From contig NZ_NHSK01000143.1 in the NCBI RefSeq assembly GCF_016653355.1, positions 1 through 45,006 on the forward strand: a stretch of 45,006 nucleotides of DNA. Reading direction: 5' to 3'. This document shows, piece by piece, positions 1 to 45,006 of this stretch; the stretch's first letter is position 1; the number at the start of each line of letters is the position of its first letter. The notes beneath the pieces were generated by a model. That model was not told the DNA's origin. It did no database searches and saw nothing but the letters and a program-made list of their open reading frames with translations. The translations under genes were made by a program, and so were the position numbers. Source of the stretch: Rhodoplanes elegans (GTDB lineage: Bacteria > Pseudomonadota > Alphaproteobacteria > Rhizobiales > Xanthobacteraceae).

Positions 1-34
1 GGGGGCGCCGCCGCGAGTCTCTGCTGGTCGGAGG

Positions 35-80
35 CGCCCCCTCACCCCGACCCTCTCCCCGCACGCGGGGAGAGGGAGAG
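35..80. repeat. Palindromic intergenic repeat, family A
   Basis: A GC-rich inverted repeat: the arms are CCCTCTCCCCGC and GCGGGGAGAGGG around a short loop, preceded by CCCCTCACCCCGA. The same element recurs at 7375-7560. It lies upstream of the first gene and has no coding potential. Such short palindromes are common between genes in Hyphomicrobiales. The rest of 1-172 shows nothing else I can name apart from a Shine-Dalgarno just before 173. Confidence 0.75.
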
Positions 81-172
81 AGACGCGGCCGCCGAGTGCG
101 ACGAACACTCCCCGGCGCCGGGGGAACGAGACCCGGAGTCTGGGCCAGAATCGGAATTCCAGGGAGGACATC

Positions 173-1441
173 ATGATTTCCATGACGCGACGTCATTTCT
201 CCACCGCGCTGCTGGCGGGCGCCGGCGTGATCGCCATGCCTGCCGTGCTGCGCGCGCAGGCGAAGCCGCGCCTCGTCGTGGTCGGCGGTGGGCCGGCCGG
301 CGCGACCGTGGCGCGCTATGTCGCCAAGGATTCGAACGGCGCCATCGACGTGACGCTGGTCGAGCCGGCCAAGAAGTTCATCACCTGCTTCCATTCGAAC
401 CTCTATCTCGGCGACTACCGGCCGTGGGACTCGATCGCGCACGACTACAATCTCGCCGCCGCCGGCGTGAAGAAGGTCGACCAGGCGGCCGCCGCGATCG
501 ATCGCGACAAGAAGGAGGTGCGCCTCGCCGACGGCAACGTGCTGCCCTACGACCGCCTCGTCGTCGCGCCCGGCATCGATCTCGACTTCGGCTCGGTTCC
601 CGGCTGGTCCGAGGCGGCCGCCGAGGTGATGCCGCACGCCTGGAAGGCCGGCCCGCAGACCCAGCTCCTGAAGAAGCAGCTCGACACGCTGCAGGACGGC
701 GCCACCATCGTGATGATCGCGCCGCCGAACCCGTATCGCTGCCCGCCCGGACCCTACGAGCGCGTCTCCTGCATGGCGGCCGTCCTCAAGAAGAAGGGCC
801 ACACCAAGTCGCGCATCGTGGTGATCGACCCGAAGGACCGCTTCTCCAAGATGGCGCTGTTCCAGGAGGGATGGCAGAACCACTACCCGGGCATGGTCGA
901 GTGGATGGACCCGAAGATGCATGGCGGGCTCAAGAGCGTCGACCCGAAGACCATGACGGTCGTCACCGATCTCGAGAGCATCAAGGCCGACCTCGTCAAC
1001 GTGATCCCCAAGCAGATGGCCGGCAAGATCGCCCGTGACGCGGGGCTCGCCAACGCCACCGGCTACTGCCCGATCGACCCGACCAACATGAAGTCGGCAA
1101 ACGACCCGAACATCTTCGTGCTCGGCGACGCCTCGATCGCCGGGGCGATGCCGAAGTCGGCCTTCGCGGCCAACAGCCAGGCCAAGGTGGTGGCGATGGC
1201 GGTGCGCGGCGAGCTCGCCGGCTCCCGCACCTTCCCGGCGCGCTATTCCAACACCTGCTGGTCGATCATCGCGCCCGACGACACGGTCAAGATCGGCGGT
1301 CGTTACGAGGCCAAGGACGGCGCCATCGCCGAGGTCGAGGGCTTCGTCTCCAAGACCGGCGAGGGCAAGGACGAGCGCCGCCAGACCAGCGAGGAGAACA
1401 TGGGCTGGTACAAGGGCATCGTCGCCGACATCTTCGGGTGA
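173..1441 (+). CDS. fccB: Flavocytochrome c sulfide dehydrogenase flavoprotein subunit (FccB/SoxF type)
   Basis: A 422-residue FAD protein that would oxidise sulfide in the periplasm and pass electrons to a c-type cytochrome partner (FccA), which is not in the window. The N-terminus has a twin-arginine signal (TRRHFSTALLAG) probably cleaved after AQA at residue 30. A dinucleotide-binding GGGPAG follows at about 38-43. Cys72 in TCFHSN would be mature residue 42, the position of the covalently FAD-linked cysteine in the Allochromatium protein. Cys190 (PYRCPP) and Cys362 (NTCWS) match the family's redox disulfide. The C-terminal FCSD flavin-binding domain ends the protein. Start ATG 173 has GGGAGG a few bases upstream; ATG 182 is possible. 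Family assignment is secure; FccB versus SoxF cannot be separated without upstream genes. Confidence 0.9.
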   Translation: MISMTRRHFSTALLAGAGVIAMPAVLRAQAKPRLVVVGGGPAGATVARYVAKDSNGAIDVTLVEPAKKFITCFHSNLYLGDYRPWDSIAHDYNLAAAGVKKVDQAAAAIDRDKKEVRLADGNVLPYDRLVVAPGIDLDFGSVPGWSEAAAEVMPHAWKAGPQTQLLKKQLDTLQDGATIVMIAPPNPYRCPPGPYERVSCMAAVLKKKGHTKSRIVVIDPKDRFSKMALFQEGWQNHYPGMVEWMDPKMHGGLKSVDPKTMTVVTDLESIKADLVNVIPKQMAGKIARDAGLANATGYCPIDPTNMKSANDPNIFVLGDASIAGAMPKSAFAANSQAKVVAMAVRGELAGSRTFPARYSNTCWSIIAPDDTVKIGGRYEAKDGAIAEVEGFVSKTGEGKDERRQTSEENMGWYKGIVADIFG

Positions 1442-1479
1442 GGCGGAACCACCGCTTCGGCGTCGCGGTCGTTCCGCCC

Positions 1480-1655
1480 TCGTCCTGAGGAGCGACCGCA
1501 GGTCGCGTCTCGAAGGGCGGGGGCGGCCACCACCGAAATCGCACCCGCCCGGTTTCGGCGTTCGGACCTGCACAAGTCGGCTGATGCCGGCTCGTGGTGG
1601 CCACATGGTTCGAGACGCGGACCTGCGGTCCGCTCCTCACCATGAGGAGAGCGGG
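1480..1655. repeat. Pair of inverted intergenic repeats, family D
   Basis: Two copies of one motif face each other in the gap between the two flavoprotein genes. TCCTGAGGAGCGACCGCAGG with GTCGCGTCTCGAAGG lies at about 1482-1518, and the opposite-strand copy (GGTTCGAGACGCGGACCTGC, then GGTCCGCTCCTCACCATGAG) at about 1606-1645. Each copy can fold on itself and the pair can fold together. It looks like the dispersed palindromic elements of Bradyrhizobiaceae-type genomes. No coding potential. Confidence 0.7.
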
Positions 1656-1672
1656 AGGTGAGAGGACTGGCC

Positions 1673-2935
1673 GTGATCGACCGACGAATCTTTTTGCGCG
1701 GGACGGCGGGCGCCCTGGCGGCACCGGCGCTCGCCGCGCCCGCCATCGCCCAGGTGAAGCCGCACGTCGTCGTGGTCGGCGGCGGCGCGGGCGGCGCGAC
1801 GGCGGCCAAGTATCTGGTCTCGACCGGCGCCGAGCTCGACGTGACGCTGGTCGAGCAGAATCGCCAGTTCGTTACGCCGTTCACGTCGAACCAGTTCCTC
1901 GCCGGGCTCAAGCCCTACGAGCAGCTCGTCTTCGGCTACGACAATCTCGCCGGGCGCGGCGTCAAGCTGGTGTTCGAGCGGGTCGCCGGCATCGCGCGCA
2001 CGGCGAAGCGCCTGCGCCTCGCCGACGGGTCGGAGATTCCCTACGACCGCCTGATCATCTCCCCCGGCATCGACTTCCGGTATGCCGACGTGCCGGGCTA
2101 TTCGGCCGAGGCGGCGGAGCGCATGCCGCACGCGTGGCGGGGCGGCGACCAGCTCCTGCTGCTCAAGCGCCGGCTCGACGCGGTCGAGGACGGCGGCCTG
2201 ATCGTCATCATCGCGCCGCCGACGCCCTATCGTTGCCCGCCGGCGCCCTACGAGCGCGCCTCGATGATGGCGCTGGCGCTGAAGCGACGCGGCGTCAAGG
2301 ACGTCCGCATCGTCATCCTCGACGCCAAGGACCACTTCACCATGCAGCCGCTGTTCGAGGACGGCTGGGAGCGGCACTATCCCGGCGTCATCGAGTGGCA
2401 GGACCCCAAGATGCACGGCGGCATCAAGTCCGTCGATCCCAAGTCCATGACCGTGACGACCGACCTCGAGACCCACAAGGCGGCGCTGGTCAACGTCATC
2501 CCGCCCCAGCAGGCGGGCCGCCTCGGCCGCGACGCCGGCCTCACCGACGAGACCGGCTGGTGCCCGGTCGATGCCGGGACCATGAAGTCGCTCGTCGATG
2601 CAAACATCCATGTGATAGGCGACGCCGCGATCGGCGGCGACTTTCCGAAGTCGGGCTTCGCCGCCAACAACGAGGCGAAGAACACCGCAATGATCGTCCG
2701 CCACGAGCTGCTCGGCGGGCGGCTCTTGCCGGTACGCTTCACCAACCACTGCTGGAGCACCATCGCGCCCGACGACGCGATCAAGAACGGCGCCCGCTAC
2801 GAGCCGCGCGACGGCAAGATCGTGATGCTCGACCCCTACACGTCACAGCGCGACGAATCCGCAGAGTTGCGCGAAAAGCAGGCCAAGGAGGCGGTCGGCT
2901 GGTATCGCGGCATGACGACCGACATGTTCGGGTGA
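1673..2935 (+). CDS. Second flavocytochrome c sulfide dehydrogenase-like flavoprotein, lacking the FAD-linking cysteine
   Basis: A paralogue of the preceding gene, 420 residues from GTG 1673, which has AGAGGA six bases upstream. An in-frame GTG at 1658 is less likely because its GGGAGG abuts it. The N-terminus has a twin-arginine motif (DRRIFLRG) and an Ala-rich signal peptide. The GGGAGG dinucleotide loop, the disulfide cysteines Cys188 (PYRCPP) and Cys360 (NHCWS), and the C-terminal FCSD domain are all kept. Where the first protein has TCFHSN, this one reads TPFTSN, so Pro69 replaces the cysteine that carries FAD covalently. It should therefore bind FAD non-covalently or work differently. 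No cytochrome subunit gene follows. It probably arose by tandem duplication and may act on another sulfur compound (inference). Confidence 0.85.
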   Translation: MIDRRIFLRGTAGALAAPALAAPAIAQVKPHVVVVGGGAGGATAAKYLVSTGAELDVTLVEQNRQFVTPFTSNQFLAGLKPYEQLVFGYDNLAGRGVKLVFERVAGIARTAKRLRLADGSEIPYDRLIISPGIDFRYADVPGYSAEAAERMPHAWRGGDQLLLLKRRLDAVEDGGLIVIIAPPTPYRCPPAPYERASMMALALKRRGVKDVRIVILDAKDHFTMQPLFEDGWERHYPGVIEWQDPKMHGGIKSVDPKSMTVTTDLETHKAALVNVIPPQQAGRLGRDAGLTDETGWCPVDAGTMKSLVDANIHVIGDAAIGGDFPKSGFAANNEAKNTAMIVRHELLGGRLLPVRFTNHCWSTIAPDDAIKNGARYEPRDGKIVMLDPYTSQRDESAELREKQAKEAVGWYRGMTTDMFG

Positions 2936-2942
2936 CAGATTC

Positions 2943-3090
2943 CGGTCATCCCGGGGCGCGGACTGCAGGTCCGCGAGCCCGGGATCCATACGCCCGGCGA
3001 TGATGGCTCACGAAAGAGATGGCTCGCGAAAGACAGCGGGTATGGATCCCGGGCTCGGCGCTTTCGCGCCGCCCCGGGGCGACCAGGCAA
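2943..3090. repeat. Palindromic intergenic repeat, family B
   Basis: A long imperfect inverted repeat in the gap between convergent genes. The left arm contains CATCCCGGGGCGCGGACTGC and GGGATCCATACGC; the right arm contains GTATGGATCCCGGGCTCGGC and GCCGCCCCGGGGCGACC. Related elements occur at 8249, 14250, 39112 and 42674. As it sits between the fccB paralogue and cobA, which converge, its transcript hairpin could end transcription from both sides, but no U-tract is visible. Confidence 0.75.
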
Positions 3091-3145
3091 TTCTGCGAGG
3101 CTTCCTCGCGGGAGAAGTTGTAATTGCTCTACCGTCCGGAGCTGA

Positions 3146-3922
3146 TCAGGATCGGTCGGTTGTTTCCGCTTTCGCCATCACCCCCGCCAGTGCCGCCCCG
3201 TACAGAATCATGCACGCTCCGGTCGGCGGGTTTTCGCGCAGGCGCGCCGCGATCGTTGCGATCGTGCCGGTCATGGTCTTCGGATCGCTCCCCAGGCTCT
3301 CCACCACGGCGGCCGGCGTGTCGGGTGACAGGCCGTGGGCAAGAAGCTTGTCGGCGAGCGCCGGGAACGTCGCCTTGCCCATGAACACGCAGGTCGTCGC
3401 CGCCGGGTCTGCAAGCGCCGAGAGGTCGAGGTCGTCGGGCAGGCCGCCCGTCACCTCGTGCGCCGTGATGAACTGCACGCGCCGCGCGACCAGCCGCTTG
3501 GTCAGCGCCGTGCCGAGATGGGCGGCCGCCGCCGTCGCCGAGGTGACGCCCGGCACCATCTCGATGGCGAGGCCTGCCTCGCGGGCCGCCGTGATCTCCT
3601 CGTCGGCGCGCGAGAAGATCGCTGGGTCGCCCGACTTCAGCCGCACCACCCGCTTTCCGAGCCGCGCATAGGCGACCATCAGCCGGCTCACCTCGGTCTG
3701 CTTGGGCGCGTGCTGACCGGCGCGCTTTCCCACCGAGATCAGCTCGGCGTCCTCGCGCGCATGGACGAGGGCGCCGGCGCTGCCGAGATCGTCGTAGAGC
3801 ACCACGTCGGCGGCGCGCAGGCGATCGACGGCACGCAGCGTCAGCAGATCCGGGTCGCCCGGTCCGGCCCCGACCAGGGCGATGTGGCCCGCGGAGGCAT
3901 GGTGATCGGGATCGTCAGTCAT
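3146..3922 (-). CDS. cobA: Uroporphyrinogen-III C-methyltransferase (SUMT)
   Basis: Transfers two methyl groups from S-adenosylmethionine to C2 and C7 of uroporphyrinogen III, giving precorrin-2, the entry to corrins and sirohaem. The 258-residue protein has the SUMT signatures in order: GAGPGDP at 18-24, VVLYDDL near 40-46, RLKSGDPAIF at 94-103, PGVTSATAAAAHLG at 124-137 and the TKR motif just after. There is no HemD or CysG siroheme domain, so it is a stand-alone SUMT, as in aerobic cobalamin clusters. It is transcribed away from cbiD with only 70 bp between them. A SUMT devoted to sirohaem is possible, but the location argues for cobalamin. Confidence 0.93.
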   Translation of the reverse strand: MTDDPDHHASAGHIALVGAGPGDPDLLTLRAVDRLRAADVVLYDDLGSAGALVHAREDAELISVGKRAGQHAPKQTEVSRLMVAYARLGKRVVRLKSGDPAIFSRADEEITAAREAGLAIEMVPGVTSATAAAAHLGTALTKRLVARRVQFITAHEVTGGLPDDLDLSALADPAATTCVFMGKATFPALADKLLAHGLSPDTPAAVVESLGSDPKTMTGTIATIAARLRENPPTGACMILYGAALAGVMAKAETTDRS

Positions 3923-3956
3923 CTAAGCAGTCCTGGCGGCAGTTCTGGCGGCAGTC

Positions 3957-3985
3957 CTGACAGGATGCGGCGGCCCGCCTATAGT
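3957..3985 (+). promoter_or_regulatory. Sigma-70-like promoter of cbiD, positioned for a leaderless mRNA
   Basis: CTGACA (3957-3962) and TATAGT (3980-3985) are 17 bases apart, each one mismatch from consensus. The -10 element ends seven bases before the cbiD ATG at 3993, so transcription should begin at or next to the start codon. No Shine-Dalgarno is present between the -10 and the ATG. A small tandem duplication of CTGGCGGCAGTT/C at about 3932-3957 lies just upstream. Confidence 0.55.
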
Positions 3986-3992
3986 CGCGCGC

Positions 3993-5084
3993 ATGAGCGA
4001 AGAGAAGCCGCTGCGGCCCGGCTGGACCACGGGCACCTGCGCGACCGCGGCGACGCGCGCCGCCGTCGAGGCGCTGGTGACCGGCCATTTGCCGGACCCC
4101 GTCACCGTGACGCTGCCGGGCGGCCAGAGGCCGAGCTTTTCGCTCGCTTTCGGCGAGACGGGCGAGGGTTTCGCCCGGGCCGGCGTGGTGAAGGACGCGG
4201 GCGACGATCCCGACGTGACGCATGGCGCCGTCGTCGTCGCGACGGTCCGGCCGGGTGCGCCGGGCACCGGCGTGACGTTCCGGGCAGGCGAGGGGGTCGG
4301 CACCGTGACGCGGCCGGGCCTGCCGGTCGCGGTCGGCGAGCCGGCCATCAATCCGGTGCCGCGCGCTATGATCCGCGCCGCGATCGCCGAGGTGTGCGCC
4401 GTCACCGGCGCGGCCGGCGACATCGAGGTCGTGATCTCGGTCCCGAACGGCGAAGCCCTCGCGCAGAAGACGCTCAACCCGCGGCTCGGCATCGTCGGCG
4501 GCCTGTCGATCCTCGGCACCACCGGGATCGTGGTGCCGTTCTCCTGCGCGGCGTGGATCCACGCGATTCATCGCGGCGTCGACGTCGCCCGCGCCGCGGG
4601 CCTGTCGCACATCGCCGGCGCGACGGGATCGACCTCCGAGGCCGCCATCGCGGCGCTCGACGGCCTGCCCGAGATCGGGCTGATCGACATGGGCGACTTC
4701 GTCGGCGGCCTGTTGAAATACGTGCGGCTGCACCCGGTCGAGCGCGTCACCGTCGCGGGCGGCTTCGCTAAGATGACCAAGTTTTCGCAGGGGCTCCTCG
4801 ATCTCCACTCGCGTGCGGGCGAGGTCGATCTTTCTCACCTCGCCCGGCTCGCCGGCGAGGCGGGCGCGTCGCGCGCGTTGGTCGAGGCGATCCCGGAAGC
4901 GAACACGGCGCTCGAGGTCCTGCAGCGAACGCAGGCCGAGGGCATCGACATCGCCGCCGTGGTCGCGGCGCGCGCGGTCGCGACCGGCGCGGCGCTGCTG
5001 CGCGGCACGAACGTCGGCCTCGACGTCGTGGTGTTCGGCCGCACAGGCGCGCTGCTCGCCCGCACGCCGGTGGTGAGGGGATAG
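3993..5084 (+). CDS. cbiD: Cobalt-precorrin-5B C1-methyltransferase CbiD
   Basis: Methylates C1 of the contracted corrin ring using S-adenosylmethionine. CbiD belongs to the anaerobic (early-cobalt) pathway, where it follows CbiG; aerobic bacteria normally use the unrelated CobF. The 363-residue protein shows the diagnostic N-terminal RPGWTTGTCATAA (8-20), a glycine-rich SVPNGE region and GGFAKMTKFSQG. The start ATG 3993 lacks a Shine-Dalgarno; a promoter immediately upstream suggests a leaderless message. The stop codon TAG abuts the cobK ATG, so the two are co-transcribed. No cobF is present in the window, so CbiD probably replaces it. Confidence 0.93.
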   Translation: MSEEKPLRPGWTTGTCATAATRAAVEALVTGHLPDPVTVTLPGGQRPSFSLAFGETGEGFARAGVVKDAGDDPDVTHGAVVVATVRPGAPGTGVTFRAGEGVGTVTRPGLPVAVGEPAINPVPRAMIRAAIAEVCAVTGAAGDIEVVISVPNGEALAQKTLNPRLGIVGGLSILGTTGIVVPFSCAAWIHAIHRGVDVARAAGLSHIAGATGSTSEAAIAALDGLPEIGLIDMGDFVGGLLKYVRLHPVERVTVAGGFAKMTKFSQGLLDLHSRAGEVDLSHLARLAGEAGASRALVEAIPEANTALEVLQRTQAEGIDIAAVVAARAVATGAALLRGTNVGLDVVVFGRTGALLARTPVVRG

Positions 5085-5873
5085 ATGACGGCCCGGCAGA
5101 AGGTTCTGATCCTCGGCGGCACCACGGAGGCGCGGCGGCTGGCCGAGGCACTGGCGAACGCGCCCGAGATCGATGCCGTGCTGTCCTATGCGGGGCGCAC
5201 CGAGAGCCCGCTCGCCGTGCCGGTGCCCTGGCGGGTCGGCGGCTTCGGCGGCGTGCCGGGGCTGATCGACTATCTGCGCGCCGAAAAGATCGACCGTGTG
5301 GTCGACGCGACGCATCCGTTCGCGGCGCAGATGAGCGGCAACGCCGTCGCGGCTTGCGCGGCGACGAGTGTTCCGCTGGTCGCGCTGGAGCGGGCGCCGT
5401 GGCGGCCGGAGGCGGGCGACCGCTGGATCGAGGTCGACACGCTGGAGGAGGCGGTCGCCGCGGTCGGCGACGTGCCACGCCGCGTCTTCCTCGGCATCGG
5501 CCGGCTGCATCTCGACGCCTTCGTGAAGAAGCCGCAGCACCATTATCTGGTCCGCCTGGTCGATGCGCCGCGTGAAAAACTGCCGCTGCCGAACGTCACC
5601 GTGGTGGTGGCGCGCGGGCCGTTCGACGTCGACGGCGACCGCGCGCTGATGGTCGAGCACGGCAGCGAGCTGGTGGTGTCGAAGAACGCCGGCGGCACGG
5701 CGGCCGTCGCGAAAATCATCGCGGCGCGAAGCCTCGGGCTGCCGGTCGTGATGGTGCGGCGGCCGCACGTTCCGAAGCGACCGGCGGTCGACACCGTCGC
5801 GGCCATGCTGGCGTGGCTCGCCGGCGGGAGCGTTCACGACGCGCTCTCCGCCGGCGCCGAGCGCGGCGTGTAG
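5085..5873 (+). CDS. cobK: Precorrin-6A reductase
   Basis: NADPH-dependent reduction of precorrin-6A to precorrin-6B. The 262-residue protein has the family's N-terminal GGTTEARRLA (11-20), VVDATHPFAAQMS (72-84), a central GIGRLHL segment and SKNAGGTAAVAKI near the C-terminal third. The ATG follows the cbiD stop codon directly. The last 40 bases overlap the 3' end of cobJ on the opposite strand, an unusually long convergent overlap. Product assignment rests on motifs shared with CobK/CbiJ; in this CobL/CobM-type context the CobK activity is expected. Confidence 0.92.
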   Translation: MTARQKVLILGGTTEARRLAEALANAPEIDAVLSYAGRTESPLAVPVPWRVGGFGGVPGLIDYLRAEKIDRVVDATHPFAAQMSGNAVAACAATSVPLVALERAPWRPEAGDRWIEVDTLEEAVAAVGDVPRRVFLGIGRLHLDAFVKKPQHHYLVRLVDAPREKLPLPNVTVVVARGPFDVDGDRALMVEHGSELVVSKNAGGTAAVAKIIAARSLGLPVVMVRRPHVPKRPAVDTVAAMLAWLAGGSVHDALSAGAERGV

Positions 5874-6616
5874 ACGAGGGCCGGGCCGCGTTCCCGCGTG
5901 ATCAGCCGGGTCTGCGACGAGCCGACGATGACGAGCGTGCGCATGTCGGCGCGCGAAGCTACGGCGTCGGCGAGCGGCACCGTGTCGATCTTTTCGGCCT
6001 CGGCGCTCACCGCGGTGGCGAAGATCACGGGCGTCGTCGGCGGGCGCAGCGGGCGCAGGATGTCGAGCGCCTGGCCGAGCTGATGCGGCCGCGCCTTCGA
6101 CACCGGATTGTAGAGCGCGATGACGAAGTCGGCCTCGGCGGCGAGCCGCAGGCGCTTCTCGACCAAGGCCCAGGGCTTCAGATTGTCCGAGAGGTTGATG
6201 GCGCAAAAATCGTGGCCGAGCGGCGCGCCGGCCCGCGCCGCCGCCGCCGTCATCGCCGTTACGCCGGGCAGCACCCGCAGGTCGAGCTCGCGCCAGCCGG
6301 GATCGCCGTGCTCGACCGCCTCGAGGACGGCCGCCGCCATGGCGAACACGCCGGGATCGCCCGACGAGACGACGACGACGCGCCGCCCGGCGCCCGCGAG
6401 CGTCAGCGCGTGGCGGGCGCGGTCGATCTCCTCGCGGTTGTCGGAGCCGTGCTTCGTCAGCCCGGGCCGGTCGGGCACGCGGGCGATGTAGGGGCCGTAG
6501 CCGATCAGGTCGGTCGCGGCGGCGAGCGCGTCCGTCACGTCCGGCGTGGTCAGGCGTGGGTCGCCGGGGCCGAGGCCGACGACGACCAGCGAGCCCGAGG
6601 ACGAGGCGTCGCTCAT
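5834..6616 (-). CDS. cobJ: Precorrin-3B C17-methyltransferase
   Basis: Methylates C17 of precorrin-3B and drives ring contraction to precorrin-4. The 260-residue protein has the methyltransferase signatures VGLGPGDP (13-20), a GYGPYIARVPD segment, VVSSGDPGVFAMA (83-95), PGVTAMTAAAARAG and YNPVSKARP. The start ATG at 6616 overlaps the cobI stop as ATGA, so the two are translationally coupled. The 3' end runs 40 bases into cobK on the other strand. Its substrate must come from a precorrin-3B synthase; CobG is absent here, which supports CobZ activity for the TcuA/TcuB-like pair. Confidence 0.93.
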   Translation of the reverse strand: MSDASSSGSLVVVGLGPGDPRLTTPDVTDALAAATDLIGYGPYIARVPDRPGLTKHGSDNREEIDRARHALTLAGAGRRVVVVSSGDPGVFAMAAAVLEAVEHGDPGWRELDLRVLPGVTAMTAAAARAGAPLGHDFCAINLSDNLKPWALVEKRLRLAAEADFVIALYNPVSKARPHQLGQALDILRPLRPPTTPVIFATAVSAEAEKIDTVPLADAVASRADMRTLVIVGSSQTRLITRERGPALVYTPRSAPAESAS

Positions 6617-7338
6617 GGCCGCCGCCCTTGGCCGTGCACCAGCACCATCGAGAAGTAGGGCGCGGCATCGTCCGGCTTGTCGGCGAGGCGCAGCACCGTC
6701 TCGCCCGCCATGGTGCCGCGCTCGACATAGACGGCGCGGTCGATCAGGCCGGCGGTCGTCAGCGCCCGCCGCACTTTTGGGAGGTTTTTTCCCAGCTTCA
6801 TGATCACGAGCGCGTCGGCCCGGCCCATGCGGTCGACGAGCGTCGGCTCGTCGAGCGTCGCGGGCAGCACCGTGAGAATATCGTCGCCCCAGGTGATCGG
6901 CGCACCCGTCGCGGTCCAGCAGCCGGCCATGCCGGGGATGCCGGGGACGACGACAACGGGCACGCGGCCGGCGAGGCGCGTGTGCAGATGCATGAACGAG
7001 CCGTAGAGGAACGGGTCGCCCTCGCACAGCACGATCACGTCACGGCCCTGATCCGTGTACGCGGTCAGACGGGCAACGCAGTCCTGATAAAAGTCCTTCA
7101 GGGCGGCGTTGTAGGCCGGGTCCTTGAAGGCGATCTCGGTCGTGACCGGATACGCCATCGCGATCTCGGTCACGTCGGGGGCCAGGAGCCCCGCCGCAAT
7201 GGTGCGAGCGTTGCTGGTCCGCCCGGCCTTGCAGAAATAGGCGACGACAGCGGCGCCGCGCACCAGCCGGTCGGCCTTGACGCTGATCAGCTCGGGATTG
7301 CCGGGGCCGAGCCCGACGCCGTAGACGGTGGCGGTCAT
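6613..7338 (-). CDS. cobI: Precorrin-2 C20-methyltransferase
   Basis: Transfers a methyl group to C20 of precorrin-2 to make precorrin-3A. The 241-residue protein has GVGLGPGNPELIS (7-19), KAGRTSNA, VLCEGDPFLYGSFMHLHTRL (104-123), PGIPGMAGC and a C-terminal VERGTMAGETV, all standard for CobI/CbiL. It heads the cobI-cobJ pair and the two overlap by four bases. About 270 bases of palindromic repeats separate it from cobH upstream. Confidence 0.94.
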   Translation of the reverse strand: MTATVYGVGLGPGNPELISVKADRLVRGAAVVAYFCKAGRTSNARTIAAGLLAPDVTEIAMAYPVTTEIAFKDPAYNAALKDFYQDCVARLTAYTDQGRDVIVLCEGDPFLYGSFMHLHTRLAGRVPVVVVPGIPGMAGCWTATGAPITWGDDILTVLPATLDEPTLVDRMGRADALVIMKLGKNLPKVRRALTTAGLIDRAVYVERGTMAGETVLRLADKPDDAAPYFSMVLVHGQGRRP

Positions 7339-7374
7339 CGGCGACGCTCCCCGGCGACAGTGGTCCCTTCGGAG

Positions 7375-7560
7375 GCGATAGAGGCGCCGTCACCTCTCCC
7401 CGCGTGCGGGGAGAGGTCGAATTTCGCGCGGCACGCGCGGAATTCGGGTGAGGGGTCGTCTCCGTATCCACGAGGCGCCCCCTCACCCCGACCCTCTCCG
7501 CGCGCGCGGGGAGAGGGAGCGCAGGCGCCGCGCAAGCAGCGAGAGGGAGTTGAGGCGCCG
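7375..7560. repeat. Cluster of palindromic repeats, family A
   Basis: Two elements side by side between cobH and cobI. CACCTCTCCCCGCGTGCGGG continues into GAGAGGTCGAATTTCGCGCG, and a second copy (CCCCTCACCCCGACCCTCTC) starts near 7480 and ends in GCGGGGAGAGGGAGCG. A shorter echo, GCGAGAGGGAGTTGAGGCGCC, closes the stretch at about 7540-7559. The element matches 35-80. It fills most of the gap, and no gene or promoter is evident in it. Confidence 0.75.
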
Positions 7561-7609
7561 TGCATCGAGAGGAGTCCGGCAGGGACGTGACTCGAGATAA
7601 CGATCATCG

Positions 7610-8236
7610 TCATTCCCGGTCGCTCGCCAGCGCGTTGACGGCGGCGGCCGTCATGGCGCTGCCGCCCTTGCGGCCGCGCACGATCATGCTGGGCACGCGG
7701 CCGTCGGCGAGCAGCGCCTCCTTCGACTCCGCCGCGCCGACGAAGCCGACCGGCATGCCGATGACGGCGGCCGGCATCGCGGCGCCGTCGTCCAGCATCT
7801 CCAGCAGCCGGAACAGCGCCGTCGGCGCGTTGCCGATCGCCACGACCGAACCGCCCAGCCGCTCGCGCCACAGCTCCATGGCGGCGGCCGTGCGGGTGGT
7901 GCCGAGCTTGTCGGCCAGCAACGGCACGGCCGGATCGGAGAGCGTGCAGATCACGTCGTTGTCGGCCGGCAGCCGCGCCCGGGTGACGCCGTGCGCCACC
8001 ATCTGGGCGTCGCAGAAGATCGGCGCGCCGGCCCGCAGCGCGGCCCGCGCTGCCGCCGCGGCGCCCGGCGAGAAGACGAGATCGGCCGCGACCTCGACCA
8101 TGCCGCTCGCATGGATCACCCGCACCGCGACCTTCTCCTCCTCGGGCGCGAAGCGGGCGAGGTCGGCCTCGGCCCGGATGATCGCAAACGAGCGGCGATA
8201 GATCGCCGCTCCGTCCTTCTCGTAGACGAGGGTCAT
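7610..8236 (-). CDS. cobH: Precorrin-8X methylmutase
   Basis: Moves the methyl group from C11 to C12 of precorrin-8x, giving hydrogenobyrinic acid. The 208-residue protein has the catalytic histidine in VRVIHASGM (His42 from this start, close to His43 in characterised CobH), followed by ADLVFSPGA, GAPIFCDAQMV, GNAPTALF and GMPVGFVGAAESKE, the classic CobH/CbiC signatures. I chose ATG 8236 because AAAGG lies seven bases upstream; a TTG at 8242 is also in frame. It lies between cobN and cobI in the same orientation but is set off from both by repeats. Confidence 0.94.
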   Translation of the reverse strand: MTLVYEKDGAAIYRRSFAIIRAEADLARFAPEEEKVAVRVIHASGMVEVAADLVFSPGAAAAARAALRAGAPIFCDAQMVAHGVTRARLPADNDVICTLSDPAVPLLADKLGTTRTAAAMELWRERLGGSVVAIGNAPTALFRLLEMLDDGAAMPAAVIGMPVGFVGAAESKEALLADGRVPSMIVRGRKGGSAMTAAAVNALASDRE

Positions 8237-8248
8237 GCACAAGCCTTT

Positions 8249-8357
8249 GTCGTCATTCCGGGGCGCACCGAAGGTGCGAACCCGGAATCCAGCCGCGACG
8301 TCGGAGGTCGTGGCTGGATTCCGGGTCCGGCCCTCCGGGCCGTCCCGGAATGACTGG
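8249..8357. repeat. Palindromic intergenic repeat, family B
   Basis: An inverted repeat of about 109 bases between cobN and cobH. CATTCCGGGGCGCACCGAAG and AACCCGGAATCCAGCC on the left mirror GGCTGGATTCCGGGTCCGGC and GTCCCGGAATGAC on the right. Same family as 14250-14356 and 39112-39222. The RNA could form a long hairpin between the two coding regions. Confidence 0.8.
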
Positions 8358-8380
8358 TGAAGTCGTGATCAGGTCTCGCA

Positions 8381-11300
8381 TCATCGACCGTCGTCCGCGA
8401 TCGCGTCGATGACGCTGTTGCGCCGGGTGGTCCAGTGGCCGGCCGTGACGAGCTGGCGGAAGCGCCGGCGCATCGCCTCGGCGGCGCGCGGGTTGGCGCT
8501 GTCGAGGAAGTCGCGCACCTCCTCGTCGCCGAGCGTCGCGTCGTAATAGAGGTCGAAGTGATGCGGCGGCACTGCCTGGGCGAGATGCGCGAACAGCGCC
8601 ATCTGGTCGAGCGTCCAGGCGATCTCGGCGGCGCCGCGGAACCCGTGCCGCATCTGCCCGCAGATCCAGGTCCGGTTGGTGGCGCGCGCCCGCACCACGC
8701 GGGCGATCTCTTCCCGCAGCGTGCGCATGCGTGGGCTCTCGGCGCGCGCCGAATCGGCGTGATAGAGGGCGGGACTCGCGCCGAGCGTTTTTGCGGCCGC
8801 CGCGAAGCCCGCCTCGTGCGCCGCGTAGTCGGGCGCCATCAGCAGGTCGGTCTCGGGCAGGTCCTGGGTGTGCACGAAGGCGTCGGCCGCCGCGACCTGC
8901 CCTTCCAGCGCGTCACGCGCGAGGACGCCGTCGCCGCGGCCATAGGCATGGGCGCTGCCGGCGAGCCAAGCCTCGGCCGCGGCCGCCACGCTCTCGGGCG
9001 TGAGATCGTCGACGGTCTCGGCGACGCCGACCCCGTAGGCGCCCGGCGCCGGGCCGAAGACCCTCGGGCCACCCGTGGTCCGGAACGGGTTCTCGTCGGC
9101 CGGCTCGTCGCGGGCCGCGAGGGCGGCGACCGCCTGCTCGAACAGCACCGGCAGGCTCGGGAACACGTCGCGGAACAGCCCGGAGATGCGCAGCGTCACG
9201 TTTATGCGTGGGCGCCCGAGCTGCGCCAACGTGAGCACCTCGAAGCCGGAGACGCGGTCGGAGGTGGTGTCCCAGGTCGGCACCACGCCCATCAAGCGCA
9301 GCGCCATGGCGAGCTCCTCGCCGGCCGTGCGCATGGTCGCCGAGCCCCACAGATCAACCACCACGGAGCCCGGATACTCGCCGTGATCCTGCAGATGGCG
9401 CGTCAGCAGCGCGTCGGCGAGGCGGGCGCCCTGGTCGGTGGCGGCGCGGCTCGGCACCGCGCGCGGGTCGACCGTGAAGAGATTGCGGCCGGTCGGCAAC
9501 ACGTCGCGCCGCCCGCGCCACGGCGAGCCGGCCGGACCGGGCGCCACGGCACAGCCGTCGAGCGCCGCGAGCAGGCTCGTCTGCTCGGCTCGCGCGCAGA
9601 CATCGAACGGCACGTTGGCCGACAGAGCGTCGTCGGGCACCACCGGGACGCGGCCGAACACGTGCAGGCCGTCGGCGAACTGCGTCGCCTTCACGTCGCA
9701 CACGAAGGCGTCGAGCTTCGTCACCGCCTCCTGCGGGCTCGTGTCGTCGGTGATGCCGGTGTCGTGGTCGAGACCGGTCTCCTTGGCGGCCGCGACGATA
9801 TCTTTCGCCAGCCGCTCGCGGCGGCGCGGATCGAGACCGTCGGCATTGGAGTACTCGTCGAGCAGCCGCTCGACCGTGTGCAGGCGCTCCGGCACGGTGC
9901 TCTGCCGCTGCGGCGGCGTCATGTGGCCGATCGTGACGGCGCCGAGCCGGCGCTTCGCCGTCGCCGCCTCGCCCGGATCGTTGACGATGAACGGATACAC
10001 CACCGGCGTCGGCCCGAGCAGCACGTCCGGCCAGCACGCGCCCGAGAGCGCGACCGACTTTCCGGGCAGCCATTCGAGCGTGCCGTGCGCCCCCATGTGG
10101 ACCAGCGCATCGATGCGGCAGACGTGCCGGAGCCACAGATGGAAGGCGACGAAGCCGTGCCGCGGGGCGCGGCGGGCATCGTGATACTCGACCGCCCGCG
10201 CGGCGCGGCTGCCGCGCTCGGGCTGCGCCGCGACGATGAGGTTGCCGCAGCGGATCGCCCTGAAGTGAAACTTGCCGTCGCGCACCGAAGGGTCGTCGTG
10301 AGGCGCGCCCCACTGCGCGACCAGATCGTCGCGAAGCGCGGGATCGAGTTCCGCCAGCGCCGCCTCGTAGTCCGCGAGGGGCCAGGAGACCTCTTCCGCC
10401 AGCAGGCGCGTGATCAGCGCCGCGTGATCAGGAGGCGCATCCGCCACCGCGTATCCGGCGTCGGCCAGCATGGAGAGAGCCGCGACCGCGCTTTCCGGCG
10501 CGTCGAGCCCGACCGCGTGGGCGATCTGGTCGTCGCGGCCCGGATAGGCCGACAGCACCAGCGTGAGCGTGCGGTCGCCGCGGGCCGTGCGGCGCAGCCG
10601 GGCCAACGCTTGCGCACGCGCCGCGACGGCGGCGACGCGCTCGCCGTGCGGCGCATGCACGACGCGGGCGAAGCCGAGATCCGGGTCGAGCGGCTCGGGC
10701 TCCTTGAACGAGACGACGCCGGAGAAGACGCGGCCGTCGACCTCGGGCAGCACCACATGGATGGCGAGGTCGGACGGCGACAGCCCGCGCTCCGACGTCG
10801 CCCAGGCGTTCTGAGATGATCCCGCGAGCGCCACTTGCAGCACCGGCGCGTCGGCCGCGTCGAACGGTCCGCCGTCGGCGTCGCGGGCCGAGAAGGCGGT
10901 GGCGTTGACGATCACGTCGGGCCTGATGCGGGCGAGCTGATCACGAAGCCAGGCCCGCGTCTCCGGCTCCTTCAGGCTGCCGACGAAGACGCCGACCGGC
11001 GTCACGCCGCGCGCGGTCAGCGCCGCCATCAGCGCCTCGACGGGCGCCGTGTCGGCTGCCGCCAGGATCGCGCGATAGAACACGACGAGCGCGCGCGGCG
11101 CGTCGACATCGTTCCGCGCGTCGACCGGACACGCCGAGAGATCGCCGGGGAAGAAACCGTGGCGGGGCAGGGCGCGCACGCCGAGGAGCGGCACGGCCCA
11201 CAGGCCCGAGGCGAGCGCGAGCTGGGCCAGCGCGCCCTGCGCGGCGCGCGCCCCACCGGTGTCGCACAGCGTCTGCAGGCGGCGCAGCGTCGACACGGGC

Positions 11301-11689
11301 ACGTTGGAGGCCTCGTCGAGCCGCGGGTCGGCGCGGCCGTCGCCGGGGATGATGGCCAGCGCGATGTTGTTCCGCGCCGCCGCGGCCCGCACCTCCTCGA
11401 CGCCGTAGCGCCAGTAGTCGAGCCCCCCCAAGAGTCTGATCAGGATGCCTTTGGCGTGCGACAGCGTCTTCTCGATGTAGAGATCGACCGAGAGCGGATG
11501 CTGGAGCCGCGCCAGATTGGCGAGTCGCAGGCTCGGCAGATCGTCGCGTCCGGCCCGCCAGCCGGCCGCGAAGGCGCCGAGGTCGCTGTCCGCGAACGAC
11601 AGGACGACGAGATCGGCCGGCGCGTGGCCGAGATCCTCGGCCGTCGCCGCCTCCTCGAGCCCGTGCGTCTCGCGGAACAGGATGTGCAT
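8381..11689 (-). CDS. cobN: Cobaltochelatase large subunit
   Basis: The large subunit of the ATP-dependent CobNST chelatase, which inserts Co(II) into hydrogenobyrinic acid a,c-diamide. The 1102-residue protein shows the CobN/BchH signature GAHGTLEWLPGK, followed by the GACWPDVLLGPTPVVYPFIV segment, and C-terminal motifs such as LWGSATMRTAGEELA and VTLRISGLFRDVFP. It is shorter than the roughly 1275 residues of the Pseudomonas denitrificans enzyme, mainly in the N-terminal half. ATG 11689 lies three bases after the cobW stop. The AAA+ partners CobS and CobT are not in the window; in Hyphomicrobiales they are usually at a separate locus. A magnesium chelatase H subunit is less likely given the cobW neighbour and riboswitch. 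Confidence 0.94.
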   Translation of the reverse strand: MHILFRETHGLEEAATAEDLGHAPADLVVLSFADSDLGAFAAGWRAGRDDLPSLRLANLARLQHPLSVDLYIEKTLSHAKGILIRLLGGLDYWRYGVEEVRAAAARNNIALAIIPGDGRADPRLDEASNVPVSTLRRLQTLCDTGGARAAQGALAQLALASGLWAVPLLGVRALPRHGFFPGDLSACPVDARNDVDAPRALVVFYRAILAAADTAPVEALMAALTARGVTPVGVFVGSLKEPETRAWLRDQLARIRPDVIVNATAFSARDADGGPFDAADAPVLQVALAGSSQNAWATSERGLSPSDLAIHVVLPEVDGRVFSGVVSFKEPEPLDPDLGFARVVHAPHGERVAAVAARAQALARLRRTARGDRTLTLVLSAYPGRDDQIAHAVGLDAPESAVAALSMLADAGYAVADAPPDHAALITRLLAEEVSWPLADYEAALAELDPALRDDLVAQWGAPHDDPSVRDGKFHFRAIRCGNLIVAAQPERGSRAARAVEYHDARRAPRHGFVAFHLWLRHVCRIDALVHMGAHGTLEWLPGKSVALSGACWPDVLLGPTPVVYPFIVNDPGEAATAKRRLGAVTIGHMTPPQRQSTVPERLHTVERLLDEYSNADGLDPRRRERLAKDIVAAAKETGLDHDTGITDDTSPQEAVTKLDAFVCDVKATQFADGLHVFGRVPVVPDDALSANVPFDVCARAEQTSLLAALDGCAVAPGPAGSPWRGRRDVLPTGRNLFTVDPRAVPSRAATDQGARLADALLTRHLQDHGEYPGSVVVDLWGSATMRTAGEELAMALRLMGVVPTWDTTSDRVSGFEVLTLAQLGRPRINVTLRISGLFRDVFPSLPVLFEQAVAALAARDEPADENPFRTTGGPRVFGPAPGAYGVGVAETVDDLTPESVAAAAEAWLAGSAHAYGRGDGVLARDALEGQVAAADAFVHTQDLPETDLLMAPDYAAHEAGFAAAAKTLGASPALYHADSARAESPRMRTLREEIARVVRARATNRTWICGQMRHGFRGAAEIAWTLDQMALFAHLAQAVPPHHFDLYYDATLGDEEVRDFLDSANPRAAEAMRRRFRQLVTAGHWTTRRNSVIDAIADDGR

Positions 11690-11692
11690 GGG

Positions 11693-12733
11693 TCAAGCCG
11701 GCTCGCCCTGCAGGGCCGCCGTCACGGCGGCGTGGTCGAAGCCCTTCTGGCCGATGACGACGAGACGCGAGACGCGCGGCTCGTCGGCCGCCCATGGCCG
11801 GTCGAACTGCGCCCGCACCCGCGTGCCGACGCCCTGCACCAGGAGCCGCATCGGCTTGCCGCGCACCGCGACATAGCCCTTGGCGCGCAGCACCCCGTGG
11901 TCGCGGGCGATCGCCTCGACCTTGGCCACCACCTCGGGGATGGCGGCATGATCCGGCAGCGTCACCACGATGGTCTCGAAGTCGTCGTGATCGTGCTCGC
12001 CGTGCTCCTCGTGATGGCTCGGGCGGGCGGCGAGATCATCCTCCGCGGCGGCGCCGAGGCCGAGCACGACACGCGGATCGACGCGGCCCTCCTGCGTCTC
12101 GATCACCGGAATTTTGCGCGGCATCTCGGCCTGCACGGTGTCCCGCGCGGCGGCCAGCGCCTGCGTGTCGACCAGGTCGATCTTGTTGAGGATGACGATG
12201 TCGGCACAGGCGACTTGATCCTCGAACACCTCGCCGAGCGGCGTGTCGTGGTCGATCGTCTCGTCGGCGGCGCGCTGCGCCGTCACGGCGGCGAGGTCGG
12301 GCGCGAAGCGGCCGTCCGCCACGGCCTCGGCGTCGGCGACCGCGATCACCCCGTCGACCGTGATGCGGGTGCGCAGATCGGGCCACTCGAAGGCCTTGAG
12401 GAGCGGCTTGGGCAGCGCGAGGCCCGAGGTCTCGATGAGGATGTGCTCGGGCGGCTGCGGCCGCGCCAGCAGGGCCTGGATGGTCGGCACGAACTCGTCG
12501 GCCACGGTGCAACACAGGCAGCCGTTGGTGAGTTCGACGATCGCATCCTCCGGGCAGCTCGGGTCGGCGCAACCTTTCAGGATGTCGCCGTCGATACCGA
12601 CGTCGCCGAACTCGTTGACCAGCACGGCGAGCCGGCGGCCGCCCGGATTCTCCATCAGGTGCCGAACCAGGCTGGTCTTGCCGGCCCCCAAAAAGCCCGT
12701 GACGATGGTGACGGGGATTTTTTCGAGCGACAT
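11693..12733 (-). CDS. cobW: CobW, COG0523-family GTPase (metallochaperone)
   Basis: A G3E-family P-loop GTPase thought to deliver cobalt to the chelatase. The 346-residue protein has Walker A GFLGAGKT (13-20), a NEFGDVGIDGD switch region (40-50), the metal-binding GCLCC (71-75), ETSGLALP (101-108) and the guanine-specifying NKID (183-186). A histidine-rich stretch (SHHEEHGEHDHDD, 239-251) before the C-terminal CobW_C domain could bind metal. It lies between DUF1636 and cobN with gaps of three to four bases, downstream of a cobalamin riboswitch. Location makes cobalt, rather than zinc, the probable metal. Confidence 0.93.
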   Translation of the reverse strand: MSLEKIPVTIVTGFLGAGKTSLVRHLMENPGGRRLAVLVNEFGDVGIDGDILKGCADPSCPEDAIVELTNGCLCCTVADEFVPTIQALLARPQPPEHILIETSGLALPKPLLKAFEWPDLRTRITVDGVIAVADAEAVADGRFAPDLAAVTAQRAADETIDHDTPLGEVFEDQVACADIVILNKIDLVDTQALAAARDTVQAEMPRKIPVIETQEGRVDPRVVLGLGAAAEDDLAARPSHHEEHGEHDHDDFETIVVTLPDHAAIPEVVAKVEAIARDHGVLRAKGYVAVRGKPMRLLVQGVGTRVRAQFDRPWAADEPRVSRLVVIGQKGFDHAAVTAALQGEPA

Positions 12734-12737
12734 GTTT

Positions 12738-13151
12738 TCAACGCTCCTGCGGGACGGCGGGCAGCGGCGGGACGCGAGCGACCACGCCCTTGCGGAGGAT
12801 CTCCGGGCGCTCGCGCCAGGGCACCAGCCCGTCGGCGGTCGCGGCGTAGCGGGCGGCGCTGGCCAGGATGGCGTCGGCCTGGTCGGGCGCGAGGCCGCCG
12901 TAGACGTAGCTCCAGCGGCCGGGGCCCGCGACGGCGACCGTGCAGGCGCGGTTGCAGTTCGACAGGCACTCGGCCGGCACGATCGTCACGTCCGGCGCGC
13001 CGACGCGCTGCTGGGCGGCGACCAGGGCGTCGTGGAGGAGGCGGCCCGACCGCACCTCCTCGTCGGCGGAGAGCCGACAGGTGACGCAGACATGCAGGTT
13101 CACAGGGGCAGGCGGATTCGGGGTCGGGGCCGAAGGCTCCACGGGGGTCAT
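12738..13151 (-). CDS. DUF1636 2Fe-2S ferredoxin-like protein of cobalamin operons
   Basis: A 137-residue protein of unknown role that travels with cob genes. After a Pro-rich N-terminus it shows HVCVTCR (Cys22, Cys25) and CLSNCNRACTV (Cys62, Cys66, Cys70), an arrangement like thioredoxin-fold 2Fe-2S ferredoxins. It is the first gene after a cobalamin riboswitch and four bases upstream of cobW, so it is repressed by B12 together with cobW and cobN. ATG 13151 is the only plausible start; reading further upstream would run through the riboswitch. A role in supplying electrons or handling cobalt is possible, but this is inference. Confidence 0.85.
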   Translation of the reverse strand: MTPVEPSAPTPNPPAPVNLHVCVTCRLSADEEVRSGRLLHDALVAAQQRVGAPDVTIVPAECLSNCNRACTVAVAGPGRWSYVYGGLAPDQADAILASAARYAATADGLVPWRERPEILRKGVVARVPPLPAVPQER

Positions 13152-13271
13152 GAATCGCTCGTCGACGGACGGAGGACGGGTGTCCTCCGAGACGTGCGGC
13201 GAGCGGACCTGCACTCCGTTCGGCCGACATTCGCTCCGGAACACCCCGCCCGGAACGGCGTCAGTAGCAGG

Positions 13272-13452
13272 CGACGGCAGGTCTCCTGGCTCGCGGGTCG
13301 CTGCCGGCACCGCCTTCCCGAGGGCTCGCCCCAGTGGCTTCGGTGCAGGCTCGCCGCTCACAGTTGCGGGGGCAGCTCCGGCACGGCACCGACCCGGTCG
13401 CCCGTCTCGCGGGTGTGCCGGATCGCCGCCCCCGGTATTCCCTCTTGTCCGA
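13272..13452 (-). ncRNA. Cobalamin riboswitch upstream of DUF1636-cobW-cobN
   Basis: Read on the minus strand, the conserved cobalamin-riboswitch blocks occur in order: AGAGGGAATAC (5' end), GCTGCCCCCGCAACTGTGAG, GCCACTGG, CGGGAAGGC and GCCAGGAGACCTGCC (3' end). It sits about 120 bases before the DUF1636 start and should lower expression of that operon when adenosylcobalamin is plentiful. On the plus strand the region faces cobO, which it does not control. An exact TTGACA lies upstream on the minus strand at 13544-13539, but its -10 is poor. Confidence 0.93.
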
Positions 13453-13459
13453 CCCGCAA

Positions 13460-13485
13460 GACGTTTCGCGACATGCGAAAACGTC
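13460..13485. promoter_or_regulatory. Inverted repeat between the riboswitch and cobO
   Basis: GACGTTTCGC (13460-13469) faces GCGAAAACGTC (13475-13485), a near-perfect ten-base dyad with a five-base loop and one bulged A. It lies just 5' of the riboswitch core on the minus strand and about 120 bases before cobO on the plus strand. It could be an extra stem in the riboswitch leader or a protein operator in the divergent promoter region. Confidence 0.4.
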
Positions 13486-13605
13486 CCGGCGGGCGGGACA
13501 CCGTCGGCGCGAGGATCTGTGCGGCGGAAGTGCCGCCCTGTCAATCCGGCGGTTGCCCGAGCGGACGCCCTGTGGTCCTGTCGCCCACCCCCGACGAGGA
13601 CGCTC

Positions 13606-14223
13606 ATGACCACCCCAGAGACCGAGACCGACGAGGCTGCGCGCCACCGCGTAAAAATGGAGAAGCGCAAGGCCCTGCAGGACGCCGAGATCGCCTCGAA
13701 GACGGTCGAGAAGGGGCTCCTGCTCGTCCATACCGGCACTGGAAAAGGCAAGTCGACGGCCGCCTTCGGGCTGGCGCTGCGGGTGCTCGGCCACGGCGGA
13801 CGGGTCGGCGTCGTCCAGTTCATCAAGAGCCGGCCGACCGGCGAGAAGACGGCGCTGGCGGTGTTCGGCGACCGCGTCGTCTGGCACACGGCGGGCGAGG
13901 GATTCACCTGGGAGACCCAGGACAAGGCGCGCGACATGGCCGCCTGCCGGGGCGCCTGGGACACCGCCAAGGCGCTGATGACCGACCCGGCGTTCGGCCT
14001 GGTGATTCTCGACGAGCTCAACATCGCGCTGCGTTACGACTACCTGCCGGTCGAGGAGGTGGTGGCGACGCTCGCGGCGCGCCGCCGCGATCTCCACGTC
14101 GCCGTCACGGGCCGCAACGCCAAGCCGGCCCTGGTCGAGGCCGCCGACCTCGTCACCGACATGACGATGGTCAAGCACCACTTCAAGGCCGGCGTGAAGA
14201 CCCAGGCCGGGATCGAGTATTGA
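13606..14223 (+). CDS. cobO: Cob(I)yrinic acid a,c-diamide adenosyltransferase
   Basis: Attaches the 5'-deoxyadenosyl group of ATP to Co(I) corrinoids. The 205-residue CobA/CobO/BtuR-type protein has the P-loop HTGTGKGKSTAAFG (42-55), VVQFIKS, WHTAGEGFTWETQD, LDELNIALRYDYL and a C-terminal MTMVKHHFKAGVKTQAGIEY, all diagnostic. ATG 13606 has GAGGA seven bases upstream. It is divergent from the riboswitch-controlled DUF1636 operon and is followed by a repeat and then cobQ. Confidence 0.95.
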   Translation: MTTPETETDEAARHRVKMEKRKALQDAEIASKTVEKGLLLVHTGTGKGKSTAAFGLALRVLGHGGRVGVVQFIKSRPTGEKTALAVFGDRVVWHTAGEGFTWETQDKARDMAACRGAWDTAKALMTDPAFGLVILDELNIALRYDYLPVEEVVATLAARRRDLHVAVTGRNAKPALVEAADLVTDMTMVKHHFKAGVKTQAGIEY

Positions 14224-14249
14224 GGGTGGCGGGGCGAGTGGAATGCCGA

Positions 14250-14356
14250 TGGTCATTCCGGGGCGCGCCGAAGGCGCGAACCCGGAAACCAGCCGCGACC
14301 GGAATGCTCGGGACTGGATCCGGGGTCCGGCGCTTCGCGCCGTCCCGCAATGACGG
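14250..14356. repeat. Palindromic intergenic repeat, family B
   Basis: CATTCCGGGGCGCGCCGAAG with AACCCGGAAACCAGCC on the left, and GACTGGATCCGGGGTCCGGC with CCGTCCCGCAATGACG on the right, form an imperfect long hairpin filling the cobO-cobQ gap. Close relative of 8249-8357 and 39112-39222. Confidence 0.8.
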
Positions 14357-14383
14357 GGCGGACGCGCGACCGGCGAGACGAGC

Positions 14384-15889
14384 ATGACCGCCCGCACCCT
14401 CATGTTTCAGGGCACCGGCTCGGACGTCGGCAAGTCGTTGATCGTCGCCGGGCTCGCCCGGCTGCTGACCCATCGCGGGCTGCGGGTGCGGCCGTTCAAG
14501 CCGCAGAACATGTCGAACAACGCGGCCGTGACGGCCGACGGCGGCGAGATCGGCCGCGCCCAGGCCCTGCAGGCGCGCGCCGCGCGGGTCGCGCCGTCGG
14601 TGCACATGAACCCGGTGCTTTTGAAGCCGCAGAGCGAGACCGGTGCTCAGATCGTCGTCCAGGGCCGGGTGTTCGGGACCGCCCGGGCAAAGGACTACCA
14701 GTCGCGAAAAGCCGCGCTGCTGCCGCATGTTCTGGACAGTTTTTCACGCCTGCGCGGCGACGCCGACATCGTGCTGGTGGAGGGGGCGGGCTCCGCCTCC
14801 GAGGTGAACCTGCGGGCGAACGACATCGCCAACATGGGCTTCGCCCGCGCCGCCGACGTGCCCGTGGTGCTGATCGGCGATATCGACCGCGGCGGCGTGA
14901 TCGCGAGTCTCGTCGGCACCGCCGCCGTCGTCGAGCCCGAGGATGCCGCGCTGATCCGCGGCTTTCTCGTCAACAAGATGCGCGGCGACCCATCGCTGTT
15001 CGCCGCCGGCATGGCGGTCATCGCTAAAAAGACCGGATGGGCGCCGCTCGGCCTGGTGCCGCATTTCTATGACGCCCACCGCCTGCCCGCCGAGGACATT
15101 TACGGGCTCGACGCCGGGACCGCGACCGCGCCTGCCGCGAAAACAGGAAAGGTCCGCATCGCCGTGCCGGTGCTGCCGTCGATCTCCAACTTCGACGACC
15201 TCGACCCGCTGCGGCTGGAGCCCGCCGTCGATCTCGTGCTGCTGAGGAACGGCGCGCCGCTGCCGGCCGACACCGACCTCGTGATCCTACCCGGCGCCAA
15301 GACGACCATCCGGGATCTCGCGGCGCTGCGCGCGGTCGGCTGGGACATCGACATTCTGGCTCACGTCCGTCGCGGCGGCCGGGTGCTCGGCCTGTGCGGC
15401 GGCTATCAGATGCTCGGCCGCGAAATCGCCGATCCGGACGGCGTCGAGGGCCCGCCCGGCACGGCGCCGGGGCTCGGCCTTCTCGACGTGATCACGACGC
15501 TGACGGGCGACAAGTCGCTGGTCGCCGTGACGGGCCACACCGTCGCCGACGGCGTGCCGCTCGAGGGCTACGAGATGCACATGGGCCGCACCACCGGACC
15601 CGGCATAGCGCGGCCGCTGGTGCGGCTCGACGATCCGCAGGGCGACGCGCAGGATGGCGGCCGCGACGACGGCGGCGTCTCGCCGGACGGCCGCGTCGCC
15701 GGAACCTACGTCCACGGGTTCTTCGCCGACGACCGCCAGCGTGCCGCCTGGCTCGCCCGCCTCGGTGCGCCGGTGGCGGAGCAGGGCGGCCTCGCCTTCG
15801 AGGCGATGGTCGACGAGACGCTCGATGCGCTCGCGGCGCATCTCGAGGCGCACGTGGACATCGAGGCTCTACTCGGCCTCGCGCGCTGA
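14384..15889 (+). CDS. cobQ: Adenosylcobyric acid synthase (glutamine-hydrolysing)
   Basis: Amidates side chains b, d, e and g of adenosylcobyrinic acid a,c-diamide, using glutamine and ATP. The 501-residue protein has the N-terminal dethiobiotin-synthetase-like domain with GTGSDVGKS (10-18), [12 protein letters not shown] (38-49) and [13 protein letters not shown] (132-144), then a class I glutamine amidotransferase domain with nucleophile Cys338 in [10 protein letters not shown] and catalytic His445 in GTYVHGFF. The start ATG at 14384 lies just after a repeat. It converges with cbiO across a hairpin. Confidence 0.95.
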
Positions 15890-16064
15890 CGCGGCCGCGC
15901 CCGCTCTTCCTTGCGACAGCGCATCAGGCATCCGGAGGGATGAAACGATTCTCCCGGTGCTCGGCCTCGTGGCCCGGACAAGGCGCGGCAGGCCGTAGGC
16001 CTGATGCGCCGCAGATCCGGGGCCCAGGGGCCGCACGATGGGTGCTGCACCTGATCGCCCCTGG

Positions 16065-16100
16065 GTCCCGGTTCGCGGCGCGTCGCGCCGCGCCCGGGAC
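16065..16100. terminator. GC-rich hairpin between convergent cobQ and cbiO
   Basis: GTCCCGG and CCGGGAC enclose a further stem of CGCGGCGCG paired with its complement, a hairpin of about 36 bases in the 234-base gap between converging genes. There is no U-tract, so intrinsic termination is uncertain; it could instead block RNA decay or be a degenerate member of the intergenic repeats. The rest of 15890-16123 shows nothing I recognise. Confidence 0.4.
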
Positions 16101-16123
16101 ACGAGACCTCGGTCAGGTGGCTT

Positions 16124-16978
16124 TCACGACCCCGCCCGGCTCTTCCCCCAGCTCCGTGCGACGAGCGACAGCGCCGCGTCGCGGGTCTTCGGCAGCGGGT
16201 CGGTCGCGCCGAGATGCCCGGCGTCGCGGGCCGCGAGTCCGAGGGTGAGGAGAAACGGCGGCTCGATCCCGGCGGCCGCCATGGCGGCGCGATCTGCGAG
16301 CACGTCCTCGGCGAGACCTTGGCGGAGCACCTTGCCGCCGGCGAACAGCGCGACGTCGTCGGCGAGCCGGTAGGCGAGGTCGACGTCGTGGGTCGCGAAC
16401 ACCAGCGTCGCCCCGTCGGCGTGCAACGCCTGCAGCGCGGCCAGGAGGCCGTCGAGGCCGGCGCGGTCGAGGCCCGCGGTCGGCTCGTCGAGCAGCAGCA
16501 CCTCGGGCCGCATCGCGACGGCGCCGGCGATCGCGACGCGCTTCTTCTGGCCGAACGAGAGCATGTGGGTCGGCCGCGCGGCGAGCTCGGCGATGCCCAT
16601 CACCAGGAGGGCATCGGCGACGCGGCGGCGCACCTCGTCGTCGGCGAGACCGAGATTGAGCGGCCCGAACGACACGTCCTCCTCGACCGAGGCGGCGAAC
16701 AGCTGATCGTCGGCGTCCTGCAGCACCAGCCCGACGCGGCGGCGCCACGCATTGAGGTCGGCGCGCCCGTACCCGGCCGGTGCGCCGTCGAGCAGCACCC
16801 GGCCGCGCTGCGGCCGCAGCGTGCCGTTGAGGTGGAGGAGCAGCGTCGTCTTGCCGGCGCCGTTGGGTCCGAGAATGGCGAGGCGGCGCCCGCGCCGCAC
16901 GACGAGATCAAGGTCCGACAGGGCCGGACCGCCGTCCCGATAGGCGTAGGTCAGGCCTTGCGCTTCGAGCAGGGTCAC
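16124..16978 (-). CDS. cbiO: Cobalt ECF transporter ATP-binding protein
   Basis: The ATPase of the CbiMNQO energy-coupling-factor cobalt importer. The 284-residue protein has Walker A GPNGAGKTT (37-45), Q-loop LQDADDQLF, ABC signature LSFGQKKRVAIAGA (from 140), Walker B LLLDEP (161-166) and the switch ATHDVDLA. GTG 16978 overlaps the cbiQ stop as GTGA, which I prefer; a TTG at 16987 would add three residues. It is the last gene of the riboswitch-controlled cbiMNQO operon. Confidence 0.92.
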   Translation of the reverse strand: MTLLEAQGLTYAYRDGGPALSDLDLVVRRGRRLAILGPNGAGKTTLLLHLNGTLRPQRGRVLLDGAPAGYGRADLNAWRRRVGLVLQDADDQLFAASVEEDVSFGPLNLGLADDEVRRRVADALLVMGIAELAARPTHMLSFGQKKRVAIAGAVAMRPEVLLLDEPTAGLDRAGLDGLLAALQALHADGATLVFATHDVDLAYRLADDVALFAGGKVLRQGLAEDVLADRAAMAAAGIEPPFLLTLGLAARDAGHLGATDPLPKTRDAALSLVARSWGKSRAGS

Positions 16979-17706
16979 CGCGCCCAAAACCCCAATCCGG
17001 CGACACCGGCCTCGATGGTGAGGACGACCGCCAACGCCGGCCAGGACACGGCGGCGTCGCGCGACAGCACCCGCATCTCGCCGGTCCAGCCGCGTGCCGC
17101 GAGGCCGATCTCCAGCCGGCGCGCGCGGTCGAGCGACCGCGGCAAGAGATTGGCGATCAGCACGCCGAGCGAGCGCAGCCGCCGCCCGGCGCCGGCATGG
17201 CCGAGCCGTGCCGCCTGGGCCGTGTCCATGGCCAGCGCGGTCGCTCCGAGGAGAAACAGGAAGCGGTACATCAGAAGGGCGATCTCGGCGATCTCGCCGG
17301 GCAGGCCGAGACGGCGTGCGCCGGCGACCAGGTCTGTCGCAGGGGTCGTCAGGGCGAGGAACAGAAGCGCCGTCACGCCGGCGAGCGCGCGCGCCGTCGC
17401 TCCGGCTGCGGTCGCCAGCCCGTCCGGTGCGAGGCCGAGGCCGCCGTCGCCCACCTGCAGCGCGAGCGACAGCGATCCGACCAGCAGGAAGCCGAACGGT
17501 GCCGCCACGCAGGCGAGCCAGGTCCGGGCCGGCACCCGCGCGCCGACCAGCGTCGCCGCCGTCATCACGCCGGCGACCACCGGGGCGACCGGAAACGGCG
17601 GAAAGGCGAGGGCGAGCGCCATCATGCCGAAGGCCAGGACGGATTTTTCGGTCAGCGACCGCGATCGCCAGCGGTTGAGGTGGGCCGCCCTATCGACGGG
17701 TGACAT
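16975..17706 (-). CDS. cbiQ: Cobalt ECF transporter transmembrane subunit
   Basis: The T-component that couples CbiO to the substrate-binding CbiMN. The 243-residue protein has about five hydrophobic segments, an ALLMYRFLFLL membrane segment and the coupling-helix motif RRLEIGLAARGWTG in place of the usual ERxxxAMxxRG. The first 17 bases overlap cbiN. Family and order in the operon make the assignment firm. Confidence 0.92.
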   Translation of the reverse strand: MSPVDRAAHLNRWRSRSLTEKSVLAFGMMALALAFPPFPVAPVVAGVMTAATLVGARVPARTWLACVAAPFGFLLVGSLSLALQVGDGGLGLAPDGLATAAGATARALAGVTALLFLALTTPATDLVAGARRLGLPGEIAEIALLMYRFLFLLGATALAMDTAQAARLGHAGAGRRLRSLGVLIANLLPRSLDRARRLEIGLAARGWTGEMRVLSRDAAVSWPALAVVLTIEAGVAGLGFWAR

Positions 17707-17992
17707 CGTCGGACGCGGACGATCGGCCGTGCCTTCGGCCGATCACATAGCCGAGCACGCCGGCGCCGAGCGCCGCCTGCAGGGCGAACAGCAGGCTCTG
17801 GATCTCGCCGTTGGGCGGCGTCCACAGCGGCTTGAACCACGGCTCGTAGCCGGGGCGCGCCTCGACGATGGCGCTCACCGCCTGATCGTCCGTGCCCTTG
17901 AACTCGCCCTCGATGCCCGGCAGGAGGAGGGGCGCGGCGACGATGGCGGCCGCGAGGGCGACGAGGAGCCACGAGGATCGCTTGGAGATCAT
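17690..17992 (-). CDS. cbiN: Cobalt transport protein CbiN
   Basis: A 100-residue auxiliary subunit with two membrane helices, one at 8-25 and one at about 65-85, joined by a periplasmic loop. The loop holds the family's FKGTDDQA and [20 protein letters not shown] segments. CbiN assists cobalt loading into CbiM. ATG 17992 overlaps the cbiM stop as ATGA. Confidence 0.92.
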
Positions 17993-18672
17993 CGCTCGGT
18001 CCCCCCGGCCAGCCCGCGCACGCCGTCGCGCAATCCGCCGAGGAGATTCGGCGAGGCTTCGAGCGCGTTGATCACCACCACGGTCAGGAGACCTTCGGCG
18101 ATCGCCAGCGGGATCTGGGTGACGGCGAAGATGCCGCCGAACTTCGCCACGGCGCCGAGCACGCCCGAGCTCGCGTCCGGGTAGGCGAGCGCGAGCTGCA
18201 CCGAGGTCGTGAGATAGGTGGAGAGGTCGCCCAGCATGGCGGCGCAGAACACTGCGACACTCGCGCCGATGCCGAGCCTGCTCGCCAGCCGCCACACCGA
18301 CCAGCTCACCCACGGCCCGACGATGGCCATCGAGAACACGTTGGCGCCGAGCGTCGTCAGGCCGCCATGAGCGAGCAGCAGCGCCTGGAAGACGAGAACG
18401 ATCGTGCCGAGCACCGCCATGACGGCGGGGCCGAACAGGATGGCGCCGAGCCCGGTGCCGGTCGGATGCGAGCACGAGCCCGTGACGCTCGGGATCTTCA
18501 GGGCCGACATGACGAACGTGAAGGCGCCGGCCGCGGCGAGCATCATCTTGGTCTGCGGCTCGTCCCGCAGGATGCGCCGCATCCGGACCGCTCCGGCGAT
18601 CACGAAGGGCGCGGACACCGCGAACCAGCCGGCCGCGTGCCCGACCGGCAGATAGCCTTCCATGATATGCAC
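17989..18672 (-). CDS. cbiM: Cobalt ECF transporter substrate-specific subunit
   Basis: Binds Co(II) for the CbiMNQO importer. The 227-residue protein begins MHIMEGYLP, whose N-terminal His is a metal ligand in CbiM/NikM proteins, and contains [20 protein letters not shown] with further conserved His and the [14 protein letters not shown] segment. About six membrane segments are visible. The start is GTG 18672 with the His codon next. It lies about 80 bases after a cobalamin riboswitch, which fits cobalt rather than nickel. Confidence 0.95.
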
Positions 18673-18751
18673 GCGAACCCTCCCGTCGGCTGCGCGTGCG
18701 CTCGAACAGGCCCCGGAACACCCCGCCCGGGAACATGGCGCACGCCACCTG

Positions 18752-18936
18752 ATGGCAGGTCTCCTGACTCGCGGCTCGGCGGCTTCCGCGCCGTCTTCCC
18801 GGCCGTCGTGCAGTCCCTATTCGGAGGGGGAGACTGCGGCCAGTGACGAACCCGCGCGAAAACCTCACCGCTTACAGTTGCGGGGGCAGTTGCGGCCTGA
18901 GCGCCCGCGGGCGCCGCACCGCATTCCCTTTTCACC
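18752..18936 (-). ncRNA. Cobalamin riboswitch upstream of cbiMNQO
   Basis: On the minus strand the blocks are AAAAGGGAATGCGGTG, AACTGCCCCCGCAACTGTAA followed by GCGG, GTCACTGG, CGGGAAGAC and GAGTCAGGAGACCTGCC. The GTAAGCGG version is closest to the textbook B12 box. It controls the cobalt importer in cis. The remainder of 18937-19165 shows no gene. A TTGCGC-N18-TAATGT pair on the minus strand near 18998-19027 is a weak promoter candidate. Confidence 0.94.
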
Positions 18937-19165
18937 TCGCGCCGGACCGACGGCGCGAAGAACCATCGCGGCGACATTAGGCGCACGGCGGGTTCCGGCG
19001 CAAGCACGGCCCCATCCGGTTTCGCCCGGACCGGCAGCCCCCGGGGGGGCCGATTGCGCCGGACCGGGCGCCGGGCTAAGCCCACGCGGACCTCGTCGGC
19101 CGTCGCCGAACACAGGCGCGCGGCCGGTGGGGATGTCGATCTGAGGCGACCGATTGGGCAGACCG

Positions 19166-20209
19166 ATGCAGCCGAGGAACGAGGCGATCCTGCGCGGGCA
19201 CGGCGGGCGTGTCGACGAGGCGGAGCGACTCTATCCGGAGGCGCCGACCCCGTGGATCGACCTGTCGACCGGCATCAACCCGCACGCCTATCCGGTGCCG
19301 GCGGTCGATCCGGAAGCGTATCGCCGGCTGCCGCTCGGGCGCGACATCGACCGGCTGACCGACGCCGCCGCGGCGGCCTACGGCCGCCCGGCCGGCACGG
19401 CGCTGCTGCCGGTGCCGGGCAGCGAGCTCGCCATCCGGCTGCTGCCGGTGATTCTGGGATCCCGGGCGCGGGTCGGGGTCGTCGGCCGCACCTACTCCTC
19501 GCACGCCGCCGCCTGGGAGGAGACCGGCGCCACGGTGCGGCCGCTGCCGGCGCTGCCGGACCCGGCGGCCCGCGACCTGGACGTCGTCGTGCTGGTCAAC
19601 CCGAACAATCCGGACGGCGCGAGTGTTTCGCGCGCAGAACTCCTCGGTTTCGCCGAGGCGTGGACGGCGACCGGCCGCAAGCTGATCGTCGACGAGGCCT
19701 TCGCCGACGTCGCGCCCGAGCTGTCGCTGCTCGCCGCCGAGCGGCTGCCGGACGGCGTCCTGGTGCTGCGCTCGCTCGGCAAGTTTTACGGGCTCGCCGG
19801 GCTGCGGGTCGGTTTCGTCGCGGTGGCGGAGCGGGCCGCGATGCCGTGGCGGCGGCGGCTCGGCGACTGGCCGGTGTCGGGCCCGGCCTGTGCGATCGCG
19901 GCGGCGGCGCTCCTCGACACCGCCTGGGCGGCGACGATGCGGGCGCGGCTCGCCGCCGACCGCGCCCGGCTCGAGGGAATGCTGGTGAGCGGCGGCCTGC
20001 GCATCCTCGGCGGCACCGATCTGTTCGTCCTCGCCGAAGGCCCGCCGGGCCGCGATCTCGTCGACGCCTTCGCGCATGCCGGCATTCTGGTGCGCGGCTT
20101 CCCGCACACCCCGAACCGCTATCGCTTCGGCTTGCCGGCCGACGAGCCGGCCTTCGCGCGGCTCGCCGCCGCCTGCCGCTCACTCGCCGCCGCTGCGCCG
20201 GGGCGGTGA
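19166..20209 (+). CDS. cobC: Threonine-phosphate decarboxylase, cobalamin (R)-1-amino-2-propanol phosphate branch
   Basis: A PLP enzyme of the fold-type I aminotransferase family. It decarboxylates L-threonine phosphate to the aminopropanol phosphate that links corrin and nucleotide loop; the enteric name is CobD. From ATG 19166 it is 347 residues. Features are WIDLSTGINPHAYPVP, LVNPNNPDG, a VDEAFADV segment and the PLP lysine in RSLGKFYGLAGLRVGF (Lys206). A TTG at 19154 would add four residues. A histidinol-phosphate aminotransferase is the look-alike, but GH-GG at the N-terminus and STGINP are typical of CobC. Its end overlaps the TcuB-like gene by 30 bases on the other strand. Confidence 0.92.
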   Translation: MQPRNEAILRGHGGRVDEAERLYPEAPTPWIDLSTGINPHAYPVPAVDPEAYRRLPLGRDIDRLTDAAAAAYGRPAGTALLPVPGSELAIRLLPVILGSRARVGVVGRTYSSHAAAWEETGATVRPLPALPDPAARDLDVVVLVNPNNPDGASVSRAELLGFAEAWTATGRKLIVDEAFADVAPELSLLAAERLPDGVLVLRSLGKFYGLAGLRVGFVAVAERAAMPWRRRLGDWPVSGPACAIAAAALLDTAWAATMRARLAADRARLEGMLVSGGLRILGGTDLFVLAEGPPGRDLVDAFAHAGILVRGFPHTPNRYRFGLPADEPAFARLAAACRSLAAAAPGR

Positions 20210-21301
20210 GGCGATCCGGTCGATGGCGGCGCGCAGCAGCGCCGCCGCTCGGTAGGGCGCGTGCATCATCTTGCTGGCCGGCAGCACCAGGAAGAACCCG
20301 GTGACGAGGCCGAGATGGAGCGTCAGCGTGACGCCCATCAGCATTGTCTCGCGTAGCGCCAGCACGGCGAGGCCGCTCGCCGCGACGAGCCCGAGCAGCA
20401 CCAGGAAGATCAGGTTCAGCCGCGTCTCCTGGGCCTCGGTCGCCGTCGTGTCGGTCCGCACCTCGACCGACATGAGCCCGCCGATGCCGACCAGCATCGC
20501 GACGCCGCCGAGCGTGCCGGCGAGCACCGGAAGGCTGAAGACCGGGTAGGGCGCCGGCGCGTCGGCGACGTGATGCCAGAGCGCCGCCGAAACCGTTGAC
20601 AGGATCGTCAGCGCGAAGCCGCCGACCATCACGTGATGGGCGATGCGCCGCTCGCGTGAAAAACGGCCGTCGACGTCGTTGCAGCCGGCGCCGCCGCCGC
20701 CGAGATTGCTCAGCGTCACGACATCGACGAAGGCCGGCCAGAGCGCCCGCTTGACGACCCGGGCGGAGACCGGCGGCGCGATCGCCCGCCAGAACGCCAC
20801 CGTCGACGCCGTCATGGCCGCCACGGCCCACAGGAACGACAGGCCGGCTGCCGTCGTCATCACGCCCCACGGCACGACCCGATAGAACGCCCCGCCGCCG
20901 CGATGCACCCCGAACAGCGTTTCACGCGGCACCGTTAGGACGACCAGGAGAAGCGCCGCGACCGTGACGGCGCCCACCACGGCCGCGGGCATCCAGGCGT
21001 GCCGCCCGAACGCGCCGGCGAGCCAGCGCGGCCGGGCGAAGTCCGCGTACGTGTGGCGACGGGCGGCCGCGAGCGTCTGCGGCACGTTGATGGCGAAGGG
21101 GTGCGGCGGCGCGTATTGGCAGGCGTGCCAGCAGCCGCGGCAGGCGTGGCAGAGATTGGCGACATGGGCGACGTCGGTGAGCGAGAAGGTCGCCTTGCCG
21201 GCGATCGCCGGGAACACGGCGCAGACGCCGTCGCAATACATGCAGGCGCTGCACAGCCGCAGCACCCGCTCGGCCTCCTCGGCGACCTCACGCGGCGGCA
21301 C
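20180..21301 (-). CDS. TcuB-like membrane iron-sulfur/haem protein, probable CobZ C-terminal half
   Basis: A 373-residue membrane redox protein. Two ferredoxin-type clusters lie near the N-terminus: CSACMYCDGVC (Cys17, 20, 23, 27) and CHACRGCWHAC (Cys51, 54, 57, 61), suggesting two 4Fe-4S centres. Six hydrophobic segments follow, with histidines (IAHHVM, ALWHHV, LTLHLGL) suited to haem b. GTG 21301 has GAGGAGG seven bases upstream and overlaps tcuA by 14 bases. TcuB passes electrons from tricarballylate dehydrogenase. In Rhodobacter capsulatus CobZ this module is fused to the flavoprotein and the enzyme makes precorrin-3B. In this location the CobZ role is more likely (inference). Confidence 0.85.
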   Translation of the reverse strand: MPPREVAEEAERVLRLCSACMYCDGVCAVFPAIAGKATFSLTDVAHVANLCHACRGCWHACQYAPPHPFAINVPQTLAAARRHTYADFARPRWLAGAFGRHAWMPAAVVGAVTVAALLLVVLTVPRETLFGVHRGGGAFYRVVPWGVMTTAAGLSFLWAVAAMTASTVAFWRAIAPPVSARVVKRALWPAFVDVVTLSNLGGGGAGCNDVDGRFSRERRIAHHVMVGGFALTILSTVSAALWHHVADAPAPYPVFSLPVLAGTLGGVAMLVGIGGLMSVEVRTDTTATEAQETRLNLIFLVLLGLVAASGLAVLALRETMLMGVTLTLHLGLVTGFFLVLPASKMMHAPYRAAALLRAAIDRIASPPRRSGGE

Positions 21302-22625
21302 GGGCGGCCTCCTCGCCGGCGATCCGGCCCGACACGGCGGCGAGGGTGAGCCCGAGCCCGGCCAGATAGCCGTGGCGCAGCACGTTGGCCGCCATCGTGG
21401 TGCCGGCCGCGAACACCCGCTCGCTGCGCCGTCCGCCACGCAGCCGCACCCGCATGCCGGTGTCCACGGCGACGCCGAAATGCGTGAAGGTGAGGCCGGG
21501 CAGCAGCGGCCAGGCGGCGAGCGGCAGCGCCGCGAGCGGCCGCACCGCGGGCTCGCGCTCCGCCGCCTCGGCGTTGAAGGTCCGCACCGTCGCGTCGAGC
21601 GATGCCGGATCGATCTCCAGCCGGCGCGCCAGCTCGGCGACCGAGGGCGCCGTGACCGGGGCGAGCGCGGTCGGCCCGACGCGCCGCAGTCCGTCCTGGT
21701 CGACGATCAGATAGGCGAGCTGGTCCGGACAGGCGGCGATGCGCGGTCCCCACTGGGCGTAGTGGGTGCGGCGCGTGTCGGCGCGCTCGTCGGCGAGGCG
21801 CCGGCCCGTGCGGTCGACGACGATGCCGTGCGGGATGCCGGTCATGCGGGTGACGATGCCGCCGTCGAAGCGCGGCCCGCGTGCGTCGACCGCGACCAGA
21901 TGGGCGCTCGCCCGGTCGCCGACCGGCTCGGCGCCCAGCCCGAGCAGAAGATCGAGACCGTGCCCGGTGCAGTATTGCGAGCCGCGCACGACGAGCCGGT
22001 CGGCCGCCGGCCCGAGATCGACGCGGAGTTGTGCCAGATCCGCTTGATGCCCACCGGTCGCCACCACGACGGCTCGGGAGAGCATCGACTCGCGGCCCGC
22101 CGCCGTGTCGAGGACGACCGCGCAGTCGCCGTCGTCCGGGCGCAGGTCCACGAGCGTCGTGTCGTAGGAGACGACGACGCCGAGCGCCTCGGCGGTGGCG
22201 TAGAGGGCGTTCACCATCGCCTTGCCGCCGCCGAGCAGGAAGGCGGTGCGGCGCGAGTAGGGCAGCACGCCGCGGTCGAGCGCCTGCAGCCGCACGCCGG
22301 CGGCGAGAAGCCACGGCGCGATGCCGGCCGAGGCGCGGATCAGGGTGCGGGCGAGCGGTTCGTCGGTGTCGCCGCCGGTGACGCGGAGGAGGTCGGCGAG
22401 GAACTCCTCCGGCCGGTAGCTGTCCGGCACGTAGGGCGCCGGTCCGGCATGGGCGATCCGAAAGTTCCGCGCGTGCCGGGTGTTGCCGCCGCGGAGTGCC
22501 TCCGGCGCCGCCTCGACGAGCCGCACCGACGCACCGGCGAGCCGGGCCGCGATGGCGGCGCACAGGCCCGCCGCGGCCCCGCCGGCGACCAGGACGTCGA
22601 ACCGGGTGGGGGTGAGGTCGGTCAT
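21288..22625 (-). CDS. cobZ: TcuA-like FAD oxidoreductase, probable CobZ flavoprotein (precorrin-3B synthase)
   Basis: A 445-residue flavoprotein of the fumarate reductase/TcuA family. It has the dinucleotide-binding VAGGAAAGLCAA (13-24), GGNTRHARNFR (46-56), which is typical of TcuA/CobZ, ATGGHQAD, and a C-terminal AAGTTMAANVLRHGYLAG FAD motif. The start ATG 22625 has GGAG upstream and a promoter with an exact TTGACA; an upstream ATG at 22655 lies inside that promoter. The cluster has no cobG but needs a precorrin-3A to 3B oxygenation step, which CobZ performs in R. capsulatus. Tricarballylate dehydrogenase is the alternative reading; no tricarballylate transporter or regulator is nearby. 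Confidence 0.83.
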   Translation of the reverse strand: MTDLTPTRFDVLVAGGAAAGLCAAIAARLAGASVRLVEAAPEALRGGNTRHARNFRIAHAGPAPYVPDSYRPEEFLADLLRVTGGDTDEPLARTLIRASAGIAPWLLAAGVRLQALDRGVLPYSRRTAFLLGGGKAMVNALYATAEALGVVVSYDTTLVDLRPDDGDCAVVLDTAAGRESMLSRAVVVATGGHQADLAQLRVDLGPAADRLVVRGSQYCTGHGLDLLLGLGAEPVGDRASAHLVAVDARGPRFDGGIVTRMTGIPHGIVVDRTGRRLADERADTRRTHYAQWGPRIAACPDQLAYLIVDQDGLRRVGPTALAPVTAPSVAELARRLEIDPASLDATVRTFNAEAAEREPAVRPLAALPLAAWPLLPGLTFTHFGVAVDTGMRVRLRGGRRSERVFAAGTTMAANVLRHGYLAGLGLTLAAVSGRIAGEEAARAAA

Positions 22626-22650
22626 GATTCTCCGAGGGCACGCGGGCGCC

Positions 22651-22680
22651 CTCATAGGAACCGGCTCGCCGGGCTGTCAA
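22651..22680 (-). promoter_or_regulatory. Promoter of the TcuA/TcuB-like operon
   Basis: On the minus strand TTGACA (22680-22675) is followed after 18 bases by TATGAG (22656-22651), about 25 bases before the ATG at 22625. The spacer AGCCCGG..AGCCGGTTC resembles the sequence after the TTGACA upstream of the third riboswitch. The remaining bases up to cobP at 22797 show no other feature. Confidence 0.5.
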
Positions 22681-22796
22681 CGCGGCCCTGCCGGCGGACG
22701 TCTTGCGTGGCGCCTCACGGCATGCATCAAGGGCGGCGGGCCGGCGGTGGTTCCCGGCTCAGGGCCGGGTCCGCCGGCGAGGGGCCGGGGGCGCGC

Positions 22797-23312
22797 GTGG
22801 GCGATCTGATCTTTCTCACCGGGCCGGTGCGCAGCGGCAAGAGCCGGCGCGCCGTCGACCTCGCGATGGGGTTCGGCGACGCCGTGGTGTTCGTCGCCAC
22901 CTACCGGCGCGATCCGGCCGATGCCGAGATGGCCGAGCGGGTGCGCCGCCATCAGGCCGAGCGGCCAGCGACCTGGCGGACCCTCGAGGCGCCGGCCTCG
23001 ATCGCCGCGGCGCTGGCGGCGCTCGATCCGCCGCCTTCCGGCGTGGTGATCGACAGCCTGGTGCTGTGGCTCGCCGACCGCTTCGACCAGGACGAGGCGG
23101 CGCTCGACGCGTGGAGCCGCGAGCTCGAGGCGTTCCGGGCGATGCCGTGCCCGGTCGTCGTCATCGGCGACGAGATCGGCTGGAGCCCGGTGCCGATGGA
23201 GCCGGCGCTGCGGCGGTTCCGCGACCTCGCCGGGTTCCTGGGGCAACGCACCGCCGCAGCCGCGACCGAAGCCTGGCTGATGGTCGCCGGCTGTCCGGTG
23301 CGACTGAAGTAG
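22797..23312 (+). CDS. cobP: Adenosylcobinamide kinase / adenosylcobinamide-phosphate guanylyltransferase
   Basis: Phosphorylates adenosylcobinamide and then transfers GMP to it, ahead of lower-ligand attachment. The 171-residue protein has P-loop GPVRSGKS (9-16), VATYRRD, RRHQAERPATW with the guanylylated histidine (His52), VIDSLVLWLADRF, and the C-terminal RRFRDLAGFLGQRTAA ending in VAGCPVRLK. IGDEIGWSPVP replaces the usual SNEVGxGIVP, a mild divergence in the active-site loop. GTG 22797 is the start, with GAGGGG upstream. It is divergent from tcuA and ends two bases before the btuD stop on the other strand. Confidence 0.93.
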   Translation: MGDLIFLTGPVRSGKSRRAVDLAMGFGDAVVFVATYRRDPADAEMAERVRRHQAERPATWRTLEAPASIAAALAALDPPPSGVVIDSLVLWLADRFDQDEAALDAWSRELEAFRAMPCPVVVIGDEIGWSPVPMEPALRRFRDLAGFLGQRTAAAATEAWLMVAGCPVRLK

Positions 23313-23314
23313 CC

Positions 23315-24067
23315 TCAGCGCGGCGCTCCGGCCGCTTGCAGCAGGCGGCCGTGCGCGGTCGCGAGCCGCACGAAGCGCACCCCGAAGGCGGCGTCCAGCC
23401 GCTGGTCCTCGAACAGCGCGTCGGCGGTCGCGTCGGCGACGATGCGGCCTCTATCGACCAGCACGATGCGGTCGAAATGCCGGAAGGCGAGGTCGAGATC
23501 GTGCATGACGACGACGCACAGGCGGTCGCCGCCGCGCGCCGCGAGCGTCTCGACCAGCGCGAGGCGATGGCGGATGTCGAGGCTGGCGCCCGGCTCGTCG
23601 GCGAGCAGGATCGGCGGATCGACGGCCAGCACCATGGCGAGCAGCACGCGGGCGCGCTCGCCGCCCGACAGCGCCGACCACTTTCGACGACGCAGCGTCA
23701 CCAAGTCGTGGGCTTCGATCACGGCGTCGAGCGTACCGGACGGAACGCCGCCGCCGCGCTCGACGCCGAGCCGGACCAGGTCGGTGACGGTAAGGTCCCA
23801 GTGCGGCGCGAAGTGCTGCGGCACGTAGCCGATTGTCTTGGCGCGTTCGCGCGTCGGAAGAGTGGACAGCGGCGTGTCGCCGAGCCGCACCACGCCGCTG
23901 CTCGGCTCGGCCTGTCCGGCGAGCAGGCGCAGCAGCGTCGACTTTCCAGCCCCGTTCGGGCCGACGATGGCGACCGCGCCGGTCTTCGGCAGCGCGAGGC
24001 TGACGCCGGCGAGGAGGCGGGCGCCGCGCCGCTCGACCGTGACGTCGTGAAGCGAGAGCATCGTCAT
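23315..24067 (-). CDS. btuD: Corrinoid (iron-siderophore type) ABC transporter ATP-binding protein
   Basis: A 250-residue ATPase of the FecE/BtuD family. Walker A GPNGAGKST (36-44), YVPQHFAP Q-loop, LSGGERARVLLA (133-144), Walker B LLADEP (154-159) and VVMHDLDLA are all present. ATG 24067 overlaps the btuC stop as ATGA. It ends the riboswitch-controlled uptake operon, so the substrate is probably cobalamin or another corrinoid; haem or siderophore transport cannot be excluded from sequence alone. Confidence 0.87.
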   Translation of the reverse strand: MTMLSLHDVTVERRGARLLAGVSLALPKTGAVAIVGPNGAGKSTLLRLLAGQAEPSSGVVRLGDTPLSTLPTRERAKTIGYVPQHFAPHWDLTVTDLVRLGVERGGGVPSGTLDAVIEAHDLVTLRRRKWSALSGGERARVLLAMVLAVDPPILLADEPGASLDIRHRLALVETLAARGGDRLCVVVMHDLDLAFRHFDRIVLVDRGRIVADATADALFEDQRLDAAFGVRFVRLATAHGRLLQAAGAPR

Positions 24068-25056
24068 CGGCGGAGCTGCCGGGCCAGCAGGACGACGAAG
24101 AACGGCCCGCCGGCGAGCGCCGTGACGAGACCGAGCGGGATTTCTGCGGGCGGCAGGGCGGCGCGGGCGAGCGCGTCGGCCGCCGTCACCAGGGCGGCGC
24201 CGGTGAGGGCCGAGGCGGGCAAGAGGGCGCGGTGCATCGGCCCGACCAGCCAGCGCGCCACATGCGGGGCGGCGAGCCCGACGAAGGCGACGAGGCCGCT
24301 GAACGCCACCGCGAGCGCGACGACGGCGGCGCCGGCCAGCACGGCGACGTCGACGAAGCGCCGCACGTCCTGGCCGAAGCCCGCCGCCATCGTCTCTCCG
24401 AGCCCCAGGAGATCGAGCCCGCGGGCGAGCGGGGAGGTGATCACGACGCTCGCCACGGTCGCGGCGGCGAGCCCGGCCAGCACGGGCCAGGACGGCGTCT
24501 GCACGCCGCCGAGAATCCAGCTCAGCACCACCTGCAGGTTGACGGTGTCGTCGGACAGCGCCAGCATCAGGAACGAGCGCAGCGCGCCGAGCACGGCGGC
24601 GACCGCGACGCCGGCCAGCAGGAGGCCCGCCGCATCGACCGTGCCGGCGAGCCGGGCGATGCCCATCACGATCACGGTCGCGCCCCAGGCGCCGAGAAAC
24701 GCCAGCACGGCGAGCACCAGCGCCTGCGGCAGCCCGAGCGGCACCAGCAGCGCGACGCTCGCGCCGAGCGCGGCGCCGCCGGCCGAGCCGAGCAGATAAG
24801 GTTCCGCCAGCGGGTTGCGGAACACGCCCTGGAAAATGGCGCCACCGAGCCCGAGCAGCGCGCCGCAGCACGCCGCGGCGAGCACCCGCGGCAGCCGCCA
24901 GTCGATCAGCAGCTTCGCCCGCAGCGTCTCCGGCCCGGTGACGGCGGTGATCAGATCGGAGGGGCTCGCCCAGTCGTGCCCGGCGCACAGGCCGAGACCG
25001 ATCACGACGAGGAGGGCGCCGATGAGGCTGGCGAACGGCGCCGCGCGCGCACTCAC
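24064..25056 (-). CDS. btuC: Corrinoid ABC transporter permease (FecCD/BtuC family)
   Basis: A 330-residue inner-membrane permease with about ten hydrophobic segments and the FecCD family landmarks: WRLPRVLAAACCGALLGLGG, FRNPLAEPYLLGSAGGAALG, FVGLAAPHVAR and the LPPAEIPLGLVTALAGGPFF C-terminus. The start overlaps the btuF stop as ATGA. It forms the channel between BtuF and BtuD. Confidence 0.88.
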   Translation of the reverse strand: MSARAAPFASLIGALLVVIGLGLCAGHDWASPSDLITAVTGPETLRAKLLIDWRLPRVLAAACCGALLGLGGAIFQGVFRNPLAEPYLLGSAGGAALGASVALLVPLGLPQALVLAVLAFLGAWGATVIVMGIARLAGTVDAAGLLLAGVAVAAVLGALRSFLMLALSDDTVNLQVVLSWILGGVQTPSWPVLAGLAAATVASVVITSPLARGLDLLGLGETMAAGFGQDVRRFVDVAVLAGAAVVALAVAFSGLVAFVGLAAPHVARWLVGPMHRALLPASALTGAALVTAADALARAALPPAEIPLGLVTALAGGPFFVVLLARQLRR

Positions 25057-26003
25057 GGGGTCTGCTCCTGGGCGTTCGGGTGGAGCAGGGCGGCGAGGCG
25101 GACGATGCCGTCGACGGTGCGCGGCCCCGGGATCAGGAATTCCGCACGCGGCACCGTGAAGGCGCGGCCCGTGCGCACCGCCCGCATGTCGCGCCAGCCG
25201 GTGCGCGAGGTCAGCTCGGCCAGATCTTCGGCGCGGCCGGCGAACAACAAGACGTCCGGATCGGCGCGCAGCACCGCCTCGGGCGAGACCTGCGAGAGCG
25301 TCAGCCGCTCGTCGAGCCCGAAGCGGCCGCCGGCGAGCGCGACCGCGTCGGCCGTGTAGGTGCCGGGCCGCGCGACCAGCACGAGGCCGTTGCCGAGCCG
25401 TCCCGTGATCATGATCACGCGCGGCCGCGGCCGATTCTTCAGCCTCGCCGACATTGTCGCGATGCGCGTCTCCAGGCCGGTCGCGACGGCTTCGCCCGTC
25501 TCTGGCACGCCGGCGGCGCGGCCGAGCAGACGGATGTTCGCCGTCACCTCGGCGACGCTGCGCTGCATCAGCACCAGGATCGGCACGCCGATCCGCTCCA
25601 TCGGGTCGACGAGCTGATGCGCCGCCTGGCGCGACGGCGTCACCACGACGAGGTCGGGGTTCTGCGCCACCACGGCGTCGACCGAGAAGCCGAGCCGGCC
25701 GCCGACCAGCGGCCGGTCGAGCACCTCGGGCGGATGGCGCGTGTAGGCCTCGATTCCGACGATGCGATCGGACAGGCCGAGCGCCGCCACCATCTCGGTG
25801 TTGGAGGCGAAGATCGTGACGATGCGACGCGCCGGCCCGGGCAGGGTCACGGTTCGCCCGAACGCATCCACGAGCACGATCGCGCCCACCGGCGGCGGGA
25901 TCGGCCCGGCCGGGGCGGGGGCGGCCCCGACCGGGCCGACTGCGCCGACGAGCGCCGCGAGAACGCCGAGCTTCAGCGCCCCGCGGCGCGTCGTCAGCCG
26001 CAT
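25053..26003 (-). CDS. btuF: Corrinoid ABC transporter periplasmic binding protein
   Basis: A 316-residue class III binding protein. The N-terminus (TTRRGALKLG then an Ala/Val-rich stretch) looks like a twin-arginine signal peptide. The mature part has DAFGRTVTLP, RIVTIFASNTEMVAALGL and PDLVVVTPS in the first lobe, and NGLVLVARPGTYTADAVALAGG and RADPDVLLFAG in the second, as in BtuF/FecB. ATG 26003 shares one base with the stop of the receptor gene (TGATG). Substrate is inferred from the B12 riboswitch upstream. Confidence 0.86.
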   Translation of the reverse strand: MRLTTRRGALKLGVLAALVGAVGPVGAAPAPAGPIPPPVGAIVLVDAFGRTVTLPGPARRIVTIFASNTEMVAALGLSDRIVGIEAYTRHPPEVLDRPLVGGRLGFSVDAVVAQNPDLVVVTPSRQAAHQLVDPMERIGVPILVLMQRSVAEVTANIRLLGRAAGVPETGEAVATGLETRIATMSARLKNRPRPRVIMITGRLGNGLVLVARPGTYTADAVALAGGRFGLDERLTLSQVSPEAVLRADPDVLLFAGRAEDLAELTSRTGWRDMRAVRTGRAFTVPRAEFLIPGPRTVDGIVRLAALLHPNAQEQTP

Positions 26004-28168
26004 CAGAACTTCGCCTGCAGGCCGACCAGCATCTCGCGGCCCGGCATCGAGGTGCCGCAACCGCCGTTCTGCCATTTCGGATTGGCGATGCAGGGCGTCT
26101 GGTCGAGCGCGAAAAAGATCGGGTTCTCGTTCACGTCGAACAGATTGTTGATGGTGGCGAAGAGCTTCACATTGGCCGTGAGGGCGATTTCCCCGCGCAG
26201 ATTCCACACCCAGAACGGATCCTTCTGGTAGACTGTGGTGTTGCGCACCTGGCCCGGGATCAGGAGATACTCCTCGCTGGCGTACCACATCGGCCCGCGC
26301 AGCACGCCGGTGACCTGGACCAGCCAGTCCTTCCACGGCCCGCCGGTCTGGCCGAAGCGGGTGCCCACCGCCGCCTGGTACTGGTACATGCGGGTCGCCT
26401 TGTCGGTCCCGGCCGCGACCGGCGCACCCTCGTCGCGCATCTCGAAATTGTAGGCGCCGTTGGCCCACAGGCTCCAGCGCCACGTCCCGGGATTGCGGTC
26501 GAGCACCTTGAACATGTCGGCATCGGCCTGCAGCTCGATGCCGCGCACCCGGATGTCCCCCGGGTTGTTGATGTAGTCCGACGTGTTGGCAACGCCGGTG
26601 CGCGACTTGGTCGTTATGCGGTTCGAGATGGTGTTCTGGAACAGCGCGAGATCGACGCGCCAGCCGCTGCGCATGAAGGTGGTGCCGACCTCGTACTGCG
26701 CGGCGGTCTCGGGCGTCAGATCCGGATTGCCGAAGGTGCGGCCGCCGCCGACCGCCGTGAAGTCGGCCGCGAGCTCCGAGGCGGTCGGCGCCCGGAAGCC
26801 GGTCGAGGTGCCGGCGCGCCACGACCACCAGTCCAGCATCTTGTACGTCGCGCCGGCCGAGTAGGTGGTCGCCTGATAGTCCGCGGTGCGGCTCCGCTGC
26901 GCGGCGAGGTTGGGGGTCGGGTCGAGCGAGGTCTGGCCATAGGTCTGGCGCACGCCGCCGCGCACCACCACGCGGTCGTCGAACAGTTTTTGGGAGTCCT
27001 CCGTGTAGAACGCCCAGACGGCCTCGGTCTGATTGTAGTCGTAGGGCGCGATCTGGCCCTGCGAGGCGATCGGGCTGCCGGGCAGATAGACGCGGGTGCG
27101 GTCGGACCGCAGCCAGCTGTTCTCCCAGTCGAGACCGAGAATCAGCTCGTTGCCGCTCCACGGGGTGACGCGCGGCACGAAGCGGGTGCCGACGATGTCG
27201 AGATGGCGCTCGTTGCGGTCGCTCGACGTGCCCTTCACCGGGGTGTTGCCGCTGGCGATGGTCGGCGACGCCCACTTGAACACGTCGACGTCCGACACGG
27301 CGTAGGTCTGCAGCATCCAGCGCGCCCAGCCGTCCGGCACCTTGCCGTCCCAGACGACGTCGAGCGACCGGTTCCAGCGATCGTCCTGCGAGAAAATGTT
27401 GGCGGTCGAGCCGCGGAAGCCGGCGTCGTAGATGCCGTCGCTGCGGATCGCGATGTCGAGCCGCTGGTTCGGATCGATCTGCAGGCCGAAGGCACCCGAC
27501 GCGCCGGCGCGCTTCCAGGACGTGTTCAGCTCCTTGGCGCCGCCGCCGACCCGATAGTTGTCGCTCTTGCCGCCCGAGAGGCCGACATACCAGTCGACCT
27601 CCTTATAGACGCCGCCGTTCTGCGCCTTGCCGCGGATCTGGCCGAACGAGCCGCCGCTCGTCTCGAGCAGCGTGCCGGGCGCGGTGCGACCGGTCTTCAT
27701 GATGATGTTGATGACGCCGCCGATGTTCTGGCTGCCGTAGAGCACCGAGGCGGGCCCGCGCACCACCTCGATGCGCTCGACGTCGTTGGACGAGAGCTTC
27801 GAGAGATTGGCCGTGCCGGCGCGCCGGCCGTTGATCAGCACCAGCACCTGGCCCTTGAAGTCGCGGCCCTGGCCGTCGCTCGCCGCGCCGCGGATGTTCA
27901 TCGAGGTCTGGGCCGGGCTCCATTCGCTGAAGAAGCCGACGGCGTTCTCGGACAGCAGCTCGGTCACCGAGCGGGCGGCCGAGTTCTTGATCTTCTCCTG
28001 GTCGATGACCTGGATGGTCTCGGGGATCTGCTCCCGCGGCTCCGGACGGCCGGTCGCGGTGACGACCAGCTCGTCGAGGGCGACGTTCTGGGCGCGCGCG
28101 GCGTCGGCGACGACGAGCGACAGCGTGGCGAGGCCGGCCGAGGCGGCGAGATGGACGAGCCGGTTCAT
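26003..28168 (-). CDS. btuB: TonB-dependent outer-membrane receptor (BtuB-like)
   Basis: A 721-residue outer-membrane gated channel, probably for cobalamin. It has a signal peptide ending ADAARA (26), a TonB box LDELVVTAT (31-39), a plug domain with NIRGAASDGQGRDF, VLVLINGRRAGTANL, VERIEVVRGPASVLYGSQN and GGVINIIMKTG, and a beta barrel ending in a terminal Phe (GLQAKF). The TGFRAPTASEL and FATINNLFDVNENP motifs near the end are typical. It is longer than the enteric BtuB of about 600 residues. ATG 28168 overlaps the methyltransferase stop as ATGA. A zinc-regulated receptor is an alternative because of the Zur-like site upstream. Confidence 0.85.
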   Translation of the reverse strand: MNRLVHLAASAGLATLSLVVADAARAQNVALDELVVTATGRPEPREQIPETIQVIDQEKIKNSAARSVTELLSENAVGFFSEWSPAQTSMNIRGAASDGQGRDFKGQVLVLINGRRAGTANLSKLSSNDVERIEVVRGPASVLYGSQNIGGVINIIMKTGRTAPGTLLETSGGSFGQIRGKAQNGGVYKEVDWYVGLSGGKSDNYRVGGGAKELNTSWKRAGASGAFGLQIDPNQRLDIAIRSDGIYDAGFRGSTANIFSQDDRWNRSLDVVWDGKVPDGWARWMLQTYAVSDVDVFKWASPTIASGNTPVKGTSSDRNERHLDIVGTRFVPRVTPWSGNELILGLDWENSWLRSDRTRVYLPGSPIASQGQIAPYDYNQTEAVWAFYTEDSQKLFDDRVVVRGGVRQTYGQTSLDPTPNLAAQRSRTADYQATTYSAGATYKMLDWWSWRAGTSTGFRAPTASELAADFTAVGGGRTFGNPDLTPETAAQYEVGTTFMRSGWRVDLALFQNTISNRITTKSRTGVANTSDYINNPGDIRVRGIELQADADMFKVLDRNPGTWRWSLWANGAYNFEMRDEGAPVAAGTDKATRMYQYQAAVGTRFGQTGGPWKDWLVQVTGVLRGPMWYASEEYLLIPGQVRNTTVYQKDPFWVWNLRGEIALTANVKLFATINNLFDVNENPIFFALDQTPCIANPKWQNGGCGTSMPGREMLVGLQAKF

Positions 28169-28887
28169 GCGAGCCTCCACACCAGCACGGCCGACACTTT
28201 TTCCACTTCGAGGCGTGGCCCGTCCGGCCCGTGGATCAGTTGCGCGGCGAGATGGTCGCGAAGTGCCGGGCGCCGCGGGTCCTCGGGCGAAAAGCCGAGC
28301 CGATCGGCGAGATGCGTCGCGATCGCGCCGAGGTCGTCGATCGGCAGCGCGAACGTCCAGGCGACTTGCTCGATCACGTCGGGCCGGTCCTCCGGAGCGA
28401 GCCCGGCCAGCACCTTGTCGACGCCCGGCGTCGTGTCCTCGCCGTGCCACTCCGGCGGCAGGCAGGCGGCGAGGCAGAGGCCGCGCGGCCCGTGCTGGGC
28501 CGGCACGATCCACACGATCGTCCGTCGCGCCCAGGCGCGGCAGCGCGCCAGGAAGTCGGCGGGTGCCGACATGGGCGCCGGGATGTTGGCGGCCAGCACG
28601 GTGTCGAAGCCGCGCGCGGGCAGGGCGGCGTCCTGCCAGTCGCAGCCGTGCACGACCGGGCCGTCGGCGAGCGCGGCGAGCCGCGCCTGCATCACCGGCG
28701 CGGGCTCGACCGCCGTCCACGCCGCGGCGGGATCGCGCAGCGCGCCGCCGAGCTGGCCGCCGCCGGCGCCGATGTCGAGGAGATCGCCGACCGCCGGCAC
28801 ATGACGGCGGACGACCGGGGCGACTTTCGTCACGTAGTCGGAGGCGTCGATGCCGGCCGCGTAGAGGCCGAGGGGATCGATGGGCAT
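28165..28887 (-). CDS. Class I SAM-dependent methyltransferase of the corrinoid uptake operon
   Basis: A 240-residue Rossmann-type methyltransferase with motif I LLDIGAGGGQLGG (36-48), an acidic AVEP after strand two, GCDWQDAALPARGFDTVLAANIP (motif II/III region) and PEDRPDVIEQVAWTF later. The target is unknown. It is translationally coupled to the TonB receptor. ATG 28887 has only a weak Shine-Dalgarno. The frame stays open and G/C-rich at third positions (54 of 60 codons) up to ATG 29067, which has GGTGGGG upstream; that start would give 300 residues with a Cys/His-rich extension (GHACC, PAC, VPCPHH). Its role in cobalamin uptake or modification is not established. Confidence 0.75.
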   Translation of the reverse strand: MPIDPLGLYAAGIDASDYVTKVAPVVRRHVPAVGDLLDIGAGGGQLGGALRDPAAAWTAVEPAPVMQARLAALADGPVVHGCDWQDAALPARGFDTVLAANIPAPMSAPADFLARCRAWARRTIVWIVPAQHGPRGLCLAACLPPEWHGEDTTPGVDKVLAGLAPEDRPDVIEQVAWTFALPIDDLGAIATHLADRLGFSPEDPRRPALRDHLAAQLIHGPDGPRLEVEKVSAVLVWRLA

Positions 28888-29117
28888 GCGGGGCTCGTCG
28901 GCAGGGCGATGGTGCGGGCAGGGGACGGAGGAGATCGACGGTGCCGTGTCGGTCTCGGCCGCCGTGCAGGCCGGCGCCGCCGGCGGACAGCAGGCGTGGC
29001 CGAGGCGCGTGCGCGGCCGCTGGCCGGCCCCGCGCGAGGCCGGCGACAATCCGAAGCTCCGTGTCATGATGGTCCCCACCACGGCCCTGCGCGTCGGTGC
29101 GTGGCCGCGTCCTTCGA

Positions 29118-29153
29118 GTAATGTAATAACATTACACGAGAGGGGAGTGTCAA
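29118..29153 (-). promoter_or_regulatory. Internal promoter with a Zur-like operator, uptake operon
   Basis: On the minus strand TTGACA (29153-29148) is followed after 16 bases by TGTTAT (29131-29126). The -10 lies inside an AT-rich dyad, GTAATGTAATAACATTAC on the plus strand (29118-29135), with perfect seven-base arms GTAATGT/ACATTAC. From memory this matches the operator type reported for alphaproteobacterial Zur, the zinc repressor. The start site would be near 29119, some 50 bases before ATG 29067. No zur gene is in the window. Confidence 0.6.
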
Positions 29154-29417
29154 TCACGGACGGGTTGCGTCGCGGACGGCGGGCGACGTGATGGCGCAGC
29201 GGCAACACCGCGGTGGCCGGGGCGCGATGGATGGGGATGGAGTAACGACCAAGGGTCGCGCCGGGATGCGGCGCGTCGGGGCGGGCGGGCACGAGAATCA
29301 CCTCGCAGCGGGTCGTGGCACGTCACCGCGACGAGGTCGGTCCGGCCGTGCGACGCACGTCCGGCTCGGCCACCCTCGGTACACCCCGACCGACGGCTCC
29401 GCGTGTGACCACGGCTG

Positions 29418-29568
29418 ACGGCAGGTCTCCTGGCTCGCGGGTCGTGGCCCTCCGTCGCCTTCCCGGGTGCGAGAGCCCCAGTGGACCAATGACGAAAGAC
29501 TCGCCGCTCACAGTTGCGGGGGCAGCCACGGCATCCGGCCTGCGCCGTCACCGTGTTCCCTTTTGATC
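29418..29568 (-). ncRNA. Cobalamin riboswitch upstream of the corrinoid uptake operon
   Basis: Minus-strand blocks in order: AAAAGGGAACACGG, GGCTGCCCCCGCAACTGTGA followed by GCGG, TCCACTGG, CGGGAAGGC and GAGCCAGGAGACCTGCC. It is some 350 bases from ATG 29067 and 530 bases from ATG 28887, much farther than the other two riboswitches are from their genes. The space between holds a hairpin at 29342-29364 and the Zur-like promoter. Between 28888 and 29417 no separate gene is convincing. Confidence 0.93.
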
Positions 29569-29590
29569 CCGTGAGGGAACCGTCGAGGGC

Positions 29591-29620
29591 ACCGTAGAAG
29601 CCGGCTAATCCGGCTGTCAA
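29591..29620 (-). promoter_or_regulatory. Promoter candidate for the third riboswitch transcript
   Basis: An exact TTGACA on the minus strand (29620-29615) with a weak -10, TACGGT, 18 bases on (29596-29591), some 20 bases before the riboswitch. The bases after the -35, GCCGG..AGCCGGCTTC, closely resemble those after the TTGACA at 22680. Confidence 0.4.
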
Positions 29621-29676
29621 TTCGGGTGGGGGCATTCTTCCCCCGTGTTGCAGAATCGGCACGGGGCGCCCCCGCA

Positions 29677-29706
29677 TTGACGGGCCGCGCGGCGCGCCCG
29701 TATCAG
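29677..29706 (+). promoter_or_regulatory. Promoter candidate for cobL-cobE-cobM-cobB
   Basis: TTGACG (29677-29682) and TATCAG (29701-29706), 18 bases apart, about 60 bases before the TTG start of cobL. It is divergent from the riboswitch transcript of the uptake operon. No riboswitch is seen on this strand. Confidence 0.4.
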
Positions 29707-29766
29707 TCCGCCCGACCGGGCCGCGTCTCTTGGAGACGTCGTGCCCGAAGGACCGAGGACGCGACG

Positions 29767-31014
29767 TTGGATCTCCAGGCGCTCGAAACAGTGTCGTCCG
29801 AATCGCCCGCCCGCTGGCTGGCGCTGGTCGGCATCGGCGAGGACGGCGTCGATGGTCTCACCGAAGCCGCCAAGGCGTTGGTGCGCTCGGCCGCCCTGGT
29901 GGTCGGCGGCGACCGGCATCTGGCCCTCGCGGCCGCGCTGATCCACGGACAAAGCCTCGCGTGGCCGCGGCCGATGACGCTGGCGTTTCCGGAGATCGTC
30001 GCCCATCGCGGCCGGCCCGTCGTCGTGCTGGCGAGCGGCGACCCGTTCCATTACGGCGTCGGCCGCATGCTGGCCGGGATCGTCGCGCCCGCGGAAATTC
30101 TGAGCCTGCCGCAGCCGTCGAGCTTCAGCCTCGCGGCGTCGCGGCTCGCCTGGTCGCTGCCCGATCTGACGCCGGTGACGCTGCACGGAAGGCCACTGGA
30201 AACGATCATCCGCCACCTGCAGCCGGGCGCAAGAATTCTCGCGCTCTCCTGGGACGAGACGACGCCGAGAAAGCTCGCCGACCTGTTGGTGGCGCGCGGC
30301 CTGGGCGACAGCCGCATCCACGTGCTGGAGGCGCTCGGCGGCCCACGCGAGCGGGTTCGGCACGCGCCCGCCTCCGGCTTCGACCTGGAAGACATCGATC
30401 CGCTCAACCTGATCGGGATCGAGGTGATCGCGGCGGCGGACGCGACCGTGCTGCCGCTCGCGCCGGGGCTCGACGACGCGCTGTTCGAGAGCGACGGCCA
30501 GCTCACCAAGCGCGACATCCGCGCCGTGACGCTGTCGGCGCTGGCCCCGCGCCAGGGCGAGCTTCTGTGGGACGTCGGGCTCGGCGCCGGCTCGATCGCG
30601 ATCGAGTGGCTGCTGCGCCATCCCGCCATGAAGGCGATCGGCATCGAGGAGCGTGCCGAACGCGCCGCCCGCGCCGCCCGCAACGCCGCGGCGCTCGGCA
30701 CGCCCGACCTGCGCATCGTCGAAGGCCGCGCGCCGGAGGCGCTGAACGGGCTCCCGGTACCCGACGCCGTGTTCGTCGGCGGCGGCTTCTCCGACGACGG
30801 TGTGTTCGACGCGGTGTGGTCTGCCCTGAAGCCGGGCGGGCGGCTGGTCGTCAACGCCGTCGCGCTGGAGACCGAGGCGCGGCTGTTCGCGCTGTATGCG
30901 CAGCACGGCGGCGAGCTCCTGCGTCTCCAGGTGTCGCGGGCCGAGCCGGTCGGCACCATGACGGGCTGGCGACCGGCCATGCCGGTCACCCAATGGCGGG
31001 TGAGAAAGCCGTGA
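29767..31014 (+). CDS. cobL: Precorrin-6Y C5,C15-methyltransferase (decarboxylating)
   Basis: Methylates C5 and C15 of precorrin-6B and removes the acetate carboxyl at C12, giving precorrin-8x. The 415-residue protein fuses a CbiE-like half (VGIGEDGVDGL at 21-31, VLASGDPFHYGVGR at 87-100) to a CbiT-like half with SAM motif LLWDVGLGAGSIAIEWL (266-282) and FVGGGFSDDGVFDAVW. TTG 29767 is chosen because GAGGA lies seven bases upstream and the length then matches known CobL (about 413). The frame is open further upstream to 29626 but has no good start. It shares one base (TGATG) with cobE. Confidence 0.93.
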   Translation: MDLQALETVSSESPARWLALVGIGEDGVDGLTEAAKALVRSAALVVGGDRHLALAAALIHGQSLAWPRPMTLAFPEIVAHRGRPVVVLASGDPFHYGVGRMLAGIVAPAEILSLPQPSSFSLAASRLAWSLPDLTPVTLHGRPLETIIRHLQPGARILALSWDETTPRKLADLLVARGLGDSRIHVLEALGGPRERVRHAPASGFDLEDIDPLNLIGIEVIAAADATVLPLAPGLDDALFESDGQLTKRDIRAVTLSALAPRQGELLWDVGLGAGSIAIEWLLRHPAMKAIGIEERAERAARAARNAAALGTPDLRIVEGRAPEALNGLPVPDAVFVGGGFSDDGVFDAVWSALKPGGRLVVNAVALETEARLFALYAQHGGELLRLQVSRAEPVGTMTGWRPAMPVTQWRVRKP

Positions 31015-31394
31015 TGGTCGCCGGCGTGGGATTTCGCAAGGGCACGTCGGCCGCCGACATTCTCGTCGTAGTGCGAAACGCCTGCGCGGCGGCGGGCGTG
31101 GACGTGAACGAGACCGACGCGCTCGCCACGGCCGACTTCAAGGCCGCCGACGCCGGCGTGATCGAGGCCGCGCAGACGCTCGGCCTGCCGTTGGTCGCCT
31201 GTGTGCGTGAAAAGCTCGCCCAAGTGAGCGACCGCGTTCTCACCCGGTCCGAGACCGTCGAGGCGGCGGTCGGCGTGCCGTCGGTCGCCGAGGCGGCGGC
31301 GCTCGTGGCGGCTGGGCGAAACGCGACACTGCTCGCTCCCCGCGTCGCAGTGAAGAACGCCACCTGCGCCCTCGCCATCGGAGACGGCCCGTGA
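31014..31394 (+). CDS. cobE: Cobalamin biosynthesis protein CobE (CbiG C-terminal-like)
   Basis: A 126-residue homologue of the C-terminal domain of CbiG. It shows [11 protein letters not shown] at the start, [12 protein letters not shown] in the middle and [12 protein letters not shown] and KNATCALA towards the end. CbiG opens the lactone and releases the C2 fragment in the anaerobic route; CobE's function in the aerobic route is not settled. Its presence beside CbiD, the enzyme that normally acts after CbiG, is suggestive. ATG 31014 overlaps the cobL stop by one base, and the stop overlaps cobM as GTGA. Confidence 0.9.
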
Positions 31395-32152
31395 CCATCC
31401 ATTTCATCGGCGCCGGCCCCGGCGCGCCGGATCTGATCACGGTGCGCGGACGTGATCTGCTCGGAAAATGCCCGGTGTGCCTCTATGCCGGCTCGCTGGT
31501 GCCGAAGGCGCTCCTCGACCATTGCCCGCCGGGCGCCCGCATCGTCGACACGGCGCCGATGTCGCTCGACGAGATCGCGCAGGAGTTCGTCCGGGCGACC
31601 GAGGCCGGGCAGGACGTGGCGCGGCTGCACTCGGGTGATCTGTCGGTGTGGAGCGCGCTCGGCGAGCAGCTCCGCCGGCTCGATGCCCTGACGATTCCCT
31701 ACACGGTGACGCCCGGCGTGCCGTCCTTCGCGGCGGCGGCCGCGGCGCTCGGGCGCGAGCTGACGCTGCCCGAGGTCGCCCAGTCGGTGGTGCTGACACG
31801 GACGTCCGGCCGCGCCTCGGCGATGCCGGACAGCGAAAACCTCGCGGCGTTCGCGGCGACGCGCGCGACGCTCGCCATCCACCTCTCGATCCATGTGCTG
31901 GACAAGCTCGTCGCCGAGTTGACGCCGTTCTACGGCGAGGACTGCCCGGTCGCGATCGTCTTCCGGGCGAGCTGGCCGGACGAGCGCATCCTTCGCGGGA
32001 CGCTTCGCACCATCGTGGCGCAGGCGGCCGAGAGCCCGATGGAGCGCACCGCTCTGGTGCTGGTCGGTGCCGCGCTCGGCGGCGATCTGGTGCGGGAAAG
32101 CGCCCTCTACAGCGTCGACTACCAGCGCCGTTTTCGCGGACGCGGCGAATGA
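31391..32152 (+). CDS. cobM: Precorrin-4 C11-methyltransferase
   Basis: Transfers a methyl group to C11 of precorrin-4, giving precorrin-5. The 253-residue protein begins [17 protein letters not shown] and contains [38 protein letters not shown] and [13 protein letters not shown], all typical of CobM/CbiF. The start is GTG 31391 in a GTGA overlap with cobE, and the end overlaps cobB as ATGA. Confidence 0.95.
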
Positions 32153-33468
32153 ACATGCGAGGCCTTCTCGTCGCGGCGCCGCGCTCGGGCTCGGGCAAGA
32201 CGACCATCGCGCTCGGGTTGATGCGGGCGCTGCGCCGGCGCGGGTTTGCCGTGCAGCCGTTCAAGTGCGGGCCCGACTACATCGACCCCGCCTGGCACAA
32301 GGCCGCGGCCGGGCGCGACAGCCTCAATCTCGACTCCTGGGCGATGCGGCCGGCGCTGCTGCGCGGGCTGGTCGGCGCCGCCGGGCCGGGCGCCGACCTC
32401 GCGATCGTCGAGGGCGTGATGGGCCTGTTCGACGGCGTCGCGACGGCGGGGCAGGCGGGGCGGGGCGCCTCCGCCGACATCGCGGCGCTGACCGGCTGGC
32501 CCGTGCTCCTGGTGCTCGACGTCGCCGGCCAGACCGAGACGGCGGCGGCCGTGGCGCTCGGCTGCGCCCGCTACCGTACCGACGTGGGCGTTGCCGGCGT
32601 CATCCTCAACCGGGTCGCCAGCGAGCGTCACCTCGCCCTGGTCGCCCCGCCGATCGAGGCGCTCGGCATCCCGGTCTTCGGCGCGGTGTTTCGCGACGAC
32701 CGCCTCGCGCTCCCGGAACGCCATCTCGGGCTCGTCCAGGCGGTCGAGCGTGACGATCTCGACGTCCATCTCGATCGCATCGCCGACACCGTCTCGGCCC
32801 GGCTCGATCTGGAGAAGATCATCGCGGCGGCGCGGCCCGGCGTGATCACGTCGGACGACGCCGACGCGGCGTCGCTCCCGCCGCCCGGCCAAAAAGTCGC
32901 GCTGGCTCGCGATGCGGCCTTCTCGTTCATGTACCCGCATCTGATTCGCGCTTGGCGAAAGGCCGGCGCCGAGATCGTTCCGTTCTCGCCGCTCGCCGAC
33001 GAGGCTCCTGATCACGACGCGGATTCCGTCTGGCTGCCCGGCGGCTATCCCGAGCTGCATGCCGGGAAGCTCGCGTCGGCGGCGCGGTTCAACTCCGGCA
33101 CGTTGGCGGCGGCCGAGCGCGGCGCAAAAATCCACGGCGAGTGCGGGGGCTTCATGATGCTGGGGCAGGGCCTCGTCGACGCCGACGGCACCCGCCACGC
33201 GATGCTCGGCCTGCTCGGGCTGGAGACGTCGTTCGCGCGGAGAAAACTCCACCTCGGTTACCGCCGCGCGATCCTGAAAAGCGACAGCGTCCTCGGCGCC
33301 ACCGGCGCAACGCTCCACGGCCACGAGTTCCATTATGCTACGACGCTCGCCTGCCCGGACGAGGCGCTCGCCGACTGCTTCGATGCGACAGGCGCCGCCG
33401 TGGCCGAGAGCGGAGCACGCCGTGGCAACGTGACTGGCACGTTCTTTCACGTCATCGACCGCGGGTGA
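32149..33468 (+). CDS. cobB: Hydrogenobyrinic acid a,c-diamide synthase (glutamine-hydrolysing)
   Basis: Amidates side chains a and c of hydrogenobyrinic acid before cobalt insertion. The 439-residue protein has an N-terminal ATP-binding [10 protein letters not shown] (10-19), [10 protein letters not shown] (38-47), [10 protein letters not shown] (87-96), and a C-terminal amidotransferase domain with nucleophile Cys332 in [10 protein letters not shown] and a GHEFHYAT segment. [19 protein letters not shown] is the usual linker motif. ATG 32149 overlaps cobM; a second ATG is six bases on. It closes the cobL-cobE-cobM-cobB operon. CbiA for cobyrinate is the anaerobic counterpart; the pathway context favours CobB. 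Confidence 0.94.
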
Positions 33469-33494
33469 GATCGCGGTGCGGGCCGAATCCCCGG

Positions 33495-33610
33495 CTCGTC
33501 ATGGCCGGGCTTGTCCCGGCCATCCACGATCTTTTTGTCGGCACGCTGAAAGGACGTGGATGCCCGGCACAAGGCCGGGCATGACGGTGCTGAGTTTGCG
33601 AATGACGGTG
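33495..33610. repeat. Palindromic intergenic repeat, family C
   Basis: GTCATGGCCGGGCTTGTCCC with GGCCATCCACG on the left mirrors CGTGGATGCCCGGC with ACAAGGCCGGGCATGAC on the right, a hairpin of about 115 bases between convergent cobB and the RND permease gene. This element differs in sequence from families A, B and D. Confidence 0.8.
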
Positions 33611-33617
33611 TAATGCC

Positions 33618-36889
<3,272 letters not shown>

Positions 36890-36893
<4 letters not shown>

Positions 36894-38023
36894 GGCGTCA
36901 CCAGCCGGTCGCCGGGTACGAGGCCGGAGAGGATCTCCACCGCGTCCGGCTCGCCGGGGCGCCGGACGGTGCGGCCGCGCTGCACCGGAACGTCGATGGT
37001 GCCGCCGTTGCGCGAAAGCCTCACATAGTCGATGCCGAACCGCGTTGTCACGGCGGCGGCCGGCACCGTGACGGCGGTGCGCTCGCCGGCCGACACCCAG
37101 ACCCGGATGCGCTCGCCGACGAAGTAGTCGCCGAGCCCGTCGACGGCGGCGTCGGCGACGACGCGGCCGTCCTCGATCTGCGGATAGACCAGCCGCACCT
37201 TGCCGAACGTCGCCTCGCCGCGGCCGAGCGCCTCGCCGTCGATGCGCACCGGGTCGCCGGCCTTGAGGAACTTGGCGTGTCGCTCCGGCACGCGCAGGCG
37301 CAGCACGAAATTGGCCTCGGCGATCTGGGCGACAGGCTCGCCCGGCAGGATCACGGTGCCGGGCGTCACCGGCACCTTCAGCACCCGGCCGGCCGTGGGC
37401 GCCAGCACGGTGCCCTCGGCGAGCTGCTGCTCGATCACGGCGCGCTCGGCCCGGCGCGCCTTCAGGGCATTGTCGGCGACGTTGAAGGCGGTGCGCACCT
37501 CGTCGAGCCGCGAGCGCGCCACCGTGCCCTTGTCGAACAGGCTCTGGGTGCGCTCGAGATCGATGGTCGCCTGCGACACCTGGGCTTCGAGCCCGGCGAT
37601 CTGCGCATCGAGCGAGCGGGTCTGCAACATCAGCTTGTCGTCGCCGACCACCGCGACGGTCTGGCCCTGCTTCACCTCGTCGCCGTACCTCACCGCGAGC
37701 CGCACGACGGTGCCGCCGATGCGGGCGCGGGCCGGCACCACGTTGGCGCTCTCGACGGTCGCGAACACGGCCTTCTCGTCCGCCACGGCGGCCGACGCGA
37801 CCGTGAGCGTCCCCGCCTCGGACGAGGTCGCCGCGCCCCCGAGCAGCAACGCCAGCACGAAGGCGCGCACCACGGCGCGCTCCTTGTCGCCGAGGCGGGA
37901 GACGCCGGGGTCGGCGAGGCGCAGCGGCGCCCGGTCGGTGTCAGGCGTCGCGTGCTCCGCGGCCGGACGCGGACGGAACCGGCAGGCGCGGGGGGCGTCG
38001 GGGGCGGTCCCGGACACGGTCAT
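36890..38023 (-). CDS. RND efflux periplasmic adaptor (HlyD/AcrA family)
   Basis: The membrane-fusion partner of the RND permease. The 377-residue reading has a barrel-sandwich (lipoyl) half before and after a coiled-coil hairpin (IAGLEAQVSQATIDLERTQS to AVIEQQLAEG), TVLAPTAGRVLKVPVTPGTV, and a beta-barrel with LRLRVPERHAKFLKAGDPV. ATG 38023 overlaps the regulator stop. An internal GTG at 37873 with AAGGAG six bases upstream would start a normal signal peptide (VRAFVLALLLGGAATSSEA) and give 327 residues. Third-position G/C stays high in the first 50 codons, so I keep the longer form, but the shorter start is a serious alternative. Confidence 0.87.
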
Positions 38024-38400
38024 GGAAGCATCCTCTTGGTCGGGCGAACGGTTTTTCCGGCGGTGGCCGGCGAGGGGCCGGCGACGGCCGTGGTGCAGTA
38101 GATGCCGTGCAGGGCGGCGATGAGCTCGCGGGCCGGTTCGCTGGCGATCGCGTACCAGACGGTCTGGCCGTCGCGGCGCGCCGTCACGAGCCCATCCTTG
38201 CGCAGCAGCGTGAGGTGCTGCGAGACGTTGGCGATGCGCATGCCGAGCGTCTCGGCGAGCTCGCCGACCGAGCGCTCGCGCTCCAGCATGGCGCACACCA
38301 TCATCAGCCGGTGCGGGCTCGCCAGCGCACGCAGGAGCGTGCACGCCTCGGCCGCGGCGAACAGGGGATCGGTCGGGGACTCGATGCCGTGTTGTTTCAT
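38020..38400 (-). CDS. ArsR-family repressor with the persulfide-sensor cysteine pair (BigR/SqrR/YgaV type)
   Basis: A 126-residue winged-helix regulator. ALASPHRLMMVCAML, SVGELAETLGMRIANVSQHL (recognition region) and LRKDGLVTARRDGQTVWYAI are typical of ArsR proteins. Cys36 (in MMVCAML) and Cys102 (in LHGIYC) occupy the positions of the two cysteines that form a polysulfide bridge in SqrR/BigR; Cys20 is extra. ATG 38400 is used because upstream sequence is AT-rich promoter. It heads the operon for the adaptor and RND permease and is divergent from the DUF2892 and AhpD-like genes. It probably represses both directions and is released by reactive sulfur (inference from family). Confidence 0.87.
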   Translation of the reverse strand: MKQHGIESPTDPLFAAAEACTLLRALASPHRLMMVCAMLERERSVGELAETLGMRIANVSQHLTLLRKDGLVTARRDGQTVWYAIASEPARELIAALHGIYCTTAVAGPSPATAGKTVRPTKRMLP

Positions 38401-38406
38401 GGTTGC

Positions 38407-38417
38407 GAATATATGCA
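38407..38417. promoter_or_regulatory. Candidate operator of the ArsR-family regulator
   Basis: GAATATATGCA, seven bases before the regulator's ATG, in an AT-rich patch (to about 38430, ending GACGATATGA) that stands out in this GC-rich region. A 10 of 11 match, GAACATATGCA, occurs at 41611-41621 between the rhodanese and Rieske genes. ArsR repressors of this type bind AT-rich dyads over their own promoters. Confidence 0.4.
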
Positions 38418-38483
38418 AATGACGATATGAAGGCAACAGGCGATCGCGACCCGCGGCGCCGGACAAGATCAGGAGTTTCCCTC

Positions 38484-38687
38484 ATGACGGTCGATCGCGC
38501 CGTTCTGGCCTTTGCCGGACTCATGGTCCTCGTCAGCGTCGCGCTGGCGCACTGGGTCAGCCCGTGGTGGCTGCTGCTCACCGTTTTCGTCGGGGCCAAC
38601 ATGCTGCAGGCGGCGTTCACGGGCTTCTGCCCGGCCGCTATCTTGTTCAAGAAGGTCGGAATCCGGACCGGCTGCGCGTTCCAGTGA
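38484..38687 (+). CDS. Small DUF2892 (YgaP-like) inner-membrane protein
   Basis: A 67-residue protein with two membrane helices: MTVDRAVLAFAGLMVLVSVA and a second around WWLLLTVFVGANMLQAAFTG. It ends in the conserved FCPAAILFKKVGIRTGC motif with two cysteines. The domain matches the membrane part of the rhodanese YgaP and is common beside BigR/SqrR regulators. ATG 38484 has AGGAG eight bases upstream. It is divergent from the ArsR-type regulator and followed after 64 bases by the AhpD-like gene. Confidence 0.82.
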   Translation: MTVDRAVLAFAGLMVLVSVALAHWVSPWWLLLTVFVGANMLQAAFTGFCPAAILFKKVGIRTGCAFQ

Positions 38688-38751
38688 GGACCACGGGTCG
38701 GCCCCCGCGCCGGCTCGCATTTCGTTCGAAGAAGACTCGAGGAGAACAGTC

Positions 38752-39102
38752 GTGAAGACCAACTGGCCCGAACTGATGAAGGAGCTGGGCGTCAGCCTGA
38801 AGGACCTGCGCGGCGGCGCCCCCGACGTCATGAAGGGCTTTTCCGCGATGGCGCAGGCGGCGCTGGCGCCGAAGGCGCTCGACACCAAGACCAAGGAGCT
38901 GATCGCGCTCGCCATCGGGGTCGCGATCCGCTGCGACGACTGCATCGCCTTCCACGTCAAGGCGGCGATCGAGCAGGGCGCCACCAAGGAGGAGCTGATG
39001 GAGACGCTCGGCATGGCCGTCTACATGGGCGCCGGCCCGAGCGTCATGTACGCCTCGCACGCCGTCGAGGCCTGGGGCCAGATCGCGCCGAAGAAGGATT
39101 GA
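38752..39102 (+). CDS. Carboxymuconolactone decarboxylase/AhpD-family protein
   Basis: A 116-residue all-helical protein with the AhpD redox motif CDDCIAFHVKAA (CxxC and downstream His), then EELMETLGMAVYMGAGPSVMYASHA. Such proteins act as alkylhydroperoxidase-like thiol enzymes. GTG 38752 has GAGGAGA seven bases upstream; the upstream extension in the same frame lacks coding features. It is likely co-transcribed with the DUF2892 gene and controlled by the divergent ArsR regulator. Thiol or persulfide protection is a reasonable guess, not shown. Confidence 0.87.
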   Translation: MKTNWPELMKELGVSLKDLRGGAPDVMKGFSAMAQAALAPKALDTKTKELIALAIGVAIRCDDCIAFHVKAAIEQGATKEELMETLGMAVYMGAGPSVMYASHAVEAWGQIAPKKD

Positions 39103-39111
39103 GGGCGGTCG

Positions 39112-39222
39112 GTGTCATTCCGGGGCGCGGGCCGAAGGCGCGCGAACCCGGACTCCAGCGACGATCTCGGTGCGTGTGGCTGGATTCCGGGTTCGCTGCT
39201 TCGCAGCGCCCCGGAATGACCG
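39112..39222. repeat. Palindromic intergenic repeat, family B
   Basis: GTCATTCCGGGGCGCGGGCC with AACCCGGACTCCAGC mirrors TGGCTGGATTCCGGGTTCGC with GCCCCGGAATGAC. It fills the gap between the convergent AhpD-like and MFS genes and matches 8249-8357 and 14250-14356. Confidence 0.8.
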
Positions 39223-39235
39223 GCCGGGGCCTTTC

Positions 39236-40426
39236 TCAACCCGCCCGTCGCCGCCGCGCCTCGATCACCGCCGCGGCCCGGTCGAGCAGCAGCGCCAGCA
39301 CGAAGGCGCCGGCGCCGAAGCCGAACAGCACGCGATGGTCGCCCGAGTAGGCGAACACGACCGACAGGAGCCAGGCGGAGCCCGCCTGGCCGAGCGAGAA
39401 CACGATGGTGCCGCGGCTCCAGGCGATCTGCTGGCGCACCGGATCGTGGAAGATCTCGCGCAGCCGCCCGAGCACCAGCGGCCCCGAGGCCGGCACATAG
39501 GCGCCGACCACCACGCTCGTCACGGCGAGGGCCAGCGGCCCGGACCAGACCAGCAGTACCCCGATGGCGCCGATCTGCAGCGTCAGCGCGCAGGCGAGCG
39601 CGTTGCCGAAGCCGACCCGGTCGGCGAGCGCGCCGAAGATCGCCGGGCCGACCGTGGCACTCGCCCCGAACACCACCCACCAGGAGGCGCCCACCGTGAT
39701 GCCGGCACCGAGCCCGCGGGCGATGAAGTCGACCAGGAACACCATGTGGGGTACGAGGCCGACGGCGACCACGCCGTAGACGATGATCAGCACCGTCGCC
39801 GAGAGCGGCCACGGACGCCCGGTCGCCGCCGCGGCGCCATCCTCGCGCGACGTCGTGAGATCGGCTGGCCAGCCGCGCCAGGTGGCGAGCGTCACGGCGA
39901 CGGCGACGCCGCCGATCGTCGCCCAGGCCGCGCCGAGTCCAAATTTGAGGAGCTGCGGCACCAGAAATCCGGAGCCGGCGATGCCGATTCCGACGCCCGC
40001 GAAGATCAGCCCGCCGGCGAGCCCGCGCCGGGCCGGCGGAACGACGCGCAGCGCCGCGGGCGCGGCGATCACCATCAGGGCCCCGCCGGTGAGGCCCGAC
40101 ACGAACCGCCACAGGACGAACCACCAGAAGGGCAGGGGTGCGGCGCAGGCCACGAAGGTCACGCCGGTGACGAGCATCAGGAGCGGGGCGGCGCGCGAGG
40201 CGTGCGTCAGATAGCGACCCGCGATCGCGCCCAGAAGATAGCCGCCGAGATTGGCGGCGCCGAGATAAGCCGCCTGGTCGGGCCCGAACCAGCCGGCGGC
40301 CACCACGGCGGGCAGGAGCGGCGTGTAGGCGAAGCGCGCCAGCCCCACCCCGACGAACAGGGCCGCGAGCGCGGCGAGGATCGCCGGCGCGGTGCGCGGC
40401 GGCGGTGCGGGGGTCGTCTCGGTCAT
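39236..40426 (-). CDS. YbfB/YjiJ-family MFS permease
   Basis: A 396-residue major facilitator permease with about twelve hydrophobic segments. The N-terminal GVGLARFAYTPLLPAVVAAG and YLGAANLGGYLLGAIAGRYL, then LWRFVSGLTGGALMVIAAPA and LAGGLIFAGVGIGIAGSG, match the YbfB/YjiJ group. Substrate is unknown. ATG 40426 is clear. It lies downstream of the double-rhodanese gene, 72 bases away on the same strand, so they may be co-transcribed. Confidence 0.87.
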   Translation of the reverse strand: MTETTPAPPPRTAPAILAALAALFVGVGLARFAYTPLLPAVVAAGWFGPDQAAYLGAANLGGYLLGAIAGRYLTHASRAAPLLMLVTGVTFVACAAPLPFWWFVLWRFVSGLTGGALMVIAAPAALRVVPPARRGLAGGLIFAGVGIGIAGSGFLVPQLLKFGLGAAWATIGGVAVAVTLATWRGWPADLTTSREDGAAAATGRPWPLSATVLIIVYGVVAVGLVPHMVFLVDFIARGLGAGITVGASWWVVFGASATVGPAIFGALADRVGFGNALACALTLQIGAIGVLLVWSGPLALAVTSVVVGAYVPASGPLVLGRLREIFHDPVRQQIAWSRGTIVFSLGQAGSAWLLSVVFAYSGDHRVLFGFGAGAFVLALLLDRAAAVIEARRRRAG

Positions 40427-40498
40427 GCGGTCTCCGGCCGGCGGGGCCGGGACTTTAGGGGAGACTCGGCTAGCCGGGAACCCGAATGTCGGCGAGGC

Positions 40499-41485
40499 TC
40501 AGGGCACCGGGCGCTGGTCCGCCGTCGCCGGGCCGGTGGCGCAGCAGACCTGCGGTCCCGCGCCGGTCTCGACCGGCGTGTCGGGCCGCGCCGCCCAGGC
40601 CGACCACGACAGCTTGTACAGCCGCACCTTCTCGAAGCCGAGCTCCTTCAGCACGCCGAAGGTCTCCGAGGCGCGGCCGCCGGTCTGGCAGTAGACGATC
40701 GTCTCCTTGGTCGGATCGAGCCCGGCATAGAGGCGCTTCAAGTCGTCGACCGGCTTGAGCGCCATGCCGCGCGTGTCCGTCGCCTGGCGGCGCGCGAGCT
40801 TCACGGCAGTGTCGGGATCGACCCAGTTCCATTCGTAGGGGATGCTGACCGCCCCCGGCACGTGGCCGCCGCGCGGCGCGCGAACATCGCGACCGGAGAA
40901 CTCCGCCGGCGTACGGGCGTCGACGATCTGCACGTCGGCCCGGCCGAGCCGCGCCTTCAGCTCGTCGGTGGTCACCGACAGCCGCGGGTCGGGCGCGATC
41001 CGAACCGTGACCGGCGGGCGCCGCGTGTCGCCTGCTTCGAGCGGGCGACCGGCCTCGTGCCAACCGTCGATGCCGTCGTGGAAGACGACGACGCGGCGGG
41101 CGCCGAAATACTGCGCGGCCGCGAAGCCCGCATAGGCGAGGGGGCTGCCGCGATGCGCGTAGACGACGATCTCGCGCGTCAGGTCGAGCCCGGCGTCGGA
41201 GAAGTTGCGCTCGACCCGCACGAGCTCGGAAAACTCCTGCACGGTCGGCAGCCGCAGCGCGCGCTCCGCCTCGGACACGTGGACGGCGCCGGGCAGGTGG
41301 GCCTGTCGGAACGCGCTCAGATCTCGCGCATCCCACACGATCGCGCCGCGCGCCATCGCGGCGGCCACCTCGGTCGCGTCGACGACCACGGGGCCGGCGA
41401 CCGCAGTCGCGCCGACCCCGCCGGTGACCAGCGCGGAGAGGAGGAGCGATGCGAGCAGGAGAGCGGAGCGGATGACGGCGTGCAC
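40499..41485 (-). CDS. Secreted double-rhodanese sulfurtransferase
   Basis: A 328-residue exported protein from GTG 41485 with a signal peptide (HAVIRSALLLASLLLSALV, cleavage near AVAG). The first rhodanese domain (VWDARDLSAFRQAHLPGAVH) ends in VVYAHRGSPLA, where the active-site cysteine is missing. The second (IVDARTPAEFSGRD, GHVPGAVSIP) has the catalytic Cys in VYCQTGGRAS. Three more cysteines or Cys-pairs are absent apart from QVCC at the C-terminus. ATG 41590 is in frame but would bury the signal peptide and has poorer third-position bias. Thiosulfate or 3-mercaptopyruvate sulfurtransferase activity is plausible. It is divergent from the Rieske gene. Confidence 0.85.
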   Translation of the reverse strand: MHAVIRSALLLASLLLSALVTGGVGATAVAGPVVVDATEVAAAMARGAIVWDARDLSAFRQAHLPGAVHVSEAERALRLPTVQEFSELVRVERNFSDAGLDLTREIVVYAHRGSPLAYAGFAAAQYFGARRVVVFHDGIDGWHEAGRPLEAGDTRRPPVTVRIAPDPRLSVTTDELKARLGRADVQIVDARTPAEFSGRDVRAPRGGHVPGAVSIPYEWNWVDPDTAVKLARRQATDTRGMALKPVDDLKRLYAGLDPTKETIVYCQTGGRASETFGVLKELGFEKVRLYKLSWSAWAARPDTPVETGAGPQVCCATGPATADQRPVP

Positions 41486-41610
41486 GACGAGCCCCCGTGC
41501 GACAGGAGATGCGGCGCGCTTGTCGCGCGGTCGTCGCGCGTCGTCGTTGATCGAGATCAGCCCGGCCTGTGACGCTCCGCTATCGGCCATAAGGATCGTT
41601 GCGGTTGACG

Positions 41611-41653
41611 GAACATATGCACGTTATTACATAACTATCATCGAATACATATT
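41611..41653. promoter_or_regulatory. AT-rich divergent promoter/operator region, rhodanese and Rieske genes
   Basis: GAACATATGCA (41611-41621), the dyad GTTATTACATAAC (41623-41635, five-base arms) and GAATACATATT (41643-41653) lie together in an AT-rich patch between divergent genes. The first is a one-mismatch copy of the element before the ArsR-type regulator. Binding by that regulator is inferred, not shown. Confidence 0.4.
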
Positions 41654-41692
41654 GCCGCGCGCGCAAGAACGCGCGTCGACGAGGATGTCCTC

Positions 41693-42229
41693 ATGACCAG
41701 CATTGCCGCACCGAACCCCAGTCGTCGTGATTTCCTCTATCTCGCCACCGGGGGCGTCGCCGCCGTCGGCGTCGGCGCTGCCGTGTGGCCGCTCGTCGAC
41801 CAAATGAATCCGGATCGGTCGACCATCGCGGCCGGCGTGCCGATCGAGATCAGCCTCGCCGCCATCGCACCGGGGCAGATCATCAGCATCTTCTGGCGCG
41901 GCAAGCCGATCTTCATCCGCCACCGCACCCCCGACGAGATCGCCAAGGAGCAGGCGACCAAGCTCTCCGAGCTGATGGATCCGCAGGCCGATGGCGACCG
42001 CGTGAAGGCGGGACGCGAGCAGTGGCTCGTCGTGTTCGCGAGCTGCACGCATCTCGGCTGCATCCCGCTCGGCAAGCAGGGCGAGTGGGGCGGCTGGTTC
42101 TGTCCGTGCCACGGCTCGCAATACGACGCCTCCGGCCGCGTCCGCCACGGACCGGCGCAGCTCAATCTCCCGGTGCCGCCCTACGCGTTCGTGGACGACA
42201 CGACGATCCGGATCGGCGAGGTGGCGTGA
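41693..42229 (+). CDS. petA: Ubiquinol-cytochrome c reductase Rieske iron-sulfur protein, orphan copy
   Basis: A 178-residue Rieske protein of cytochrome bc1 type. The N-terminus carries a twin-arginine motif (SRRDFLYLATGG) and one membrane anchor (VAAVGVGAAVWPLV). The cluster ligands are CTHLGC and CPCHGS, with YDASGRVRHGPAQLNLPVPPY after them, as in a functional bc1 subunit. No petB or petC follows; the next gene, one base on, is a NifX-like protein. So it is either a spare subunit for a bc1 complex elsewhere or part of a different oxidoreductase. Upstream GAGGA precedes ATG 41693. Confidence 0.9.
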   Translation: MTSIAAPNPSRRDFLYLATGGVAAVGVGAAVWPLVDQMNPDRSTIAAGVPIEISLAAIAPGQIISIFWRGKPIFIRHRTPDEIAKEQATKLSELMDPQADGDRVKAGREQWLVVFASCTHLGCIPLGKQGEWGGWFCPCHGSQYDASGRVRHGPAQLNLPVPPYAFVDDTTIRIGEVA

Positions 42230-42230
42230 G

Positions 42231-42632
42231 ATGACGGCAGTGACGACGACGCGTGTCGCGGTGGCGAGCGACGACTACGCGACCGTGACGGGCCATGCCG
42301 GGAAGGCGCGCCGTTTCCTGGTGTTCGAGACGCAGGGCGACGCGCCGCCGCGCGAGGTGGCGCGGCTCGACTTGCCGGCCGAGCTGACCGTGCACGAGTT
42401 CCAGTGCGACGGGCCGCATCCGTTGTTCCAAGTCAAGGCCGTGATCGCCGGCAGCGCCGGCGCCGGCTTCGTGCGGCGGCTCGCCGAGCACGGCGTCGCC
42501 GCGGTGCTCACCGCCGAGCGCGACCCCACCACGGCGGTCGCGCGCTGGGCATCCGGCGCGCTGGCGCCGGCCGGGGCGCATGATCACGATCACGGCGATG
42601 GTCACGGCGGCTGCGGCTGCAGCTGCGGGTGA
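42231..42632 (+). CDS. NifB/NifX-like (dinitrogenase Fe-Mo cofactor binding fold) protein with a metal-binding tail
   Basis: A 133-residue protein whose core (VAVASDDYATVTGHAGKARR, FLVFET, VIAGSAGAGFVRRLAEHGVA) resembles the small NifX/NafY-type domain that binds iron-sulfur cofactors. The C-terminus is a His/Cys tail, HDHDHGDGHGGCGCSCG. It starts one base after the Rieske stop and is probably translated from the same mRNA. No nitrogen-fixation gene is nearby, so a general iron-sulfur or metal-handling role, possibly for the Rieske protein, is more likely than nitrogenase cofactor assembly (inference). Confidence 0.78.
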   Translation: MTAVTTTRVAVASDDYATVTGHAGKARRFLVFETQGDAPPREVARLDLPAELTVHEFQCDGPHPLFQVKAVIAGSAGAGFVRRLAEHGVAAVLTAERDPTTAVARWASGALAPAGAHDHDHGDGHGGCGCSCG

Positions 42633-42673
42633 ACCGGCCGGGCAGCGCGCGTGCGAGGTGTGCTTTGAACACC

Positions 42674-42805
42674 GGTCATTCCGGGGCGCGGACCGTCAGG
42701 TCCGCGAACCCGGAATCCATACGCCCTGTGCAGGCGGCTCGAGATAGGCAGGGGTTATAGGTCCCGGGCTCGGCGCTTTGCGCCGCCCCGGGACGACCGT
42801 CCAGC
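42674..42805. repeat. Palindromic intergenic repeat, family B
   Basis: GGTCATTCCGGGGCGCGGAC with GAACCCGGAATCCATACGCC faces GGTCCCGGGCTCGGCGC with GCCCCGGGACGACC, an imperfect hairpin like that at 2943-3090. A second small dyad, TCGCCGGGCGGG with CCCGCCCGGCGA, follows at about 42823-42856 and may terminate transcription. No gene between 42633 and 42905. Confidence 0.7.
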
Positions 42806-42905
42806 CTCGCTCCAAAACGACAATCGCCGGGCGGGGGATGGTCCCGCCCGGCGATCGTTTGTCTGCGGCGCGGCTGTCGTGGCAGCCCGTGTCGCAGCGC
42901 ATGGC

Positions 42906-43109
42906 TCAGCGCTTGGCCGGCTCCTTGGTATCGCAGGTGTTGATCCCGAAGAGCGGGTAGGCCGGGCAGTAGGCGATCAGCGCGGTCGCGAGCGGCAGCA
43001 CGCCGATCCACGCCCAGGTCGGGCCGCCACCCTTCCAGGCCCAGTAGATCAGGGCGATGCCGACGATCGCGCGAACGGCGCGGTCCATCATTCCGATGTT
43101 TTTCGTCAT
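42906..43109 (-). CDS. DUF2892 (YgaP-like) inner-membrane protein
   Basis: A 67-residue protein, MTKNIGMMDRAVRAIVGIAL then WAWKGGGPTWAWIGVLPLAT, with two membrane helices and the conserved YCPAYPLFGINTC end. This is the standard DUF2892 form; the one at 38484 is a divergent paralogue. It lies 227 bases downstream of the Crp/Fnr gene on the same strand and has its own candidate promoter. Confidence 0.88.
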   Translation of the reverse strand: MTKNIGMMDRAVRAIVGIALIYWAWKGGGPTWAWIGVLPLATALIAYCPAYPLFGINTCDTKEPAKR

Positions 43110-43179
43110 GCTCTTGTCCCTCGCTCGGTTCGACGCAATTCGATGACCGAGACATAGGCGTGCAACACGCCTGTCGTCT

Positions 43180-43252
43180 GTGACGAAGTCACGGTGACGT
43201 CGGGATCCCTGCGAGGCACCGTGACGGCGATCTCTCCGACCATGGTATTATA
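43180..43252 (-). promoter_or_regulatory. Candidate promoter and operator for the DUF2892 gene
   Basis: An exact TATAAT on the minus strand (43252-43247) without a clear -35, which is common at activator-dependent promoters. Downstream, GTGACGAAGTCAC (43180-43192) is a perfect five-base-arm palindrome around GAA. The Crp/Fnr gene next door is a possible binder, but the site would lie after the start of transcription, where it would repress. Confidence 0.3.
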
Positions 43253-43336
43253 GCGCAGAACGACGCAGGGGCGCGGCTTTTTCTGGCCCTGCGACGAAAT
43301 CGCCCGCGCGGTGGGCCGGGGCCTTGACCGGGCCGG

Positions 43337-44044
43337 TCAGGCCTTCGCGCTGCCGGCCGCCGACCGCAGCGAGGCGGCGTTGCGCACCTCGATGCGGTTG
43401 CGGGCGAGCGACACCCAGCCGCGCTTCTCGAAGCTCTTGAGATGCCGGCTCACCACCTCGCGGGCGCTGCCGATCTCGGCGGCGAGCTGCTGGTGCGTGA
43501 TCGACAGCGCCTTGCGGTCGGCGGCGAGGGCCAGCAGGCGGGCGGCGAGACGCGACGGGATCGACTCGAAGGTGACGTTCTGGATGACCCGCATCAGGTC
43601 GGCCATCCGCTCGGCATGCGCCAGGAAGACGAAGCTGCGGAAGCCGCCGGAGCGCCCCATCAGCTCGTCGAAGAGGCCGCCGGGCAGCGCCACCGCGGTC
43701 ACCGGCGTCTCGGTGACGGCGAAGGCGCTGTAGCGCTCGGCGGCGAGCAGCGCCATCGTGGTGAGGATGCAGATGCTGCCCGGGCCGAGCCGATAGAGCA
43801 CGATCTCGTTGCCGTCCTGGTCGAGCTGGAAGACCCGCACGCTGCCGCCGGTGACGAACAGGAAGGCGCCGCAGGCCTGATGCGGCTCGAACACCGTGGT
43901 GCCGGCCGGCAGCGCCGCCGGGGCGGCGCGGCCGACGACGAGGCCGCGCTCCGCCTCCGGCAGAGCGGCGAGCGGCGGAAACAGGGTGATCCAGCCGGCG
44001 TCGTCCCGGCGCGAGGCGCGGTCGGTCTTGGCTCCGTTCGTCAT
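43337..44044 (-). CDS. Crp/Fnr-family transcriptional regulator
   Basis: A 235-residue regulator with an N-terminal cyclic-nucleotide-binding-type barrel (PAGTTVFEPHQACGAFLFVT, RLGPGSICILTTMALLA) and a C-terminal winged helix with LSITHQQLAAEIGSAREVVS and RHLKSFEKRGWV. It lacks the N-terminal cysteine cluster of oxygen-sensing FNR. Cys58 and Cys92 (in SICILTT) are the notable cysteines. ATG 44044 is clear. The ligand is unknown; redox, nitric oxide or sulfur signals are possible given the neighbours. Confidence 0.88.
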   Translation of the reverse strand: MTNGAKTDRASRRDDAGWITLFPPLAALPEAERGLVVGRAAPAALPAGTTVFEPHQACGAFLFVTGGSVRVFQLDQDGNEIVLYRLGPGSICILTTMALLAAERYSAFAVTETPVTAVALPGGLFDELMGRSGGFRSFVFLAHAERMADLMRVIQNVTFESIPSRLAARLLALAADRKALSITHQQLAAEIGSAREVVSRHLKSFEKRGWVSLARNRIEVRNAASLRSAAGSAKA

Positions 44045-44204
44045 GGTTCGAGGTCTAGCAGTGTGGCCCGGGCCCCCTCAAGCGCGGCCGCGGCCGGCCC
44101 GGCCGGCCGGGCTGGAAACCGGGCGAAAGGTCCGCTACCAAGCGGGGCCGCGGCGCCGCCCGCGGCCCCGCCCCGCAAAAAGAACCTCCACGGATTCAGC
44201 AACG

Positions 44205-44621
44205 ATGAGCGACCTCCTGAAGATCACCGCCGGCCCGTTCACGTTCGACGCCCGCTTCGAGCGCGCCGCCGCGCCGAAGACCTGCGCGGCCTTCGAGAGC
44301 CGCATGCCCTATGTCAGCAAGGTCGTGCATGTGCGCTGGAGCGGCGAGGGCGTGTGGATCCCGCTCGGCGACTACTCCTTCGGGGTCGACTACGAGAACC
44401 ACACGAGCTACCCGGCGCCGGGGCAGTTCATTCTCTATCCGGGCGGCCTCAGCGAGACCGAGATCCTGCTCGCCTATGGCGGCGTGCGCTTCGCCAGCAA
44501 GGTCGGCCAGCTCGCCGGCAGCCACTTCATCACCATCACGTCGAACCTGGACAAGCTGCCCGAGCTCGGCCGCCTCGCCCTGTGGGAAGGCGCCCAGGCG
44601 ATCCGCTTCGAGAAGGCCTGA
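44205..44621 (+). CDS. DUF3830 family (cyclophilin-like) protein
   Basis: A 138-residue soluble protein of a cyclophilin-like family of unknown function. Landmarks are ITAGPFTFDARFERAAAPKT at the N-terminus, GEGVWIPLGDYSFGVDYENH, PAPGQFILYPGGLSETEILL and a GSHFITI segment. ATG 44205 is used; the longer frame upstream has no start signal. It is divergent from the Crp/Fnr gene and converges with the TonB-like gene. Nothing in the 160 bases before it is recognisable beyond promoter space. Confidence 0.8.
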   Translation: MSDLLKITAGPFTFDARFERAAAPKTCAAFESRMPYVSKVVHVRWSGEGVWIPLGDYSFGVDYENHTSYPAPGQFILYPGGLSETEILLAYGGVRFASKVGQLAGSHFITITSNLDKLPELGRLALWEGAQAIRFEKA

Positions 44622-44654
44622 CGCCACCGCGCCGGGCGTCGTCACGGCGGCGGC

Positions 44655-45006
44655 TCAGCGCGTGTCGGCGCCCTTGGTGAAGCGCACCGGCACCACGAAG
44701 GACAGCGCCGCCTCGGCCAGCTCGGGCGGCGGTGCCGGCAGCGGCGACACGCGGTCGAGCAGCGCGAGGGCCTCCTCGTCGAGGACGGCCGAGCCGGACG
44801 TCGTGGCGATCGATCGCTTCAGCACGTGGCCTGCACGGTCGATCGTGAAGGCGACGCGGGCCGTGCCGATCCGGCCGCGCGCCGCGCCCGGATAGCGCTT
44901 CTTGCGGTGAAGCTCGGCGAGCAGCAGCGTCTGCCAGCGCGCCACCACGGCGGGCGGCACCTGGGCGGCCGCGCCCGGCGCCGCCGTCGCCGGCTTCGGC
45001 GCCGGG
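44655..45006 (-). CDS. TonB-family energy transducer, C-terminal part (cut by window edge)
   Basis: The 3' part of a gene whose start lies beyond 45006. The visible 116 residues begin with a proline-rich spacer (PAPKPATAAPGAAAQ) and continue into a TonB C-terminal domain: HRKKRYPGAARGRIGTARVA, FTIDRAGHVLKRSI, then DEEALALLDRVSPLPAPPPE and VPVRF. Such proteins carry proton-motive energy from ExbB/ExbD to TonB-dependent receptors. It could serve the BtuB-like receptor in this window, but there is no direct evidence. Confidence 0.85.
   Translation of the reverse strand, partial: PAPKPATAAPGAAAQVPPAVVARWQTLLLAELHRKKRYPGAARGRIGTARVAFTIDRAGHVLKRSIATTSGSAVLDEEALALLDRVSPLPAPPPELAEAALSFVVPVRFTKGADTR

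Follow-up and report, generated by a model that had tools for sequence, protein, structure and literature searches.

The window, by which we mean the whole stretch of 45,006 nucleotides of Rhodoplanes elegans DNA that was analyzed, holds a large B12 cluster (CobN, CobW, CobM and a cobalt ECF transporter) and, on its minus strand, an operon in which a methyltransferase gene is followed by genes for a TonB-dependent receptor and a BtuFCD-type importer, the whole being preceded by a cobalamin riboswitch. The first gene (P0001) spans 28165..29292 in its long form, that is, 376 codons from a GTG at 29292 including the stop, in a frame that is open in R. elegans and also in Rhodoplanes tepidamans. 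Its methyltransferase domain lies at 28165-28887 and was recognized by PF08241 barely at the cut-off (E 4.8e-4), while no NCBIfam family matched it. A search of plasmids for this methyltransferase returned two Bartonella plasmids only; within the order, matches came from 14 of 297 genomes, G218 being the only strong case (E 2e-89) besides R. elegans itself, and the remaining matches, weak and partial, were dropped.

The receptor (P0002, 26003..28168, minus strand) carries PF00593 and PF07715. It reached 124.6 bits with the TonB-B12 model TIGR01779 (cut-off 599.7), and we therefore call it the TonB-dependent receptor of a corrinoid-type operon and not BtuB; its best NCBIfam match is the hemin receptor TIGR01785 (158.5 bits, cut-off 316.85) and its best PDB match the colicin I receptor. 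A structure prediction for P0002 from a 5-row alignment gave a mean pLDDT of 33.6 and was left unused. The three genes that follow on the same strand encode a BtuF-like periplasmic binding protein (25053..26003; PF01497), which missed the curated cut-off of the BtuF model NF002894 (71.9 vs 234 bits) and has a heme binder as best and a B12 binder as second PDB match, a BtuC-like permease (24064..25056; PF01032), matched best in NCBIfam by a B12 permease model (201.8 bits against a cut-off of 461), and an ATPase (23315..24067; PF00005), which is named BtuD-like because of its position in the operon, its best NCBIfam match being a heme ABC ATPase model. All these transporter proteins stay below their NCBIfam cut-offs.

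The cobalamin riboswitch and the long form of the first gene

The riboswitch aptamer occupies 29403..29599 on the minus strand and matches Rfam RF00174 over the full model length with 125.6 bits against a gathering cut-off of 31.5 bits; the riboswitch that the earlier note had placed at 29418-29568 is contained in this match. Located 5' of it is a TTGACA (29615..29620, minus strand), part of a stretch identical in R. tepidamans (GAATTGACAGCCGGATTA), which is predicted from sequence to be the likely -35 element of the main promoter, so that the main transcript would begin 5' of the riboswitch.

Since no intrinsic terminator was found 3' of the riboswitch (in 28800-29800), control at a ribosome site was considered instead. 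A candidate is the Shine-Dalgarno-like GCGAGG with the proposed GTG start (29292-29290), together 29290..29306 on the minus strand, from which the long form of the first gene may be translated under control of the riboswitch. This stretch closes a block that is 90% identical in R. tepidamans, and both GCGAGG and a GTG in the same frame recur at the corresponding position of R. serenus. In the predicted folds GCGAGG was wholly or mostly paired in all three sequences folded, and the total fold energies were unremarkable (z -0.6 to -1.3). With ample B12, GCGAGG might be hidden by the riboswitch, and the first gene and the operon would be poorly expressed.

From GTG 29292 the frame continues without a stop across the dyad described below, so that translation need not begin near 28887. 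The evidence pointing to translation of the resulting N-terminal extension is this open frame together with gap totals in multiples of three. Substitutions relative to R. tepidamans affect 15, 15 and 16 of the 51 sites at each of the three codon positions; because they are not concentrated at third positions, the extension was rejected as a conserved protein domain, and protein-level constraint on it is not shown.

The internal promoter-like element and its probable Zur box

About 270 nt 3' of the riboswitch lies a promoter-like element, TTGACA-N16-TGTTAT (29126..29153, minus strand; TTGACA at 29153-29148 and TGTTAT at 29131-29126, read from the sequence), whose -10 hexamer falls inside the dyad GTAATGTTATTACATTAC. 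It is present as the earlier note described it in proposing a second promoter between the riboswitch and the first gene. A sigma-70 consensus scan of 28800-29800 returned no promoter; the scan misses TGTTAT because it accepts nothing but A as the second base of the -10 hexamer, and the promoter call rests on the TTGACA, its spacing and its conservation. R. tepidamans keeps the box, the TTGACA with its spacing to the dyad, and a downstream ATG (29065..29067, minus strand; MTRSFGL...), located 50 nt after the dyad without gaps, which we propose as the start codon of the internal transcript. Identity between the two species amounts to 92% in the riboswitch and 78% over the gapless 40 nt from the -35 to the dyad; it is 54%, with 54 gap columns, in the stretch from the GTG to the -35, and 58% in the DNA just after the promoter-to-ATG layout.

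The dyad itself (29118..29135, minus strand) has perfect arms, GTAATG and CATTAC, around a TTATTA centre with one mismatched pair, and hence two mismatches to its own reverse complement. With up to three mismatches allowed, a search of 6,538,588 bases located the 18-mer at a single place, and none of 100 window shuffles contained it. Exact matches to the 15-mer Zur consensus GTWAYNNWATAACAT number only two in the 6.5-Mb genome, the second one preceding a zigA-like gene. Positions 29118-29132 (GTAATGTAATAACAT) are identical in 15 of 15 letters to the aztA (pden1595) motif of Paracoccus denitrificans, one of the Zur-motif promoters reported as tested by EMSA with purified Zur (PMC5387054). A matrix built without B12-operon sites scored the dyad at 29.4; the maxima of 60 window shuffles averaged 9.6 and did not exceed 13.3, and the score of the dyad was reached in none of 200 local shuffles. 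Elsewhere the one-mismatch consensus is not very specific: 16 genomes together gave 89 strand matches, compared to 46 with the reversed control, and in three of these genomes (G294, G308 and G124) the control gives more matches than the consensus. The resemblance to an alphaproteobacterial Zur operator, which the earlier note had pointed out, is borne out by the identity to the published site and by the matrix score, and genome-wide the site stands far above background; we regard a Zur box as the very probable identity of the dyad.

That the dyad might be a functionless AT-rich palindrome arisen by chance is hardly credible. The lack of a box in 13 of 25 genomes with this receptor would fit such an origin, but the shuffles do not attain its score, the dyad is kept in R. 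tepidamans, and a box stands 5' of the same receptor in four genera.

A Zur protein, the presence of which the earlier note had asked to be checked, has a homologue in this genome: P0003 on contig C290, whose best NCBIfam match is Zur (134.9 bits, below the cut-off of 167) and whose best PDB matches are the Fur-family regulator 7dh7 (120.8 bits) and Escherichia coli Zur 4mtd (111.1 bits). Zur homologues were found in all 19 genomes searched, several of the matches spanning one stop codon; these include nine of the 12 genomes with a box at the receptor, those of Rhodoplanes, g23 and g68. In the genus Rhodoplanes, near-identical boxes precede aztC-like genes in R. elegans, G298 and G299, close variants precede zigA-like genes in R. 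elegans and R. tepidamans, and further variants precede an aztA-like operon and a ZnuD-like receptor gene in R. elegans, all of these gene names being best NCBIfam matches below the curated cut-offs. In genomes of genus g23, boxes likewise precede genes that were read, from their first residues alone, as ZnuA/AztC- and ZigA-like. Since Fur-like and Irr proteins are also encoded in the R. elegans genome, another member of the Fur family, or an unrelated repressor, might be thought to own the dyad. We judge this very improbable, for the same box class marks the zinc genes of the genus and the presumed ones of g23, and the published site matched in full is a Zur site; Fur and Irr were ruled out as owners on account of the zinc genes of the genus.

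Distribution of the box and the logic of control

Among 25 genomes with this receptor, 12 have an upstream box scoring 24-31. They represent four of ten genera: Rhodoplanes (2/3), g23 (6/8), g175 (3/3) and g68 (1/1). In another 12 the score does not exceed 9.4, and in Bartonella no upstream site scores above 20; the 13 boxless genomes include R. serenus, four Methylobacterium-type genomes, two of the eight g23 genomes and Bartonella sp. HY328, and the box was accordingly rejected as a fixed part of the operon. In the DNA examined, a cobalamin riboswitch was present in 22 of the 25 receptor genomes. Two of the three Rhodoplanes genomes and one further genome have the box 3' of the riboswitch, which suggests parallel control (either signal sufficing). 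In eight genomes, which belong to two other genera, a gap of 39-45 nt separates the end of the box from the aptamer that follows it, which suggests serial control (both signals needed). G072 is the sole box genome for which no riboswitch was found, the search covering the 2.7 kb of contig upstream; its box stands 44 bp 5' of the receptor.

We consider it probable that the R. elegans operon serves corrinoid import and is controlled in two ways, by the riboswitch and by an internal Zur-box promoter opening in zinc starvation. With sufficient zinc, Zn-Zur would cover the second promoter, which lies between the riboswitch and the coding core and has its -10 within the box. In zinc starvation Zur would leave, allowing a riboswitch-free transcript from about 29119 to be translated from ATG 29067, and the operon would open even with B12 present, as in an OR gate. 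The weakest step of this scheme is the benefit: imported corrinoid may support the cell when zinc-dependent steps fail, or may supply cobalt. The scheme builds on the Zur-class box, the Zur homologue and the layout kept in R. tepidamans; promoter activity, occupancy by Zur, the mode of the riboswitch and the substrate are what we infer.

The substrate could be a different one, if the system were mainly an importer of a metallophore or cobalt chelate for zinc starvation, with the riboswitch as a secondary brake. Such a counterpart of Pseudomonas aeruginosa PA2911-PA2914, a Zur-regulated TonB receptor with a B12-type ABC importer for which pyochelin-cobalt import has been reported (PMC4542158, PMC11481552), would be in line with the heme and siderophore types among the receptor's best family matches and with the arrangement in G072. 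We nevertheless regard it as unlikely, given the riboswitch frequency among receptor genomes, which favours a corrinoid importer in the comparative data, and the large B12 cluster that makes up the window. It is rather improbable, too, that the dyad binds Zur as a roadblock on the long transcript and is not the operator of a promoter of its own, an AND gate in which expression requires a shortage of zinc together with one of B12. The serial boxes before the aptamer in the two other genera would gate the same transcript in this manner, the sigma-70 scan found no promoter here, and the distance of 50 nt from the box to ATG 29067 exceeds the 21-24 bp seen at the genome's own aztC-, zigA- and ZnuD-like genes; against this, the TTGACA at its 16-nt spacing and the downstream start codon are conserved together with the dyad in R. 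tepidamans between flanks of 54% and 58% identity. It counts against the OR gate that a Zur dimer about 470 nt into the long transcript could itself act as a roadblock and bring the gate nearer to AND.

Relation to known systems

Zur regulons are usually viewed as comprising zinc chaperones and functions in the import and sparing of zinc. With its own Zur operator, in four genera and two layouts, a B12-type importer would provide a concrete link between zinc starvation and the supply of corrinoid or cobalt, and TonB receptors behind cobalamin riboswitches may respond to zinc as well. On homologous operons a metal repressor and a riboswitch may be coupled either serially or in parallel, which would make these operons a natural pair for the study of regulatory logic. 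We are evenly divided on a broader proposal: that alphaproteobacteria recurrently include corrinoid import in their response to zinc starvation, with the receptor-BtuFCD operon, which often has the methyltransferase as its first gene, under Zur in at least four genera by the two logics of a box before the riboswitch and a second promoter after it, and that in Rhodoplanes the second promoter, lying inside the frame of the first gene, yields two N-terminal forms of the methyltransferase.

Among the matches listed from openly licensed literature (CC0, CC BY, CC BY-SA), we found no operon described with both a cobalamin riboswitch and a Zur site, a weak negative given the partial text covered. In the same literature a link of zinc starvation to the supply of corrinoid or cobalt appears to have been proposed only for P. 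aeruginosa and for another operon, its cobalamin part being speculative (PMC4542158). The alphaproteobacterial Zur regulon (P. denitrificans aztABCD, znuABC and COG0523; Caulobacter crescentus) shares with R. elegans the operator near a start codon, identical throughout to that of pden1595, the Zur homologue, and the boxes at aztC-, aztA-, zigA- and ZnuD-like genes; it differs in that the R. elegans target is a riboswitch-controlled B12-type importer with the box 3' of the riboswitch. B12-type ABC genes of P. denitrificans were reported to rise 1.5- to 4-fold in low zinc, with no Zur motif marked in the sections cited (PMC5387054). P. aeruginosa PA2911-PA2914 is similar in gene content, a receptor with a B12-type ABC importer under Zur, and cobalamin import by it was already suggested in 2015 (PMC4542158); in contrast to R. 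elegans, the cited sections mention no riboswitch, list no methyltransferase in the operon and report pyochelin-cobalt as the substrate (PMC11481552). PA1921-PA1925 of the same species (methyltransferase, TonB receptor, CobN, ExbD; Zur-regulated) resembles the R. elegans operon, by its description in Table 2 of PMC4542158, in placing a methyltransferase gene beside a TonB receptor, but has a CobN-like protein where R. elegans has BtuFCD. Finally, btuB and btuFCD operons under cobalamin riboswitches share the riboswitch, the receptor and the ABC importer, to which R. elegans adds a putative Zur box and two Rhodoplanes add a possible second start behind the riboswitch.

A probable Zur box ahead of the methyltransferase-receptor operon

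The dyad at 29118-29135 (minus strand), which overlaps the -10 of the internal promoter-like element (29126-29153), is very probably a Zur box, judging from sequence comparison. Its bases 29118-29132 are identical to the P. denitrificans aztA motif listed in Table 7 of PMC5387054, and according to the accessible part of that paper, purified Zur shifted P. denitrificans promoters bearing this motif. A matrix built from 18 Zur sites, B12-operon sites excluded, gave the dyad a score of 29.4, compared with maxima of 13.3 in 60 shuffles of the window and 13.2 in 200 shuffles of the 821-nt leader. Two of the training sites have the dyad sequence, pden1595 on one strand and aztC of genome G299 on the other; left out of the matrix in turn, they scored 28.8 and 27.6. 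In the whole genome (6,538,588 bases, of which the window is one contig), the pattern GTWAYNNWATAACAT with at most one mismatch gave 10 strand matches at 9 places versus 1 for the reversed consensus; the dyad is at one of only two places matching exactly. Matches and control counts in five other Rhodoplanes genomes were 4/0, 3/3, 5/0, 2/0 and 5/1. A Zur homologue is encoded in this genome, as in 19 of 19 genomes searched for one. The resemblance to the alphaproteobacterial Zur operator proposed in the earlier note is thus borne out by the aztA identity and the matrix score, and both the Zur homologue and the genome-wide scan agree with it.

Besides the window's operon, the nine places include sites 23 bp ahead of a zigA-like gene, 21 bp ahead of an aztC-like one and 95 bp ahead of a globin-like one, two whose nearest called frame is 155-164 bp off and one within an open frame. 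Another, GTTACGATATAACGT (L092 1097-1111, contig C146), lies 75 bp ahead of an ExbB-like gene (PF01618, 27.4 bits), recalling the ExbB/CobN-type clusters of Zur regulons. The last, GTTATGTAATAACGT at 41621-41635 (minus strand, score 24.0), precedes both a rhodanese/sulfurtransferase-like gene (minus, 40499-41590), by 31 bp, and petA for the Rieske subunit (plus, 41693), by 58 bp. R. serenus (L066) likewise has a box in this gap; in G299 (L068) a box lies 144 bp ahead of a rhodanese gene, with a PF02579 gene on the other side. A shorter 13-base pattern, not a rare one in this genome (14 matches versus 9 in the control), found boxes at an aztA-like operon and a ZnuD-like receptor. The Zur-like box GTGATACTATAAC (L010 1501-1700, contig C80) stands before a short open frame rich in His (MTHHHHDPGHAHP...), itself ahead of an aztA-like gene; the same 13-base sequence occurs in four further Rhodoplanes genomes, the neighbour in G300 being aztA-like (190 bp).

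Riboswitch and leader layout in Rhodoplanes

The B12 region of the window comprises CobN, CobW, CobM, CbiE and parts of a cobalt ECF transporter, together with three cobalamin riboswitches on the minus strand. One (29403-29599) precedes the genes for the methyltransferase, the TonB receptor and the BtuF-, BtuC- and BtuD-like proteins. Since matrix scores above 13 occur in the window only at 29118-29137 and 41621-41637, the riboswitches at 18737-18980 and 13259-13485 are without such a box.

A genus search grouped this genome with five others, two of them identical to R. serenus DSM 18633 and R. tepidamans DSM 9987 across the 3.7 kb compared, which makes its source a Rhodoplanes-like bacterium. 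DNA identity to R. tepidamans is 92% in the riboswitch, 90% from there to GTG 29292, 54% (54 gap columns) from the GTG to the -35, 78% without gaps from the -35 through the dyad, 58% without gaps from the dyad to ATG 29067, 70% (27 gap columns) from the ATG to 28888, and 85% in the methyltransferase. The frame is open from the GTG into the methyltransferase in both species, so that the first open frame carries the box-bearing stretch in its 5' portion. R. serenus has the riboswitch but no box, and shows a GTG in frame at the corresponding position, 38 codons ahead of the aligned methyltransferase. Fold predictions for the three Rhodoplanes sequences put all or most of GCGAGG, upstream of the GTG, in base pairs. 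From the open frame, the GTG layout and this pairing we infer that the riboswitch would control translation at GTG 29292, and that the internal-promoter transcript would escape it and be translated from ATG 29067. In both boxed species, 28888-29067 would encode ACCPPxAPACTAA followed by more Cys and His residues, possibly a metal-binding leader, although its substitution pattern does not prove coding.

Distribution of the box among receptor-bearing genomes

The receptor was followed in 25 genomes: this one, R. tepidamans, R. serenus, three Methylobacterium, 13 order relatives (of 14 found among 397 genomes, a set to which this one belongs; the fourteenth is M. oryzihabitans, G218, one of the three Methylobacterium), Bartonella sp. 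HY328 (its twin HY329 left out) and five class relatives drawn from 385 genomes. A box scoring 24.1 to 30.8 precedes the receptor operon in 12 of them, namely 2/3 Rhodoplanes and, in three other genera, 6/8 of g23, 3/3 of g175 and 1/1 of g68. In 12 others the best score was at most 9.4 in the 0.9-1.5 kb scanned upstream; Bartonella had no upstream box above the threshold of 20 in 16.7 kb, and one match (22.7) inside the BtuF-like gene. Whole-genome pattern searches in 16 of the 25 gave between 1 and 10 strand matches per genome (a total of 89 versus 46 for the reversed control), and included the box of the window-type operon in eight (six g23, G072 and R. tepidamans).

Placement varies. Five g23 boxes end 39-42 nt and all three g175 boxes 44-45 nt 5' of the aptamer; in G019 (g23) the box begins 200 nt past it, 74 bp ahead of the receptor frame, and in G072 it lies 44 bp ahead of a receptor cut by the contig end. 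In a receptor tree without support values (G072, g175, G467 and G475 omitted), the two Rhodoplanes with a box and the boxed g23 genomes fall in separate clades with unboxed neighbours, which implies that the box was either gained repeatedly or lost repeatedly.

The riboswitch was present in the examined DNA of 22 of the 25 genomes; it was not found in G322 and G475 (1.5 kb upstream searched) or on the G072 contig. Rhodoplanes, Methylobacterium, G308, Bartonella and the three g175 genomes (37-41% in g175) carry the methyltransferase gene between the riboswitch and the receptor gene; the four g23 operons examined, of eight, yielded none. In two Methylobacterium a partial gene for a ZigA-like zinc GTPase (L042 6560-7429, L043 7080-7430) stands directly 5' of the operon's riboswitch; the Zur box is absent there despite this neighbour.

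Substrate and known systems

Both the riboswitches and the surrounding B12 cluster point to a corrinoid importer; the receptor and the BtuF-like protein missed curated B12 cut-offs. On the Bartonella sp. HY328 plasmid (L109 5377-13610, NZ_CP104884.1), the riboswitch, a DUF1852 gene and genes for methionine synthase, the methyltransferase, the TonB receptor and BtuFCD-like proteins are consecutive, an order that hints at a methionine link. Cells short of zinc might rely on B12 to run B12-dependent enzymes, or on cobalt as a substitute for zinc.

Every single part of this arrangement is already known; what may be new is the pairing of a Zur box with a cobalamin riboswitch on one operon. Such a pairing was not found in the accessible parts of the open-licence literature searched, where texts mentioning both "B12 riboswitch" and "Zur" handle the two separately. 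The nearest precedent is the Zur-regulated PA2911-PA2914 of P. aeruginosa, for which, in the accessible parts of the two papers, cobalamin import was suggested (PMC4542158) and pyochelin-cobalt import reported later (PMC11481552).
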